Below, one piece after another: positions 1 through 64,000 of a stretch of DNA of 64,000 nucleotides. The first letter of the stretch is position 1; every line of letters begins with the position of its first letter. Made by a program: the position numbers and the translations under genes. The DNA is from Psychromonas aquimarina ATCC BAA-1526. Lineage in GTDB: Bacteria; Pseudomonadota; Gammaproteobacteria; Enterobacterales; Psychromonadaceae. The stretch lies in assembly GCF_000428725.1 (NCBI RefSeq), contig NZ_KE386792.1, positions 116,234 to 180,233 of the forward strand, written 5' to 3'. Below the pieces are notes generated by a model that was not told the DNA's origin, made no database searches, and saw only the letters and a program-made list of their open reading frames with translations.

Positions 1-944
1 GCTAACCCTTTTACCGCCGTATTGAGATCTTCACTGTCACGGCCGATTACCAGCAGAAGTTTTACATAGGGGTTGGCTGGATGACTCACCACCTGCAGCA
101 TAGGCCCTTCGGCATCAGGAAAGTCTCTTAAAAACTCCGGCTTATTATCATTGCTTATAAATACAACAGCATTACGCTCAGGTGCTTTATCATAGAGCAG
201 CGGGAATTCAGCACCTCGCCACTCTGCCAGAGAACCAAAATATGAAGTCAAAATTCCGGCCGCTTTCAGCTCATTCAGATCGTAACTTGATCCCATAACC
301 ACAGGCAGTCTCAGTTTACTGAAGTCTCTTTTATCAAAAAACGGCGCCGGCAGTAAGCTTAAGTCGCTTTTAAGTTCGGTTTTTTGTACCTGCATAACAA
401 TACGGCTGCTTTGACTAATCTCAGCCCAAATACCAGGATCATTCGGGTTAGCACAGGTATTACTGGTATTCCCGATCAGCTCAAATCGAATCTGATTATA
501 GTTGCTGAAATAACGGGTATCCAGGGGTATAGAAAGACTGATTTTTTTTCCCTGCTGGCCGTCATCAACTGCAGCTACTCCCATCAGTTCATTATTAAGG
601 AAAACCTTTATATGCGACATCAGTGCAAGCAAAGCAGGTGAGGAGGTAATATCAAAGTAAAGATCAGCTTTTGAGACGACCTCATCAATACGCGAGCCGA
701 AACCTACATAGGCATTGCTCTCACTGCCCATCATGCTGATAGATCCCTGATAGCCTAACTGCTCGAATGTTATGGTACGCTCACTGACAATTGAAACTTG
801 ATTATCCGTCTTTGAAAGAGCCGTTGTCTGTTTCGCATCTGCATCGCCAGGATTTGTTGAAGTAAGGACTTTACCTGATGCAGCAGCATTAAACATAAGG
901 CTTAACGCAGCGGCTATTAATGTAATATTTTTCTTTATTCGCAT
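1..944 (-). CDS. bcsB: Cellulose synthase periplasmic subunit BcsB (N-terminal part, cut by window edge)
   Basis: The reading frame is open from an ATG at 944 to the left edge of the window, so only about 314 residues of a protein that is usually 750-800 residues are visible. It begins with a signal peptide (MRIKKNITLIAAALSLMFNAAAS). The following sequence (TITFEQLGYQGSISMMG, then a region with SIPLDTRYFSNYNQIRFEL) is the pattern of the first BcsB carbohydrate-binding and flavodoxin-like domains. BcsB sits in the periplasm, anchors to BcsA and guides the nascent glucan. Its start lies 4 nt after the bcsA stop, so the two are co-transcribed and probably translationally coupled. Identification rests on order after bcsA and on the visible pattern. 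Confidence 0.9.
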   Translation of the reverse strand, partial: MRIKKNITLIAAALSLMFNAAASGKVLTSTNPGDADAKQTTALSKTDNQVSIVSERTITFEQLGYQGSISMMGSESNAYVGFGSRIDEVVSKADLYFDITSSPALLALMSHIKVFLNNELMGVAAVDDGQQGKKISLSIPLDTRYFSNYNQIRFELIGNTSNTCANPNDPGIWAEISQSSRIVMQVQKTELKSDLSLLPAPFFDKRDFSKLRLPVVMGSSYDLNELKAAGILTSYFGSLAEWRGAEFPLLYDKAPERNAVVFISNDNKPEFLRDFPDAEGPMLQVVSHPANPYVKLLLVIGRDSEDLNTAVKGL

Positions 945-948
945 AGTA

Positions 949-3582
949 TTAAGTTCTTTTCTGAATATATTGAGGCCTGAATGAGTAAATAAATCCGCAC
1001 AAAATTTGTAATACCTTCACAAGAGAAATTACAATCTGAGGACTATATCTGAGCAGTCTTTTATAACCATTAAAACCAACCTGCAGCACAGCACGCATAC
1101 TGGCTAAAGGCTTATCTGTGTGATAATTCTGCTGCCACCTCACCCATGTATCGGCTCTTGCAAAAGTACACTGCACATACGCTATATGCTGCGCGGTTGT
1201 TAACTCTGCCAGCTGCAGGCCGAGCGTCCCCTGGCTGGAATAAGACACCTGCATTGGAAAAACAAACTCCTGCTCTGCCCGGTTCAGTATTATTTCTAAG
1301 CGCTGCTTGTTAAAGAATTCCAGCTGCATCTCACTAAAACCAAGCACCTCGACGCGCACGCCGCCGAGAGAGAAATCCTTCATACTTGCCTGAAGCAGGT
1401 GACCCGAATTTAATCTCAATGTCACAGGAATAGAAACGTCAACGCGGTGATCTTTACGCACCTGTTTCGCTTCCATTGCAACAGCAACAGCGGCCCCCAG
1501 GATAAGCAGATTATAAAGTGTCCAGATTATGTTGATCAGAACGGTTCCTATTTCATCATTCGGCCCCCAGCCTAGACGGTAGAAACCAAAACCCAGGCCG
1601 ATAATATTCAGCATTACCAGCACCAGATAAGGCTTAGATATCAGCCAGTCATAGTGAGACTTTTCTACAAGTCCGCCTTTTGCTGTTACGTTGAAGGTAC
1701 CTTTGTTCGGAGCGAACAATGCAATTGTTGTGGGACGGGCGATATACCATGCCAGTACGGTTTCATACACTTCACCCCAGAACGAATAACGGTAATCGCC
1801 CTGCATTCTTGAGTTAGTTATACTGGCATGAATCATATGCGGTAATACATACAAGATAATCGCCAGTGCGGGAGCGTAAATGATATAGGAATGCAGCAGT
1901 AGAAACGCCAATGGTGCGATCAAAAAAACAATGCGTGGAATACCCGATAAGAAATGCAGCATAGCATTGGCATAGCATAAACGCTGCGGCCACTTCAAAC
2001 CTTTACCTGTCAGCGGGTTATCTACTCTGAATATCTGCGCCATGCCCCGCGCCCAGCGGATTCTCTGACCAACATGTGCCGATAACGTTTCAGTCGCTAA
2101 GCCGGCAGAAATCGGCTGCTTCAAATAAGCAGAGCGATAACCGAGGCGGTGCATACGCAGGGATGTGTGTGCATCTTCGGTTACTGTCTCAACCGCGATT
2201 CCGCCGACTTCTTCTAAAGGCTCTCGTCGTAATATCGCACATGATCCGCAGAAAAATGTACTGTCCCATAAGTCGTTGCCGTCTTGAATCAAACCATAAA
2301 ACAAATTACCTTCATTCGGCACGTTGCGGAAATTCGACAGGTTACGCTCAAACGGATCCGGAGAGAAAAAATGGTGCGGCGTCTGTATTAACGCCAGCTT
2401 CGGATCTTTCAGAAACATCCCCATGGTCAGCTGAAAAAATACACGCGTCGGGATATGATCACAGTCAAAAACAGCAACGTACTCGCTGCTGGTTTGTGCC
2501 AGCGCGTAATTGATATTACCGGCTTTCGCATGTTCATTAGTCGGCCGGCGAATGTAGTGCACACCGACCTCTTCAGCAAAATCACGAAAACTATCGCGTT
2601 TACCGTCGTCTAAAATGTAGATGTTGATTTTATCCTGAGGCCAGTCAACCCCGAGTGCGGCATAAACGGTTGCCCTGACAACATCCAGACCTTCATTATA
2701 GGTTGGAATCATAACGTCAATGCTCGGCCAAAGCTCTTTGCTCTCCGGCATCTTGGACGGCTTACGATTCAGCGGCCAGATATTCTGGAAATAACCTAAA
2801 ATCAGCACCAGCCATGAATAAGTCTCGGCCAGCAGCAGCACGCTGCCAAGGAACAAAGCAACCGGATCATCCCAGTTCAAGGTAGAAGAAAAACGCCACC
2901 ATAAATAGCGGCATGATACTGTCACTGATAAAATAATCAGCAGCATAGTCGGGAACCGTCCAGGCATGCGGCGAAACATCATCGCTAACAGCCAAAGTAA
3001 ACAAATAAATACCGCCTGCGCGACAAGACCAAAAGGAACGGTAAAACAAAGCACAGCAAGCAGTAGAACCACAAAGAACAAGCCGTAATTGTTCCACTTA
3101 CTCTTGCGGGCCTTTTCAGCCGCTTCGTTTAGGTCTGTAGACTTGTTTTTATCGGCTTTTGTCTCTAACCATTTAACCAGCTGCGCGAACTTATTAAAGG
3201 GCAGGCTGAATAAATTATTAACAAAGCGAAGCGCCTTTAATAGATACAACGTCACGTAACGATGAAAACGGCGTGAGCCATACTGCCTGAATACAGTCAG
3301 CCAGACGGTCTGGATCACAAAGCGAACGGGGTCAAACAGCCGAGGTCGACAGAATGTAATCTGCGGGTAATAAAGCAGAGGTAATTTCCAGGACGGAACA
3401 CCTGCGATGCTTGGTTTCAAGAATACAAAAGCAGCAGTGAACCAGCACGTCAGAATAAACTCGCCGAGCCAGGAGCTAGTTTGACCCGCTGCAGTTTCAT
3501 ATTCACTCAGTGGTTTTTTAAACCCTTCAACAATCCAGGGTTTAAAAATCAGGCTTAGGCTATTCAACATTTGAGTTTTCAA
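949..3582 (-). CDS. bcsA: Cellulose synthase catalytic subunit BcsA
   Basis: 877 residues, close to the E. coli BcsA length. It polymerises UDP-glucose into beta-1,4-glucan and exports it through its own membrane channel. Visible features: hydrophobic N-terminal segments, a GT2 domain with the DDGKRD, DCDHIP and TED aspartate motifs, the QRIRW (QxxRW) motif that binds the acceptor, further membrane segments, and a C-terminal PilZ domain (RKDHR, then DFSLGG) that binds cyclic-di-GMP. The start overlaps the end of bcsQ by 23 nt and the stop is 4 nt from bcsB, giving one tightly packed bcsRQAB unit. All motifs needed for activity and for c-di-GMP control look intact. Confidence 0.97.
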   Translation of the reverse strand: MKTQMLNSLSLIFKPWIVEGFKKPLSEYETAAGQTSSWLGEFILTCWFTAAFVFLKPSIAGVPSWKLPLLYYPQITFCRPRLFDPVRFVIQTVWLTVFRQYGSRRFHRYVTLYLLKALRFVNNLFSLPFNKFAQLVKWLETKADKNKSTDLNEAAEKARKSKWNNYGLFFVVLLLAVLCFTVPFGLVAQAVFICLLWLLAMMFRRMPGRFPTMLLIILSVTVSCRYLWWRFSSTLNWDDPVALFLGSVLLLAETYSWLVLILGYFQNIWPLNRKPSKMPESKELWPSIDVMIPTYNEGLDVVRATVYAALGVDWPQDKINIYILDDGKRDSFRDFAEEVGVHYIRRPTNEHAKAGNINYALAQTSSEYVAVFDCDHIPTRVFFQLTMGMFLKDPKLALIQTPHHFFSPDPFERNLSNFRNVPNEGNLFYGLIQDGNDLWDSTFFCGSCAILRREPLEEVGGIAVETVTEDAHTSLRMHRLGYRSAYLKQPISAGLATETLSAHVGQRIRWARGMAQIFRVDNPLTGKGLKWPQRLCYANAMLHFLSGIPRIVFLIAPLAFLLLHSYIIYAPALAIILYVLPHMIHASITNSRMQGDYRYSFWGEVYETVLAWYIARPTTIALFAPNKGTFNVTAKGGLVEKSHYDWLISKPYLVLVMLNIIGLGFGFYRLGWGPNDEIGTVLINIIWTLYNLLILGAAVAVAMEAKQVRKDHRVDVSIPVTLRLNSGHLLQASMKDFSLGGVRVEVLGFSEMQLEFFNKQRLEIILNRAEQEFVFPMQVSYSSQGTLGLQLAELTTAQHIAYVQCTFARADTWVRWQQNYHTDKPLASMRAVLQVGFNGYKRLLRYSPQIVISLVKVLQILCGFIYSFRPQYIQKRT

Positions 3583-4354
3583 TTTCTGATGCTAAATGCG
3601 ATACACACCAGAATGCCAGAGACTGATAATCTTTGGCAGCCTGGCTATGAGGTGCAAATTGAGCAACGGTTGTCATATTGGCGGCACTTTCGACTACTGC
3701 CGTGTCTTTATGTAAAACAGTCGACACAGCAAGATGCTGCAGCTCTTTCTGCATAATAAGTAAGAAATCCCGCCCGACACTGGTTTCCGGCTGAAACTGA
3801 TTAATTAATACCTTGAGTTTATTATTATTCAGTAAACATTTAGCCAGTTCATTGTGCTGCAGAAAATGTTTCAATAAACTATAGTTCAGTGGTTCCGGGT
3901 TCGTTACAACAAACAGCAGTTCACACTGCTCTGCAAAATCGGCAATAATATGATTATGAAGCTCCTGCGGTGATAAATGGATCAGCTGCCACTCTTCAGC
4001 GTGCTCAGATATTGAAACTTTGGAAAATTCCATCAGCATAGTTCGAAGCAGTCGTTCTTTGTCTGCCTGATAAGAGGAGATTTCAGCACAATGCAGCTGT
4101 CCAAAAGGAACAAAAGTGACACCTGACGGGCTTTCAAAACCCGCGTCTTGCCAGCTTAGTTCATTAAGCATGCTCTTCGCCCAGCCGTCTTCAGCTTCAT
4201 AGGGTAAACCAAGGTGAAGTTTAAGCAGGTTAGAGCTTTCGCAGTCAAGAGCGGCCACACTCTTGTTGAGCTGTACTAATGAATGCGCCAGGTTAGCAGT
4301 AACCGTAGTAGAGCCGGCACCGCCCTTTAAACTAATTAGCAGTATTCGCTTCAT
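3560..4354 (-). CDS. bcsQ: Cellulose biosynthesis protein BcsQ (MinD/ParA-like ATPase)
   Basis: 264 residues of the MinD/ParA-like family. BcsQ forms a cytoplasmic complex with BcsR that supports assembly and polar localisation of the synthase. The N-terminus has a deviant Walker A (KGGAGSTT), where the usual GKT lysine is absent; enterobacterial BcsQ also deviates at this site, so this is a family trait and not damage. The sequence LDCESSNLLKLHLGLP follows as expected for the switch region. The gene overlaps bcsR at its start and bcsA at its end, each by 23 nt. The assignment is firm from motif plus position. Confidence 0.93.
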   Translation of the reverse strand: MKRILLISLKGGAGSTTVTANLAHSLVQLNKSVAALDCESSNLLKLHLGLPYEAEDGWAKSMLNELSWQDAGFESPSGVTFVPFGQLHCAEISSYQADKERLLRTMLMEFSKVSISEHAEEWQLIHLSPQELHNHIIADFAEQCELLFVVTNPEPLNYSLLKHFLQHNELAKCLLNNNKLKVLINQFQPETSVGRDFLLIMQKELQHLAVSTVLHKDTAVVESAANMTTVAQFAPHSQAAKDYQSLAFWCVSHLASEIENSNVE

Positions 4355-4544
4355 GTGACGCCGTCTTATCTTTTTGTGAGTGCCGATGCGGTTTTATATT
4401 GGATAATTCTCCAGTCGAATTAAGGACGCGCCATTTACTCTTGAGTTTAAGATAGGCTTCCTCTTCATTCATCTCAACATAATCACATTTTTCAACATCA
4501 AATGACGCATAAATTGCATCAACATCCTGCAAAGGTTTAGACAT
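4332..4544 (-). CDS. bcsR: Cellulose biosynthesis protein BcsR
   Basis: 70 residues, first gene of the minus-strand bcs arm. The segment around SFDVEKCDYVEMNEEE resembles the core of enterobacterial BcsR (a pattern of the type D-x-DY-x-D/E followed by a Lys/Arg-Trp motif, here KSKWRVL). BcsR is a small protein that stabilises BcsQ, and the BcsRQ complex regulates synthase assembly. The C-terminal 25 residues are polar and probably disordered. Its end overlaps the bcsQ start by 23 nt. Similarity was judged by eye on a short sequence, so confidence depends mainly on context. Confidence 0.8.
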   Translation of the reverse strand: MSKPLQDVDAIYASFDVEKCDYVEMNEEEAYLKLKSKWRVLNSTGELSNIKPHRHSQKDKTASHEANTAN

Positions 4545-4975
4545 TTTTCACACACCTACGCAGTGAACCTTAAACGTTACAGCATGACACTCTTCGTTTA
4601 AAACTCACATCCAAAAAAACACTTATATATAAAGATGTTATGGACTTCCGTGACCAGTATTTCCCACTTATAAAAACTCATGGTAAAAGTAAGTACTCTC
4701 ACCTTGAGCTGTCTATACACCCGGCAGCGCCGCCGCCTGATGAGTGCTGTGTTCCATTTTTCAGCTGCCTGCTGACTGAGACATCGAATTACATAGTAAA
4801 GCAGTAAAAGATTAAGAAATTCTTCCTTAATCTAAGATTTCGGCATTCTATATCTATTTCAATTGCTGAGCAAATTGTTTAGTATTGGCGGCATATTTTG
4901 CGCTGCAAAACCTTACCGGGTTGCTGTACTGCATTAACAATAAGTTATAACTCATCAGGGTTAAAGGTACGTCAA
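4545..4975. promoter_or_regulatory. Divergent intergenic region between the two bcs arms
   Basis: About 430 bp separate the starts of bcsR (minus) and bcsE (plus) and must hold the promoters of both arms. The stretch is AT-rich, especially 4600-4680 and 4800-4890. I see no ORF that looks coding and no strong palindrome that names an operator. Confidence 0.5.
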
Positions 4976-6541
4976 ATGTCCGCTATACAAGGCTTAACAC
5001 CGCTAACACAAAATATTGATATCAGCAGAATCTATGTAACTTTATTTGCATCGAAACAGCTTGCTGTCGATTATTTTTCCAGCTTGAGTGTAACCGCCGA
5101 CAATATCACGCTTGCATCAATTACAGACAAGATAAATTTTTATTCCGGTTTAAAGAATAACAGCCGGAATAATCTTACAAATAAGAGCAATATTAACAGC
5201 GCGTATTTCTTATCTAAGAAAACCACCAGGAAATCGATATCACTGTTAAAGATGATTGACGATCTGGCTTTATTAAAATTAAAGCCGAACACCACCTTTA
5301 CGTTATTTATTCCAGATACAGCATTATCAAACAGCGGCGAAGAAACTGTTATTCGATTCTTGTCAAAGGCCGCCGAAATGGCTAAAGAAAAAACGATTAC
5401 TATCGTAATGCTTATATACGGCCCGTTAACATCCCCGATCATTAAACCTATGCTCCTGACTAACAACCAGGATATTTCAGGAGTTGCATCCTTAAGGCAG
5501 TCTGGAGAAAACAGCTACAGCTATTACATTGACTTCTGGTCCAATAGTAACGGCGTAAAATCGGAAACGGAATTCACTGTTTGCCTCAATAAAAAGAGCC
5601 AGTTTGAAGTGCAGGCGGACACCTCTGCTTCAGCGCAAGCCGTTGTTATTGATAAAGCAGACAATGATCGCATTTTCATGAGCGAAACCGTATTAGACAA
5701 TAAAACGGCAGCCGCCAAACACGTAATCACTGCAGCCGACAATAGTGCTTTGATCGCACAGCTCACTCAACCTCGCGCTTCTACCATTATACTCAGCTGT
5801 GAAACGCAAGATGAAGTCCGCCGGCTGGCCGTACAGTGTTATCAACTGCGCCGACAAGCGGGTAATCAGTTAAAAATCATCATACGCGAAAGAAAACAGT
5901 GTTTAAGATACACTGATGAACGTTTTTTACTCCAGGCCGGCGTCAACCTGATCGTTCCTTATAATGTTTCCTACGCCCGCTTTGTAGGCCTGGTTGATGC
6001 CGTTCAAGGACAGGTATTAATGCGCCCCCTGCCGGACTCACTAGAAGAGCTGCAGCAGCATGATCATAGTTACGGAATGAAAGGCTATTTACCAAACCAG
6101 GAATTCGCAGGTTACTGTAAACACGTGATAAGCAGATCGGCGCAGACACGTATCCAGTTTGCTCTGGTTAAACTCGCCCTGCTGCCGGGTATGACAGCCG
6201 GCGAATGTTTACGTCTGTGTCACATTAGACGGGACGGTGACGTAATTACAGCATGTGAAGACTCCATTTATGTTTTGTTTACAGCAGTACGCCATAATGA
6301 TGTGGAAACGGCACTCAATAATATCTTTGAATTCTCAGCAGGGGATCTTTTCCGCAGCTTTACTGCCTTTGATAACCTGCATGATATAGAAACCGAGCTG
6401 CTGACGGTTGTTGAAAAGAGTATTGAAGTCTCTAATGAAGTCGAAGGTATTACAACTCAACATACTATTTTTTCTTCACAACCAGCCCCCGCTGCAGAGG
6501 CCCCTCTGTTTGCCGTACGTAAAAAAATTCAAGTTAGGTAA
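4976..6541 (+). CDS. bcsE: Cyclic-di-GMP-binding cellulose regulator BcsE
   Basis: About 521 residues from the preferred ATG at 4976, which has an AAAGG ribosome binding site at 4964-4968. An in-frame ATG at 4898 would add 26 residues that look non-coding and lacks a good site. BcsE is a cytoplasmic c-di-GMP sensor that boosts cellulose output and recruits BcsF and BcsG. The second half carries R419-D-G-D422, which matches in type and position the RxxD c-di-GMP-binding motif of E. coli BcsE (residues 415-418). The stop is followed 2 nt later by bcsF, so the genes form the bcsEFG operon. The family is divergent; the assignment uses motif and gene order. Confidence 0.88.
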   Translation: MSAIQGLTPLTQNIDISRIYVTLFASKQLAVDYFSSLSVTADNITLASITDKINFYSGLKNNSRNNLTNKSNINSAYFLSKKTTRKSISLLKMIDDLALLKLKPNTTFTLFIPDTALSNSGEETVIRFLSKAAEMAKEKTITIVMLIYGPLTSPIIKPMLLTNNQDISGVASLRQSGENSYSYYIDFWSNSNGVKSETEFTVCLNKKSQFEVQADTSASAQAVVIDKADNDRIFMSETVLDNKTAAAKHVITAADNSALIAQLTQPRASTIILSCETQDEVRRLAVQCYQLRRQAGNQLKIIIRERKQCLRYTDERFLLQAGVNLIVPYNVSYARFVGLVDAVQGQVLMRPLPDSLEELQQHDHSYGMKGYLPNQEFAGYCKHVISRSAQTRIQFALVKLALLPGMTAGECLRLCHIRRDGDVITACEDSIYVLFTAVRHNDVETALNNIFEFSAGDLFRSFTAFDNLHDIETELLTVVEKSIEVSNEVEGITTQHTIFSSQPAPAAEAPLFAVRKKIQVR

Positions 6542-6543
6542 AT

Positions 6544-6699
6544 ATGAATATTAACGACTTCTTATTAACTGTTTCGATCAGCCTGACAGCCGGCATTGCT
6601 GTCGGATATCTGGCCAGAGACTTCTTCGCGATGCTGAAAAGACTGCATGCGAAATACATTAAACGTTCACAATACTTTGAAGACGACAAATCACTCTAA
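6544..6699 (+). CDS. bcsF: Small membrane protein BcsF
   Basis: A 51-residue ORF starting at ATG 6544, two nucleotides after the bcsE stop. It has one hydrophobic segment (LLTVSISLTAGIAVGYLA) followed by a basic, then acidic, cytoplasmic tail (KRLHAKYIKRSQYFEDDKS). This matches BcsF in size, topology and position between bcsE and bcsG. BcsF is a single-pass inner-membrane protein that links BcsE to BcsG. It is too short for ordinary gene finders but its placement makes it convincing. Confidence 0.88.
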   Translation: MNINDFLLTVSISLTAGIAVGYLARDFFAMLKRLHAKYIKRSQYFEDDKSL

Positions 6700-6720
6700 A
6701 TCCCAAAAAGAAAATTAACT

Positions 6721-8340
6721 ATGACAAGACCTGTTTCAACTCCTTTTCAAAGCCGGCTCTCAGGACTCGGCTGGTGGAATACCTACTTTATCGTCAAGAT
6801 CGCGCTGTATCTTCAAGGCGTAATCGACTTTCATGCGCTAGAGAACTTAGCCTTTGTACTGCTGCTTCTGCTGCCGGTTAGCCCTCGCCCGCTTATTATA
6901 GCCAGAAACATTATCGCGCTGCCGATCGCCGCATGGCTGCTTCATTACGACTCCTTCTTTCCTCCACTGGAGCGTCTGTGGGCACAAGCCGGGCAGTTGA
7001 TGCAGTTTGAAACAAGCTACCTGCTTGAGTTAGCCGGGCGCTTTGTTTCGTTTAATACGTTAATTGCATTATTTGTGGTTATGGCGGGCTATTACATCCT
7101 GAGCAAATACCTGCGCGTCTCTGTATTCGTGAGCGGCACTTTACTGTACCTGGCCATTCCACAAGGCGGCCTTCAACCCGCACCAGCCGTGGCTCAAGAA
7201 CAAGCGGATATTACCCGGAGACCTGTAGAGACAACAGCAGTTAGCGAAATTAACGATGAGGTGCTGAATCAGTATCAGAGTGACTTTTTCAGCAGTGAGG
7301 CCGAACGAAGCGTTACTTTTTCTCCGGCATCTGCACAAGATGCCCCGTTTGATCTGCTGTTTTTAAGCATCTGTTCTCTCGCATGGGATGATATTAAAAT
7401 TACTGAACTGCAGGATCACCCGCTCTTCAAAGAGTTCGACATTATGTTTGACAACTTCAGTACAGCAACATCCTACAGCGGCCCTGCCGTTATTCGCCTG
7501 CTGCGTGCAAACTGCGGGCAGGAGGAGCATACGCGGCTGTTTGATGAAGCGCCGAATAAACAGTGCTACCTGTTCGAAAATTTGAAAAGTCTCGGCTTCG
7601 AAGAACAGCTGCTTATGAACCACGACGGCGTGTTCGACAGCTTCTTAGAACTGATAAAACGTGACGGCAGGTTAACTGCTGATTTAATGCCGCAGGACAA
7701 TCTAAAACCGTACCAGAAAGCCTTTGACGGTGCTGAAATATACCGCGATAAAGATGTACTCGATAAGTGGTGGCAGGAACGAGTTACCTATGGCAGTGAG
7801 AAAGTAGTCGCACTCTACAACACGACTTCTCTGCATGACGGTAACCGGCTGCTTAACGCAAAATCTGCCAGCAGCCTGATCAGCTATAAACGTCGACTGC
7901 AGAACCTGCTCGACGATTTATACAGTTTCTTTAAGCAGCTGGAGCAGTCAAAGCGTAATATTGTGGTTGCACTGGTGCCGGAGCATGGCGCAGGAATGCG
8001 CGGAGATCGGATGCAGATTTCAGGTATGCGTGAAATACCCGCACCGACAATTGTGCATACACCCGTTGCCGTAAAAATATTTGGCGAAGGCATAAAACGT
8101 AGCGGTGAAACGACACATATCAAACAACCATCGAGTTACCTTGCACTCTCTCAAGTTGTCGAAAACATTCTTGAACAGGATGTTTACCAGACTAAAAAGC
8201 TTGATGTGAAGATGCTGACCAGCAACTTGCCGGAAACACCACCCGTTGCGCAAAACTCCGGCTCAACTGTTATGAAAGTGAACGGGAAATATTATATATC
8301 ACTCGATGGAAACAGCTGGACTGAGTACCCCGTTAGGTAA
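6721..8340 (+). CDS. bcsG: Cellulose phosphoethanolamine transferase BcsG
   Basis: 539 residues. An N-terminal block of about four membrane segments (residues 20-145) is followed by a periplasmic alkaline-phosphatase-superfamily domain. It transfers phosphoethanolamine from phosphatidylethanolamine to glucose residues of cellulose. C218 (ICSLAWDD), S253 in FSTATSYSGPA and E421-H422 (PEHG) correspond to the zinc-site and catalytic residues known in E. coli BcsG (C243, S278, E442/H443). This arm therefore predicts pEtN-modified cellulose. An intrinsic terminator follows 24 nt after the stop. Confidence 0.95.
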   Translation: MTRPVSTPFQSRLSGLGWWNTYFIVKIALYLQGVIDFHALENLAFVLLLLLPVSPRPLIIARNIIALPIAAWLLHYDSFFPPLERLWAQAGQLMQFETSYLLELAGRFVSFNTLIALFVVMAGYYILSKYLRVSVFVSGTLLYLAIPQGGLQPAPAVAQEQADITRRPVETTAVSEINDEVLNQYQSDFFSSEAERSVTFSPASAQDAPFDLLFLSICSLAWDDIKITELQDHPLFKEFDIMFDNFSTATSYSGPAVIRLLRANCGQEEHTRLFDEAPNKQCYLFENLKSLGFEEQLLMNHDGVFDSFLELIKRDGRLTADLMPQDNLKPYQKAFDGAEIYRDKDVLDKWWQERVTYGSEKVVALYNTTSLHDGNRLLNAKSASSLISYKRRLQNLLDDLYSFFKQLEQSKRNIVVALVPEHGAGMRGDRMQISGMREIPAPTIVHTPVAVKIFGEGIKRSGETTHIKQPSSYLALSQVVENILEQDVYQTKKLDVKMLTSNLPETPPVAQNSGSTVMKVNGKYYISLDGNSWTEYPVR

Positions 8341-8363
8341 GCAGCCGCTCACTAAAACAGCCG

Positions 8364-8396
8364 GCCCAAACTGCAGGAAGCAGTTTGGGCTTTTTT
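8364..8396 (+). terminator. Intrinsic terminator of bcsEFG
   Basis: Perfect 11-bp stem (GCCCAAACTGC / GCAGTTTGGGC) with a 5-nt loop followed by six T residues. It ends the bcsEFG transcript before the convergent gene at 8453. Confidence 0.93.
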
Positions 8397-8452
8397 ACAA
8401 TTCCAGTCTCAGCAATGCGGCAATACCATTGCGCATAAACATCTGCTCAGTA

Positions 8453-9139
8453 TTAAGGAGATATTCTTATCGCCTTAGAAGCAATTTTTCCTAATCCTGC
8501 AATTGAGATAATAACCAGCAGTAAAATAAACCACTGCTGCCAGCCGGAAAAAGGATTTTCTAATAAACCTGCTAACTGATTAGACTGAATACCCACATAA
8601 ATCACCAATATCGTACGCGGCAGCATACCGATGGCAGCTCCGATAAAAAACAGTTTAAGCCGCGCACCGGCCATGGCTAATAAAATATTGCTCACAGCAA
8701 AAGGTAGAATAGGGCTTAATTTACTGAGCATTACTATCCCCAGTTCCTGCTCTTTTAATGAGTTAATAATCTGCATCGCCTGCGGGTGCCCCTGCAGACT
8801 AGACATAAACCTGCCTGAATCAAGCAGCCGGGCGGCAAAATAGCACAGCACTGAAGCGAGAAGATAAGCGGGAACAATAAAAACTAAAGCCTGCCAGCCG
8901 AGAAAATAACCGCTGCTCAAGGCGATCAGAGTTGTCGGAGTTAAAGCAAAGGCCATGGTAAAAACACAGGCAGAAAACAGCAGCAGCCACTGCTGCGTAT
9001 CAAAACTTCTTAACAGCGGTTCATACTGCAGAGCCAGATAAGTCATAGCGCCGCTGAACAGTAAAGGCAGTGTAGTCAGGAAGACAGCAAATCCCAAAGA
9101 AGTACCGTTAGCTCGTAAAATTTTAAAAAAAGTACTCAT
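8453..9139 (-). CDS. TVP38/TMEM64 (VTT/DedA-like) membrane protein
   Basis: 228 residues with about five or six hydrophobic segments. It has the VTT-domain hallmarks: a glycine-rich loop SSGYFLGWQA, the re-entrant stretch LSKLSPILPFAVSNILLAMAG near residues 140-165 and GAAIGMLPRTILVIYVG near 180. Members of this family are thought to act in lipid scrambling or small-solute transport across the inner membrane; substrate cannot be read from sequence. It is convergent with bcsG and divergent from ugpQ. No operon partner is visible. Confidence 0.82.
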   Translation of the reverse strand: MSTFFKILRANGTSLGFAVFLTTLPLLFSGAMTYLALQYEPLLRSFDTQQWLLLFSACVFTMAFALTPTTLIALSSGYFLGWQALVFIVPAYLLASVLCYFAARLLDSGRFMSSLQGHPQAMQIINSLKEQELGIVMLSKLSPILPFAVSNILLAMAGARLKLFFIGAAIGMLPRTILVIYVGIQSNQLAGLLENPFSGWQQWFILLLVIISIAGLGKIASKAIRISP

Positions 9140-9271
9140 AAATCAGCCGAATAAATATTTAAAACAACAGCCCGAAAAACGAACTGTCACTGTTAATATC
9201 GATCTTATCACAGATCACAGCCCCCTCTTGTGTATCATTTCACTATCAAGCTTTCCATTAGAAGGTAAATA

Positions 9272-10012
9272 ATGCACAAAACAATAATTGCTCACCGGGG
9301 AATGTCGTCACTTGCACCGGAAAATACCTTAGCGGCTTTCTCTTTATGTAAAGAGCACGGCGTGAAATGGTTCGAATGCGATGTAGATATTCTCCAGGAC
9401 GGTACTCTGGTTATTTCCCATGATGACACCCTGGACCGTTGTACGGATAAAAGCGGACGATTATGTGATATTACCCGTAATGACCTGGAAAGTATCGATG
9501 CGGGAAGCTGGTTTGGTGATGCTTTCACGGGGGAAAGAATACCAACACTGCAGCAGCTGATCTGCTTAGCAAATGACCAGCAGCTCAACCTCAATATTGA
9601 AATAAAATCATTGCCTGCCGGTGCAGAATTAAGTCAGCTTTTAATCAGTAATCTAATCTCAGAGCTGCAGGCACTTAATTCAGCAAGAGAGTTGATTGTT
9701 TCCAGCTTCAATCATCAGGTTCTTGCTGAGTTTAAACGACGCAGCCCGAACACAAGCGTCGCCTGTTTATTTGAAAGCCATACTTTGGGCCATGACTGGC
9801 AGACAATTATTGAATACTGCCGGGCCGATTATATTCATCCGCAAAACGAAGGATTAACAAAGGAAATGGTCAGGGAATTTAAAGACTCCGGTATTAAGGT
9901 GAACGTCTGGACGGTTAATGATTTAGCCAGGGCGAATGAACTGTTTAACTGGGGAGTTGACGGAATATGCACAGATATCGCCCAGCAGTTTCCATCGAAA
10001 TACAGAATGTAA
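9272..10012 (+). CDS. ugpQ: Cytoplasmic glycerophosphodiester phosphodiesterase UgpQ
   Basis: 246 residues, the usual length of UgpQ. It hydrolyses glycerophosphodiesters to glycerol 3-phosphate plus alcohol. The GDPD signature is intact: IAHRGMSSLAPENT with the catalytic histidine, FECDVDILQDG, VISHDDTLDRCT with the second histidine, and NIEIKS. There is no signal peptide, so the protein is cytoplasmic. It has no ugp transporter genes beside it. Its last 190 bp are repeated in decayed form at 11146-11340, on the far side of the PEP-CTERM gene. Confidence 0.95.
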   Translation: MHKTIIAHRGMSSLAPENTLAAFSLCKEHGVKWFECDVDILQDGTLVISHDDTLDRCTDKSGRLCDITRNDLESIDAGSWFGDAFTGERIPTLQQLICLANDQQLNLNIEIKSLPAGAELSQLLISNLISELQALNSARELIVSSFNHQVLAEFKRRSPNTSVACLFESHTLGHDWQTIIEYCRADYIHPQNEGLTKEMVREFKDSGIKVNVWTVNDLARANELFNWGVDGICTDIAQQFPSKYRM

Positions 10013-10156
10013 AAAGGTCATATTATGAGTTTAGTAAAAAAGTGGGCTTCACCTGCAAAAACAGTGTTACGCCTTTTTTTCTGTTGTGATGTCCGGGCAG
10101 ATTATTTATTACGCATTTGAAGTGAAATTGAGCAGTGATTTATATTTTGTAGTTCG

Positions 10157-10186
10157 CTTTGGGCACAAAATGTTTTGTGCCCAAAG
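10157..10186. terminator. Perfect inverted repeat between convergent genes
   Basis: Two perfect 14-nt arms (CTTTGGGCACAAAA / TTTTGTGCCCAAAG) separated by 2 nt lie between ugpQ (plus) and the PEP-CTERM gene (minus). The A and T runs inside the arms would allow it to act as a bidirectional terminator. A terminator role is inferred from position. Confidence 0.6.
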
Positions 10187-10203
10187 AGACTTAGTATTTA
10201 TCT

Positions 10204-10899
10204 CTATTGGTGCTCATTCAGAGACTGATACTTTCTTGACGTATTCACATTTTCAATCGATGTTTTCTTAAATATAACGGCAAAAAAAGCAAGCATTAAT
10301 ATAACGACTGCTGGAGGTTCAGGTACTTGCAGAAGGAATTCTGAACTTTGAGCATCTCCTGTGTGTGATGGAGAAAATTCTAATGCATAGATGTAACCTT
10401 CAGACAACATTCCCGTTGTTTTTCCTGCACGCAGCCAGTCAAACTCACAACCAGGCGATAAACATTCATGGAAATGACTTCCGTCTGGATAACGCATAAA
10501 GCGTGTGTTAATCATATCGACAGATGCTTCAAGCGTGTACTTAACGGGAGCCCCCTGTACTCTAAATGTAAAGTGAGACTCTCCCCAGGCATGAGTATTT
10601 TCGGGGATTGTCGTCATTGTGGACTTGATAGTGACACCATAGTCTTTAATTCGCCATGTCATTTGATTATATAAATCATAATTAAATGCCTGCAGCTGCG
10701 CGGCGCCTCTATCGACACCAGTTTGAAAGTCAAAGCCGCGGTCAAACCCCGTGCTGGGATCGGAGTTTCCCGAGTAACCAATGCCTCCATCAACTCTACT
10801 AGATAAAAAAATGATCGAAGCAGAAGAAGAAGTTGTCAACAAGATCAGTAAAATCAATGCCATACATGGAGTCTTAATGAAAATGTTTTTTATGTTCAT
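10204..10899 (-). CDS. PEP-CTERM sorting-signal protein
   Basis: 231 residues. It has an N-terminal signal peptide (hydrophobic MALILLILLTTSSSA) and near the C-terminus VPEPPAVVILMLAFFAVIFKK, that is a PEP motif, one membrane helix and basic residues. This is the tripartite signal cut by exosortase. Such proteins are exported and often linked to exopolysaccharide. Unusually, about 20 residues follow the basic cluster, longer than most. The central region, with two cysteines (CLSPGC), is not recognised. A strong AAGGAGG ribosome site precedes the start. No exosortase gene is in the window. The gene lies between ugpQ and a duplicated ugpQ tail, suggesting it was inserted. Confidence 0.75.
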   Translation of the reverse strand: MNIKNIFIKTPCMALILLILLTTSSSASIIFLSSRVDGGIGYSGNSDPSTGFDRGFDFQTGVDRGAAQLQAFNYDLYNQMTWRIKDYGVTIKSTMTTIPENTHAWGESHFTFRVQGAPVKYTLEASVDMINTRFMRYPDGSHFHECLSPGCEFDWLRAGKTTGMLSEGYIYALEFSPSHTGDAQSSEFLLQVPEPPAVVILMLAFFAVIFKKTSIENVNTSRKYQSLNEHQ

Positions 10900-10920
10900 A
10901 TGTAACCTCCTTATAAGTGA

Positions 10921-10973
10921 GGTAATAAAGGCTGCCTGTTCATAAATTTCGTTTATATCAGCCTTAGGTTACC
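10921..10973 (-). promoter_or_regulatory. Stem-loop upstream of the PEP-CTERM gene
   Basis: GGTAATAAAGGCTG (10921-10934) pairs imperfectly with CAGCCTTAGGTTACC (10959-10973), about 20 nt upstream of the start codon. It could be a 5' leader structure or an operator; no family is recognised. Confidence 0.4.
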
Positions 10974-11145
10974 AATTGACAAAAAAAAATAGCAATACTA
11001 CTGATTACAATAACAGCAACAATTATGCCGCACTGCAAACCCCTTGCTTTTAAAGAGGTTATGGTTTTTGTGGATTCGTTGTTATTTTAAGTGTAAAAAA
11101 TTACGACGCTTTTATTTTAAAGTTTTCAAAACAGCATTAGAGCAC

Positions 11146-11340
11146 TATTGAATACTGCCGGGCGGGTTATATTCATCCGCAAAACGAAGTATTAACAAGG
11201 GAAATGGTCAGGAAGTTCAAAGAGACCGGTATTAAAGTAAACGTCTGGACGGTTAATGATTTTACCGGGCAAATGAACTGTTTAACTGGGGAGTTGACGG
11301 AATATGTACAGATATCGCTCAGCAGAATACAAACGATAAG
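11146..11340 (+). pseudogene. Duplicated 3' fragment of ugpQ
   Basis: This stretch closely matches the last 200 bp of ugpQ (from about 9808 to 10012): both contain TTGAATACTGCCGGGC, ATTCATCCGCAAAACGAA, AACGTCTGGACGGTTAATGA and TTTAACTGGGGAGTTGACGG. The copy has point changes, a one-base deletion after TTTACCGGGC that breaks the frame, and a short deletion near the end. It has no start and cannot encode a working enzyme. It is a direct repeat of ugpQ with the PEP-CTERM gene between the two copies. Confidence 0.93.
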
Positions 11341-11353
11341 CGAGTATTTCTTA

Positions 11354-11391
11354 TAAAAAAAAGCTGTTCATTTTCATGAACAGCCTTTTTT
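11354..11391. terminator. Bidirectional intrinsic terminator
   Basis: Stem GCTGTTCA / TGAACAGC with a 6-nt loop, preceded by a run of A and followed by a run of T. It sits just after the stop of the minus-strand S1-domain gene and after the ugpQ fragment on the plus strand. Confidence 0.9.
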
Positions 11392-11397
11392 ATATAG

Positions 11398-12234
11398 TTA
11401 CTCTTCTCTTAAACGAATACCTGCATCTTCAATATCAATAATACCTTTGCGGTATAACTGACCAATCGCTTTTTTGAAGTTACCCTTACTCATTTTCAGA
11501 ATTTTCGCAATCTTATCCGGCGAGCTTTTATCTGAAAGCTGCAGGTAACCCTGATGCTGATTAAGCGACTGCATAACACGATCTGCCATGCCGTCAATTT
11601 TACTGTAACCCACTTCAGTCATGCTTAAATCGATTTTACCGTCTTCACGGACACGGCGGATGTAACCTTTACATTTTTTGCCGATGCCCATTTCACCAAA
11701 CACTTCACTGGTAAACAATACCCCCCAGTGTTTGTTATTAACGATCGCTTTAAAACCAAGATCAGTACGGTCAGCAATCAGCAGATCAACCTTTTCACCG
11801 GCACGGTAATTCGCAGGTTCACGGTCTAAGAAACGATCCAGTTTTGAAGAAGCAACTAAGCGCTCGCTGATATCGTCCTGATAAACATAAACAACGTAAC
11901 CGTAACCCTGTTTCATCGGTATTTTCTGCTGGTTAAACGGCACCAGCAGATCTTTTGGCAGCCCCCAGTCTAAAAATGCGCCGGCGCGGTTGGTATCGAT
12001 CACTTTCAGTGAAGCAAATTTGCCTGCTTCTGCTTTGGCTTTTTGTGTTGTTGCAATCAGTCTGTCTTCTGAATCAAAGTACAGAAATACCGTTATAGTG
12101 TCTCCGATCTTCATATCATCTGTAACATAACGGCGAGGCAGCAGTATTTCGCCTTCTTCAAGACCGTCAAGGTACATGCCGAAGTCAACTTGTTTGATGA
12201 TAGTCAGCTCATTATAAGCACCAATTTTAATCAT
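11398..12234 (-). CDS. cvfB: CvfB-like S1 RNA-binding protein
   Basis: 278 residues, the length of the CvfB/YitL family. The order of domains is three S1-like OB-fold segments (roughly residues 5-65, 70-130 and 145-215; the last contains GYIRRVREDGKIDLSM) and a C-terminal winged helix (SPDKIAKILKMSKGNFKKAIGQLYRKGII). CvfB proteins bind RNA and influence gene expression; the exact target is unknown in gammaproteobacteria. The gene lies 40 nt downstream of the ydiI-like gene on the same strand and could be co-transcribed with it. It ends at a strong terminator. Confidence 0.85.
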   Translation of the reverse strand: MIKIGAYNELTIIKQVDFGMYLDGLEEGEILLPRRYVTDDMKIGDTITVFLYFDSEDRLIATTQKAKAEAGKFASLKVIDTNRAGAFLDWGLPKDLLVPFNQQKIPMKQGYGYVVYVYQDDISERLVASSKLDRFLDREPANYRAGEKVDLLIADRTDLGFKAIVNNKHWGVLFTSEVFGEMGIGKKCKGYIRRVREDGKIDLSMTEVGYSKIDGMADRVMQSLNQHQGYLQLSDKSSPDKIAKILKMSKGNFKKAIGQLYRKGIIDIEDAGIRLREE

Positions 12235-12273
12235 ATTTGTTTCTCTTTATTTTTCATCTGTTTGGCTTTTATA

Positions 12274-12702
12274 TCAGCCTTTTGGTCGATTAATAACGGC
12301 GACAGTCAGTCTTGAAGTACAGACCAGCTGCTGCCGTTCATTTTTAATTTCTATCTGCCAGATCTGGGTACTGTAACCAATATGAACAGCCGTAGCGGTG
12401 CCGGTTACCAGACCTTTTTTCATGCTGCGGATATGGTTGGCATTCACTTCCAGACCAACACAGACTCTCTCCTGCGGCACGGCTAAATTAGCAGCCACAC
12501 TGCCGAGCGTTTCCGCCAGAACAACCGATGCACCGCCGTGCAGCAGACCATGAGGCTGATGCGTGCGCGCATCAACCGGCATCGTTGCCTGAATAAAATC
12601 ATCACCTATCTGTGTATATTCAATGCCTAGAAGAGAGATTATCGTATTCTCACTGGTGGCATTGATACGCGCCAGATCTGTATTTTTTTTCCACACTGTC
12701 AT
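12274..12702 (-). CDS. ydiI: Hotdog-fold acyl-CoA thioesterase (YdiI/MenI type)
   Basis: 142 residues of the PaaI/YdiI hotdog family. The signature HGLLHGGASVVLAETLGSVAA, around residue 55, contains the catalytic glutamate. YdiI hydrolyses 1,4-dihydroxy-2-naphthoyl-CoA in menaquinone synthesis and other aryl- or acyl-CoAs. The start directly abuts the ydiJ stop, the same neighbour pair as in E. coli. Substrate cannot be settled from sequence; the menaquinone role is by family only. Confidence 0.85.
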   Translation of the reverse strand: MTVWKKNTDLARINATSENTIISLLGIEYTQIGDDFIQATMPVDARTHQPHGLLHGGASVVLAETLGSVAANLAVPQERVCVGLEVNANHIRSMKKGLVTGTATAVHIGYSTQIWQIEIKNERQQLVCTSRLTVAVINRPKG

Positions 12703-15700
12703 TTATAAAATCTCTAACAGGGCCTGCACTGGATGTTTCAGTGTCTGCCCTTCTATGCGTTTAACCTGACTGCGGCAGGAATAACCCGTTGCTAGACAAG
12801 CTGCACGTTCACGTTTTGCTATCTCTGCTTCCCAGCTTAGACTGTAAATCGCTTTTGAGTCAGCCAGTTTTCCAGCATCATGACCGAAAGTCCCCGCCAT
12901 GCCGCAGCAGCCGACCGCCACATCACTCAGCTGACCGCCGAAGTGGGTAAAGATTTTCGCCCAGTCACCGCTGGAGGTCGGCTCAGCGGTTTTTTCCGTA
13001 CAGTGACCGAACAGGAAGAACTGTTTATCTTTGCTGGCCTTGGCCTTACCTTTCAGGCGTGGTAATAACCACTCCTGAAACTGCTGTACATTAAACTCGC
13101 CGCGCTGCTCACCTAGGGCATGTTTATATTCGTCTCGGTAACAAAGTACCATCGCCGGATCCGCGCCTAACATAGGAATATTAAGCTCGGCCATCTTATT
13201 TAAGAACTCTGCCGTGTTCTTCGTTGTTTTAGCAAACTTATCTAAGAAACCTTTAATATGCTGCGCTTTACCGTTCGGTTTAAAGGGTAAAATCACCGGC
13301 TTATAACCAAGTTTTTTAACAGTTAATACCAGATCACGTACCACATCGGCATCGTAATAAGTGGTAAAGGGATCCTGCACAATCAGCACATAGGATTCAC
13401 GCTCAATCATAGGCAGCGCCTGCAGTTTAGCTAAATCAAACTCGGTGATATCCTGTTTGTGCAGCGAGGCTTTTAAGGTCGGGCTGGAAAGCAGCGGAAT
13501 ATCCACCATACCGACATATTTTTCAGTGAGTGACGCAGTTAATTTCATCTTCATAAAGAAGTTAAAGAAATCCGGCATTCTGCCCATCAGCGGCGCGTAC
13601 TGCTCCACATAAGCCACAAAATAATCTTTAAGCGGACGCAGATAACGGCCGTGATAAAGGTGCATAAAACGTGCGCGGAAAGTCGGTACATCAACCTGAA
13701 TAGGACACTGACTGGTACAGGCTTTACACGCCAGACAGCCCTGCATCGCTTCCATCACTTCATGGGAGAAATCATATTCCCCCCTGCGTTTAGCTAATGT
13801 ATTAGTGAACTTTTTAAACACACTAGCGTTTTTACCGGCAAAAAGATCACTCTCCAGCTGCAGCACATCAATATCGTTATTGGCTAACTGACGCAGCCAT
13901 TCACGCATTAAACCAGCGCGTCCTTTCGGCGAATGCACGCGGTCACTGCTTAATTTAACCGACGGACACATAGGTGACGTCGTATCATAGTTAAAACATA
14001 AACCGTTACCGTTACAGTCTAAGGCTTCACTAAAACTTTCACGCACTTTAACCGGAATCTGGCGATCATAGAAACCGCGTTTCACAGCATCCACACTGAC
14101 CAGCTGGTCACTGGATTCAATAGGCGTACAGATTTTACCCGGGTTAACACGGTTGTTCGGATCAAAGGCGCCTTTGATTTTACGAAGCTCAGTAAACAGC
14201 TCTTCACCAAAAAACTCCGGGCCGTATTCACTGCGGAAACCTTTACCGTGTTCGCCCCACATCAGACCTTTATACTTAGCAGTTAATGCCACCACTTTGT
14301 CTGAAATACGGCGCATCATTTTTTCCTGCTCCGGATCGCACATATCCAGTGCCGGACGCACATGTAAAACACCGGCATCAACGTGACCGAACATACCGTA
14401 ATGCAGGTAATGATCATCTAATAACTGACGGAATTCTGTAATATAAGCGGCTAAGTTTTCCGGCGGCACACAGGTATCTTCAGCAAACGCAACCGGTTTA
14501 GCAGAGCCTGCTGTATTACCTAATAAACCCACCGCTTTTTTGCGCATGCCGTAAATACGGTTGATATCAGCAAGATCATCACAAATCTGATAAGCAATCA
14601 CACCGGCTTTTTTATCAGCAATCAGAGCATCTAACTGGGCGGCTAAAGCTTCTACTTTAGCGGCCTGAATCTCAGCATCTTCTTCAACAAACTCAACGAT
14701 ATTTAAACCGTCAACCACTCTGCCGGGAACATCAGTAATCAGACTGCTGACGCTGTGCCAGACAATATCCTGTTTAGCCAGATTAAGTACTTTTGAGTCA
14801 ATGGTTTCCACTGATAATGCATTTGCCTGAACCAGGAAAGGTGCATTCTGCAGAGCAGACTGGAAGCTGTCGTACTTAACATTAAACAGGGTACGGTAAG
14901 TTGGAATTTTCTGAATATGCAGTTTAGCTTCAGTGATAAATGCCAGTGAGCCTTCCGCGCCGCAAAGAATACGAGTTAAATCCACGGTACCAGTCTGTGC
15001 ATCATAAACATGTTTTAAGTCGTAACCGGTTAAGAAACGGTTCAGTTTTGGAAAACCCTTTTCAATCTGCTCCTGTTTACTGTCACAGGTTTCAATCACC
15101 TGACGGTAAATAGCGCCGACAGTGTCCTGACGTTCAACCTGTTCAATTAAATCCACCGCCGTTAACGGCTGGCTGTCTAACACGGAGCCGTCGACTAAAA
15201 CCGACTGCAGCGCTAAAACATGGTCACTGGTTTTACCGTAAACTAAAGAGCCCTGCCCCGAGGCATCACAGCTGATCATGCCGCCGATAGTGGCGCGGTT
15301 ACTGGTTGACAGTTCCGGCGAAAAAAACAATCCGTAGGGACGCAGGTATTCATTTAACTGATCCTTAACCACACCAGTCTGTACACGCACCCAGCCTTCA
15401 GCTTCATTAAGCTCAAGAATATTGTTCATAAAACGCGACAGATCCAGAACAATATCGTTAGTTAAGGACTGACCATTAGTGCCCGTACCGCCGCCGCGCG
15501 GCGAGAAACGAATAGCGCGGAACTCTTCAAGCTGCGCCAGTTTACAAATAGTAACAATGTCCTGAGTCGATTTAGGAAAAATCACCGCCTGCGGTAAACA
15601 CTGGTAAACGCTGTTGTCGGTAGCAACAGCCAGACGGTCGGCATAACTTTTTGCTATTTCACCTGAATAATCACTTTCATTTAACGCTTTGAGAAATGCG

Positions 15701-15747
15701 AAGGTATCTTGTTTGATATTCTCTTGGTGGCTTAAAATTGGGATCAT
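12703..15747 (-). CDS. ydiJ: FAD/4Fe-4S D-2-hydroxyglutarate dehydrogenase-type oxidoreductase YdiJ
   Basis: 1014 residues, near the E. coli YdiJ length. N-terminal FAD-binding-4 domain with FSPRGGGTGTNGQSL (residues 85-105), a FAD-oxidase C-terminal domain, then an Fe-S module with CLACKACTSQCP near residue 670 and a C-terminal cysteine-rich CCG motif (GCCGMAG) near 947. YdiJ oxidises D-2-hydroxyglutarate, a by-product of serine synthesis, and passes electrons to the respiratory chain. All cofactor motifs are complete. A CRP-like palindrome lies 55 bp upstream of the start. Confidence 0.93.
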   Translation of the reverse strand: MIPILSHQENIKQDTFAFLKALNESDYSGEIAKSYADRLAVATDNSVYQCLPQAVIFPKSTQDIVTICKLAQLEEFRAIRFSPRGGGTGTNGQSLTNDIVLDLSRFMNNILELNEAEGWVRVQTGVVKDQLNEYLRPYGLFFSPELSTSNRATIGGMISCDASGQGSLVYGKTSDHVLALQSVLVDGSVLDSQPLTAVDLIEQVERQDTVGAIYRQVIETCDSKQEQIEKGFPKLNRFLTGYDLKHVYDAQTGTVDLTRILCGAEGSLAFITEAKLHIQKIPTYRTLFNVKYDSFQSALQNAPFLVQANALSVETIDSKVLNLAKQDIVWHSVSSLITDVPGRVVDGLNIVEFVEEDAEIQAAKVEALAAQLDALIADKKAGVIAYQICDDLADINRIYGMRKKAVGLLGNTAGSAKPVAFAEDTCVPPENLAAYITEFRQLLDDHYLHYGMFGHVDAGVLHVRPALDMCDPEQEKMMRRISDKVVALTAKYKGLMWGEHGKGFRSEYGPEFFGEELFTELRKIKGAFDPNNRVNPGKICTPIESSDQLVSVDAVKRGFYDRQIPVKVRESFSEALDCNGNGLCFNYDTTSPMCPSVKLSSDRVHSPKGRAGLMREWLRQLANNDIDVLQLESDLFAGKNASVFKKFTNTLAKRRGEYDFSHEVMEAMQGCLACKACTSQCPIQVDVPTFRARFMHLYHGRYLRPLKDYFVAYVEQYAPLMGRMPDFFNFFMKMKLTASLTEKYVGMVDIPLLSSPTLKASLHKQDITEFDLAKLQALPMIERESYVLIVQDPFTTYYDADVVRDLVLTVKKLGYKPVILPFKPNGKAQHIKGFLDKFAKTTKNTAEFLNKMAELNIPMLGADPAMVLCYRDEYKHALGEQRGEFNVQQFQEWLLPRLKGKAKASKDKQFFLFGHCTEKTAEPTSSGDWAKIFTHFGGQLSDVAVGCCGMAGTFGHDAGKLADSKAIYSLSWEAEIAKRERAACLATGYSCRSQVKRIEGQTLKHPVQALLEIL

Positions 15748-15801
15748 GTTTAAAACGCCCTAGTCCATTATTGAATTTGTAAGTTTCGACATAAAAATAG
15801 T

Positions 15802-15817
15802 TGTGGATAATATCACA
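15802..15817 (-). promoter_or_regulatory. CRP-like site upstream of ydiJ
   Basis: TGTGG-ATAATA-TCACA matches the CRP consensus TGTGA-N6-TCACA with one mismatch and lies 55-70 bp before the ydiJ start, a plausible activator position. Short matches can occur by chance. Confidence 0.4.
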
Positions 15818-15940
15818 AATATTGAGCGGTTTGGCGAGAAAAATTAACCATGATTCAGCAAGGTAAATAATAAAAGCAGGCTTTTACTTGTGAACCTTTG
15901 CTGTAACATTTATCACTGCAGTTTCGCCTTGTCGGCGACT

Positions 15941-15972
15941 TTACTTTTCTCTCAACAGCAAGAGAAAAGTAA
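15941..15972. repeat. Perfect 12-bp inverted repeat in intergenic DNA
   Basis: TTACTTTTCTCT and AGAGAAAAGTAA are separated by 8 nt and preceded by CGCCTTGTCGGCG, itself a short palindrome. The 15748-16203 gap (456 bp) holds this, the CRP-like site and a 60-codon frame (16009-16191) with no visible family and no ribosome site, which I do not call as a gene. The arrangement resembles dispersed REP-like elements, but only one copy is seen here. Confidence 0.5.
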
Positions 15973-16203
15973 GCAAAAGAGTGCTGCCTGTACAAGTCAA
16001 GTACATCCATGTGCATGCCAGACCTAGTGAAATCATCCAGGATTTCACTTGCTAAAGCAGCTGTTCATCACAAGAAAATGGACGGGGAATCCGTAGCCGT
16101 ATTGGTTAGGCTGTATAAGCAAAAGGCAAGACACGACCCGAATGGCATAACAGAAACAATGCAGTGGCTTGTGGGATACCAAAATAACTGAGGATAAAGT
16201 ATC

Positions 16204-17205
16204 TTAACGGCAATCGATTACTAACGCCCCGCCTTCACCTTGTCCGTATAATACATAATCATCATTACCATCAATTCGTCCACAAGGGCCTTCTAATTTA
16301 GGATCATAGATAATTTCATCTAAATCATGATTTAATACAAAAGGATTTACTCTATCAGCACTAACAAACACACCGTGTTTATTGACAAAAAAAGTTTTCC
16401 CTAATTTTTTCTCCTGATCATAAAACCTCAAGGTATGGCCAGGTAGATCATAATAAGCGAGAAAATTTCGATAATTGCTTCTATTTTTATCTGTAGCCCC
16501 ACCTAACAAATACAGCCTGTCATTATAATAATAAAATTGAAGCGAACGTATAACTTCTTCATTTAATAACTCTGCAAACCAGTTATAAAGAATCTGCTCT
16601 CCAGTTTTCAGGTCTAAAATCAAAACTCGATATTTATCATGACAAACAAAAATAACATACTTTTCTGTTAAAACAGGTATTAACCAACCAGGTTCAACTA
16701 GCTCTTTATCTAATTCAAAGGTCCATTGTTTAATATCGGTATTAATTTCACGACACTCGACCTTGGTATCTGTAATTGCAATATAGCAATTTTTACTTCG
16801 ATAAATTGCTTCACCTAATTCAACCATTGTTTCGTTAAAAGTGACTAGATCTTTTTTTATTACACTGGCACTTTCTCCGGGAGAAACGGGGGTATATAAA
16901 TATTGTTCGGTAAAAAAAGCATTAAGCCATTTTTCCGTTGGGGGTTTACCCTCTAATTTACAAATTACTTTACCTGTTTTTAATGAATATATTTTCTCAC
17001 AAAGATAAAACCATTCTCCATCATCACTAACTGGGATCGCTTCATAAATATCACGCTTACCCGTTAATTTGTTTATTATAACTTTATCTTCAGTAATTGA
17101 AACAATACGTAAGTACTTACCAGCAACACAATAAAATGCTAACTCATTATATAATCCGCACAGTTGCGAGTTCCCTTCACCATATTCTAATATAAAATTT
17201 TTCAT
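16204..17205 (-). CDS. Hypothetical protein, propeller-like
   Basis: 333 residues, not recognised. The sequence is a series of short beta-rich blocks with recurring patterns such as DGEWFYLCEKIYSLKTGKVI, RVLILDLKTGEQILYNW and RLYLLGGATDKN, suggestive of a six- or seven-bladed beta-propeller of the WD40/PQQ-like type. There is no signal peptide or membrane segment, so it is probably cytoplasmic. The gene is clearly richer in A+T than ydiJ and gadB on either side, which suggests a horizontally acquired or weakly constrained gene. No functional partner is adjacent. Confidence 0.6.
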   Translation of the reverse strand: MKNFILEYGEGNSQLCGLYNELAFYCVAGKYLRIVSITEDKVIINKLTGKRDIYEAIPVSDDGEWFYLCEKIYSLKTGKVICKLEGKPPTEKWLNAFFTEQYLYTPVSPGESASVIKKDLVTFNETMVELGEAIYRSKNCYIAITDTKVECREINTDIKQWTFELDKELVEPGWLIPVLTEKYVIFVCHDKYRVLILDLKTGEQILYNWFAELLNEEVIRSLQFYYYNDRLYLLGGATDKNRSNYRNFLAYYDLPGHTLRFYDQEKKLGKTFFVNKHGVFVSADRVNPFVLNHDLDEIIYDPKLEGPCGRIDGNDDYVLYGQGEGGALVIDCR

Positions 17206-17375
17206 CTTTTTAATTCACTATTGGGTGGATATTATCTTTAATAATATTAAAGGTTAAATTGCTTAATTCTCCAGGGCATTTAAAACCAGCTGCCACTAAT
17301 TTTGCGAAAACACCTTGCCCACTTTCACATATTTCAATCATCCTAGCTTAAAAATCACAATGAAAAAATCGGGAG

Positions 17376-17457
17376 AAAAAATCGGGGACACCCAAACCTT
17401 TTTCATCATATCCCCCTTATTTTTTAAGATATGATAAATGGATGCCCCGACTTTAAA
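17376..17457 (+). repeat. Interspersed nested-palindrome repeat, copy A
   Basis: Outer arms TCGGGG (17382-17387) and CCCCGA (17445-17450), inner arms ATCATATC (17405-17412) and GATATGAT (17428-17435). This is the best preserved copy of a family with further copies at about 21436, 24081, 26849, 27057 and 32424. It occupies most of the 301-bp gap before gadB. Confidence 0.85.
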
Positions 17458-17506
17458 GATAAGAGGCGCCAGACTTCTGTGCCTCTAAAATATGAATCAC
17501 CTCTAT

Positions 17507-18901
17507 TTATCCGTGATTGAATCCGGAAGACTCTTCTGAGTTACTGCCATGGACAACCGGGTTCCTGGCAAAAAAGGCGATACAGCGCTGCAGGTCGTTA
17601 ACCAGCAGATCGGCTTGATCGCGGCTGAAGCCGTGACGTACTAGAATACGCATAATGACCAGATCTTCTCGTTTTGGCGGCATCGCATAAGCTGCTATCT
17701 GCCAGCCTCGAGAGCGAATTCTGTCCGACAAATCAAACAGGTTGAAGCCCGGCTCAACACCTTCTTTCAAAGACCAGCTCATAGCAGGAATACCGCCATG
17801 TCCGTCATAGATGATATCGAACATACCTAACTTTTCGATTTCAGCAGAAAGATAATGCGCGGTTTCGTAACAGGCATTATGAATCTTGCGGTAGCCTTCT
17901 TTACCTAAACGTAAAAAGTTATAGTACTGCGCAACAATCTGTCCGCCGGATCGAGAAAAGTTCAGCGCGAAACAGGGCATATCGCCCCCCAGGTAATTGA
18001 CGTGGAAAATCAAATCTTCGTGCAGTGCCGAGGCATCGCGCCATACTATCCAGCCGACTCCTAACGGCGCCAGTCCGAATTTATGACCCGATGCATTGAT
18101 AGACTTAATACGGGGCAGACGAAAATCCCACTCCAGTTCCGGGTCACAAAACGGGGCTACAAATGCGCCGCTGGCACCGTCTACGTGCATAGGAATATCT
18201 AAACCCGTATCTTTCTGCAGTTGATCCAGCGCCTCATGAACCGCCTTAACAGGTTCATACTGGCAGGTAAAGGTAACACCCAGGGTGGGAATAACACCTA
18301 TGGTGTTCTCATCACAGCGCTTGATCACTTCTTCTGCTGTCATAATTAAGCGCCCGCCTTCCATAGGAATCTCACGCAGCTCTACATCCCAATATCTTGC
18401 AAATTTATGCCAGCATACCTGTACCGGGCCGCAGATCAGGTTAGGTTTATCGGTCGGCTTACCCAGCGCTTTCATCTTTTCGCGCCACGCCCACTTTAAT
18501 GCCATGCCGCCGAGCATTGCGGCCTCGCTAGAGCCGGTGGTAGAACAACCTAAAGTATTTTCTGCATCGGGGGAGTTCCAAAGCTCTGCCAGCATATGTG
18601 CGCAGCGCGCTTCAATTTCGGCAGTCTGCGGATATTCATCTTTATCGATCATGTTCTTGTCGACACACTCATCCATCAGCTTGTGAATTTCATCCTCTAT
18701 CCATGTCTGGCAGAACGTCGCCAGATTCTGACGAGAATTACCGTCCATCATTAACTCGTCATGAACCACTTGATAAGCATGGCGAGGGTCATGTTCATTT
18801 TCCGGCATTTTATACTTGGGCATTGATAAAGAAAGGTCGTGTGATGAATAGACATCATCAAGCAGGTCATCTCTAACTGAGTCTTTTGCATGAAGCGGCA
18901 T
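17507..18901 (-). CDS. gadB: Glutamate decarboxylase
   Basis: 464 residues, like E. coli GadA/GadB. It is a PLP-dependent group II decarboxylase converting glutamate to GABA and CO2, consuming a proton and so giving acid resistance. The PLP lysine is K274 in INASGHKFG, and [13 protein letters not shown] carries the cofactor-contacting aspartate. An AGGAG ribosome site precedes the ATG. The GABA antiporter gadC that usually accompanies it is not next to it, so the protein may serve GABA metabolism or work with a distant antiporter. The gene stands alone. Confidence 0.95.
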
Positions 18902-19154
18902 TGAGTTTACTCCTGTAAATTTAAGCTAATAACGTATAGCTATTGTTATTAATATCAACGAGGTAAAAATAGAACATAAAAATTAACTCTACTCTTTTTC
19001 TTTATAAATTCATTGAGTATGTCCACAAATACAGCAATATATTAGACGGCACAGGCAATCAGTCAAAATAACATCAACAACAATAACCGGCCTGCATATG
19101 TAAATCGTCAGGGCCTTTAGTTTGGATTTTTCAGAAAAACATTAAGATTAAAGA

Positions 19155-19174
19155 GCAGTTCCGGACGGAACTGC
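19155..19174 (-). terminator. Stem-loop downstream of the GGDEF-EAL gene
   Basis: Perfect 8-bp arms GCAGTTCC / GGAACTGC around a 4-nt loop, 40 nt after the stop of the minus-strand GGDEF-EAL gene, followed on that strand by a weak T-rich tract. Nothing else stands out in the 18902-19213 gap except an AT-rich stretch before gadB that probably contains its promoter. Confidence 0.55.
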
Positions 19175-19213
19175 ATTAAGGTATGACCCGGCTTGTTCTA
19201 CTACAAGTTCGAT

Positions 19214-20995
19214 TTAGCCGTTACTCACTTCATAGAGCACAAAATTCCGGGGACAAGTACTGCTGTATGATGCTAAGTAATTATCCATTTTATCAAACGG
19301 GATTGGTTTACTGAAAAAATAACCCTGGGCATAATCACAATCGAGCTTTTCTAAGTACTCAAGCTGCTTTTCTGTTTCTACACCTTCAGCTATTACTTTT
19401 AAATTCAGCCCGTGCGCCATAGCTACCGCTGCTTTTATCAATGTCTGGTCTGATGGAGAAGTCGTTATGTCATCAACAAAGCTTTTATCAATTTTCAGCA
19501 CATTAAATGGAAATTTTCGTAAATAGCTAAGTGAAGAATAACCCGTACCAAAATCGTCCATCGCAATATTCACGCCTAGTTCACTTAATCTTTTAAGCGC
19601 ATCCTCAATATACTGCCCGCCCATCAGTACACCTTCTGTGATCTCTAATTCCAAGCAGCTCCCTGAAGAAAAGTGTTTTTTAACAGTATTTTCAATATAG
19701 TCGATTAGATTTGGATCTCTAAACTGACGCGGCGATAAGTTGACCGCAACAGTTAGGTCCGGATCATATTTTTGCTGCCATTCTGCTGTATCGCGCATCG
19801 CTTCGTTTAAAACAAATTCCCCTAACTGCACAATTAAACTATTCTGCTCGGCGATGGGAATAAATTCAGCAGGAGAGACATTACCTAATACAGGATTACA
19901 CCAGCGCAGGAGAGCTTCTGTTCCGGTAAATTTATTAGTACTAATATTAATTTTAGGTTGATAGTAGACAGTAAACTCATTTCGCTCAAGGGCGCCGTGT
20001 ATTTCGTTTTCCAAATTTAGTCTACGCGACATTTCTGCATTCATTTTATCTGTAAAATAAGAATAAGTATTTCGCCCGGCCTCTTTAGACTGATACATAG
20101 CAGAATCAGAATTACAAAGCAGTGTCGTCCCAAGTTCACCATCATCTGGAAACATCGATGCTCCAATACTGACAGTCAAGGTTAATTCGCGATTGTCAAT
20201 AATGTATGGAATTCTAAATTGACTGACCAGTTTTTCAGCTATCATGCTTACTGTAGAAGCCTCCGAAATGCCGCCTAAAATAACAACAAACTCATCTCCT
20301 CCAAGCCTGGCGACCGTATCATAACTGCGAACTTCAGCAGATATACGCCCAGCCGCCTGACGTAAAATATCATCTCCAGCTTTATGACCAAGGGTATCAT
20401 TCACTTTTTTAAAGTAATCTATGTCAAGAAACAAAACGGCGACTTTGTTATTTTTACGTTTAGCTTCGTCAATAAGCTGGGTTAGGCGTTCGAGCATTAA
20501 AATTCGATTAGGTAAACCAGTTAACCCGTCAAATAAAGCCTGTTTTCTGAGCTTCTTCTCTGAAATTTTACGCTTGTCATATTCATAGCGTAAACGTTCG
20601 TTGATATTTTCTAGTTGTTTAGTGCGTTTCTGCACACGCATATCAAGCTGAGCATTTAAAGATTTAAGTTCTTTTTCTGTTTGTTCAAGCTTAATGACAC
20701 TCGGCAGCCATAGGTAAAAACCAATTGCCACGAATAACAGGCCGAATAAGGTTCCAACTACTTTCTCTAGAAACGCTTCAATTTCAGTATCACCAATGAC
20801 TACCAAATGATTCAATTGTGGGAAATTATCCGTAATATCGATCAACATACCGAAAAAAAGCAGGCAAAAGCCAGTTAAGATATATTTAGAACCCGGCAGC
20901 TGAAGAGCACTTTTAACCCCCATGTTGTAGGTTAATACCCATAAGATGATGCCGGCAAATACGGCACCAAAAGATTCCATTATAATATCACTCAT
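19214..20995 (-). CDS. Membrane GGDEF-EAL cyclic-di-GMP protein
   Basis: 593 residues. Three hydrophobic segments (about residues 5-25, 38-55 and 78-98) are followed by a coiled-coil linker (about 100-150), a GGDEF domain with intact GGDEF at 232-236 and an EAL domain with EALLR at 360-364 and DDFGTGYSSL. Both catalytic signatures are complete, so it may make cyclic-di-GMP, degrade it, or both. The N-terminal part is a small membrane sensor of unknown input. It lies 15 kb from the c-di-GMP-regulated cellulose operon and could feed it, but that is inference. Confidence 0.92.
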   Translation of the reverse strand: MSDIIMESFGAVFAGIILWVLTYNMGVKSALQLPGSKYILTGFCLLFFGMLIDITDNFPQLNHLVVIGDTEIEAFLEKVVGTLFGLLFVAIGFYLWLPSVIKLEQTEKELKSLNAQLDMRVQKRTKQLENINERLRYEYDKRKISEKKLRKQALFDGLTGLPNRILMLERLTQLIDEAKRKNNKVAVLFLDIDYFKKVNDTLGHKAGDDILRQAAGRISAEVRSYDTVARLGGDEFVVILGGISEASTVSMIAEKLVSQFRIPYIIDNRELTLTVSIGASMFPDDGELGTTLLCNSDSAMYQSKEAGRNTYSYFTDKMNAEMSRRLNLENEIHGALERNEFTVYYQPKINISTNKFTGTEALLRWCNPVLGNVSPAEFIPIAEQNSLIVQLGEFVLNEAMRDTAEWQQKYDPDLTVAVNLSPRQFRDPNLIDYIENTVKKHFSSGSCLELEITEGVLMGGQYIEDALKRLSELGVNIAMDDFGTGYSSLSYLRKFPFNVLKIDKSFVDDITTSPSDQTLIKAAVAMAHGLNLKVIAEGVETEKQLEYLEKLDCDYAQGYFFSKPIPFDKMDNYLASYSSTCPRNFVLYEVSNG

Positions 20996-21435
20996 AACTC
21001 ACCCCTTATAAGGAATGTAAGTAAGACGACAAGACAGCCGAACTTTTGAAGAATACAGACATCAGCCAGACTTCACGCATATAGGCATCACCTGTTGAGG
21101 TAATATCAGGCCCGGCCGTTTGCTTTAGTAAACGAATAAAATACTGACACCATGTTTACATATTAGGCTCGATCCTGAATATAACTATTACCCCCTATTA
21201 CACCACCCTATATTGAGTATGGTTATTGCCCTCTGTTTTATCTCCTGCCGCCTCATCAGTGCGTTATACCTTGCTCTGCACTCTTCATATAACAAGATCC
21301 ATAACAAGTGACCACTATTGTTATATCGGCAGTTCGGTGCAGGGCTGGATTAATATCTGGTCAACGGCTACTTTCGGCAATATTTCCGCTGGGAAGGATA
21401 ACGTCTGAATAACACTTTTTAGAAAGGATGAATTG

Positions 21436-21511
21436 AAAAAAACTGAGCACCAAACCTTTTTATATCATATCACCATGATTATTAAGGATATGATAAAAGC
21501 TCCCAGCTTCT
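21436..21511 (+). repeat. Interspersed nested-palindrome repeat, copy B
   Basis: Shares CCAAACCTTTTT and the inner stem TATCATATC (21463-21471) / GATATGATA (21487-21495) with copy A; the outer arms have decayed. It lies in the 527-bp gap 20996-21522, whose remainder shows no credible gene or other structure. Confidence 0.75.
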
Positions 21512-21522
21512 CGTCAACAACA

Positions 21523-22407
21523 TTAGGCGGCACTTCCCTTCGGCGTCATATTAAAGTGACGCTTAAATTCCCGGCTGAATTGAGAGGTACTGGTATAACC
21601 TACAGAATGAGCGGCGTCATTCACACGCCGCCCTTCCAGTTGAATCAACTCTTTGGCTTTGTTTAAACGCACTTTCTTTAAATACTGCAGAGGCGATTCT
21701 AAGGTCACTTTACGAAAGGCTGAATGAAACGCTGATATGCTCATATTGGCTTCCTCTGCCAGGTGCTGAACCGTTAATCCATCAGCATAAGAGCGGTGCA
21801 TTTTATTCAACGCTTTAGCCACTCTTGCGTACTGCCCGTCATGATGCGCCAGATTAAATAAAACATGCCCTTCAGACCCCGTAAGTACTCGATACACAAT
21901 CTCATTTAATAAAGACTCGCCTAATATTTTCGTATCCAGCTCACTATGCAGTGCGAGCATCAGCCGTTTGCAGCTGTCCAGCATATCATCGGCCATTTTT
22001 ACCGAGGTTAACCCAAATCCCTCCTGATTTGAGCTGCAGGGTGCTTGAAAACCCGCACCTTCAAGCTCATTCACTAAGCGGTGCAGTAAAGTTGAATCAA
22101 CATTAATACTTAAACCCAATAACGGTTCATTCTCTTCAGGAAAGGCTTCGCATTCTAACGGCATGGGAACACCAACAACCAGATAATCATCCGGCCCGTA
22201 ATTCACAGGCTGACTACCAATATGAATTTGTTTACGCCCTCGCCCCAGCACAATAATGCCCGACTGATAAACAAAAGGCTGACGCTGATTGCCTTTGCTG
22301 CTGCGGTAAAAACACAAACCGGGAACCGCCGTTTCTTTTATCCCCTCAAGATCGTTGAGGTTATAACGATCCGCATAGATCTGCATTAAATCACCCAGTG
22401 ACTTCAT
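21523..22407 (-). CDS. yqhC: AraC-family activator YqhC
   Basis: 294 residues. N-terminal AraC_N-type sensing domain (about 20-180), C-terminal pair of HTH motifs (about 195-290) with LTVQHLAEEANMSISAFHSAFR and NDAAHSVGYTSTSQFSREFKRHF. It lies divergent to yqhD with 189 bp between starts, the same arrangement as in E. coli, where YqhC activates yqhD in response to reactive aldehydes such as glyoxal. The gene symbol depends on that pairing; by itself the protein is a typical member of the subfamily. Confidence 0.85.
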   Translation of the reverse strand: MKSLGDLMQIYADRYNLNDLEGIKETAVPGLCFYRSSKGNQRQPFVYQSGIIVLGRGRKQIHIGSQPVNYGPDDYLVVGVPMPLECEAFPEENEPLLGLSINVDSTLLHRLVNELEGAGFQAPCSSNQEGFGLTSVKMADDMLDSCKRLMLALHSELDTKILGESLLNEIVYRVLTGSEGHVLFNLAHHDGQYARVAKALNKMHRSYADGLTVQHLAEEANMSISAFHSAFRKVTLESPLQYLKKVRLNKAKELIQLEGRRVNDAAHSVGYTSTSQFSREFKRHFNMTPKGSAA

Positions 22408-22596
22408 TTGTTATTCCTTAATTATACTCAGATTACATCTGCCTGAGTCTGCTTTGAAAAATACAACTAATTGTAGAAATAGGCAATAAAAATAGATTAA
22501 TCCACCTTTTTAAAGCCGACCCACAGGACTAATATGCACTTATTAAAATTACAGACTCTGATATATATATCCTTTACCAAGAAATGAGGTCAAACA

Positions 22597-23745
22597 ATGA
22601 AATTCTCTTACGTTAATCCGACACAAATCCATTTCGGCCAGGGGCAAATCGCTGCAGTTGCAGCATCTATCCCGAAAGATCAAAAAGTCTTGATGATTTA
22701 CGGCGGCGGTTCAATTAAAAAAAATGGTGTTTATGAGCAGGTAACGGCGGCACTATCAGATCATTCCTGGATTGAATTTTCAGGTGTTGAACCAAACCCG
22801 ACGGTTGAGACATTAGATAAAGCCGTGGCTATCGCAAAAGCAGAAAACATAGGTTACATCCTTGCTGTTGGCGGCGGCTCTGTGATTGACGGTTCAAAAT
22901 ACGTGGCGGCGGCCGCAAAGTATGATGGTAACGGCTGGGATATCCTGCTTGGTAAACATACTGTAACGGAAGCTGTTCCAATTGGTGCAGTTTTAACACT
23001 GCCGGCAACAGGCTCTGAATCAAACTCCGGCGCAGTGATCACCCAACAATCAACACAGACAAAACTCCCCTTCATGACACCTATGGTGCAGCCGAAGTTT
23101 GCAGTTCTTGACCCTGATTCAATGAAAACATTACCAGAACGACAGTTAATCAACGGCTTAGTTGATGCATGGGTGCATACCTGTGAGCAGTACCTGACTA
23201 CGCCTGTCGGTGCTATGGTGCAGGACGGCTACGCTGAAACCCTGCTTCGCAACCTGCTGACGCTTGCCGCTCAATACGACAATCGTGATAATAATGAGTG
23301 GCGTTCAAACCTGATGTGGACAGCAAATCAAGCCTTAAACGGTTTAATTGGTGCAGGTGTTCCTCAAGACTGGGCAACGCATATGATCGGCCATGAATTA
23401 ACAGCTCTTTACCATGTTGACCACGCTCGCTCTTTATCTATTATTCAACCATCACTGCTTCGCAACCAGATTGAAGCAAAACGTGCGAAGCTGGAACAAT
23501 TAGGTAAAAACGTATTTGCTTTAGAAGCATCTGACGATTTGGCAGAGCGCACTATTATTGAAATAGAAACCTTCTACCACAGCTTAAAATCACCAACTCA
23601 ATTAACTGAACATGGTGATGATAAAGCAGCTGCGATTAACGCCGTTATTAAACAGCTTGAAGCGCACGGCATGGCAGCATTAGGTGAAAACCAGAAAATC
23701 ACGCTTGAGGTATCACATCAAATTCTTGAAGATGCAGTTAAGTAA
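22597..23745 (+). CDS. yqhD: NADPH-dependent aldehyde reductase YqhD
   Basis: 382 residues of the iron-containing alcohol dehydrogenase family. It reduces short-chain and toxic aldehydes with NADPH. GGGSVIDGSK (92-101) is the nucleotide-binding loop, and D190, H194, H262 and H276 match the metal ligands of E. coli YqhD (D194, H198, H267, H281). A GAGGT ribosome site precedes the ATG. Divergent from its likely activator yqhC. Confidence 0.94.
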   Translation: MKFSYVNPTQIHFGQGQIAAVAASIPKDQKVLMIYGGGSIKKNGVYEQVTAALSDHSWIEFSGVEPNPTVETLDKAVAIAKAENIGYILAVGGGSVIDGSKYVAAAAKYDGNGWDILLGKHTVTEAVPIGAVLTLPATGSESNSGAVITQQSTQTKLPFMTPMVQPKFAVLDPDSMKTLPERQLINGLVDAWVHTCEQYLTTPVGAMVQDGYAETLLRNLLTLAAQYDNRDNNEWRSNLMWTANQALNGLIGAGVPQDWATHMIGHELTALYHVDHARSLSIIQPSLLRNQIEAKRAKLEQLGKNVFALEASDDLAERTIIEIETFYHSLKSPTQLTEHGDDKAAAINAVIKQLEAHGMAALGENQKITLEVSHQILEDAVK

Positions 23746-23786
23746 CAGCATTACGTAAAGGCTCAGGAGTTACGTCGGAAACCTAT

Positions 23787-23826
23787 AAGGAAATACCTGC
23801 ACAGTTAATCTGCCAAGTATTTCCTT
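23787..23826 (+). terminator. Hairpin downstream of yqhD
   Basis: AAGGAAATAC and GTATTTCCTT form a 10-bp stem with a 20-nt loop 41 nt after the yqhD stop. The following tract is C-rich, not T-rich, so termination is uncertain. Confidence 0.4.
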
Positions 23827-23864
23827 TCCCCCCCTTCTCAATCAGCACCGTTTTACAGCATTGA

Positions 23865-24077
23865 AAAACCTGCAGGTCCTTGCTTCCGAACTGCTGGCGT
23901 TTTTAAATCCCAAATATTCCTAGGGTTAAAGATTAAAAATGCAGAGCTAGACCGCAATAATTAGTTAAATAATCAGTAGTTATGCAGCAATATTTGCCAT
24001 AGCAGCAGGTTATATGTAAATCTGCAGCTGCTTAGAATCAAACAGGTATTTAGCTTAAGCGACAATAAAGAATTCAG
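23865..24077 (+). pseudogene. Decayed copy of the upstream region and 5' end of the AraC gene at 32.7 kb
   Basis: The stretch matches 32503-32726 over its whole length: shared blocks include CAGAGCTAG, TTTGCCATAGCA, ATGTAAATCTGCAGC, AATCAAACAGGTATTTAGCT and GCGACAATAAAGAATTCAG. Identity ends at codon 8 of the AraC gene, and the TTG start codon is altered here. The remaining gene body is missing and interspersed repeat copy C follows immediately. It is a truncated duplicate. Confidence 0.88.
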
Positions 24078-24080
24078 GGA

Positions 24081-24147
24081 AAAACGGCCCCCAAGACCTT
24101 TTTCACCATGATTTTTAAAGATATGATGAATAGATCTCCTCGACTTT
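24081..24147 (+). repeat. Interspersed nested-palindrome repeat, copy C
   Basis: Shares CCAAGACCTTTTTCA, ATGATTTTTAAAGATATGAT and CTCGACTTT with the family. One inner arm is deleted, so the inner stem cannot form. It abuts the decayed AraC fragment and lies 5' of the CHAT gene. Confidence 0.75.
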
Positions 24148-24320
24148 CATGGCTATTGAGTTTCCATTTTCAATTACTATTTCTCTGTTTGCCGGCTATC
24201 CCATAATCAAGCTACCGGGAGCGCAATGAGAGCAAGCAGCCAGTTCAAATCAACCTGACTGGTTATTTATTCTTTCTATACCCTATACTCCGTCAAGAAA
24301 CTAGAAACACCGGTGAACAT

Positions 24321-26807
24321 ATGAAATATAAGAACAGACTGAATCGACTTATTCTCTCCCTTGCTGTCATCAGCCTGCTGCAGGGCTGCGCAATGTCCAA
24401 AATTACAACGGTACATTACGAAGTTCAAAGCGGAAGAAACGAGAAAGCTGTAAAGCTCTTTGAACAAGAGATCGGATCCTATGAAAACTGGGTACCGGAA
24501 GATAAGTTCATGGAAAACCCCGCGCACGTATGGGGACTGATTGACGTCTGCAATTCTTATTACGAGCTTGGAAACATGTCCAAGGCCGAAGAGTGTGCTG
24601 AAGCTTATGCGGAACTCTTTTTAGAAAAAATACCTGAAACTGAAAAAGGGTCATGGAACCGCAACTATTTTGAATTCCGTTACCACAGGATGCTCCTGTC
24701 TCTTTACTTAGAGCTGGGGAATTATGAAAAAGCCCGCTACCATGCGGAAAAAGGCATTGAACTTTACATCACAGAAATTGGACGCCTTACACTAACAATG
24801 ACAGGCAGCATCAACAGCCAAGCCAGCTTTATGGCAAACGCCGCGATTGCGTTTGCAAAAACTGGAAATCAAAAGCGGGCAAAAGAGTTACTTGCCGACA
24901 TCCCTGCTATAAACAGATGGAAAAGCATAGATACTGCAGCGACTAAAAAGCAGAAAAATGCTCATCAGGCTCGAGGGTACATTGCAATTGGTGACTACGA
25001 GAATGCCAGAACAGCACTAGAAAGTGATCTAGGCATAGCCTCATATATTCCACGAAGTATTATATTTATCCAGTCGCTGGGGCTGTCGGAAGTTTTAGGA
25101 ACGGGCGAAGAGTTGACAGATCCGCTCAACCTGGATGAGTTGTTTTTAACCTCTAAAATGTACCTTCATACGGGCGAATATGAAAAAGCAAAAATCGGTT
25201 ACGATGCCTTGCTCAACAACTCTCATAAAGTATCAGGCATGGGTCCTTCCCGTGAATCGCTCGACCTGAGCAAGCGTCCGAGTTTTTATTATGTCCTTTT
25301 TCATGACCGGGGCAAAATAGCGCTGCACGACGGCGACCAAGAACTGGCGGTATCTTCTTTCAGACAGGCCTTGGATATCATCGAGAAGCAGCGGGCAACT
25401 ATCCACACGGAAAGTTCCAAAATAGGATTTGTGGGAAACAAGCAGGATGTCTATCGGGATATGACGGCCCTGTTAATTGAAATGGGCCGCTTTGAAGAGG
25501 CCTTCGCCATAGCCGAGCGGGCCAAGGCTCGAGCCCTGGTGGATATGCTGGCTTCAAAGAGTGATTTAAACGGTGGGGAGCGTGCTGACACGAAAGAGCT
25601 CACCGGGCTACTCCGGGAGGTGGATGACCTGGAGCTCAAAGCGCAGCTTGTTGTCACGGGAAATAAAGCTGAACAGCAGTCAGCACAACGAAGCGTAGAA
25701 CTGAAGCAAAAACAGATCCTGCAGACAGATCCTGAATTCTCATCCCTTGTTGCAGTAAGCCCCCCGGATGTGAAAGCCATTCAGGCCCTGCTTGCCGAAA
25801 ACGAAACGATGATCGAATACTACGGCGATGAAACCGAGCTCTTTGCCTTTGTGGTCAGCAGCAGCCAGATCCGAGGCGTAAAGCTGGGGCCCGTTGATAT
25901 CAAAGAAAAGGTATCCAGGTTCCGCACCTGGATTCAGGCTCCTCCGGCAGAAGTCCGAGGCCTCAAGCTCAGCAAACCCAAAGCGCCGGTTTCCCATGAA
26001 AAAAAAACGGGTGAAGAGCTTTACAATGCTCTCATCGCCCCGCTTTCTAAATACATTAAAAATGCAAACCTCACCATAGTTCCTCACGGTGCCCTGCACT
26101 ACCTGCCGTTCAACGCCCTCTCCGACGGCAGCACATACCTCATTGATCACTACCGCATCAGGGTCCTGCCCAGCGCCAGTGTCATGCCATTCCTGAAAAA
26201 TAAAAAGCAGAATTATCAGGGCAAACTACTCGCACTCGGGAACCCGGATCTGGACAACCCCGCCCTCGACCTTCCCGGAGCGGAAGAAGAATCCCGGGCC
26301 ATCACCAGAATGGTTCCCAAAGCCAGCCTCTACACTGGGAAACAGGCCACCGAAACCTTAGCCAAAGCAGAAGGAAGCCGTTACAAGTACGTTCACTTTG
26401 CTCTGCACGGGACCTTTGACGCGGAAAAACCTCTGACGTCGGGTCTTCTCCTAGCCTCAGACGCACAAAACGACGGCATCCTGACCGTTGCAGAACTTTA
26501 CACTATGAATATCCCGGCAGATCTGGTCACATTGTCGGCCTGTGAAACAGCTCTGGGAAAAATCGCCAACGGAGATGACGTGGTGGGCTTTACCCGGGGA
26601 TTCCTCTATGCCGGAACTCAGTCCATTGTATCCACTCTCTGGAAGGTGGATGACCAGGCCACATCAATACTGATCCAGAAGTTTTACCGGGAACTTGAGA
26701 AAACCGATAAACGCCGCGCCCTGAGAAATGCTCAGCGTTATGTAAAAGATAAGATCAATGACCACCCGTATTACTGGGCAGCCTTCCAACTGACTGGGAA
26801 TATATAG
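24321..26807 (+). CDS. TPR-CHAT domain lipoprotein
   Basis: 828 residues. Lipoprotein signal peptide with lipobox LLQGC (C23), a long alpha-helical region of TPR-like repeats (about 50-430, for example YELGNMSKAEECAEAYAELF and LHTGEYEKAKIGYDALL), a coiled-coil stretch (about 430-490), and a C-terminal CHAT caspase-like protease domain (about 560-828). The catalytic pair is present: H696 in HFALHG and C741 in LSACETA. CHAT proteins are caspase relatives whose known bacterial members cut specific partners. No partner gene is adjacent. The second half is richer in G+C than the flanks, and repeat copies lie on both sides, which suggests transfer. Substrate unknown. Confidence 0.88.
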   Translation: MKYKNRLNRLILSLAVISLLQGCAMSKITTVHYEVQSGRNEKAVKLFEQEIGSYENWVPEDKFMENPAHVWGLIDVCNSYYELGNMSKAEECAEAYAELFLEKIPETEKGSWNRNYFEFRYHRMLLSLYLELGNYEKARYHAEKGIELYITEIGRLTLTMTGSINSQASFMANAAIAFAKTGNQKRAKELLADIPAINRWKSIDTAATKKQKNAHQARGYIAIGDYENARTALESDLGIASYIPRSIIFIQSLGLSEVLGTGEELTDPLNLDELFLTSKMYLHTGEYEKAKIGYDALLNNSHKVSGMGPSRESLDLSKRPSFYYVLFHDRGKIALHDGDQELAVSSFRQALDIIEKQRATIHTESSKIGFVGNKQDVYRDMTALLIEMGRFEEAFAIAERAKARALVDMLASKSDLNGGERADTKELTGLLREVDDLELKAQLVVTGNKAEQQSAQRSVELKQKQILQTDPEFSSLVAVSPPDVKAIQALLAENETMIEYYGDETELFAFVVSSSQIRGVKLGPVDIKEKVSRFRTWIQAPPAEVRGLKLSKPKAPVSHEKKTGEELYNALIAPLSKYIKNANLTIVPHGALHYLPFNALSDGSTYLIDHYRIRVLPSASVMPFLKNKKQNYQGKLLALGNPDLDNPALDLPGAEEESRAITRMVPKASLYTGKQATETLAKAEGSRYKYVHFALHGTFDAEKPLTSGLLLASDAQNDGILTVAELYTMNIPADLVTLSACETALGKIANGDDVVGFTRGFLYAGTQSIVSTLWKVDDQATSILIQKFYRELEKTDKRRALRNAQRYVKDKINDHPYYWAAFQLTGNI

Positions 26808-26848
26808 AAAAAGCGTCTGCCCTGTCAGGATAAAAAGGCGAAACAAAG

Positions 26849-26921
26849 AATAATCGGGACACCAAAATATTTTTTCATACCTTCATGATTTTTAAATATA
26901 TGACAAGTGTACCCGACTTTA
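26849..26921 (+). repeat. Interspersed nested-palindrome repeat, copy D
   Basis: Outer arms TCGGGACAC (26854-) and GTGTACCCGA (to 26916) pair with one bulged base. It contains ATGATTTTTAAATATATGA and CCCGACTTTA. It lies 3' of the CHAT gene, mirroring copy C on its 5' side. Confidence 0.78.
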
Positions 26922-26979
26922 CTTCAATAACTATCGGCGGCTGCATCAGCCCCGTAGAGCATCAAGGTAGACTTATCAA

Positions 26980-27246
26980 TTAAAGAATATGCTTGTTTAA
27001 GAATTCTTGAGCAGCTTCTGCAATAGCTTTGTCTTCGATAAAATAAAATTTATAAAAGGCAGGACCCCCAAACATTTTCATCATATCCCATTGATTTTTA
27101 AAGACATGATAAATATCTCCGAAATAAAAAACTGGGTGCCCAGCCTTTTTTGGGTATTTAAACATTTCCCTTAAACCATAAGCGACGAATAAAACAGATG
27201 ATGAATGAGCCATTTTCTTAGCGAATAAGTTAACGACTGCATTCAT
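26980..27246 (-). CDS. Small hypothetical ORF interrupted by repeat copy E
   Basis: 88 codons beginning 12 nt after the POT transporter stop. Residues about 36-63 (GHPVFYFGDIYHVFKNQW and onward) are simply the translation of interspersed repeat copy E. The flanks, MNAVVNLFAKKMAHSSS and FIEDKAIAEAAQEFLNKHIL, look like protein. The repeat therefore inserted in frame into a small gene, or the whole frame is fortuitous. No family is recognised. If expressed, it would be in one transcript with the transporter. Confidence 0.35.
   Translation of the reverse strand: MNAVVNLFAKKMAHSSSVLFVAYGLREMFKYPKKAGHPVFYFGDIYHVFKNQWDMMKMFGGPAFYKFYFIEDKAIAEAAQEFLNKHIL
27057..27125 (+). repeat. Interspersed nested-palindrome repeat, copy E
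   Basis: Shares ACCCCCAAAC, TTTTCATCATATCCCA and GATTTTTAAAGACATGATAAAT with copies A and F. It lies inside the small ORF 26980-27246 and is only 135 bp from copy D. Confidence 0.8.
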
Positions 27247-27258
27247 AGCTGCGGTAAC

Positions 27259-28770
27259 TTAGTTCAACAGAGTCGCTTCTTTCCCTGCTTTTTCTTTTTC
27301 TTCAAGTCTTTCTCCGTGTAAAATCAATTTCTGAATGACACGTGACAGAGCGAAGGTCAAGACAGACATAAATGCAGCAATCTGAGCCAGCATATAAAAG
27401 TAACCCGTATAGACCTCTGCAACCACTTCCGGTGTAAATACAATGTCTTTAGGCAGTGCAATTTTAGTTGCGATTACCGCGGCCAGAATACCACTTAGTG
27501 AAATCGCTACAGCACGTAAACCAATAGAGAATGCGGCTAGGTAGCGAGGAACCATCTCAAAGATAAAGCCGGCACCTAATGCGCCTACAATCAGCTCAGC
27601 TCCAGACTGGAAGAAGTGTACCAATAGAATCCAGTCTGCTGATATTTTGCCGTCAGGCCCCATGTTTTCTGAAGATAGACCCAATAACGTAAACGCGACA
27701 GCACTTAGTACAAATGCGCCTGCGATCTTAGTGGGAATCGTTGGAGAATAGCCTTTACGATCTAACCAGGCGTATAGCTGGATCATTGGCCCACCCAGAA
27801 CAAAACACCATAGTGGATTGAATGCCATATTTGATTCAGGATAAATTGGAATGAAGCCAAGCAGCTTGTCGCCCATCAGGTTAATAGCGTATATGTTCAT
27901 TGACGTGAACATTTGACCGTAGAAAAAATAGAACACGATTAAAATACAAACAGTGATTAGTACCGCAACCATTTTGAACTGGTAAGCGCGAGTTGCTTTA
28001 GTTATTTCATAAATAAAGTAGCCGATAGCACCAAAGCCTAGCGAATAAAGAATATATTTCCCCATTTCTAAGTTTGAGAAAATCCAGAATACCAAAGCTA
28101 AAGCCGCAATTGAGCCTGCAAGAAAGACTGCCCATGTTATGAACGGCAGCGGCGTTTTATCTAAATCGTTACCCACACTCGCGAGATCTTTGCGGAACTT
28201 GAAAAATATGACCAGGATGCAGGCCATGAGCAGCCCTGCGATAAAGAAAACACCCTGGTACGCAAGGTAAGCAATCAAGAAAGGAAATAGGTACTTAGCA
28301 GAAAAAGAGCCAAGATTGTTGATTGAGTAGTTTACCGTCAGACCCTGTTGGAATGCATCTCGATTGGTCTCGGAGTAGGAGTTACCCAAAAGAACTGTCG
28401 GGCAAGTAGCAGACAAGCCGCGTGCATAACCAATTAATGCAATCGCAAAAATACTTAAAGGTACATTGAGCTCACTAGCACCAATCCCTAGTAATACAAA
28501 TCCAGTTAAATACACGGCATAGCCAATATAAACAGCGCGAAAAGCACCAATATATTTGTCAGCAACAAACCCGCCAACCGCCGAGAAGACAGGACCAACC
28601 GCACCGAAGGCACCCATCATCATAATGGTGTCTGCTTCACTGTAATTTAAGTCATTTAAAAAGAACTTAGTTAAGAGCACGTACGTACCGTAGAAGGCAG
28701 CTCCCCAAAGAAATTGTCGTAAGATAAGAATCTTAGAAATCGTAGGGAACCTTGAATTATGGTCTTGCAT
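27259..28770 (-). CDS. POT-family peptide transporter (MFS)
   Basis: 503 residues with about 12-14 membrane segments. The N-terminal pattern FYGTYVLLTKFFLNDLNYSE and the region around GLSATCPTVLLGNSYSE and YSINNLGSFSAKYLFPFL fit the proton-coupled oligopeptide (POT/PTR2) branch of the major facilitator superfamily. It would import di- or tripeptides with protons. An M20 peptidase and YjiH/YjiG-type proteins follow upstream on the same strand, which supports a peptide-use role. The strict ExxERFxYY motif of classical POTs is not present, so substrate is uncertain. Confidence 0.8.
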   Translation of the reverse strand: MQDHNSRFPTISKILILRQFLWGAAFYGTYVLLTKFFLNDLNYSEADTIMMMGAFGAVGPVFSAVGGFVADKYIGAFRAVYIGYAVYLTGFVLLGIGASELNVPLSIFAIALIGYARGLSATCPTVLLGNSYSETNRDAFQQGLTVNYSINNLGSFSAKYLFPFLIAYLAYQGVFFIAGLLMACILVIFFKFRKDLASVGNDLDKTPLPFITWAVFLAGSIAALALVFWIFSNLEMGKYILYSLGFGAIGYFIYEITKATRAYQFKMVAVLITVCILIVFYFFYGQMFTSMNIYAINLMGDKLLGFIPIYPESNMAFNPLWCFVLGGPMIQLYAWLDRKGYSPTIPTKIAGAFVLSAVAFTLLGLSSENMGPDGKISADWILLVHFFQSGAELIVGALGAGFIFEMVPRYLAAFSIGLRAVAISLSGILAAVIATKIALPKDIVFTPEVVAEVYTGYFYMLAQIAAFMSVLTFALSRVIQKLILHGERLEEKEKAGKEATLLN

Positions 28771-28810
28771 GTTTTACTCCAAATATGTGGGCTTAATTGG
28801 GTAGGTTGAG

Positions 28811-28852
28811 TGCCTTATTAATTAGGCATCATCTGTTTCTCTATAGAAACAG
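28811..28852. promoter_or_regulatory. Two adjacent hairpins upstream of the POT gene
   Basis: TGCCT-N8-AGGCA (28811-28828) is followed at once by CTGTTTCT-N4-AGAAACAG (28833-28852), about 40-80 bp before the transporter start. They could be operators or a leader structure. The rest of the 28771-29375 gap (605 bp) is AT-rich with no credible gene; CAAACCTTTTT near 29092 may be a scrap of the interspersed repeat. Confidence 0.4.
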
Positions 28853-29334
28853 TTGGATAAAGTATGCGGAAGGTTACGCTTAACTGGACTTTTGAATATA
28901 TTGATATAATTATCACAACCACCTCTACAGATAAACATTGTGTGATTATTATATCACCAGACATATTTAAAACTGCCGTGTATGTATCAAAATTTGTGGA
29001 TATTGTAGAAACGTCAATAAGTTACGATCTTTGTCAGCACTCACCTTTGTAGTGCAACAACTTCAATTTTTGTGAGGAAAAGTGCGGGCAGGCAAACCTT
29101 TTTGACTGATTGAGAATCTATTCCCACTATCATAAGCAGTGTTTTTACATGCACATATAAAGGTAGATATGATTCGGTTTAGAGACTCATTAATTTTTAT
29201 TGTTGATACGCCTCGTATTACCATGATGCCAATCGGTCAATAACATTTAACGCGATCACTTTTTTGTCTGTTTGTCGTTCTCAGTAAAACCTAACTTAAG
29301 CAATAGAATTGTAGAACTGAGCGTACAGGTATGA

Positions 29335-29357
29335 AAAAGGCGCATTAAGCGCCTTTT
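29335..29357 (-). terminator. Intrinsic terminator of the M20 peptidase unit
   Basis: Stem AAAAGGCGC / GCGCCTTTT with a 5-nt loop, 19 nt after the peptidase stop on the minus strand, ending in a T run on that strand. Confidence 0.88.
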
Positions 29358-29375
29358 AATCATACGTATTTGTCA

Positions 29376-30530
29376 TTACTTAACGAAATTAAATGAGCCG
29401 GCAATCTTGGTCAATACTTTCATTAGTAGTTTAATACGAGGTTCGATAGTGTCGAGCTCTAAGTACTCATCAGCACTGTGGAAACCAGCACCTGCAGGAC
29501 CAAGACCATCAAGTGTTGGAATGCCCATTACCGCTGTTAGGTTGGCATCTGATCCACCACCCACTTCCTGCCATTTAATCTCGATATCAAGCTCTTTGCC
29601 TGATTCTTCAACCAATGCCATCAGTGCTTCTGTTTTCTCTGTCGGCACCATTGATGGTTTATGAGCTTCTCGTTCAACCGTGATAGTCACGCCCTCAACA
29701 AATGGTGTTTCTGTTAGGATCCGGATTTTTTCATCAGCTTCTGCGTATTCGTTATTATCCCAGAAACGTACATCAACAATAGCTTCAGCTGAATCAGGCA
29801 CAATGTTCGCACCTGCTCCACCTTTGACGACACCGACATTTAACGTAGTGCCTGATTCAAAATTGGTTAAATTGTTTATCGCTAAAATCCAGTTGGCCAT
29901 TTCAGTAACAGCACTACGGCCGTTCTGTGGTTCATTACCAGCATGAGCGGCTTTACCTGAGAATGTCAGGCGGTAACGAGCCATACCTTTGCGCGCTTTC
30001 ACTAAAGAGCCATCAGCACGTGCGGCTTCTGCAACAAGTACATTCTTTGCATTTACGGCAACGCTTTTTAGCCATGCTTCAGAGTGCAGCGAACCGATTT
30101 CTTCATCAGGGTTCATACAAATGCAGATAGACAGCTTATCGAGTATTTTTTTATCTATATTACGTAAAGCATGAACAACATTAAGCAGGCCTGATTTCAT
30201 GTCAGAAACGCCCGGGCCGTATACGCGTTTTTCATCAAACGTCATTGGTCGTGCCGCGGCGGTACCTTCAGGAAAAACAGTGTCCATGTGACCAATAAGC
30301 ATTACGTCAATGGCACTGCTTTCAGGTTTATTACGTACTTCTAAACCAGTACCTGCAGCACCACAATCGATACGGTTGACGTCCCAACCCATATCCAGAT
30401 ATTTTTGCTGCATCTGAGCAGCAATAACTTCGATACCGTCTTTAGTATACGTACCGCAATCAACATCAATTAATGGGCGCAGTTCTTGTAAGTAATTTTC
30501 TAGAGAGAAATCATGTAGAGCTAAAGTCAT
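29376..30530 (-). CDS. M20-family zinc carboxypeptidase (glutamate carboxypeptidase-like)
   Basis: 384 residues from ATG 30530, which has GGAG 6 nt upstream; an in-frame TTG at 30542 is less likely because it overlaps that site. Metal-binding motifs are intact: GHMDTVFPEG, the bridging aspartate in GPGVSDMKSG, and the catalytic glutamate in NPDEEIGS. Members cut C-terminal residues or dipeptides, as in CPG2. It has no clear signal peptide, so is cytoplasmic. It is downstream of yjiH-yjiG and probably co-transcribed (94 bp gap). Substrate is unknown. Confidence 0.88.
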   Translation of the reverse strand: MTLALHDFSLENYLQELRPLIDVDCGTYTKDGIEVIAAQMQQKYLDMGWDVNRIDCGAAGTGLEVRNKPESSAIDVMLIGHMDTVFPEGTAAARPMTFDEKRVYGPGVSDMKSGLLNVVHALRNIDKKILDKLSICICMNPDEEIGSLHSEAWLKSVAVNAKNVLVAEAARADGSLVKARKGMARYRLTFSGKAAHAGNEPQNGRSAVTEMANWILAINNLTNFESGTTLNVGVVKGGAGANIVPDSAEAIVDVRFWDNNEYAEADEKIRILTETPFVEGVTITVEREAHKPSMVPTEKTEALMALVEESGKELDIEIKWQEVGGGSDANLTAVMGIPTLDGLGPAGAGFHSADEYLELDTIEPRIKLLMKVLTKIAGSFNFVK

Positions 30531-30624
30531 CGGAAACTCCAAAAAGACTCAGTAGTGAGTTCTAATTGTGAAAAGAAAGGAGAGAGTTGAGTTTTCTCTC
30601 CATTGAAATTTGTATACGGAAAAT

Positions 30625-31086
30625 CTATAGCAACAGGTTCATTACAAACATTGCTGCAAAAGCGTTGAGCACAGATAGAGCAATCATCACTGGAATGTAT
30701 CGTCCTTCAGTGCCGATAGGACCCATGATGCGCCCCATGTATTGAACCTGAGAGCCCATAAGGTAGATAGCAGGGGCTAAAATTGCGATGTGCTGGCCAT
30801 TCAAGATACCTTGGTCGAAAAGTGTAATAACGACACCTACCGCACCACCCATCGACATCCAAGCACCAATCAGTACAGCTGCTGATTCACCAGGAAGACC
30901 AAATACAGCCATAATTGGTGAGAATAGGGTACCCATGAGCTCTAATGCGCCAGTAATCTGTAATGCTTTGATGATCACGAAAGCCATTAATACGTTTGGT
31001 ACGGTTGACGTTGTAGCAATTACCCAACCTTTTTTAGCACCTTCAACGAAAATGTCTGTCACCATTGGTTTTTTAGCTGTAGTCAT
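30625..31086 (-). CDS. yjiG: YjiG-like membrane protein (nucleoside-recognition/Gate domain)
   Basis: 153 residues, the length of E. coli YjiG. It has three or four hydrophobic segments and the Gate-domain pattern VPNVLMAFVIIKAL, GLPGESAAVLIGAWMSMGGAVG and LMGSQVQYMGRIMGPIG. Start and yjiH stop overlap as TAATG, showing translational coupling. In E. coli yjiG and yjiH lie beside isoaspartyl dipeptidase iadA; here an M20 peptidase takes that place, again suggesting handling of dipeptides or amino acids. The transported molecule is not established. Confidence 0.85.
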   Translation of the reverse strand: MTTAKKPMVTDIFVEGAKKGWVIATTSTVPNVLMAFVIIKALQITGALELMGTLFSPIMAVFGLPGESAAVLIGAWMSMGGAVGVVITLFDQGILNGQHIAILAPAIYLMGSQVQYMGRIMGPIGTEGRYIPVMIALSVLNAFAAMFVMNLLL

Positions 31087-31817
31087 TATGCTGTTTCCTC
31101 TTTCATTTCAGGTTTTAAATCTTCTTCATTAACTTTACCTTCAGTAATGTTCAGGTATAAGCGGAACATGTTGGCACCGACAAACTTAAAGACAAACATG
31201 ATGACAACAGCGAGACCAATTGATGATGTAACCGCTGGCGTACCATCAGCATTGGTTAATGTGAACAGTACAGCGCCAGAAGAGAAGAAATTAACAATGG
31301 CCGCACCAGCAGAGAATTGGAACATGGTGAAAACATCGGTTTGACGTTTGTTTAGGTGACCATTGTCTTTTAATTGACGGGTCATTGCGGCACCGGCATC
31401 TGTACTTTGCAGTGAGGCAATAAGTGCAAGGCCGGAGTTACCAGGAATACCCATTAACGGGCGAAGCAGCGACGTTAGAATTTTACGAGCCGCATCCAGC
31501 GCACCATAATGTTCTAGAACATTGATCATGCCTAAAGCGAACATTACTGTTGGAATTAATGTTAACGCGAATAGGAAACCGTCACGAGCACCACTACCAC
31601 CTTGACCGCGCATGGATGTTGAAGCTGTTTGGATACCGTCGGCCGTTTCATTTACGGAGTGAACAACACTGCCAAATGAACCGTTTAAAGTTGTGAAATC
31701 AAAAACGCCATACCACTCGTTTGATTGAAGTAACCCAGAAAAAAAGACAACGGCAAAGGCGAGGGCAAAGTAGCTGCCAATCGTTACTTTGCGGTCTTGT
31801 CCAACCTGATTGCTCAT
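31086..31817 (-). CDS. yjiH: YjiH-like membrane protein
   Basis: 243 residues with about five membrane segments. It has the family pattern SYFALAFAVVFFSGLLQ at the N-terminus, GALDAARKILTSLLRPLMGIPG in the middle and LQSTDAGAAMTRQLKD after it. First gene of a yjiH-yjiG-M20 unit. YjiH and YjiG together look like a split nucleoside-recognition/spore-maturation-type transporter. A CRP-like site lies 200 bp upstream. Confidence 0.85.
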   Translation of the reverse strand: MSNQVGQDRKVTIGSYFALAFAVVFFSGLLQSNEWYGVFDFTTLNGSFGSVVHSVNETADGIQTASTSMRGQGGSGARDGFLFALTLIPTVMFALGMINVLEHYGALDAARKILTSLLRPLMGIPGNSGLALIASLQSTDAGAAMTRQLKDNGHLNKRQTDVFTMFQFSAGAAIVNFFSSGAVLFTLTNADGTPAVTSSIGLAVVIMFVFKFVGANMFRLYLNITEGKVNEEDLKPEMKEETA

Positions 31818-32016
31818 GAATATAACCCCTTAGTAAATTAAAATTGTTAATGCAAAATGTGTTTGCCATTCTGTTCAAAATTTTTAATGTTTTGATATAA
31901 ATGAAAACTAAGATTTAAATAAATTCGCGATATTTTCGCTGAATCTGAAGGGGATTTATTGATTAGAATCAATATGTGATACTGAATATTAACAGTTCGG
32001 ATCTGGTTAGTTGTTT

Positions 32017-32032
32017 TGTGATTCCATTCACC
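32017..32032 (-). promoter_or_regulatory. CRP-like site upstream of yjiH
   Basis: TGTGA-TTCCAT-TCACC matches the CRP consensus at 9 of 10 positions, about 200 bp before yjiH. Catabolite control of peptide use would make sense. The rest of the 31818-32423 stretch is AT-rich with no credible gene. Confidence 0.4.
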
Positions 32033-32423
32033 AAATACAGATGTTTTTGTGGTTTTTTAATTTAATGGATATTTCTACATGATTGTTAATTTAAATCGAT
32101 TTGCCACATAAGTTCATATTTGCCAGCACAAATATAAGTCAGTGATATTGTTGTTATTGCGCGCCATTTCGATACAAAGGCAGGCCTCAGCCAAGTGCTC
32201 TTCTTTGGTGGGGTTAGTTTATGTTTTATACTGTCAAACTGTTTCTTTAGTCACTATCAGCTTGTTGCCACCGCCAGCTTATTCAGCAATAATTGACGAA
32301 TTTATGACAAAACCCAAACCATGTAAAGTGTATCGATAGTCACGCTGATACAGACGAAGCTTAAGCGCATAAATTGTGCGTAACACAAAAGCAGGGCAGC
32401 CTCACTTTTTGTTTTGAAAATAA

Positions 32424-32495
32424 AAACGGGACACCCAAATCTTTTCATCATATCCCGTGATTTTTAAAGACATAATAAATGGACATCCCAACTTT
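32424..32495 (+). repeat. Interspersed nested-palindrome repeat, copy F
   Basis: ACGGGACACCCAAATC, TTTTCATCATATCCCGTGA and TTTTTAAAGACATAATAAAT match copies A and E closely. It lies just upstream of the AraC gene's duplicated 5' region (32503-32726). Confidence 0.82.
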
Positions 32496-32703
32496 ACAAG
32501 ATTAAAAAAGCCTGTTGGTCCCTGCCTAAGAAAGGGCGCAGGTTTTAAATTTGAAGCTCTTTTAGGATTAAACCCAAAAAAGAAAAATACAGAGCTAGAG
32601 CGCAATATTTAATTAAATATCCAATAGTTACCCAGCATTATTTGCCATAGCAATAGGTTCTATGTAAATCTGCAGCAGCTTCGAATCAAACAGGTATTTA
32701 GCT

Positions 32704-34224
32704 TTGAGCGACAATAAAGAATTCAGCGCCCTACTCGCACAAAATTTAGGCATCACGCATTTTCTAATCGGCAGTCAGCGCTGGCATATTAAAGAGCTGC
32801 TCAGCGTGCAGAACATCTTATTGTGCAATGCCCCTTCATTAAAAGAAGGCATTTTATGGTGGAGTAAATCCCTCTCTTTGTTTGATCGAACGCTTTACGT
32901 TGAAAGTAAAAACAGCAGCGGTTTTTTATCGCTAACCTTCCGTACTCACGGCAATACCTCTCTGCCTAGTTTTACTTACTCGGCAGCACAAAACTTACTA
33001 GCCCTGCTTGAGCGCTTTACTGAATTTCACCATAGCTGGATCCAGACAAAATCACATAACTTTCCTCAACTAAGAAATGAGTTTAGTAACGGGCTGCAGA
33101 TCCATTTTGATTTACAGGAAGTTAATACAGCTGCGGCCCCGGAGGCAAACCTGTTCGAGCTTGCCAGGCAGTTTTTTGCACTGCTGCAGAAGCAGAGCAT
33201 TGAAAAAGAGGAGCTGACCTACCGCTTAAAAAAACAGATCCGTAATGATATTGCTTCGCCGTTACGTTTACCTGATTTAGCCAGGAGTTTAGGCTTGTCT
33301 GCAAGAACCCTGCAGCGAAGACTGCAGCGAAGACTGCAGCGAAGACTGCAGCGAAGACTGCAGCGAAGACTGCAGCGAAGACTGCAGGATAAACAGTTAA
33401 ATTTTTCTACTTTGATTGAAAATGAAAAAAAGACCGTTGCTCTGCGCCTGCTCGCTGATACCGATTTAAACAGCAGTTCCATTGCGGCCCGCCTTGGTTA
33501 TGATGATTCATCTAATTTCCATCGAGCCTTTCGTAAGTGGTATGCATTCACTCCGCAAAACTACCGCGAGCAGTGCATCAATAACCGCATCCTGCAGAAG
33601 CACAATCCTATCCGCCTGCATTACGCCACCTGGAATGACGATGCCCGTCAAAACAAGCAGGGACAAGTCTGGCTTGAAGTAGATAATATTGCATTTGAAA
33701 AAAGCGTAAGCGTCGAATGTCAGGACCGGGACGGGGTGTGGCGCCATTATCCGGCTTTTTTTGAGTATTTTTTAAGTAAAGGAACAGAGCTCTGGTCTAC
33801 TGCTAACTTACCTGTTGCCGGCCCGCTGAGATTCAAATTATGTTATGAAATCAACGGCAGTAAGTTCATAAATGATAACCACCAGCATAACTATGTAGTG
33901 AATGAAGGTATTTTAATCGGCCACCCCTTAATCGTACTTCCCACCATGATTATGGTGCATGAAGGCGGCGGATTCCGCATGGTTATCGAACTTGTCTGTA
34001 AGAGAGCAGATATAGATAAAATCGACTGCATTATTGATCATCACAACGGCGATGCTATAAAAATGCACAAAGTCAGTGAGAAAAACAATTATGTTTCCTG
34101 GTCGCTGTCGGCCTATTTAGAAAGTCTTCCCAAACGCTGTTTTTTTAAATTACACAGCTTAGATCAACAAGAGCTTTTTTGTGATAACTATCAGAATGGT
34201 TACATTTTCACTGCACCTAGATGA
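32704..34224 (+). CDS. AraC-type regulator with LQRR-expanded HTH and C-terminal CBM21-like region
   Basis: 506 residues from a TTG start (AGG site 9 nt upstream; a stop lies 12 codons upstream and no ATG intervenes). Order: N-terminal Arabinose_bd-like domain (about 10-150), AraC HTH domain (about 175-295: LRLPDLARSLGLSARTLQRR and SSSIAARLGYDDSSNFHRAFRKW), then a C-terminal region (about 305-506) absent from usual AraC proteins. Its part around GPLRFKLCYEINGSKF and INDNHQHNY resembles the end of CBM21/CBM53 starch-binding modules (CYxVNGxxYWDNNxGxNY). Six LQRR units (203-226) enlarge the first HTH. The gene lies 124 bp upstream of a GH13 amylase gene, its likely target. Domain similarity was judged by eye. 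Confidence 0.78.
   Translation: MSDNKEFSALLAQNLGITHFLIGSQRWHIKELLSVQNILLCNAPSLKEGILWWSKSLSLFDRTLYVESKNSSGFLSLTFRTHGNTSLPSFTYSAAQNLLALLERFTEFHHSWIQTKSHNFPQLRNEFSNGLQIHFDLQEVNTAAAPEANLFELARQFFALLQKQSIEKEELTYRLKKQIRNDIASPLRLPDLARSLGLSARTLQRRLQRRLQRRLQRRLQRRLQRRLQDKQLNFSTLIENEKKTVALRLLADTDLNSSSIAARLGYDDSSNFHRAFRKWYAFTPQNYREQCINNRILQKHNPIRLHYATWNDDARQNKQGQVWLEVDNIAFEKSVSVECQDRDGVWRHYPAFFEYFLSKGTELWSTANLPVAGPLRFKLCYEINGSKFINDNHQHNYVVNEGILIGHPLIVLPTMIMVHEGGGFRMVIELVCKRADIDKIDCIIDHHNGDAIKMHKVSEKNNYVSWSLSAYLESLPKRCFFKLHSLDQQELFCDNYQNGYIFTAPR
33310..33387 (+). repeat. 12-bp tandem repeat inside the AraC HTH
   Basis: CTGCAGCGAAGA occurs six times head to tail with no mismatch (33310-33381), followed by a partial unit CTGCAG. 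Each unit encodes LQRR, so copy-number change keeps the frame but adds or removes 4 residues at the first HTH motif. Confidence 0.98.
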
Positions 34225-34347
34225 TGTGCATCTCAAATAAAATCGAGACTGACACAATCTGACCATTATTATGGCGTAAAGTGACACTCAATTTTTCTCC
34301 TGCCTCCTTTATTGTCTAAATCCATACACAATCAAGGAGAGAATGAA

Positions 34348-37074
34348 ATGCCGATTAACTCGTCTAATAAACTTAAAATACTATCATTATCCATTGCTCT
34401 GGCGCTTACCGGCTGTAACTCTGGAGACAACAGCAACAGTGCGGTCAGTGTCAGTGATGATAGCGGCAATAACAGCAGCATCAATGATAACAGTGACAAT
34501 AATAACGGCGGCAGTACCGATAACGGCACGCATGTGGCGTCACCTGACTGGCAGGATCAGATCATCTATTTCTTAATGATTGACCGTTTTAACGACGGCA
34601 ACAGCCAGCTCAATGCTCAAGGCCAGGATGAATACGACCCGACCTCAGATAAAAAATTCAGCGGCGGTGACCTGCAGGGGGTTAATGATCAGTTAAGCTA
34701 CATTCAAAATTTAGGCGCAACATCGGTCTGGATCACGCCGCCGGTTGCTAACCAGTGGTGGGATTCAGAGCAGAATTACGGCGGCTATCACGGTTACTGG
34801 GCACGTGATTTCCAGCAGGTAGATGAGCACTTTGGTGATTTACAAAGCTACCAGTCCCTGGCTCAAGAGCTGCACAGCCGCAATATGTTCCTTATTCAGG
34901 ATATTGTCACCAACCATGTGGGCAACTATTTTACTTACGACAAACCCTATGAATATGATCCGCAAAAACCTTGTACCGGTTTTAGAGTCATCCCGGACGC
35001 ACTGCCGCAGGGGCAGACTCTGCCTTACCCGCTTAACCAGATTGAATGCCGAAGCGACGGCAGCGGCACTTACCACTGGACAGCAAGCATTACCGACCAC
35101 AATGATCCCGTTCAGGAAAAAACACGGCAGCTGTCTGATCTTGATGATCTCAATACTTCAGATGCTGAAGTACGCGCTTATTTAAAAGAAAGTTACCGCA
35201 AATGGATCCGCGAAGTTGGTGTGGACGCATTTAGAATCGACACCGTAAAATTCGTTGAACATGATTTCTGGAATGATTTTCTGCACAGTGAAGACGGCAT
35301 TTTAGCGCAGGCTAAACAGACCGGCAGACAGGATTTCTTAACCTTTGGCGAGGTATTTGAAACCTCGACACCTTATAACACTGAAGGTGAGGAAAAAATG
35401 CTCACTTATATAGGTGAAAACGGCACTCCGGCTCAGCTTACCGCTGTACTTAACTTCCCGCTGCAGGCGACTATGACGCGTGTATTTGCTTCAGGGCAGC
35501 CCACAGATTACCTTCGTTACAGGCTTGAACGTATGATGGAGATGTTCCCTAACCCGTACATTATGCCTAACTTTATCGATAACCATGATATGCCGCGTTT
35601 CTTATCCCAGGGCAGTCAGCAGGATATGCAGCAGGCTCTGATCACCATGATGACAGTTCCAGGTATTCCAGTCATTTACCAGGGCACCGAACAAGCAATG
35701 ACCGCCAGCCGCGATGCTATGTTTGCCGGGGGATATCGCGAAGACGGCAAGTCAGTGGACTCTTTTGACAGCAGCAGCGGTATGTATCAGTTTATCCAGA
35801 CGTTAGCCAGACTGCGTACTGAAAACCGCGTCTTAACTCACGGTGAACTGAAAGTGCTCAGCAGCGATAAAGCCGGCGCCGGTATATTCAGTTTCATCCG
35901 CCGCTTAGACGATCAAGAAGTGCTGGTGGTAATGAATACTTCATCTTCGCCTATGCTGCTTAATCAGCTGAATGTGGAGCAAGAAGCAGGCACTATTTTC
36001 GAAAATAAAATCCAGTCAAACTGGGCTCAGGCGCCGCAAACCCTAAACGTAAACAGCCAGGGAGAAATCAGCCTGGAGATGGCGCCTAAATCAGCCGTTG
36101 TCTACTTCAAAACAAATCAGACTGGTGATTTTGAGCAGGCAGGTACAGAAGTAGAGTTAGACGGCAGCTGGGATAATATTACCATCACGCAAGATACTCT
36201 TATTACCGGTAATGCGGCGCCGGGCGACACCTTGAAACTGGTTGTTGACGGTAACTTAGAAACCGCTAAAGATATTCACGTGGATGACTCTGGAAACTGG
36301 TCGACTTCACTTTTAATCCGTCACTTTACCATAGGTAAACAGCAGCACAGATTTGCAGTCTACTCAGCTGAAAAGAAAACGGCTACAAAAGATATTCTCT
36401 TCACTTCTGATCTGTCCTGGGCAGATACAGCGGATCAAGTCATTGATGATTCCGGCGATGCTCAAGACGGTGCCGGCGGCCTGAACGGTTCATACTCCCT
36501 GCCGACCGATCCGACGTTTGACAAAACCAACAGTCAGCTGGCTGTTGATAAAGCGGAATTGTTCTCAGTCGGCAGTAATGTCCGTCTGAAACTGACCATG
36601 AACAATATAACTAACAGCTGGCTGCCGCCGAACGGCTTTGACCATGTAGGCTTTTCGATCTTCATCGGCCTGCCGGCTGAAGCTTCACAGGGATTAACGA
36701 CACTGCCGAAAATCAATGCGCTGATGCCGAGCGGTACGTGGAATAGAAACGCAGTCGTATTCGGCTGGCAAAGTTCGATTTACAATACCCAGGGAGCCGA
36801 TGCGCAGACGTGGGGAGAAAGTGTCGCGCCGGCACCAGTGGTCACAGTAGATAAAGACAACAAAGCAATTTATTTAGACTTTGCCAGCGATGCACTTGGC
36901 CGTCCAGATACGCTGAACGGGATTAGTTTCTACATCACTACCTGGGACTTAGACGGACTGTCTGCGGCCTATCGTCCCCTGCAAGCTGAAAAAGGCCCAT
37001 GGAGTTTCTCCGGCGGCGATAGCGGTGAAGCAAAAATCTGGGATGATTTACTTGTAATCACGCTAAGCGAATAA
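34348..37074 (+). CDS. GH13 alpha-amylase-type lipoprotein with glucodextranase-like C-terminus
   Basis: About 908 residues from ATG 34348 (AAGGAGAG upstream; an in-frame TTG at 34312 would put 12 extra residues ahead of the signal peptide). Lipobox LTGC (C23) and a long Asn/Ser/Asp-rich linker precede the GH13 barrel. All four conserved regions are seen: DIVTNHVG, GVDAFRIDTVKF (nucleophile Asp), FGEVFE (acid Glu) and NFIDNHDMPRF (third Asp). After the barrel come an all-beta domain and a C-terminal region (about 690-908, from SWADTADQVIDDSGD) like the glucodextranase C-terminal binding module. It probably degrades starch or glycogen-type glucans at the cell surface. Confidence 0.93.
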   Translation: MPINSSNKLKILSLSIALALTGCNSGDNSNSAVSVSDDSGNNSSINDNSDNNNGGSTDNGTHVASPDWQDQIIYFLMIDRFNDGNSQLNAQGQDEYDPTSDKKFSGGDLQGVNDQLSYIQNLGATSVWITPPVANQWWDSEQNYGGYHGYWARDFQQVDEHFGDLQSYQSLAQELHSRNMFLIQDIVTNHVGNYFTYDKPYEYDPQKPCTGFRVIPDALPQGQTLPYPLNQIECRSDGSGTYHWTASITDHNDPVQEKTRQLSDLDDLNTSDAEVRAYLKESYRKWIREVGVDAFRIDTVKFVEHDFWNDFLHSEDGILAQAKQTGRQDFLTFGEVFETSTPYNTEGEEKMLTYIGENGTPAQLTAVLNFPLQATMTRVFASGQPTDYLRYRLERMMEMFPNPYIMPNFIDNHDMPRFLSQGSQQDMQQALITMMTVPGIPVIYQGTEQAMTASRDAMFAGGYREDGKSVDSFDSSSGMYQFIQTLARLRTENRVLTHGELKVLSSDKAGAGIFSFIRRLDDQEVLVVMNTSSSPMLLNQLNVEQEAGTIFENKIQSNWAQAPQTLNVNSQGEISLEMAPKSAVVYFKTNQTGDFEQAGTEVELDGSWDNITITQDTLITGNAAPGDTLKLVVDGNLETAKDIHVDDSGNWSTSLLIRHFTIGKQQHRFAVYSAEKKTATKDILFTSDLSWADTADQVIDDSGDAQDGAGGLNGSYSLPTDPTFDKTNSQLAVDKAELFSVGSNVRLKLTMNNITNSWLPPNGFDHVGFSIFIGLPAEASQGLTTLPKINALMPSGTWNRNAVVFGWQSSIYNTQGADAQTWGESVAPAPVVTVDKDNKAIYLDFASDALGRPDTLNGISFYITTWDLDGLSAAYRPLQAEKGPWSFSGGDSGEAKIWDDLLVITLSE

Positions 37075-37089
37075 CTGGAGATTAAAAAT

Positions 37090-37173
37090 CGGGAAGGTGG
37101 AAATATAAGGTGCTGAACTAAACCGCTAAAACATTATATCTTTCTCAGCAGAGATATAATGCTCCCCTTCCCG
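37090..37173 (+). terminator. Nested stem-loop downstream of the amylase gene
   Basis: Outer arms CGGGAAGG (37090-37097) and CCTTCCCG (37166-37173); inner arms CATTATATCT (37132-37141) and AGATATAATG (37152-37161). The layout recalls the interspersed repeat family (AAAATCGGG start, inner ATATC/GATAT stem), so it may be a diverged member. It could also be a terminator or stabilising structure for the amylase mRNA. Confidence 0.5.
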
Positions 37174-37369
37174 TTCATAGATAAAGGAAATATTATCCAT
37201 TATTTACAAACTAAAAACGCCCAGAGGTTCATGAGAGGCCGTTACGAAGTAACCACCTCAAACATCCGCATCTATCAACCATCACGCGTTTTTTGAAATT
37301 ATATACAAAGAAACTCGGTCCTCTATTATATCTCCGTTACTGTCAACGGGGTAAAAAGGAGAGAGTATA

Positions 37370-37540
37370 ATGAAAAAGCTAATCTCAGTTATGGCTGCAG
37401 TGATTATTTCCATGTCACTGTTTATATCACCCGTTTCAGCACTGCAGGAGCAGCAGTTCCTAGATAAGCAGGCTGTACATAATGGAAATGATATGCAGGA
37501 ATTTCTACTAAAACGCTGCACACAAGGCTGTGCACATTAA
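37370..37540 (+). CDS. Small secreted peptide (56 aa)
   Basis: ATG 37370 with a strong AAAAGGAGAG ribosome site. The first 24 residues are a classic signal peptide (MKKLISVMAAVIISMSLFIS then PVSA). The mature part would be about 32 residues, LQEQQFLDKQAVHNGNDMQE followed by a tail ending KRCTQGCAH, with two cysteines four apart at the C-terminus. It lies 119 bp upstream of a secreted DUF3179 protein on the same strand. No family is recognised. Signal peptide plus ribosome site make it a credible gene. Confidence 0.7.
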   Translation: MKKLISVMAAVIISMSLFISPVSALQEQQFLDKQAVHNGNDMQEFLLKRCTQGCAH

Positions 37541-37659
37541 TTATTTGTCTACATTTACAGCGCGCTAATTATCGAAACAGATATTAAATAAGGCTGATCC
37601 CTCAAGTCACTGCCGGTATACAAATGCAGGATACTTAAAAAACATTCGGAGGTAACGCT

Positions 37660-38586
37660 ATGAGAAAACTTGTACTGCTGATCCTGCCGTTGTTATTTGC
37701 CTTTTCATTTATGCAGTCAAGTGAAGGGTTTGATCCTAATTTCAAAACCAATTTTTCAAAAAGTACAATAGATTTAAAAAAAGTAATCGCAGGGGGTCCA
37801 GGTAAAAACGGAATTCCTGCTATTGATAACCCCAGATTTATTCATATTAAACATGCAGATATTCGCGATGATGCTTTAGGTGTTCTGCTTAAAGTTGAAA
37901 ATGAGACGCGTTTCTACCCTTTTAACATATTAGTCTGGCATGAGATTATTAATGATCAGATTAGAGACAAATATATAGCAGTTACGTTTTGTCCCCTGTG
38001 CGGTTCTGCAATTGCCTTCAATAGAAAATTTGCAGGCAGGGTACATAATTTCAAAGTATCGGGTTATCTATATGAGTCCAACCTGCTTATGTACGACAGC
38101 ATAACAGAAAGCTTCTGGTCACAGTCTTTAGGGGAAGCTGTTATTGGCGATTACAGCGGAAGGAAACTGGAAATCATGGATGTCAGTTTATTACAGCTTA
38201 AAGACGTAAGAAAAAAATATCCAAATTCATTAATATTGAGTACAAATACCGGATTCAACAGGAATTACAATCATTATCCTTATGAAGATTATGAGACATC
38301 ATATGAAATCTATTTTCCTATCAGTAAAATTAATGCTAAGTACCATGCGAAAGAAATCATGTATGTATTTAGATATAATAATATCTCATTCGCATTTCCA
38401 TTAAAGGCCTTTCAGTCTGATAAATTCACCCATAAATTTTCTGATACCCTTATAGATATAACTAATGATAATGGAGAAATTAAGATACTGATCGATGGAG
38501 AAGAATTCCCCGGATATTATGAAATGTGGTTTAGCTGGGCAATACATAACTCTGACACAGGTGTCGTTTTAGATAAAATTAAGTAG
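37660..38586 (+). CDS. DUF3179 domain-containing exported protein
   Basis: 308 residues with a signal peptide (MRKLVLLILPLLFAFSFMQS). The body matches the DUF3179 pattern: AIDNPRFI, FYPFNILVWHEIINDQI, AVTFCPLCGSAIAFNR with a CxxC pair, SGYLYESNLLMYDSITESFW and QSLGEAVIGDYSG. The function of DUF3179 proteins is unknown. The CPLC pair could bind metal or take part in thiol chemistry. GGAGG ribosome site. It may share a transcript with the small secreted peptide upstream. Confidence 0.88.
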   Translation: MRKLVLLILPLLFAFSFMQSSEGFDPNFKTNFSKSTIDLKKVIAGGPGKNGIPAIDNPRFIHIKHADIRDDALGVLLKVENETRFYPFNILVWHEIINDQIRDKYIAVTFCPLCGSAIAFNRKFAGRVHNFKVSGYLYESNLLMYDSITESFWSQSLGEAVIGDYSGRKLEIMDVSLLQLKDVRKKYPNSLILSTNTGFNRNYNHYPYEDYETSYEIYFPISKINAKYHAKEIMYVFRYNNISFAFPLKAFQSDKFTHKFSDTLIDITNDNGEIKILIDGEEFPGYYEMWFSWAIHNSDTGVVLDKIK

Positions 38587-38866
38587 TGTTTATTCCCGTC
38601 TCCGACAGCAAAATTTGCACCTCAAAACAATCAACAGATGTAAATTTCCCTATTTCTGTCTTCACAAAAATACTATTGATTTCCCTTAACCAGCGTCTTT
38701 CACTTTGATACAGCAGCTGTTCCCGCTGCACAAATAATCATTTGAAAAACACCGCGAAGATATGTAAGGTGCATTTCCAATACAAATTATTGACCTATTT
38801 ATTAATGATGGAAACAGGGAGCTTTTCTATTATGCCGGGTTATATTTACAGGAGTTGAGTATTTAA

Positions 38867-39352
38867 ATGGTTTTATCGGCAAATGAGCAGCAGAACTTAA
38901 AAACAATGGTTCGAATAAAATGGTATTCACATTTAGCATTCTTTTTAACACCGATTGTCACTTTTATATTTTTAAATGAATCTGAAAGTTATATTTCCGT
39001 AAAAAACAAACTGCTTGAGCAGTTCAATAATTATATGTGGCCGTTTACAATTACTGCCCTGCTTTTACTCTGCCTGTCTATTTACCAAATTATTGTTTTG
39101 AATCGTAATGCTTCTAAAATGGCCCCCTATTTAGAAGGGGAAATTACTGAAGAGATAAAAAACAAGTTCAAAGGACTGCATCTATCCTTAATAAAATTTA
39201 TTCGAATCAACAGCTTTATCGCCTTTCTCTTACCTTTCGCTTATATTTCAGGTTTGGGTTTATATTATACGATCGCTATTACAATTATCGGCGCTTTGAC
39301 ACATATCGGCTATTACAAAATATCGCCGATATGGCTTTATGATAAGCTGTAA
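38867..39352 (+). CDS. Hypothetical four-helix membrane protein
   Basis: 161 residues with four hydrophobic segments (HLAFFLTPIVTFIFL, FTITALLLLCLSIYQIIVL, FIAFLLPFAYIS, YYTIAITIIGALTHI). A CAGGAG ribosome site precedes the ATG. Not recognised; probably an inner-membrane protein. It converges on the REC-REC-GGDEF genes. The 280 bp before it hold nothing recognisable. Confidence 0.6.
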   Translation: MVLSANEQQNLKTMVRIKWYSHLAFFLTPIVTFIFLNESESYISVKNKLLEQFNNYMWPFTITALLLLCLSIYQIIVLNRNASKMAPYLEGEITEEIKNKFKGLHLSLIKFIRINSFIAFLLPFAYISGLGLYYTIAITIIGALTHIGYYKISPIWLYDKL

Positions 39353-39393
39353 AATCATACTGCATCCTTGTTCCGTGCGGTGGTGCATCATCT

Positions 39394-40644
39394 TTAATCT
39401 TCATTGATTATCAGCTGATTACCTCCCTGCTGTTTGGCCTGAATAAGTGCTTGATCAGCTCCTTTTAGCAGGCTCTGCAGCGTTTTTGTTTCCTTTACCA
39501 GCTTTCCGCCCAGACTAATGCTTATATTTATTTGTTTTCCTGAAAACTCTATAGAGTGTTTACTAATGTGCTGCAGCAGGAGTTTTAGAGCTAACTTTAT
39601 AACCTGCAGCTCTTTATTTTTGATAAAAACCGCAAACTCCGCCCCGTTCAGTCGTGCTGTTATATCCGTTGAAAACTGCGTTTTTAAAATATTCGCAATT
39701 TCAATAAGTAGTTTGCGGCCTAACTTATAACCATATTTATCATTTAATTCCTGGAATTTATCAATATGCAGAATAGCCAATAATAATACCGAAGGCTGCT
39801 CATATTCAGTATTGAGCATGATTTTAGTCTGTTCAAGAAAGCAGCGGCGGTTAAGCAAGGCTGTAAAGTCATCACTATTTGCTAATTTTTCCATCTCTTC
39901 TACATGACTTAACCTTTCAATGTTCTGCAGAATTCGACAATAGAACTCTTCAGAAGAGAAAGGTTTTTTTAGATAATCATCAGCGCCGTTTTTAATGAAA
40001 CGCTCAGCTTGAAAATGATGTTCAGCATCAGTTAAGCCCATAATAATCAATTCGTTTGCAGCGTATTTACGGCGAATTTGCTGTACTAACTGCACCCCGT
40101 TTGTAATCGGCATCTCCTGTTCAACGATAACCATCTTAATATCACTGCGCTGATCTAATACGGTGAGCGCTTCAGCAGCGTTCGCCGTACAGTAAACAGT
40201 GAAATTACGACGCTTTAATAAAAGTGCTAATTTATTTCTGGCCGCAGTGGAGTTGTCCACCAGTAATATACCTATATTACTGTTAGTTAATTGACCGCTT
40301 AATATTCGTAACAGATAGTGATAGGCCTGCGCATTTTCTTTCATTATGTAGTCAATGACCGGCAGGTTTAACACCTTGCGGTGCGTCTTCTCATCCATTC
40401 TGCCGGTCATAATGATACTCGGCATACCGCGCTCTATCACATAGGGGATAACTTCACCGTTAGGTGCATCGGGCAGGTTAAAATCCACTGTTGCCACAAA
40501 GAACTTCTGCTCATGAGCTAACAGACTTTTCACTTTAGCGAATGATTCAGCAATGGTAACCTGATAACCAAGGGAGTCGCCAAGGTGTTTAATAACCGAA
40601 GCAATAGATTTATTGTCTTCAATAACAAGCAGCTGTTTTGACAT
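39394..40644 (-). CDS. REC-REC-degenerate GGDEF response regulator (copy 1)
   Basis: 416 residues. First receiver domain (1-115) with acidic pair E9-D10 and phospho-acceptor D54. Second receiver (about 122-240) with D130, conserved K226, but glutamate E175 where the phospho-acceptor aspartate should be, a natural phospho-mimic. C-terminal GGDEF-fold domain (about 250-416) with N333-G-A-E-F337 in place of GGDEF, so cyclase activity is doubtful and a binding role is more likely. No kinase gene is adjacent. It is the downstream member of a tandem duplication with 40807-42024, including the leader DNA. Confidence 0.88.
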   Translation of the reverse strand: MSKQLLVIEDNKSIASVIKHLGDSLGYQVTIAESFAKVKSLLAHEQKFFVATVDFNLPDAPNGEVIPYVIERGMPSIIMTGRMDEKTHRKVLNLPVIDYIMKENAQAYHYLLRILSGQLTNSNIGILLVDNSTAARNKLALLLKRRNFTVYCTANAAEALTVLDQRSDIKMVIVEQEMPITNGVQLVQQIRRKYAANELIIMGLTDAEHHFQAERFIKNGADDYLKKPFSSEEFYCRILQNIERLSHVEEMEKLANSDDFTALLNRRCFLEQTKIMLNTEYEQPSVLLLAILHIDKFQELNDKYGYKLGRKLLIEIANILKTQFSTDITARLNGAEFAVFIKNKELQVIKLALKLLLQHISKHSIEFSGKQINISISLGGKLVKETKTLQSLLKGADQALIQAKQQGGNQLIINED

Positions 40645-40679
40645 ATGCCCTCATTAAATTCAGCTTTTTAAAATACTAT

Positions 40680-40790
40680 TATTTGATAAGCAGAATAAAA
40701 TTTAGTACAACATTGAAAATAAGGACAGCAGCAGTTAGTACAATATTTACAAATTGAGAACCATACAAAATATTTAGTGTTCATTAATAA
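40680..40790. repeat. Duplicated leader region of the REC-REC-GGDEF genes (copy 1)
   Basis: CATAAAATTTAGTACAACAT-type sequence, AATAAGGACAGCA and CAGTTAGT recur at 42063-42160. The two genes were thus duplicated together with about 140 bp of upstream DNA, and each probably has its own promoter. Confidence 0.85.
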
Positions 40791-40806
40791 CCAGCTGATT
40801 GCCTCC

Positions 40807-42024
40807 CTACTGTTTGGCCTGAATAAGCGCTTGATCTGCTCCTTTAAGCAGACTTTGCAGCGTTTTTGTTTCATTTACCAGCTTTCCACCCAGACTAATG
40901 GTTATATCTATCTGTTTTTTTGAAAACTCGATGGGATGCCGGCTGATATACTGCTGTAAGGATTGTAGAGCTAACTTTATGACTTCCAGCTCCTTGTCTT
41001 TGATAAAAACGGCAAACTCAGCACCGTTAAGGCGTGCGGTTAGTTCTGTTGCAAACTGCATTTTTAAAATATTAGCAATTTCAATAAGTATTTTATTACC
41101 TAGCTTATAACCATATTTATCATTTAACTCTTTGAATTTATCAATATGCAGAATGACCAGCAGTTGTACCGGGGGCTGTTCGTATTCTACTTTGAGCACC
41201 ATTTTAGTCTGCTCAAGGAAATGACGGCGGTTAGACAAAGCAGTTAAGTCATCGCTATTGGCTAATTTTTCTATCTCTTCTATGTAACTTAACCGTTCGA
41301 TATTCTGCATAATACGGCAGTAGAACTCTTCAGAAGAGAAAGGCTTTTTTAAATAATCATCAGCCCCGTTTTTAATAAAACGCTCAGCTTGAAAATTATG
41401 ATTACCATCCGTTAAGCCCATAACAATCAGTTCGTTGGCGGCATATTTTCTGCGGATTTTTTGTACTAACTGCACTCCGTTTATAATAGGCATCTCCTGC
41501 TCTGTGATAACCATTTTAATATCACAGCGCTGATCTAATATGGTGAGTGCTTCAGAGGCATTACCTGCACAGTAAACAGTGAAGTTGCGGCGTTTTAACA
41601 AAAGTGCCAGTTGATTTCTTGATGCGCTGAAATTATCAACCAGTAATATGCCGATTTTATTATTGGTTAACTGACCGCTTAATATGCGTAACAGATAGTG
41701 ATAGGCCTGCGCATTTTCTTTAATGATGTAGTCAATAACCGGCAGATTTAACACCTTGCGGTGCATCTTTTCATCCATCCTGCCGGTCATAATGATACTC
41801 GGCATACCACGCTCTATCACATAGGGAATAACTTCGCCGTTAGGCGCATCGGGCAGATTAATATCCACTGTTGCCACAAAGAACTTCTGCTCTTGCTCTA
41901 ACAGGCTTTTAACTTTAGCAAAAGATTCAGCAATGGTAACCTGATAGCCAAGCGAGTCGCCAAGGTGTTTAATAACCGAAGCAATCGATTTATTATCTTC
42001 AATAATAAGCAGCTGTTTTGACAT
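40807..42024 (-). CDS. REC-REC-degenerate GGDEF response regulator (copy 2, C-terminally shortened)
   Basis: 405 residues, a close paralogue of the protein at 39394-40644 along its whole length. It has the same features: D54 in the first receiver, glutamate in the second (MVITEQEMPI) and NGAEF in the GGDEF domain. It ends at ALIQAKQ by a TAG where the paralogue has a CAG codon. The lost tail is still legible in frame (GGNQLVINEH), so a single nonsense change removed the last 11 or so residues. The tail lies beyond the core fold, so the protein may still work. Confidence 0.87.
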   Translation of the reverse strand: MSKQLLIIEDNKSIASVIKHLGDSLGYQVTIAESFAKVKSLLEQEQKFFVATVDINLPDAPNGEVIPYVIERGMPSIIMTGRMDEKMHRKVLNLPVIDYIIKENAQAYHYLLRILSGQLTNNKIGILLVDNFSASRNQLALLLKRRNFTVYCAGNASEALTILDQRCDIKMVITEQEMPIINGVQLVQKIRRKYAANELIVMGLTDGNHNFQAERFIKNGADDYLKKPFSSEEFYCRIMQNIERLSYIEEIEKLANSDDLTALSNRRHFLEQTKMVLKVEYEQPPVQLLVILHIDKFKELNDKYGYKLGNKILIEIANILKMQFATELTARLNGAEFAVFIKDKELEVIKLALQSLQQYISRHPIEFSKKQIDITISLGGKLVNETKTLQSLLKGADQALIQAKQ

Positions 42025-42062
42025 AAATGCCTCATTTAAATTGAGTTCTACAAATATAATTA

Positions 42063-42160
42063 ATTGATAAACAGCATAAAATTTAGTACAACATTGAAAA
42101 TAAGGACAGCATCAGTTAGTGCAGTATGTACATATTGAGAGCTGTATAAAGTGTTTAATA
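42063..42160. repeat. Duplicated leader region of the REC-REC-GGDEF genes (copy 2)
   Basis: Matches 40680-40790 (shared AAAATTTAGTACAACATTGA and AATAAGGACAGC). It marks the outer edge of the roughly 1.38-kb tandem duplication. Confidence 0.85.
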
Positions 42161-42216
42161 ATATTCTCAGTCAGTATAAAAAAATCTAACTTATCTTCCC
42201 ATTCTCAATAAAAACA

Positions 42217-42310
42217 CCTCGTTCTTACACTCTGCGTGGTAACACATAGCTTTATGACTGATGCTGCAGCTGACAGTCTGAATTCCCACGCAAGAGCATG
42301 GGAACTAGTT
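42217..42310 (+). repeat. REP-like element with CCCACGC...GCATGGGAAC, copy 1
   Basis: CTCGTTCTTACACTCTGCGT at the left is an inverted match to AATTCCCACGCAAGAGCATG followed by GGAACTAG at the right, with GATGCTGCAGCTG between. Related copies are at 44303-44394, 48901-48967 and 51348-51393. Together with the leader duplication it fills the 42025-42337 gap. Confidence 0.8.
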
Positions 42311-42337
42311 AACAGCCGGGAGAGCATCGTTTTTAAA

Positions 42338-43279
42338 TTAGCGCTTGTCTGCTAACCAGGCTTGAGTGCTATAGCTCTCAGCGCCAGCAAATGAAAGGGA
42401 CAGCAGATTGACGGCGACAATTTGTTCTCCTGTAAAACTATGCTCCTGATACTGCAGAGCAGGAGCTGCAATCGCATCTTCAATCACGGTGCACTGATAA
42501 CCCTTATTAACCGCACTGCAGCAAATTGTCTGTACGCAGGCCTGCGCCATTGCCCCTACGATAACCAGCTTTTCAATACCTAATTCCACCAGCGTCTGCT
42601 CCAGCGCAGTATCGATGAAACTGTCTATCTGATGTTTAACGATCACCGCTTCCCCGTCGACAGGCGCCACACGGTTTTCTATTTCCACTCCTTCGCTGCC
42701 GGCTGTAAAGAACGGCGCATTTGCATCTTCGAAAATATGCTGAATATGAATAACCGGCAGCTGCTGCTCTCTGAAATGGTTAAGCAGTATTTTGGCCTGC
42801 TCCGCAGCTTCTGCAGTTTTGTGCAGCTCAAAACGTCCGCCGGCAAAATAATCTTTCTGCAGATCAACCAGGACCAGCGCAGTGCGCTGAGCATCCTGCA
42901 GCGGCGTCTGCTGCTGAGTTAACACACTAAAATCATCTTCCTGCAGATACCACTGCCCGTCATCTGCTAACGCCCATAACTCTTTACTGATAAAACCGCT
43001 GCCGATATTCATCGACCAGTTAGCCGACAAAACCGCCTGTTTTTCATTAAGCACCTTAATCTGCACATTACGATAAACCAGGTTTCCCGGCTTACTCTGT
43101 GCAAACTGCAGCCAGAACTCCCCTATTGCTTTGCGTCCTGCAAAAGACCCGAAAGGCGATACCTGCATGCCGGCATCCGGCAGGTAGCGATCGATACAGG
43201 CTTGGGTATCACCTTCATTAAATAGTGCAATCCATTGACGGCTGGCCTGCATAACTGCATTACGAATTAATTGACTCAT
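42338..43279 (-). CDS. NTF2-like / isochorismatase-family fusion hydrolase
   Basis: 313 residues. Residues 1-125 are a SnoaL/NTF2-like domain (WIALFNEGDTQACIDRYLPD, FAGRKAIGEFWLQFA). Residues about 130-313 are a cysteine hydrolase of the isochorismatase family with the triad D (LVDLQKDYF), K (VIVKHQIDSF) and C (GAMAQACVQT). The family cleaves isochorismate, N-carbamoyl amides, nicotinamide and similar; substrate is unknown. The usual T before the active-site loop is replaced (MAQAC). It is divergent from a LysR regulator that probably controls it. Confidence 0.85.
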   Translation of the reverse strand: MSQLIRNAVMQASRQWIALFNEGDTQACIDRYLPDAGMQVSPFGSFAGRKAIGEFWLQFAQSKPGNLVYRNVQIKVLNEKQAVLSANWSMNIGSGFISKELWALADDGQWYLQEDDFSVLTQQQTPLQDAQRTALVLVDLQKDYFAGGRFELHKTAEAAEQAKILLNHFREQQLPVIHIQHIFEDANAPFFTAGSEGVEIENRVAPVDGEAVIVKHQIDSFIDTALEQTLVELGIEKLVIVGAMAQACVQTICCSAVNKGYQCTVIEDAIAAPALQYQEHSFTGEQIVAVNLLSLSFAGAESYSTQAWLADKR

Positions 43280-43348
43280 GGTTTATCTCCTTGTTAATTG
43301 ATGCAGTGAAGTTTATTCTTATTCAAACCAATAACAATTAGCCAAATA

Positions 43349-44272
43349 GTGAAAACAATGTTCATAAAAAACGAACAAAAGAGACTGGCCTATCAGATGC
43401 TGGTATTTGACGAGGTAGTGCAGAAAGGCTCTTTTACCGCAGCAGCAAAATCACTGGGACATACCAAGTCGGCAGTCAGTCACTACATAAGTCAGCTGGA
43501 GGACGGACTAGGGGTACGCTTACTTAACCGCAGTACACGCAAACTTAACCTGACGGTTGTAGGGCTGCAGTTTGCCGAGCGCAGTCAGCAGCTGCTCGAG
43601 CTGTTAACAGATACACTGGAAGATATACAGGAACATCAGCAGGCCCCCTCCGGGCGTATCGCTATTACCGCGCCGCATGCATTCGACGGCGCTTTGGTAA
43701 CCCCCATTATTGCCCAGCTGTGCAGTGAATATCCGAACCTGCAGCCTGAACTGCTGTTTAGCGATCAGCGCCTGGATTTACTGGAGTACAAATTAGATCT
43801 TGCGGTATCAGTGGGGCAGCAGAAAGACAGCGCCTACCGCGCCGTCGCCATCGGCAGGCTGGACAGTATTCTAGTTGCCGCACCGCAGTATCTGGCCCAG
43901 ACCAGTGCGGTTACAGCTGATAATTTATGTGAAAATAAACTGGTGTTACTGCCCTGGCAGGAGAACAGCCTGCTTCATGATAAACAGGGTAAATCAATAA
44001 CCTTCAACAGTACAAAAGCCTTAAAGGTGAACACCTCAATCAGTGCCGTAAACAGTGTGAAATGTGCGCTGGGAATCGGTTTAATACCGACTATTTTTGT
44101 GCAGAGCGACCTTGACAGCGGGCAGTTACAGCGAGTATTACCGGCATTTCAGGGGGAAGTACGTGATGTTTATGCCCTGCACTCCTATCAGCAGCAGCTT
44201 CCCCCGCTTTTAAGACGTTTTATCGACAAATTAAAAACGGCATTTGCGCAAGTGAACAGCAGAAAATACTAA
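43349..44272 (+). CDS. LysR-family transcriptional regulator
   Basis: 307 residues from GTG 43349 (ATG 43358 is also possible). N-terminal winged HTH with FDEVVQKGSFTAAAKSLGHT and KSAVSHYISQLEDGLGVRLL, followed by the substrate-binding domain (about 95-300). It belongs to the CrgA/DmlR-like group by general look. It is divergent from the isochorismatase fusion with 69 bp between starts, the standard layout for a LysR regulator and its target. Confidence 0.92.
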   Translation: MKTMFIKNEQKRLAYQMLVFDEVVQKGSFTAAAKSLGHTKSAVSHYISQLEDGLGVRLLNRSTRKLNLTVVGLQFAERSQQLLELLTDTLEDIQEHQQAPSGRIAITAPHAFDGALVTPIIAQLCSEYPNLQPELLFSDQRLDLLEYKLDLAVSVGQQKDSAYRAVAIGRLDSILVAAPQYLAQTSAVTADNLCENKLVLLPWQENSLLHDKQGKSITFNSTKALKVNTSISAVNSVKCALGIGLIPTIFVQSDLDSGQLQRVLPAFQGEVRDVYALHSYQQQLPPLLRRFIDKLKTAFAQVNSRKY

Positions 44273-44302
44273 ATTCCTTGAGAGACTGAAAACAGAAATA
44301 TA

Positions 44303-44394
44303 CCTAGTTCCACAATCTGAGTGATGACGAATAGTTTTAAAACTGATGCGGCAGCTGGCCGTATGAATTCCCACGCGGAGCATGGGAACTAGTT
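44303..44394 (+). repeat. REP-like element, copy 2
   Basis: GATGCGGCAGCTGGCC, TGAATTCCCACGC and GGAGCATGGGAACTAGTTA match copy 1 at 42217-42310. It lies between the LysR gene and nhaA. Confidence 0.8.
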
Positions 44395-44505
44395 ACAGCA
44401 CACAAGTCATCAGAGGCTGCGCAGAACATGCCGGCTGGTGTTGATAATGATTATCATAATATTGAATCCTGTCCCTGTTGGTCCATACTGGAAACAGGAG
44501 TATCT

Positions 44506-45705
44506 ATGTTTGAATCAATTCGCCGCTTTGTAAAAAATGAGGCTTCCAGCGGCCTTATGTTAATAGCGGCAGCCGTACTGGCATTAGCTGCAGCTAACTC
44601 CCCCTGGCATAATATCTACGAAGTGCTTATTAATTTAAAGCTCACCGTTGCCGTTGAAGAGTTCGCCATTTCTAAACCCCTGTTGTTGTGGATAAACGAC
44701 GGCTTAATGGCAGTATTTTTCCTGCTGGTCGGCCTTGAATTAAAGCGCGAAGCCATCGAGGGTGAATTAAATACGCCTAAAAAAGTCATACTGCCTGCCC
44801 TAGGTGCGCTGGGAGGCATGATATTCCCTGCGCTGATTTATACCAGTATGAACATTCAAGATGATGTAGCCATTCAAGGCTGGGCTATCCCCACAGCCAC
44901 CGACATTGCCTTTTCTCTGGGTATCTTAATTATATTAGGTAAGTGTGTTCCTAGTTCATTAAAGATCTTTTTAGTCAGTCTGGCCCTTTTTGACGACTTG
45001 GGCGCGATCATTATTATCGCTTTATTCTATACGGAGCATCTCTCCATGGGAGCGCTTCTTATCTCATCCGCCTGCATTGTGATTTTATGGGCAATGAACA
45101 AAGGTCAGGTGATAAGCAAAGCGGCCTACCTGATGGTGGGCGTAGTGATGTGGGCTTCTTTATTACAATCCGGTGTTCATGCCACTTTAGCCGGAGTTAT
45201 ATTAGCCCTGTTTATTCCTATGCACGGCATAGACTGGGACTCTAATAAAATGCAGCCCCTGCACGAATTAGAACGGGATCTTCATGCGCCTGTAGGTCTT
45301 ATTGTTCTGCCGTTATTTGCCTTTGCTAATGCCGGCTTGTCTTTTTCACAAATAAACCTCAGCGAGGTTTTTCAAAATATTCCTCTCGGCATTATTCTCG
45401 GCTTGTTTGTCGGCAAGCAGGCCGGTGTCATGCTGACCGTCTGGCTGGGTATTAAATTTAATTTAGGGGCCATGCCGAAAAATGTCGGCTGGTCACATAT
45501 GTACGGCATTGCTGTGCTGTGCGGTGTAGGTTTTACCATGAGTTTATTTATCGGCGGCCTGGCATTTGAGCAGTCCGGTGATGACCGCATAATGCAGCAT
45601 CGCCTGGGAATTTTATTAGGCTCATTGTTATCCGCTGTGTGGGCAGTTATCTGGCTGCGCTGTTTCTGCTGCCGGGATGATAAAAATGAAGAGATTAAAA
45701 TCTAA
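44506..45705 (+). CDS. nhaA: Na+/H+ antiporter NhaA
   Basis: 399 residues from ATG 44506, which has CAGGAG 5 nt upstream; an in-frame ATG at 44428 adds 26 residues without family support. It has 12 membrane segments. The essential aspartate pair is in SLALFDDLGAIIIIALFY, and the N-terminal MFESIRRFVKNEASSGLMLI and the lid motif AIEGELNTPKKV are typical. It expels sodium in exchange for protons at alkaline pH, fitting a marine host. Monocistronic. Confidence 0.96.
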   Translation: MFESIRRFVKNEASSGLMLIAAAVLALAAANSPWHNIYEVLINLKLTVAVEEFAISKPLLLWINDGLMAVFFLLVGLELKREAIEGELNTPKKVILPALGALGGMIFPALIYTSMNIQDDVAIQGWAIPTATDIAFSLGILIILGKCVPSSLKIFLVSLALFDDLGAIIIIALFYTEHLSMGALLISSACIVILWAMNKGQVISKAAYLMVGVVMWASLLQSGVHATLAGVILALFIPMHGIDWDSNKMQPLHELERDLHAPVGLIVLPLFAFANAGLSFSQINLSEVFQNIPLGIILGLFVGKQAGVMLTVWLGIKFNLGAMPKNVGWSHMYGIAVLCGVGFTMSLFIGGLAFEQSGDDRIMQHRLGILLGSLLSAVWAVIWLRCFCCRDDKNEEIKI

Positions 45706-45831
45706 GCAGATAACTTTTTATTTTAGCAATGTCCGGATACAGCAGCAGAGCGCAGTAAAACTTGCTCTGTGTAATATGCACACTATTCTAAAGTAGACAG
45801 AAAGATGGTCGAGCGAAATGGAGAAATTATT

Positions 45832-46290
45832 ATGAACGAGAAAGATACAAATAAATCCATTGATATCTTAAATAAAATTATGGAGCTTGAGCTGGCTGGC
45901 GTTGTCCGCTATACGCATTACTCATTAATGGTTTACGGCTACAACAGAATACCCATTGTCAGCTGGATGAAAAGCAACGCGCAGGAAGGATTAACTCATG
46001 CGCACAGGGCTGGAGAGCTGGTGACGCTTTTAGGCGGCCACCCGTCGTTAAAAATCGGCGCATTACTGGAGTCAACCAAACATCACATAGGTGATATTCT
46101 GCGTGAGAGTCTGGAGCATGAAAAAACGGCACTTGCCGCCTACTATGAACTGCTTAGAATAGCCGAAAGCAGAAAGTCAGTGCTTCTCGAAGAATACGCC
46201 AGAGAAATGATTGCAGCAGAAGAGATGCACCTTGACGAAGTGAACAAGATGCTGAGAAATCCTGGAGATATTCAGGCATTTAAACCCTAG
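45832..46290 (+). CDS. Bacterioferritin-like di-iron protein
   Basis: 152 residues from ATG 45832 (GGAG upstream; ATG 45805 adds 9 residues). A four-helix ferritin-like fold: ELELAGVVRYTHYSLMVYG, AQEGLTHAHRAGELVTLLGG, LEHEKTALAAYYELL and YAREMIAAEEMHLDEVNKML carry the glutamate and E-x-x-H ligands of a di-iron centre. It resembles bacterioferritin and Dps-like storage proteins, but lacks a clear haem methionine assignment by eye. It may store iron or detoxify peroxide. Confidence 0.82.
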   Translation: MNEKDTNKSIDILNKIMELELAGVVRYTHYSLMVYGYNRIPIVSWMKSNAQEGLTHAHRAGELVTLLGGHPSLKIGALLESTKHHIGDILRESLEHEKTALAAYYELLRIAESRKSVLLEEYAREMIAAEEMHLDEVNKMLRNPGDIQAFKP

Positions 46291-46365
46291 TATGCATTCA
46301 CTGCCGAGCGGCCGGTTAGCGGAAAAATTCCATCTAAATCAAGCAGAGTAGCTTTAATCATGAGC

Positions 46366-46402
46366 CCCCTCACCCGCTGTTACTACATTAGCTGATGAGG
46401 GG
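46366..46402 (-). terminator. Weak inverted repeat downstream of zntA
   Basis: CCCCTCA and TGAGGGG 23 nt apart, between the convergent ferritin-like and zntA genes. There is no clear T run, so it is only a possible terminator. Confidence 0.3.
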
Positions 46403-46408
46403 AAGCAG

Positions 46409-48757
46409 TTACTCCTGCTTCGATTTAAACTTTAACAAACGCAGCGCATTAAGGGTAACCAGAGCGGTAGCACCGCTGTCAGCCAGCACTGCCATCCACA
46501 GACCGGTGATACCAAATAATGTGGTCACTAAAAATACGCTTTTTAACCCTAGCGCCAGAAAAATATTCTGACGGATATTGTTCAGCGTTGCTCTGGAAAG
46601 CTCAATCACCATAGGCAGTTCTGCAATCCGGTTATGAGTTAACGCAGCATCGGCTGTTTCCAGCGCGACATCCGTACCGCCGCCCATAGCGATGCCCACT
46701 GAAGCTGACTTCATCGCCGGAGCATCATTAATACCATCACCAACCATAGCCACATGGCCTTTAGTATTAGCAAGCTCCACTTCCTTAACCTTGTCTTCCG
46801 GCAGCAGACCCGCGCGGTAATCCATATTCAATTCGCCGGCGATAGCTTTAGCCGCCCTGTCATTGTCGCCGGTAAGCATCAAACTGCTAACTCCCAGCTT
46901 AGACAAAGCACTCACGGCCGCCTTAGCATCCTCACGCAGGTTATCCCGCCACGCTAACATGCCGACAGGAACCTCATCATAAAGCACGACTACCAGAGTC
47001 TTACCCTGCTCCTGCAGGGAAATAGTCTGCTCAGCCTGCATGCTGCTGAGCTGGATATGCTCAGGCAGACGATCGGCAGCGCAAAGCAGCACAGTGATAT
47101 TATCAACTTCCCCCTGTACCCCCTTGCCGACTATTGCTTCACGATGATCAGCTTCAACAACTTCAATGCCCAGCTTTTCAGCTTCCGTTACCACCGCTTT
47201 TGCCAGCGGATGAGCAGAGCCCAGCTCAACCGCGGCACTTCGAGCCAGCATCTGCTGCTGGTTAACATGCCAGGCAACGACATCAGTCAGTACAGGTTTA
47301 CCCTCGGTAAGCGTCCCCGTCTTATCAAACGCAACCTGCTGAATATTACCCAGCTGCTCCAGTGCAGCTCCGCCTTTGATCAAAGCACCGCGTTTTGCAG
47401 CGGCTGCCAGACCAGAGGTAATAGCAGCCGGAGTAGAAATCACCAGAGCACATGGACAGGCTATTAACAGCAGCGTCAGGCCTCGGTATACCCAAGTGTC
47501 CCAGGGCTGAGCAAAAAATAGAGGAGGAACAACAATCACCGCGGCTGCCAGTACCATCATCGCGGGAGTGTACCAGCGACTGAAGCGGTCTAAAAATCGT
47601 TCCAATGGCGCCTTACGTGATTCTGCTTCTTCAATCAGGTGCAGGATCCGGTCGATGGCATTAGCGCCCGGCTCAGAGGTAATTTGAATTTGAACCACAC
47701 GGTCCGCAGACAAAGAGCCCGCCATTACCTTTTCATTTTGCAGACGTTCAACAGGAACTGACTCACCGGTTAACGCACTTTCATCGAAACTGGCAGCACG
47801 GGTCAGCAGTACACCATCGGCGGGCAGGCGACCACCGGGAGCAACTTCAATAATATCACCGGGATTCAGCTGTTCGGCAGAAACAGACTGCCGCTGCCCG
47901 TCTACTATCAGAGTCGCCTCTTCAGGTACCAGGGCCATTAATGACTTGATACCGCTGCGCGCACGTCCCGATGCATAAGCCTCTAATCGTTCCCCGAGCA
48001 TAAACAACAGCAGCACCATAGCCGCTTCAGCTGTTTCACCCAGATATAACGCACCAACCGCCGCCACACTCATCAGAGTTTCGATAGCAAAAGGAGTGCC
48101 GTTTTGGGCCAGATTAATAGATTTTCGCACTATGGGGATCAGCCCCCAGAGAGCAGCCAGAGTGAATGCGACCTGGCCGTATGTTTCAGAAAAACGGCTG
48201 ACTGCAAAAGCAGCGGCCATCAACAGGGTAAGAATAATCAGGCTGGCATTTTGTTTAAGCAAAGATGCTTCGGCTTGTTGTGAATTGGATTTACGGCCCT
48301 TACTAGTCAACGTAAATCCAGTTTTTTCCGCAACCTGCTCGACCGTCTCCAGCAGCTCCGGCCCGGCAAATTCAACCACTAGTTTTTCGGTAGCAAACAA
48401 AACCTTCGCTTGTTTAATACCGCTAATCGCCTTTACTGCTTTTTCTATTTTTTGAGCGCAGCTTGGGCAGTCCATGCCCTGAATTTTCCAGCTGTAGGAA
48501 TTTTTAAACGGGATATCTGTGGTCGGTTTTTCACTGCTGTGCTCGCTGGAGCAGCAGCTGCTTTTCTTATGACAAGATGCAGAGGGTGGACTGTCGGGCT
48601 CCGAACCAGGATCATCATCCTGTTGTTCTGTTGTGCAGCAGGATTCACCCGGAGCAGCAGTACCTAGTGAGGCAGGTGCCTGAGTTTTTACATTTGGAAC
48701 CGCAGTTTGATGGCTGGGCTCTTTACATACATGGCTGTTACAGCAGTGACTAGACAT
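46409..48757 (-). CDS. zntA: Zn/Cd/Pb-exporting P1B-type ATPase ZntA
   Basis: 782 residues. A long cysteine- and histidine-rich N-terminus (residues 1-80, with CC, CCTTE, SCHKKSSCCSS) precedes one heavy-metal-associated domain with GMDCPSC (C97, C100). The membrane site CPC is at 434-436, the phosphorylated aspartate D478 is in DKTGTLTEG, and TGES, MLTGDN and GDGINDAP follow. It pumps Zn2+, Cd2+ or Pb2+ out of the cytoplasm. The extra Cys/His tail probably gives added metal sensing or delivery. It is preceded by a MerR-type promoter. Confidence 0.94.
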   Translation of the reverse strand: MSSHCCNSHVCKEPSHQTAVPNVKTQAPASLGTAAPGESCCTTEQQDDDPGSEPDSPPSASCHKKSSCCSSEHSSEKPTTDIPFKNSYSWKIQGMDCPSCAQKIEKAVKAISGIKQAKVLFATEKLVVEFAGPELLETVEQVAEKTGFTLTSKGRKSNSQQAEASLLKQNASLIILTLLMAAAFAVSRFSETYGQVAFTLAALWGLIPIVRKSINLAQNGTPFAIETLMSVAAVGALYLGETAEAAMVLLLFMLGERLEAYASGRARSGIKSLMALVPEEATLIVDGQRQSVSAEQLNPGDIIEVAPGGRLPADGVLLTRAASFDESALTGESVPVERLQNEKVMAGSLSADRVVQIQITSEPGANAIDRILHLIEEAESRKAPLERFLDRFSRWYTPAMMVLAAAVIVVPPLFFAQPWDTWVYRGLTLLLIACPCALVISTPAAITSGLAAAAKRGALIKGGAALEQLGNIQQVAFDKTGTLTEGKPVLTDVVAWHVNQQQMLARSAAVELGSAHPLAKAVVTEAEKLGIEVVEADHREAIVGKGVQGEVDNITVLLCAADRLPEHIQLSSMQAEQTISLQEQGKTLVVVLYDEVPVGMLAWRDNLREDAKAAVSALSKLGVSSLMLTGDNDRAAKAIAGELNMDYRAGLLPEDKVKEVELANTKGHVAMVGDGINDAPAMKSASVGIAMGGGTDVALETADAALTHNRIAELPMVIELSRATLNNIRQNIFLALGLKSVFLVTTLFGITGLWMAVLADSGATALVTLNALRLLKFKSKQE

Positions 48758-48806
48758 ATAAACTCCTTAATACAATTAATATGTGACAAATAAAAACAAT
48801 ATGGAA

Positions 48807-48838
48807 ATTATAAACCTTGGACTAACATCCAAGGTCAA
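48807..48838 (-). promoter_or_regulatory. MerR/ZntR-type promoter-operator of zntA
   Basis: On the minus strand a -35 TTGACC and a -10 TATAAT are separated by 20 nt, too long for normal sigma-70 spacing but typical of MerR-family targets. The spacer holds a perfect palindrome ACCTTGGA-N6-TCCAAGGT (48814-48835). This predicts activation by a ZntR-like regulator, whose gene is not in the window. Confidence 0.88.
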
Positions 48839-48900
48839 GCTTTAATTTGTACTTAATTGAGCGGCTCATTTATCAGCAGTGAAATTATTTAGTTTGAATT

Positions 48901-48967
48901 AACGTATAGTTATAACTAATTACTGCAGCTGTCCCTCTGAATTCCTGCGCAGAGCATGGGAACTAGG
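48901..48967 (+). repeat. REP-like element, copy 3 (partial)
   Basis: CTGCAGCTG, CTGAATTCC and GCAGAGCATGGGAACTAGG match the right half of copies 1 and 2; the left half is weak. Confidence 0.65.
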
Positions 48968-48995
48968 TAGAGTTAAAAACGCCCTTTTCTGCAGT

Positions 48996-49655
48996 TTATT
49001 CCTTTCCATGAAATATACGTTTTTTGTTTTTCGCATGTTGTACAGAGCCTTCTAAACGCATTAATTTACAATTAGAATTTAAAATAATCTTCGTTGGGAT
49101 GCCGTTCTGCAGGACTGCGACTCGCCAGCTGTCATTGCAGTACTCTAACTCACCTATCGCAATAATTTGGCCGTTTTTCCCGAAAATACCAACTTCATCG
49201 GACTCGCAGATATTGCCTATGGGTGTAAAGAACACAATAGTGCCTTTCTTATAACGGGTATCATAATTATCAATTTCGACGGTGACATAATCCCTAATGG
49301 TTGCCATACGCGGCATGATAATGAAAGGGTTACTAACCTTTCCCTGCGACAGCGTCTGCTTGACTTCTGAAGTAAAAATGGTGGCATCCAGGCTGTACCA
49401 TTCTTCTCCTCCATGCTCGAGGCGGTGGTGAAAGTAAGCGGGAGGCCGGTTTACCATTTGTGCAAAGCGGGAAATGAAATCGGTGTTAAGAGCAATATTT
49501 CCGCATAAATACTGGGAAAATGCCGATTGTTTCATTCCCAGCTGCTTTGCAGCCTGCGCCTGGCTGACTTTGTTCTCCTTTTTGTATAAGAACCAGCTCG
49601 ATTGAATCTTGCTCAGCACATCATCATCGTAAGCACTTTGTTTTACATTATTCAT
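48996..49655 (-). CDS. XRE/CI-like repressor with S24-type C-terminal domain
   Basis: 219 residues. An XRE helix-turn-helix (about 20-70: NKVSQAQAAKQLGMKQSAFS and QYLCGNIALN) followed by a C-terminal beta-rich domain (about 120-205, with DNYDTRYKKGTIVFFTPIG and VGIFGKNGQIIAIGEL) of the LexA/CI S24 type. The autocleavage Ser-Lys pair and Ala-Gly site are not evident, so it may be a non-cleaving regulator. It is isolated, with no phage genes nearby. Its target is unknown. Confidence 0.75.
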   Translation of the reverse strand: MNNVKQSAYDDDVLSKIQSSWFLYKKENKVSQAQAAKQLGMKQSAFSQYLCGNIALNTDFISRFAQMVNRPPAYFHHRLEHGGEEWYSLDATIFTSEVKQTLSQGKVSNPFIIMPRMATIRDYVTVEIDNYDTRYKKGTIVFFTPIGNICESDEVGIFGKNGQIIAIGELEYCNDSWRVAVLQNGIPTKIILNSNCKLMRLEGSVQHAKNKKRIFHGKE

Positions 49656-49915
49656 TGCGGTTTCTCATATTATTAAATTCACTAATAAGTGGCAGATTAT
49701 CCCGCCAAATTAATATCCTTATTATTCATAATGTTAAGTTGCAAACTCATACTTGGCCAGCATAAAAATATTACCACTAATAATATAACACCTGCAAGTC
49801 ACATAACAATTATTATTAATACTAATTTTCTAGTGTTCGCCCCCCTGCTCCAGTAGATTGGCGACCAGCTTTAGACCTGCAGGTCATTAAATACTACTTA
49901 TAAAAGGGTCATAGA

Positions 49916-51280
49916 ATGAATAAATTATCTCTTAAGCCGCTGGCGGCCGCATTAACACTTTCTTTCACTGCACCGGTATTTGCGAACTCAGGGCATCCGC
50001 TGGCAAAGTATTTAACCGCACCAGGTGCTTCTGTTACGCTGCCGGTTGAGGCCGCGAAACAGCCTTTTGACAGTGAGCTTGTACAAGCCGCCTACGACAG
50101 CTTCAGCAGCTTCCATGCGCAGATGGGAGGCGATCATACACTTTATTACCTGACTAATTTTACATCAGTTATGCGTACGGACTGGATTAACCCCCATGAC
50201 AGGCAGATTGAGCTGAAGCGTAATTTAAATGCCGATATTGGCAAAATCACCTTTAATACCGACAGCGAAGGAGAGCTGACACTGGATGAGTATCTGGCGC
50301 ATCCAACATTCCGCCACCAGGGCGTTATGATGATTCATAAGGGTGAAGTGGTATACGAAGCCTATCCCGGCATGGCGCCGACTGACGTTCATCTCTGGGC
50401 TTCGGCAGCTAAGTCTGTCACGGGTCTGATTTCGGCAATGCTGATTGAAGAAGGCCTCCTAGACCCTAAAGCACCAGCGTCCCGCTACGTTACTGAGCTG
50501 AAAGGCTCGGCATGGGATGACGTGACGGTAATGGATTTAATTAATCACACTAGCGGGCTTGATATTGAAGAAAATAACAGCAGCATCCTGGATCCAGACT
50601 CAGTGTTTGTCCGCTTTATTATGGCAACTTTCGGGACAACCCAGACCAATGTAGAAATTGAAGACTGGCGTGAAATATTAAAAGAAGTAGAGCCGCTGCC
50701 CGGAGAAAAACCGGGAGAGCGTTTCCGCTACTCTTCATTGAACACCCAGGTACTTGGTCAGGTTATCGAACAGGTTACAGGAAAACGCTGGGCTGATGTC
50801 GTAGAGGAACGTATCTGGGGTACGCTTGGGGCTCGTATGCCGCTGCTGGCACACCTTACGCCGGATGGTACGGCGCTTAACCTGGGCATCATCTCGTCAA
50901 CGCTGGAAGATTTTGCTAAATACGCAAACCTGTTTACCCCCAGCTGGCCGAAGTCAGGGCATAAGCAGCTAGTCACACCAGCCCTGCTGGAGCGTATTCG
51001 CAGCGAAGGCACAAGTGAAGCTTTTATCGGCGGTGCTAAAAACAAACAAGCATTAGGATTATTTGCAGAACAGCCCCTTAAAGGAGCCTACCAGTTCGAC
51101 TTCATTTTTGAAGACGGTGCTTTGTATAAACACGGCAATACAGGTCAGGGTATGTATGTTGATCCAGAGCGTGACTTTGCCGCCGTGTATTTTTCAGCGA
51201 CTCCTTATATTTCTCCCTATGGTGAAATCAAAGCACCGGCTTATTTCAGAAAGGCGGCTAAGCAGCTGACTGAAAAATAA
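49916..51280 (+). CDS. Exported serine hydrolase of the class C beta-lactamase fold
   Basis: 454 residues with a signal peptide (MNKLSLKPLAAALTLSFTAPVFA). The beta-lactamase/penicillin-binding fold shows S163-A-A-K166 (SxxK) in LWASAAKSVTGLISAML, a Tyr motif in RFRYSSLNTQVLGQ, and HGNTGQG in place of the KTG box. This pattern is common in esterases and D-aminopeptidase-like enzymes, not in resistance enzymes. Likely periplasmic esterase or amidase; substrate unknown. Monocistronic. Confidence 0.85.
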   Translation: MNKLSLKPLAAALTLSFTAPVFANSGHPLAKYLTAPGASVTLPVEAAKQPFDSELVQAAYDSFSSFHAQMGGDHTLYYLTNFTSVMRTDWINPHDRQIELKRNLNADIGKITFNTDSEGELTLDEYLAHPTFRHQGVMMIHKGEVVYEAYPGMAPTDVHLWASAAKSVTGLISAMLIEEGLLDPKAPASRYVTELKGSAWDDVTVMDLINHTSGLDIEENNSSILDPDSVFVRFIMATFGTTQTNVEIEDWREILKEVEPLPGEKPGERFRYSSLNTQVLGQVIEQVTGKRWADVVEERIWGTLGARMPLLAHLTPDGTALNLGIISSTLEDFAKYANLFTPSWPKSGHKQLVTPALLERIRSEGTSEAFIGGAKNKQALGLFAEQPLKGAYQFDFIFEDGALYKHGNTGQGMYVDPERDFAAVYFSATPYISPYGEIKAPAYFRKAAKQLTEK

Positions 51281-51347
51281 GTCAGGGCAGCGGAATACAA
51301 TAAATTAAAGCGAAATGATACAGGCACAACGGCCTTAGCTTTCACTA

Positions 51348-51393
51348 TTATGCGGTAGCTGGCCCAGACAGAGCGTGAGAACTTCTTACCAGA
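51348..51393 (+). repeat. REP-like element, copy 4 (decayed)
   Basis: TATGCGGTAGCTGGCCCAGA and GAGCGTGAGAACTT recall copies 1-3 with an internal deletion. The rest of the 51281-51620 gap shows nothing certain; GGGCGTTTTTTTA near 51446 could belong to a weak terminator. Confidence 0.45.
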
Positions 51394-51620
51394 GACGATG
51401 GAATGGTAATACGTATAGGAAACGTCTGACTAACAGGATTGTTGGGAGGGCGTTTTTTTACGCCGCAAGAAAATAGTACAGCAGAAGCAGCAGTTCATCA
51501 GAACACCAATTGGCCGGGATCCAGACAGTCAAAAACCGGCGGTATTTTCGGATTTATTTCAATGCCTGCAGCTGAAGAAAAATATTAACTAATTAATTAA
51601 CAAAATAAGGGCTTACTCCT

Positions 51621-52949
51621 ATGAATGAAAAACAGAAAAAATTCGGCTTATGGTCAATTGTATTACTTGGATTTAACTCCATCATTGGCTCGGGAATATT
51701 TCTCTTACCCGCTTCGCTTTATAAGTTTGCCGGTGACTGGTCCGTCGCTGTCGTGTTTATCACCGGGGCTATCGTGGCAACTATCGCGCTTTGTTTTGCA
51801 GAAGCTGCAGGATATTTCAGTAAAAACGGCGCAGCATACGTCTATACCAAAGAAGCTTTTGGAAACTTTGCCGGTTTTGAAGTCGGATTTTTGAAATGGT
51901 TTATGCAGTGTATCGCCTGGGCGGTTATGGCAGTGGCATTTAAAAACATTGTTGCTAATACGTTTGAATTTACTGATAACACATTTCTTTGTAATTCCAT
52001 TGTGGCAGGTATCATAGTATTACTTACCGCTGTCAACTTACTCGGTGTAAATGCGGCTAAAGCTGTGAATAATATTTCCACAATCGCCAAGATGCTGCCG
52101 CTGCTGTTCTTGATTGTGGTTGGAATCTGGTACATCACACCGGAAAACATCATCCCTAACTCAAACCCTAATCCGACTTACTCTCTTAATTCTGAGACTC
52201 TCGTTTCAGCGTTAATTTTAGCTTTCTACTCATTCACCGGGTTTGAAACCTTTGGTACCGCTGCCGAAGATATGGATAACCCTAAGAAGAACCTGCCCCG
52301 AGCTATCTGCTTATCTCTTGGTATCGTAATAATGTTCTATGCATTGATTATGGCTGTAACGGTCGGTATTCTTGGTGAAAGCGTTGCTGAATCAGGCACT
52401 CCACTGGCTGATGCCGCACATGTTATATCGGGTAACTTTGGTTACTGGCTGATTACTATCGGCTCTATTATTTCAATTGCAGGTATTAATACAGCAGCAT
52501 CATTCCATATTCCACGAGCACTGCTGCCGTTAGCAGATGACAAAATGGTACCCGAATTCTTCGGCCGCAAAACTAAAAATGGTGTGCCGGCTGCCGCTAT
52601 CATTGTTTCCGGCTTAGTAACTGTTCCTGTCGCTTTAAGCGGTTCATTCGCAGAACTAGCAATGCTCTCTGTTGTAGCCCGCTTCGCTCAATACATTCCA
52701 ACATGTATCAGTATCCTGATTTTCCGTAAAAGGTTTGCAGGAGACAAAGAGGCACAATCATCCTTTAAAGTGCCATTGGGCCCGGTTCTACCAGCGGCAG
52801 GAACAATAGTCTGCCTCTATCTTCTGTCTGACCAGGATCCAGTGAAGATCCTTATCGGACTTGGATTTATGGCATTAATTTCCCCGCTTTATTTTATTGC
52901 TCAAAAGAAAGCTAAGTCAGTAGAAGTTAAACAACTCGAAGCTAACTAA
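51621..52949 (+). CDS. APC-superfamily amino-acid permease
   Basis: 442 residues with about 12 membrane segments. The N-terminal signature FGLWSIVLLGFNSIIGSGIF and the later FTGFETFGTAAEDMDNPKKN fit the APC amino-acid/polyamine/antiporter family. It probably imports an amino acid or a modified derivative. The next gene, an M20 amidohydrolase, starts 16 nt later, so the pair looks like one operon for uptake and deacylation or deamidation of an amino-acid derivative. Confidence 0.87.
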   Translation: MNEKQKKFGLWSIVLLGFNSIIGSGIFLLPASLYKFAGDWSVAVVFITGAIVATIALCFAEAAGYFSKNGAAYVYTKEAFGNFAGFEVGFLKWFMQCIAWAVMAVAFKNIVANTFEFTDNTFLCNSIVAGIIVLLTAVNLLGVNAAKAVNNISTIAKMLPLLFLIVVGIWYITPENIIPNSNPNPTYSLNSETLVSALILAFYSFTGFETFGTAAEDMDNPKKNLPRAICLSLGIVIMFYALIMAVTVGILGESVAESGTPLADAAHVISGNFGYWLITIGSIISIAGINTAASFHIPRALLPLADDKMVPEFFGRKTKNGVPAAAIIVSGLVTVPVALSGSFAELAMLSVVARFAQYIPTCISILIFRKRFAGDKEAQSSFKVPLGPVLPAAGTIVCLYLLSDQDPVKILIGLGFMALISPLYFIAQKKAKSVEVKQLEAN

Positions 52950-52965
52950 TCAGAAGGTAATAATT

Positions 52966-54132
52966 ATGCTTACAGCAACAGCACCGCTCACTATAAACGA
53001 ACAGCTGACTCAGCAGGCAGCCGGCTGGCGTAGAGAGTTACACAAGATTCCAGAACTTAGCTTTGATCTGTACAAAACTCAGGAATACATCATTAACTTA
53101 CTGAAACATTGGAACATAGCGTATGATCTTGGTTACGGTAAAACAGGTATTGTCGTTACTATCAAAGGTAAAAAGCAAGGCGATACAATAGCTTTCCGCT
53201 GCGATATGGACGCACTTCCGATGCAGGATGCCTGCGGTAAGTCATGGGCTTCTACACATGAAGGATGCTCCCATTCATGCGGTCACGACGGACATATGGC
53301 TATTACTCTAGCTGTTGTTAAACATCTCGCTGCTTACAATGAATTTAGCGGATGTGTAAAAATTCTGTTCCAGCCGAGTGAAGAAAACGGGCAAGGTGCT
53401 AAAGCAATGATCAAGGATGGTTTATACAAAGATCATCCCTATACCCAGCTGTACGGTTTTCATAATATGCCCCGCCTGCAGGACGGGACAATTCAGGTTC
53501 GTTACGGTGCGACTACCGGTGCCGGTGAGGTGTTTACGCTGTCAGTGACGGGTAAAAGCGGCCATAGCTCCGTACCTCATAAGTGTATTAATCCAATATC
53601 CGCAGCCTGTGAAATCGTTAATGGATGGAACAATATTACAACAAACATTAAAAATGATATGGCGATTATTTCTACCTGTAAGTTAAACGGCGGCACTGCT
53701 ATGAATGGAATACCAGAGCAAGCGTTAGCCGGCGGTACTATGCGCTACTTTGAAGCGCACATTGCCGATTACATGCGCGACAACATGCATCAGATCGCTA
53801 AAGAGGTGTGTAAAAAGTACGGCGCGGTCTATGACTTATTGTTTGAAGTCCTTTGCCCTGCAACCATTAACACCATTGAACACACAAACACTGTCATTGA
53901 ATGTGCGAAGCAGCTGTATGGTGCAGAGAATGTTGTTACTGACGTACCAGCATCACCCGGCGGTGAAGATATGCAGTTTTTTGTTACCGACAAAGTTGAC
54001 GGTGCCTGCTGGTTTATGATCGGTACCAAAGGAACAAACACACATACCGCTAGTTTTGATTTTGATGATACCTGTATTCATAGAGCAGCATCTATGCTGG
54101 TGAATATCGTTTATAACCGCTTAGCAAAGTAA
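52966..54132 (+). CDS. M20-family amidohydrolase (N-acyl-amino-acid hydrolase, HipO/AmaA type)
   Basis: 388 residues. Motifs of the M20D amidohydrolase branch: FRCDMDALPMQD, CSHSCGHDGHMA (metal ligands), FQPSEENGQGAKAM with the catalytic glutamate, and a dimerisation domain (about 185-300). It cleaves N-acyl or hippurate-type bonds and releases free amino acid. Same operon as the permease. It is only distantly related to the other M20 enzyme at 29376-30530. Confidence 0.9.
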   Translation: MLTATAPLTINEQLTQQAAGWRRELHKIPELSFDLYKTQEYIINLLKHWNIAYDLGYGKTGIVVTIKGKKQGDTIAFRCDMDALPMQDACGKSWASTHEGCSHSCGHDGHMAITLAVVKHLAAYNEFSGCVKILFQPSEENGQGAKAMIKDGLYKDHPYTQLYGFHNMPRLQDGTIQVRYGATTGAGEVFTLSVTGKSGHSSVPHKCINPISAACEIVNGWNNITTNIKNDMAIISTCKLNGGTAMNGIPEQALAGGTMRYFEAHIADYMRDNMHQIAKEVCKKYGAVYDLLFEVLCPATINTIEHTNTVIECAKQLYGAENVVTDVPASPGGEDMQFFVTDKVDGACWFMIGTKGTNTHTASFDFDDTCIHRAASMLVNIVYNRLAK

Positions 54133-54179
54133 CAAGGAAACAACATGAATTCATTTATTAAGTGACCATAGTTCGATTT

Positions 54180-54624
54180 AATTTTTATCATAATCGGTTT
54201 AAATTAATTTTAGCTCATCATCTGCCAGCTTGATTTTTGGTTTCTTCTTTTTTTTAAAATATATAACTAAACCTGAGATCAGTTGATCATAAAGCCATTT
54301 TGCTTCTATGCCGACTATGTTCTATCTGAGATATATCATTAATCATCTCAATGATATATCTCTTTGATAACATGGCTCTATTAAATACAGATATAACTTT
54401 AGCTTTCATATTTTTTCGTACTGTTGTGACTAAATTGATATCTTTTTCGAAGAGTTTTTCTGCCCATTTTTTACCAATGCAGTCTTTATCAGCAAAGAGT
54501 TTATCCGTAATATTTTTACACAAATTTGTCAGCTGCGTTCTGTCATTAGTATTGCCGGCCGTTATACTTACCGAAAATATTTCACCAATATGATCATTGT
54601 GTCTTTTAAATGCCAGCCTTACAT
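54180..54624 (-). pseudogene. IS982-family transposase remnant (C-terminal half)
   Basis: On the minus strand the frames read AFKRHNDHIGEIFSVSITAG, LTNLCKNITDKLFADKD, NLVTTVRKNMKAKVISVF and MLSKRYIIEMINDISQIEHSR, which follow the C-terminal half of IS982 transposases (LFADKGYIS, ITKVRKNMK, IIETINDxLKNISQIEHSRHRS). After SRHRS a frameshift occurs and the rest (LISGLVIYFKKKKKPKI) continues in another frame. The N-terminal half and terminal repeats are missing. It abuts the 3' end of the SorC regulator gene. Confidence 0.85.
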
Positions 54625-54626
54625 AA

Positions 54627-55577
54627 CTAGTTGGTCAGCAGCCATCTTGCGGTTTGCTCGTCGGTCACTAAACCATTTAGCCATTTGCCTTTAAGCGCAG
54701 CTAAGATGGCGGCTTGTTTTTCGCTGCCGGATGCAATGGCTATGACATTTTGCTTTTTATTATTACGCACATCATAACTGGTAACACTTTTGTTGATCTT
54801 ATGATCAACACCACTCCCCTGCTCATCAATAAAACGGCCCAAAATTTCTCCCACCACACCAATTTTTCGTAATGATTCTGATTTTTCATTATCAATAAAT
54901 CGATCTTGTACGATGGGGCTTTTATCACCTATCGATCCAATACCAATAAAAATCACATCTGCGTTATCGGCTTTAGTAGTGATATTCTGATACAAGGGGT
55001 TGTTGCACCACATATTATAATCTTCTTGATTATTGGAATAACGTGGGGCAGGTAACTGGTAATAACGTGCTTTGATTTTACTGGCAAATAATAAGGGAAC
55101 ATCATCGTAATAATTACATAGACCTTCGCTATCCATGGCGCTGATTAAGGCGACACATTTATGTTGTGGTCGATCAATTTTTTCCAGATAGTTGATGGCT
55201 TTTTTTAAGGTTTTTCCTGAACCTAGCCCAATCTTTATCGGGGTTTCTTGGCTAATGTATTGCGATATGACTTGTGCACCTCCGTAGGAAAGGGATGTTT
55301 CTTCATCGGTTTCACTATATTTTCCATTGGGAACAATATGGCAAAGCTGCAGCTTAAACTTATCTTTTAATAACCCTTCATATTCAAGGCATGAGGCAAT
55401 AGGGTGATTAATGCCGATAGAGATAATGCCTTCATCCTTTGCTGCTGCAATCATACGCTGTGCGGCTGGTCGCGAGACACCTAAAGCAGCAGCCACTTCG
55501 CTTTGATTAGCACCTGATACATAATATAACCATGCAGCCCTGACGATACTGTCTATTTTCGAATTACTCTCTTTCAC
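54627..55577 (-). CDS. SorC/DeoR-family sugar-binding transcriptional regulator
   Basis: 316 residues. HTH at about 12-45 (RAAWLYYVSGANQSEVAAAL and GVSRPAAQRMI), then a SorC sugar-binding domain (about 55-316) with GLGSGKTLKKAI, ALISAMDSEG and IGIGSIGDKSPIV. Such proteins bind sugar-phosphates and act as tetramers. It is divergent from the pentitol operon and very likely its regulator, like DalR of Klebsiella. It is immediately followed by an IS982 remnant, which may have displaced its original terminator. Confidence 0.88.
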   Translation of the reverse strand: MKESNSKIDSIVRAAWLYYVSGANQSEVAAALGVSRPAAQRMIAAAKDEGIISIGINHPIASCLEYEGLLKDKFKLQLCHIVPNGKYSETDEETSLSYGGAQVISQYISQETPIKIGLGSGKTLKKAINYLEKIDRPQHKCVALISAMDSEGLCNYYDDVPLLFASKIKARYYQLPAPRYSNNQEDYNMWCNNPLYQNITTKADNADVIFIGIGSIGDKSPIVQDRFIDNEKSESLRKIGVVGEILGRFIDEQGSGVDHKINKSVTSYDVRNNKKQNVIAIASGSEKQAAILAALKGKWLNGLVTDEQTARWLLTN

Positions 55578-56292
55578 GGCTTGATTCCTGCGTTATTATA
55601 TTAGGTGGTTAGCTTAATAAGATTGATGTAGCTGCTTATTGTGATCCTGCTAGTTTAAGTAAAATCTAACGTGAGTGTTGGTGGCAGGTCAAGTAGTTTA
55701 GTTTTTTGTGTATAGCTCCGGTGCGGATTCATCGTTTTCCGGATGCTAGCGCAAGGCAATAACGATAACCTTCGTTGTTATCAGGCTTTGAGTTAGCATG
55801 CTAACTTATCTTTTTTACGGCCGGTATCTGCGCTGGTTGCATCCCTGACTTGTTCCACGATGGCACGTATCGACTTGCCTCTCCAATTTGATTTGTATTT
55901 TAAACTTGCTTTAAAGAGGCGCTGTAGTGCTGTTTTTGAGCCGTCAAAGGGAAAATAAAAGTAAGCTGTTGGAAATAATGCTTGCTCACGATAAAGCATT
56001 TAACAAAAAAATAAGATACACCTATTGTTCAGGGATATGCATGAGATAGGGGGGGTATTAATTTCAGCAAGCTCGTTTAGATGCTCGCTGTTTGTCTAGC
56101 TTACCATTATAAATTGTCATTAATCTTGTTCTCTCTTCCTTTTAAATTATATTTTTGTTCAGCACGTTATATTTGTCTTGTCTGTTTATTAGCTAATTAT
56201 TAATGATAAAAACACAGTAAATTTCTCCCTCAATTTATCGATTGAACTCTGCTTTCATTTTCTTCTGTTCGACTTTTCAACAAAAAAATTAG
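55578..56292. other. Intergenic region between SorC regulator and pentitol operon
   Basis: 715 bp, mostly AT-rich. A perfect 14-bp palindrome GTTAGCATGCTAAC is at 55792-55805 and an imperfect hairpin (ATAACGA...TCGTTGTTAT) just before it. A 68-codon minus frame (55793-55999; reads SIRAIVEQVRDATSADTGRK) lacks a ribosome site and any known family, so I do not call it. Confidence 0.5.
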
Positions 56293-56378
56293 ACTTGAGC
56301 ACTATTGAATAATAATTCAATTTATGGATAATTGCCCAATTATGATCAAAAGCCCAGCTTTTGGGCAATTGCTCAAGT
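56293..56378 (+). promoter_or_regulatory. Nested palindromic operator region of the pentitol operon
   Basis: Four inverted repeats are packed into 86 bp directly upstream of the dehydrogenase: ACTTGAGCA (56293) / TGCTCAAGT (56370); TTGAAT-AATA-ATTCAA (56305-56320); AATTGCCCAA (56330) / TTGGGCAATT (56361); AAAAGC-CCA-GCTTTT (56348-56362). The layout suits a SorC tetramer that contacts two sites. Operator role is inferred from position. Confidence 0.7.
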
Positions 56379-56413
56379 ATAGTCACTGCTAACAATTAAC
56401 TGGAGGTAATAAC

Positions 56414-57787
56414 ATGACTAAATCAAATAAATACACTTGGCTGCATATCGGATTGGGTTCTTTTCATCGTGCACATCAGGCGTGGTATTTACATAAACTG
56501 ATTGAATCTGGCGATGACTCTTGGTCTATTTCTGCTGGTAACATTCGTAACGATGCTGAAGATATTGCCGGCCACCTAGCAAACCAAGATGGTAAATATA
56601 TGTTAGAAACGATTTCCCCTAAGGGTGACAGCGCCTATGAAGAGATCACGTCTATTCAAAAGATTATTCCATGGCAGGCAGATTTGGCACCATTAATCGC
56701 GGAAGGCATGAAAGAATCAACGAAAGTTATCGCTTTTACAGTGACCGAAGCGGGTTACTATCTTGACACTAGCTTTAAGTTAGACCAAGAAAACAGCGCC
56801 GTTGCAGCGGACTTAGCGGGCGATAATCAAACCATTTATGGCACGGTAGCAAAAATTCTTCGTGAGCGAATGAAAGCAGAGAATGGACCCGTTACCTTAT
56901 TGAACTGCGATAATGTTCGTCACAATGGTGAGCGTTTTCACGATGGTCTAATGGAGTTTTTAGCACTAAGCGGTGATAGCGAACTGCTTGCTTGGTTAGA
57001 GAGCAATGCGACTTGTCCAAATACGATGGTTGACCGTATTACACCTCGTCCAAGTGCTGAATTACCCGCGCGTATTGAAATGAAAACCGGCATTGCTGAC
57101 AAAGCGCCAGTGATGGGAGAAGAGTTTATTCAATGGGTCGTCGAAGATAAGTTTATTACTATTCGTCCCAATCTAGAGACGGTGGGTGTTGAGACCGTTG
57201 ACTCAGTTATCCCCTATGAAGAAGCTAAAATTCGCATTTTAAATGCTTCTCATAGCTGTATTGCGTGGGCTGGAACGTTGGCAAATCAATCTTATATTCA
57301 TGAAAGTACATTAACCGATTCTATCTTTAAAGTCGCTTACGATTATGTTACTGAGGATGTTATCCCCAGTTTAGGTAATAACGGTATCGATTTACCGACT
57401 TATCGAGATGTGGTCCTTGAGCGTTTTACCAACCCCTATATTCAAGATACTAACCAACGTGTTGCAGCTGATGGCTTCTCTAAAATTCCTGCCATGGTTA
57501 CTCCAACAATGATTGATTGTTATAACCGTAACGAAACGCCAGATGCGACGGCGGCACTACCCGCGCTCTTCTTTACCTTTATGCAGAAATGGCACGAAGG
57601 TCAACTACCTTACGAATACCAAGACGGCATTCTCGATGAGCAGGCTGTGCATGCTATGTATAACTCAGCGGATCCCATTAAAGCTTATGCGACCAACGAG
57701 ATGTTATTCGGTGAGCTAGCGAGTAAGCCTGAATTTGAAACGCTGCTAAGAAATAAAATCGCAGTTGTTTCACCAATGTTTAGCTAA
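56414..57787 (+). CDS. dalD: D-arabinitol 4-dehydrogenase (mannitol dehydrogenase family)
   Basis: 457 residues, near the 455 of Klebsiella DalD. It oxidises D-arabinitol to D-xylulose with NAD+. N-terminal Rossmann part with [16 protein letters not shown], middle [11 protein letters not shown], and the catalytic-lysine/histidine block [24 protein letters not shown] ribosome site. First gene of the operon, followed after 11 nt by the kinase. Other polyols (mannitol, sorbitol) are possible substrates for the family; the xylulokinase and transporter favour arabinitol. Confidence 0.88.
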
Positions 57788-57798
57788 AGGAGCAGGTT

Positions 57799-59259
57799 AT
57801 GTATTTAGGTATCGATCTTGGCACTTCTGAAGTTAAAGCGATTGTCATCAATGGCAGTGGAGACATTGTTGCCAGTGAAAGTATGGCATTAACTATACAG
57901 CGTCCATTTACGTACTGGTCAGAGCAGCAACCAGAGCAATGGTGGCAAGCGACGCAGCAGATTATTCCAAAACTACGTGATAAATGTGCTCAACATTGGG
58001 CAAAAATCAAAGCAATTGGTTTATCAGGGCAAATGCATGGCGCAGTGCTGCTTGATGAAAATGGAAAATCTTTGCGTCCTGCAATTCTTTGGAATGACAC
58101 ACGCTGCGCGAAAGAGTGTGAAGAATTTGAAAAAGCGGCTCCGAAGTTACACGAGATCGCAGGAAATTTGGCGATGCCCGGCTTCACTGCTCCAAAATTG
58201 ATGTGGGTGAAAAAACATGAGCCAGAGATTTTTTCGCAAGTAAAAACAGTGTTATTACCTAAGGATTATTTACGCTATCAAATGACTGGAACTACTGTGT
58301 CTGATATGTCGGATTCAGCGGGGACATTATGGCTTGATGTTGAAAAAAGGGATTGGTCTGACTATTTGTTAGAGAAATCGGGTATGCACCGCTCGCAAAT
58401 GCCGTCGCTGGTAGAAGGGAGTGATGTTTCTGCAGCGCTATCACCAGAAATCGCTATTGAATGGGGGTTAGCTGATGATGTGGTGGTAGCGGGGGGCGGT
58501 GGAGACAATGCCGTTAGTGCGATCGGTGTTGGTGCTGTTACGCCCGGTGATGCGTTTATTTCGCTGGGTACCTCGGGTGTTATCTTTGTGGTTAATGAGC
58601 AGTATAGCCCGGAGCCTGCCTCTGCGGTACATGCTTTTTGTCATGCATTACCGCTGCGTTGGCATCAAATGAGTGTGATGTTAAGTGCCGCTAGTTGTTT
58701 GCAGTGGTTTTGTCGACTCGTAGGGACTAATGAAGCTGAGTTATTGTTGGAAGTGGAACAGTTAACAGAGCAGCAAAAGCAGTCCGCCCCTATTTTTCTT
58801 CCTTATTTATCGGGAGAAAGAACGCCGCACAATGATCCCTATGCCACAGGTAGTTTTCATGGCATGACGCATAACACGTCACGTGCGGTGCTTGGTTATT
58901 CGGTTATTGAAGGGGTTAGTTTTGGGCTTGCTGATGGATTGTCTGCGTTGCAAAACTCAAAAACTAAGATCACGCAATGTTCGCTCGTTGGAGGAGGAGC
59001 GAGGAGTACGTTCTGGGCTCAACTACTTGCAGATACTTTAGATCTACCCATTGTTACCCATAAAGGAGGTGAAACGGGGGGAGCACTAGGAGCGGCTCGA
59101 CTTGCTCGACTTGCCGCTGGCGGTAGTGAAAACGATGTATGTAAGAAACCTGAGGTATCTAATATCTATATAGCAAATAAAGAGATTAAAAAGCATTTAA
59201 AAGAACGTTATCAAACGTTTAAAGATATTTATCAGAATGATCTTAAGTTAAGAAAGTAA
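57799..59259 (+). CDS. xylB: D-xylulokinase
   Basis: 486 residues of the FGGY kinase family. N-terminal YLGIDLGTSEVKAIVI (ATP loop), SGQMHGAVLLDENG typical of xylulokinases, MSDSAGTLWLDVEKRDWS and the C-terminal GGGARSTFWAQLLADTLDLP motif. It phosphorylates D-xylulose to xylulose 5-phosphate. Equivalent to Klebsiella DalK in this context. AGGAG ribosome site 11 nt after dalD. Confidence 0.93.
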   Translation: MYLGIDLGTSEVKAIVINGSGDIVASESMALTIQRPFTYWSEQQPEQWWQATQQIIPKLRDKCAQHWAKIKAIGLSGQMHGAVLLDENGKSLRPAILWNDTRCAKECEEFEKAAPKLHEIAGNLAMPGFTAPKLMWVKKHEPEIFSQVKTVLLPKDYLRYQMTGTTVSDMSDSAGTLWLDVEKRDWSDYLLEKSGMHRSQMPSLVEGSDVSAALSPEIAIEWGLADDVVVAGGGGDNAVSAIGVGAVTPGDAFISLGTSGVIFVVNEQYSPEPASAVHAFCHALPLRWHQMSVMLSAASCLQWFCRLVGTNEAELLLEVEQLTEQQKQSAPIFLPYLSGERTPHNDPYATGSFHGMTHNTSRAVLGYSVIEGVSFGLADGLSALQNSKTKITQCSLVGGGARSTFWAQLLADTLDLPIVTHKGGETGGALGAARLARLAAGGSENDVCKKPEVSNIYIANKEIKKHLKERYQTFKDIYQNDLKLRK

Positions 59260-59322
59260 AAAATAATCCACCGCGCCTTGACAGACAGGGCGCTGTTAAT
59301 CAATCGAATTTGAGGAAAACTG

Positions 59323-60600
59323 ATGGAAACAGTAAATAAAACGTGGCTAGGTTTGCCGTTAAATTTAATTTGGGGCTATGTCGCGATCGCTATTTTTATG
59401 ACAGGTGATGGTTTTGAGCTAGCCTTTTTATCACGTTATATTACTGAGCTTGGCTTTAGCCCTGCGCAGTCTTCAATGGCGTTTACCTTATATGGTTTAG
59501 CTGCAGCGATTGCAGCCTGGGTATCTGGTGTACTTGCAGAAATTATTACTCCGCAAAAAACCATGAAAATTGGTTTTATCTTATGGTGTATATTTCATGT
59601 ATTATTTTTAGTTTTTGGCTTAGGTGATGCCAATTACCCTCTGATTTTATTATTTTATGGTATTCGTGGATTAGCTTATCCTCTTTTCTTATATTCATTT
59701 ATTGTGGTGATTGTAAACAATGTACGCAGTGACTCTGTAAGTTCGGCACTTGGCTGGTTCTGGACTGTGTATTCTATTGGTATTGGTGTGGCTGGTAGTT
59801 ACATACCTAGCTTTACCATTCCAATGTTCGGTGAAATGGGTACGCTTTGGTTAGCTTTAGTCTTCTGCCTGGCCGGCGGGATCATGGCAATGATTGCACT
59901 GCGTAATGTGAAAGTCCCCACGCATATGCAGTCATTATCAAGAAAGGAGAAGTTTACCGAACTGAGCCGTGCAGTAACGCTAATTTATACCAATAAAAAT
60001 ATTCTTGCTTCAAGTTTTGTACGTATCGTTAATACGCTTTCACTATTTGGCTTTGCCGTGATTATGCCGATGATGTTTGTTGATGATCTTGGTTTCACGA
60101 CCTCTGAGTGGTTACAGGTTTGGACCGCTTTCTTCTTTGCCACGATTTTCTCCAATGTATTTTGGGGGGTGATAAGTGAAAAAATTGGCTGGATACCAAC
60201 AGTACGCTGGTTTGGCTGTATCGGCATGGCGTTTTCTACTTTAGCTTTCTATTATATCCCCCAGCATTTTGGTCATAACTTTGCGGTGGCACTTATTCCA
60301 GCCATTATGTTAGGAATCTTCGTTGCAGCCTTTGTTCCTATGGCGGCTGTCTTCCCGGCCTTGGAGCCAAAACATAAGGGAGCCGCTATTTCGGTTTATA
60401 ACCTATCAGCAGGCCTTTCTAACTTTTTAGCACCAGCGATTGCGGTCATTGTTTTACCTTACTTTAGTACCCTTGGTGTTGTCATAGCTTATGCAGGTTT
60501 ATACCTTATCGCTTTTTGGGTGAGCTATAAAATTGAAGTAAAACAGCCTGGTTTTGGTGAAGAAAGGAGGGAATTAGAGGAGGCCGTAACTTTGGTTTAA
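59323..60600 (+). CDS. dalT: Polyol MFS transporter (RbtT/DalT type)
   Basis: 425 residues, the length of Klebsiella DalT. About 12 membrane segments of the major facilitator superfamily (FMTGDGFELAFLSRYITELG at the N-terminus, a central loop near residue 200). DalT and RbtT are proton symporters for D-arabinitol and ribitol. The position in the operon after dehydrogenase and kinase supports arabinitol. Substrate is by context. Confidence 0.87.
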   Translation: METVNKTWLGLPLNLIWGYVAIAIFMTGDGFELAFLSRYITELGFSPAQSSMAFTLYGLAAAIAAWVSGVLAEIITPQKTMKIGFILWCIFHVLFLVFGLGDANYPLILLFYGIRGLAYPLFLYSFIVVIVNNVRSDSVSSALGWFWTVYSIGIGVAGSYIPSFTIPMFGEMGTLWLALVFCLAGGIMAMIALRNVKVPTHMQSLSRKEKFTELSRAVTLIYTNKNILASSFVRIVNTLSLFGFAVIMPMMFVDDLGFTTSEWLQVWTAFFFATIFSNVFWGVISEKIGWIPTVRWFGCIGMAFSTLAFYYIPQHFGHNFAVALIPAIMLGIFVAAFVPMAAVFPALEPKHKGAAISVYNLSAGLSNFLAPAIAVIVLPYFSTLGVVIAYAGLYLIAFWVSYKIEVKQPGFGEERRELEEAVTLV

Positions 60601-60744
60601 GCCGATTAATAGCACAGATAACATCTCTTTAGTAATTAAGGTCGATAGAAACAGAGTTGTATGAGAACTTTGTTTCAGCCTTACAAGTCACAATAGTCAT
60701 TTTTTGCTAAAGAACTGAATAACCATAAAATAGGCAATAATTAG

Positions 60745-61452
60745 ATGAATAAAAATACAGTTATCTTTGATATGGACGGGGTCATTATTGATTCGGAACC
60801 TTTTTGGAGAGAAGCACAGATTAATGAGCTAGCTAAATATAACGTTACAGTCACTGCGGCTGATTGTATCCAGTTCACAATGGGAAAGCGTTTAGAGGAT
60901 ATCGCTAAGGTTTGGTGCTTACGTTATCAATTAGTAGTTTGTCCCTCTATCTTACAGCAAGGCATAATGCAGTCAGTAATTGAATTAATTCTTGAGCAAG
61001 GTTGTGCTAAGCCCGGTTTGCATAGCCTATTAAATTATTTAAAAGAGCGTGAATTCAATATCGGTTTAGCAACCTCTTCAAGCAAACCTATTATTAATGC
61101 CGTACTACAATCTTTAGGAATTCACTCCTATTTCAGCATTATCTGCAGCGCGGATGATGAGCCTTACGGTAAACCCCATCCAGATGTTTATTTAACTACA
61201 GCGCAACGTTTTCAAGTTAACACAGGGCAGTGTCTTGTTATTGAAGATAGTGTCACTGGCATGATTGCAGGTAAAGCGGCGGCCATGACAACTTGGGTGG
61301 TTCCAGAGAATAGTCAGAGTCCTGAATTTAGTATTGCCGATGCAGTTTTTAGTTCACTCATTGATGTTCGGCAGCACTTAGATCGCGTTATAACGAAGAA
61401 TATAAACAATAAGACCCATAGTAATACTGCACAACTAAAACAAGCCATTTAA
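60745..61452 (+). CDS. HAD-superfamily sugar phosphatase (YniC/HxpB-like)
   Basis: 235 residues. HAD subfamily IA with cap: nucleophile motif VIFDMDGVIIDSEPFW (D9, D11), ATSSSKPIINAVL (motif II Ser), and KPHPDVYLTTAQRF with EDSVTGMIAGKAA (motif III/IV). It resembles 2-deoxyglucose-6-phosphatase YniC. In this operon it may remove stalled or toxic phosphorylated pentitols or pentoses. That role is inference. A 144-bp gap separates it from the transporter. Confidence 0.88.
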   Translation: MNKNTVIFDMDGVIIDSEPFWREAQINELAKYNVTVTAADCIQFTMGKRLEDIAKVWCLRYQLVVCPSILQQGIMQSVIELILEQGCAKPGLHSLLNYLKEREFNIGLATSSSKPIINAVLQSLGIHSYFSIICSADDEPYGKPHPDVYLTTAQRFQVNTGQCLVIEDSVTGMIAGKAAAMTTWVVPENSQSPEFSIADAVFSSLIDVRQHLDRVITKNINNKTHSNTAQLKQAI

Positions 61453-61514
61453 CTTAATAAAGGAGCTGCCAGCAGTATTATTATTAAATACCCATGCTGG
61501 TAGATTGAAAGCCA

Positions 61515-62480
61515 ATGAATTTACTTAATCAACTTAAAGAAAAGACAACAGTGGTCGCGGATAGCGGTGATATTGACTCAATTAGAGCATTAAACCCAGT
61601 GGATGCTACTACGAATCCCTCACTGATTTTACAAGCGGCTAAACTGCCGCAGTATCAACATTTACTGACGGATGCGATAGCAAAATCTACCCTGCAGGGG
61701 AAAGTAGATATTGATGATATCTGCGATCAGTTAATTGTTAATTTTGGTTGTGAGATTTTAAAACATATTCCCGGCCGCATCTCTAGTGAAGTGGATGCTC
61801 GTCTCTCTTTTGATACTCAAGCTAGTATTGAGAAAGGACGTAAGCTGATTGCATTATATGAGCAGGCAGGGATCAGTAAAGAGCGGGTGTTAATTAAAAT
61901 AGCCTCAACGTGGCAGGGTATTAAAGCGGCGGAACAATTAGAAAAAGAAGGGATTGCCTGTAACCTCACGTTACTGTTTAGCATGGCGCAAGCGGTCGCC
62001 TGTGCAGAGGCGAATGTTACCCTTATTTCTCCTTTTGTTAGCCGCATTTTAGACTGGTACACAAAGAATGAAGGGCGATTTTACGCTGCCAGTGAGGATC
62101 CGGGTGTTCGCTCAGTTAGCGATATTTATAATTATTACAAACAGTATGGTTATAAAACGGTGATCATGGGAGCGAGTTTTAGAAATATAGGCGAAGTGAT
62201 TGAGCTTGCTGGCTGTGATCTATTGACTATTTCTCCTGCACTATTAACAGAATTACAAAACACAAAAGGTCGTTTGGTGACTAAGTTATCCGCACACAAA
62301 CTAGAGAAAAAATCACAGGACACCATTCAGCCTCTTAGCGAAGCTCAGTTCCTTTGGTTACACAATCAAGATGCTATGGCCACGGAAAAACTGGCTGAGG
62401 GTATTCGGAATTTTGCCTTAGATCAAAATCGACTAGAAGAAGTGCTGATACCGATGAGCACCCCAAAAGCAAGCGCCTGA
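61515..62480 (+). CDS. tal: Transaldolase
   Basis: 321 residues, TalB-like. Schiff-base lysine K128 in [13 protein letters not shown]16 in [17 protein letters not shown] and [11 protein letters not shown] are all intact. It swaps a dihydroxyacetone unit between sedoheptulose 7-phosphate and glyceraldehyde 3-phosphate. An operon-specific copy dedicated to pentose flow, 35 bp before transketolase. Confidence 0.94.
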
Positions 62481-62515
62481 TAAGTATATTAAACATAAAA
62501 TAATAGGATAAAACA

Positions 62516-64000
62516 ATGACTCTCCGTAATGAATTAGCCAACGCAATTCGTGTATTAAGTATGGATGCGGTGCAGCAAGCCAAATCTGGTCACCCCGGTG
62601 CCCCCATGGGAATGGCAGATATTGGTGAAGTTCTCTGGAACGATTTTTTAAAGCATAACCCCACGAACCCAGCATGGGTGGATCGCGACCGGTTTGTATT
62701 ATCAAACGGTCATGGCTCAATGCTTATCTATTCACTGCTGCATCTATCGGGCTACGACCTGCCCATTGAACAGCTAAAACAATTTAGACAATTACGTTCT
62801 AAAACCCCGGGGCACCCTGAATATGGTTATACTCCAGGCGTCGAAACCACCACCGGGCCATTAGGGGCAGGTATAGCCAATGCCGTGGGTATGGCCATTG
62901 CGGAAAAAACCTTAGCAGCACAATTTAACCGAGCCGATTTTAATATTGTTGATCACTATACCTACTGTTTTTTAGGTGACGGCTGTTTGATGGAAGGTAT
63001 CTCTCATGAGGTTTGCTCGTTGGCCGGCACCTTAGGATTGGGTAAATTAATTGCCTTTTGGGATGACAATGGCATATCTATTGATGGTCATGTTGAGGGC
63101 TGGTTTAGCGATGATACTCCGGCTCGCTTTTCCGCTTACGGCTGGCATGTGGTCAGTGGGGTGGATGGCCATGATGCGGCTGCGATCAAGCAGGCGATAG
63201 CAGCGGCCAAGCAAGTTACGGATAAACCAACGCTTATCTGTTGTAAAACCGTGATTGGTTTTGGCTCTCCCAATAAATCTGGCAGTCATGATTGTCACGG
63301 CGCCCCGCTGGGTGATGATGAAATTGCAGCTGCTCGTCAGTACCTTAACTGGTCACATCCCCCTTTTGAAATCCCAGATCATGTTTATGATGCTTGGGAT
63401 GCGAAGGTGAAAGGAAATGATGCTGAACGAGAATGGCAGCTGCTATTTGACGCCTATCAAGAGAGCCACCCTAAACTTGCCCGTGAGTTTGAACGGCGTG
63501 TAATAAACAATGAATTGCCTTGTGATTTTGCTGAAAAAGCGGATCAATTTATTGCGCAATGCCAAGCCCAAGGTGAAAATATCGCCTCGCGTAAAGCCTC
63601 ACAAAACGCCATTGCCGCTTTTGGCGCATTATTACCGGAACTGCTGGGGGGATCGGCGGATTTAGCCGGCTCCAATTTGACCCTATGGTCTGGATCCAAG
63701 GGAATCAGCAGCGAGGATGCCAGCGGCAATTATCTATTTTACGGCGTCCGTGAATTTGGTATGAGCAGCATTATGAATGGTATCTCCCTACATAATGGTT
63801 TTATTAATTATGGGGCGACCTTTTTAATGTTTATGGAATACGCACGAAATGCGGTGCGTATGTCCGCTTTAATGGGGATTCGAAATATTTTTGTGTATAC
63901 CCATGACTCCATTGGTCAAGGGGAAGACGGCCCCACTCACCAGCCTATTGAGCAGCTGGCCAACTTGCGTTTAACGCCGAACCTGCAGACTTGGCGTCCC
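62516..64000 (+). CDS. tkt: Transketolase (N-terminal 495 residues, cut by window edge)
   Basis: Open from ATG 62516 to the right edge without a stop; about 665 residues are expected. TPP-dependent transketolase: [45 protein letters not shown], the GDG...N TPP motif ([19 protein letters not shown]), [11 protein letters not shown], and the second-domain [20 protein letters not shown] with catalytic histidines. It moves two-carbon units from xylulose 5-phosphate. With transaldolase it completes pentose entry to glycolysis within this operon. Confidence 0.95.

Follow-up and report, generated by a model that had tools for sequence, protein, structure and literature searches.

The window analysed here, a stretch of 64,000 nucleotides from Psychromonas aquimarina ATCC BAA-1526, carries a gene for an AraC-type regulator with a gene for a GH13 alpha-amylase lipoprotein behind it (Table 1). 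The regulator matches the Pfam families HTH_18 (3.1e-16, 59.9 bits against a cut-off of 33.6) and HTH_AraC (3.9e-10, 40 bits against 26.6), and the PDB matches of this domain include VirS (2e-9) and an AraC-family regulator (4.1e-8). With a double helix-turn-helix (HTH) above the Pfam cut-off, the 506-aa protein is on its domain sequence an AraC/XylS member, and the same double HTH was matched in all seven homologues scanned. The reading frame and its TTG start are kept in P. ossibalaenae, whose protein is the closest named homologue (84% over the best segment, 88% over the alignment), and in a remnant of the gene in another genome (G001). About 205 residues follow the AraC domain and lie outside the AraC fold, which bears out an earlier note on this DNA that had set residues ~305-506 apart from that fold.

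The downstream neighbour matches the Pfam Alpha-amylase family (3.1e-52) and has, by eye, a lipobox, LTGC. The ORF list starts it at TTG 34312, inside the predicted promoter described below; we take ATG 34348, behind AAGGAG, to be the likelier start. Elsewhere in the window are two tandem response-regulator/GGDEF genes (39394-42024, minus strand; 86% identical over 405 aa), where the P. ossibalaenae locus (L007) has one such ORF, and a gene for an 828-aa lipoprotein-like TPR-CHAT protein (24321-26807, plus strand; CHAT 2.4e-73).

Table 1. Features of the regulator-amylase locus, in window positions
Feature	Position	Strand	Basis
AraC-type regulator with C-terminal CBM21-type module, 506 aa, TTG start	32704..34224	+	ORF, Pfam
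N-terminal region, residues 1-180, possible degenerate Arabinose_bd-like domain	32704..33243	+	PF12625 match in 1/7 homologues, 2.3e-4
AraC DNA-binding domain, two HTH motifs, residues 181-295	33244..33588	+	Pfam, PDB matches
Perfect 12-bp tandem array CTGCAGCGAAGA x6.5 inside HTH1, adding 20 residues (RRLQ x5)	33310..33387	+	Repeat analysis
CBM21-type module, residues ~302-404, site II N328, F331, E332, K333, F353, E362 conserved	33607..33915	+	Profile searches, alignments
C-terminal region, residues 405-506; position matches second module of secreted tandem CBM21 proteins	33916..34221	+	Whole-C-terminus alignment
Predicted operator TGACACAATCTGACCATTATTATGGCGTAAAGTGACAC: two TGRC boxes 22 bp apart, proximal unit TGGC-N6-TGACAC	34250..34287	+	Cross-species alignment, pattern searches
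Predicted -10 element TATTGT	34310..34315	+	Position common to 8/8 subfamily A loci
GH13 alpha-amylase lipoprotein, C-terminal Glucodextran_C module, likely start ATG 34348	34348..37074	+	ORF, Pfam, AAGGAG at 34334

The C-terminal module of the regulator

To classify the residues behind the AraC domain, we compared single sequences with Pfam. CBM_21 (PF03370) matched the whole window protein at 4.4e-4 (20.9 bits) and its C-terminus alone at 23.4 bits, both under the 28.9-bit cut-off. At E up to 1, six of the seven full-length proteins matched CBM_21 (best 8.5e-5). Four of five C-termini scanned alone did so at E up to 0.1, at which the C-terminus of the G042 protein gave no CBM_21 match; the four besides that of the window thus comprise three scores of 22.4 bits or less and one without a match. 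Since single sequences fall under the cut-off, we class the module as divergent CBM21-type and not as a formal Pfam member. CBM53 and CBM25 were set aside: at E up to 0.1, CBM_21 was the sole one of these families that the window C-terminus matched.

Profile searches against the PDB (177,635 sequences) gave a clearer answer. RoCBM21, the Rhizopus CBM21 (2djm), was the top phmmer match of the window C-terminus (0.0056) and is the closest solved sequence to the module. A profile built from seven homologues of the module matched 2djm at 1.8e-6 and the glycogen-targeting subunits PPP1R3C and PPP1R3B at ~2e-4. With eleven homologues these values became 2.3e-7 for 2djm and, for PPP1R3C/3B, 5.7e-5 (7qf7) and 8.1e-5 (2eef). 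An unrelated immunoglobulin-like fold that resembles CBM21 by chance would accord with the weak single-sequence scores and with the first unrelated chain in the eleven-homologue search, an antibody at E 0.016; against it, the best four PDB matches of that profile are all CBM21 proteins, fungal and animal, and in a profile comparison three secreted proteins from the order of the window species (L040, L041, and L042) align with the module over 105 columns at a probability of 99.1. We give this explanation hardly any weight: on the PDB profile matches and the comparison with the secreted proteins we rejected a chance likeness, and residues ~302-404 are, at the level of sequence, CBM21-like beyond chance.

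The secreted proteins belong to a set (L037-L043) of open frames of 244-398 aa with CBM21-like modules. CBM_21 scores above the Pfam cut-off in the two that were scanned, L037 and L040, neither of which has a catalytic domain. Unlike the regulator, L037-L043 carry apparent N-terminal signal peptides (by eye), and L037 and L040 have no DNA-binding domain. Four of the set (L037, L038, L039, and L043) match both halves of the regulator C-terminus, the whole of which aligns with them over 198 columns at a probability of 96.6. Taken alone, residues 405-506 found no CBM match in the PDB search and reached an hhalign probability of 1.8. The proposal that the C-terminus is of CBM21 type is supported for residues ~302-404, on the PDB profile matches; residues 405-506, which match no CBM when searched alone but are spanned by the alignment of the whole C-terminus, are at most a candidate second module.

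We then asked which sugar-contacting residues the module keeps. PMC3398936 describes RoCBM21 with a site I of W47, Y83, and Y94 and a site II of Y32, F58, and Y67 together with N29, K34, and E68; there, site II is the most important for soluble glucans and site I is linked to insoluble and long-chain glucan. In PMC9582199, the dominant site of PTG is site II (N177, F180, E181, and K182, plus Y203 and D214), and site I also diverges. Window residues were assigned to these positions through the 7- and 11-homologue profile alignments. N177, F180, E181, and K182 of PTG correspond to window N328, F331, E332, and K333, and K34, F58, and E68 of RoCBM21 are retained in the window, with Y32 as F. Across the 11 homologues, F331, K333, F353, and E362 are invariant, N328 is kept in ten and E332 in nine; the Y67 position (T, I, or R) is aromatic in none. 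As for site I, the W47 position is W in 10/11, the Y83 position (K, R, or T) is never aromatic, and neither is the Y94 position (by eye), where the preceding residue is F or Y in 11/11. By this alignment, site II is largely retained and site I is partly lost, which points to a soluble alpha-glucan as the predicted ligand of the module.

The four residues shared with PTG site II would also suit another role, in which CBM21 parks the regulator on intracellular glycogen in the way that PPP1R3 subunits tether PP1; full stores would titrate it off DNA, and falling stores would free it to activate the secreted amylase. The glycogen synthase family PF08323 is present in all 11 genomes searched (the ten with a regulator and G001), yet it is near universal in the genus (21/24 genomes) and therefore does not discriminate, so we rejected it as support for glycogen sensing. 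The loss of two site I aromatics fits soluble ligands at least as well. We consider such a tether unlikely.

Between the window and P. ossibalaenae, dN/dS came to 0.052 in the module (residues ~302-404) and 0.059 in the HTH domain; the N-terminus had 0.10 and the last part 0.106, all rough values from a simple counting method at dS 0.5-1.0. When each of the 10 other homologues was compared with the window, the module equalled or exceeded the HTH domain in conservation in 8, the exceptions being G016 and G005. Sensing in AraC regulators is usually done by the N-terminal domain, and here too the signal may be read by the N-terminal region, with a C-terminal module that is structural only (a dimer or polymerase contact) and binds no glucan. 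The degenerate last 100 residues and the degenerate part of site I would agree with this. Against it stand the purifying selection on the module, the retained site II residues, and the low conservation of the N-terminal region, which ranks with the most variable parts of the protein (15-37% identity to the window in the eight loci outside Psychromonas). A purely structural module thus strikes us as quite improbable.

The amylase neighbour and the putative operator

A profile of seven homologues recovered full-length relatives of the regulator in 10 of the 394 genomes of the order, at 11 loci, with the best 3 candidates scored per genome. G254 accounts for the extra locus: it has two regulator-amylase pairs (L111 and L112), one from each of two subfamilies. 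Apart from the window itself, no full-length relative was found in a wider sample of the class (369 genomes; E up to 1e-20, best 4 candidates per genome) or of the phylum (234 genomes; E up to 1e-40, best 6 candidates per genome); these two samples overlap, and both include the window genome and part of the order. In G001 (L049, about 9714-10052), a truncated 5' remnant covering residues 2-114 (81% identical) runs into unrelated sequence, and no amylase in that genome reached the E threshold of 1e-150.

At all 11 loci, a GH13 amylase lies directly downstream of the regulator on the same strand. The link to a starch-degrading gene that the earlier note had drawn from one locus holds throughout: the search that it proposed, for homologues with AraC and CBM domains beside GH13 genes, found the pairing at every locus, and homologues lacking a tie to glucan genes, which would have told against its reading had they been common, did not turn up among the 11. 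Searching from the amylase side (E up to 1e-150) returned 17 of the 394 genomes, namely all 10 with a regulator and 7 others, in which the amylase is 39-48% identical. The order-wide profile search found no full-length regulator in these 7 genomes, and the 261 ORFs in the 12.5 kb around each of their amylases gave no match to the whole-protein or module 1 profile at E up to 1, in a search where the window copy, included as a control, was matched. One of these 7 genomes, G062, has a Trans_reg_C regulator with C-terminal TPRs (L168 3272-4765) two genes upstream of the related amylase that lacks an AraC-CBM partner.

Aligning the gaps between araC and the amylase gene, in three Psychromonas and, separately, in four g10 genomes, brought out a shared block. 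A half-site, TGGCR-N5-TGACAC, was defined on these seven loci and then turned up at the corresponding position in G254, a genome that had played no part in defining it. It occurs at all eight loci of subfamily A, where its sole match lies between the genes, and each of the eight has a TGRC box 22 bp upstream of it; the full element, TGRC-N18-TGGCR-N5-TGACAC, is thus present between the genes at 8 of the 11 loci. The strict half-site was not found upstream of araC in the eight subfamily A loci, regions that we aligned within each genus group only. It was likewise absent from the three subfamily B loci (G130, G042, and the second copy in G254) and from the amylase loci of the 7 regulator-less genomes; the G001 locus has one match, elsewhere in the locus. 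In the whole window genome, the half-site matches once, at this locus (reversed control, 6). The full element, a pattern itself defined on regulator loci, has 16 matches in the 394 genomes, 8 at regulator loci and 8 elsewhere; the latter look like chance, because the reversed control gives 14.

Two further candidates did not hold up. First, a clear direct repeat within single loci was rejected, since the best 22-bp repeat reached significance in just one of the 8 subfamily A loci. Second, we could propose no operator for subfamily B, where the half-site is missing and the 22-bp repeats are unconvincing (per-locus shuffle p 0.56, 0.015, and 0.24). Between loci of different groups, 17 of 19 pairs were in register, and 8 of the 19 had a shuffle p < 0.01; a first run on 10 such pairs had put 9 in register and 5 at p < 0.01. 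The case for a predicted operator thus rests on conservation between species and not on the similarity of repeats within a locus.

Activators of the AraC family can bind at sites that abut the promoter. In all eight subfamily A loci, a TA(T/C)(T/C)(G/C)T hexamer (TATTGT, TATCGT, TACTGT, or TATTCT) starts 22 bp downstream of the operator, and with a 17-bp spacer the -35 would touch the operator's last base. Lying immediately before the putative -10, the element appears to have the position of an AraC-family activator site.

A 12-bp repeat array in the first HTH

The window regulator departs from its relatives at one point. Its HTH1 reads LSARTLQRRLQ(RRLQ)x5DKQLNF, where P. ossibalaenae has LSARTLQRRLQDKQLNF; the underlying array is 78 bp of identical 12-bp units that keep the reading frame, against 1.5 copies of the unit in P. 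ossibalaenae. The insert is absent from the alignment of all 10 other homologues. A 24-mer of two units occurs in 1 of 24 genus genomes, at this site only, and the array has the highest copy number of the 37 arrays found in 464 kb of the window genome, the next having 4.2 copies at a 75% match. Copy number therefore differs between species, with one genome compared per species. The array is a perfect short tandem repeat within a gene, as is looked for in contingency loci; it could contract and expand by slippage. The array may also stem from an assembly error, although it is shorter than common reads. This array, which the earlier note did not mention, bears on whether the window regulator works normally.

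Going by the AraC family, the repeat should fall in the first recognition helix, in its C-terminal half; the 20 added residues (10 of them arginines) would then either be looped out or lengthen the helix. The insert probably weakens or changes DNA binding, judging from its position, and with such an array in the HTH1 of this strain alone, binding may be altered, off, or switchable by the repeat. PMC5399793 describes four-residue helical steps that alter DNA reading in type I HsdS subunits; those steps change the spacing that is read, and the RRLQ steps in the window HTH1 may be comparable.

The insert may leave the window copy inactive, five extra RRLQ units breaking DNA binding in a way that slippage could reverse or that is en route to loss. 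Identical units in a kept frame, an insert seen in none of the 10 other homologues, and the loss of the gene in one lineage, where G001 retains the 5' remnant only, all lean this way. Relaxed selection on the window copy was not borne out: its branch has 11 amino-acid changes (N-terminus 7, HTH 2, CBM-1 0, last part 2), and that of P. ossibalaenae has 14 (8, 2, 1, and 3). Because branch changes are not raised and the operator is intact, decay is not visible; yet the units are identical, and an expansion that recent would leave no expected trace in substitutions. We regard a regulator switched off in this strain as a real possibility, though a doubtful one.

A candidate glucan-sensing activator

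We think it fairly probable, on the sequence evidence above, that the protein is dedicated to activating one target, the amylase gene directly downstream, and that it reads alpha-glucan through its CBM21-type module. The AraC domain would bind the direct-repeat-like element at 34250-34287 and contact RNA polymerase at the abutting promoter. The module, to judge from its conserved residues, would bind soluble alpha-glucan (maltodextrin on its way into the cell, or else glycogen) via site II, and binding would turn the protein into an activator; glucan would therefore induce an enzyme that releases more glucan. A bolder version, in which the factor measures the alpha-glucan polymer directly, through a type of module that in animals brings a phosphatase to glycogen, and is also tuned by the 12-bp copy number in its recognition helix, as a rheostat or an on/off switch, may be entertained by analogy, but we hold it to be unlikely.

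AraC and MelR are examples of AraC/XylS activators whose repeat-like sites abut the promoter of an adjacent catabolic gene. The regulator resembles such one-component activators in its two-HTH domain and in a predicted repeat-like site abutting the promoter of the neighbouring catabolic gene; it differs in that its proposed sensor is of CBM21 type and lies C-terminal to the DNA-binding domain. Rob-like AraC proteins likewise have a partner domain C-terminal to the AraC domain, but in the Rob type that domain is not known to be a carbohydrate-binding module. Like the PPP1R3 subunits of PP1 (PTG, GL, and GM), the regulator is intracellular and has a CBM21 with matching site II N, F, E, and K, but here the module is joined to a bacterial DNA-binding domain and not to a phosphatase anchor. 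RoCBM21 differs at the Y83, Y94, and Y67 positions, which are non-aromatic in the regulator, and the regulator is not secreted.

The earlier note knew of no described regulator of this build. We found none either among the literature matches listed, mostly open access and judged by title or the start of the abstract, and the excerpts of PMC2386152 and PMC10766802 mention no fusion of a regulator with a CBM.

If glucan binding proves true, polysaccharide sensing would take place within a single DNA-binding protein, with neither a kinase nor a small-molecule intermediate. Glycogen-type targeting by CBM21 would then be found in bacterial gene control as well as in eukaryotic enzyme scaffolds. A system made up of a single regulator, a single predicted site, and a single target is easily tested and could serve as a part for starch-responsive expression. 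Whether four-residue steps in an AraC recognition helix may tune or switch a regulator is a question for which the repeat array, in turn, offers a test case.
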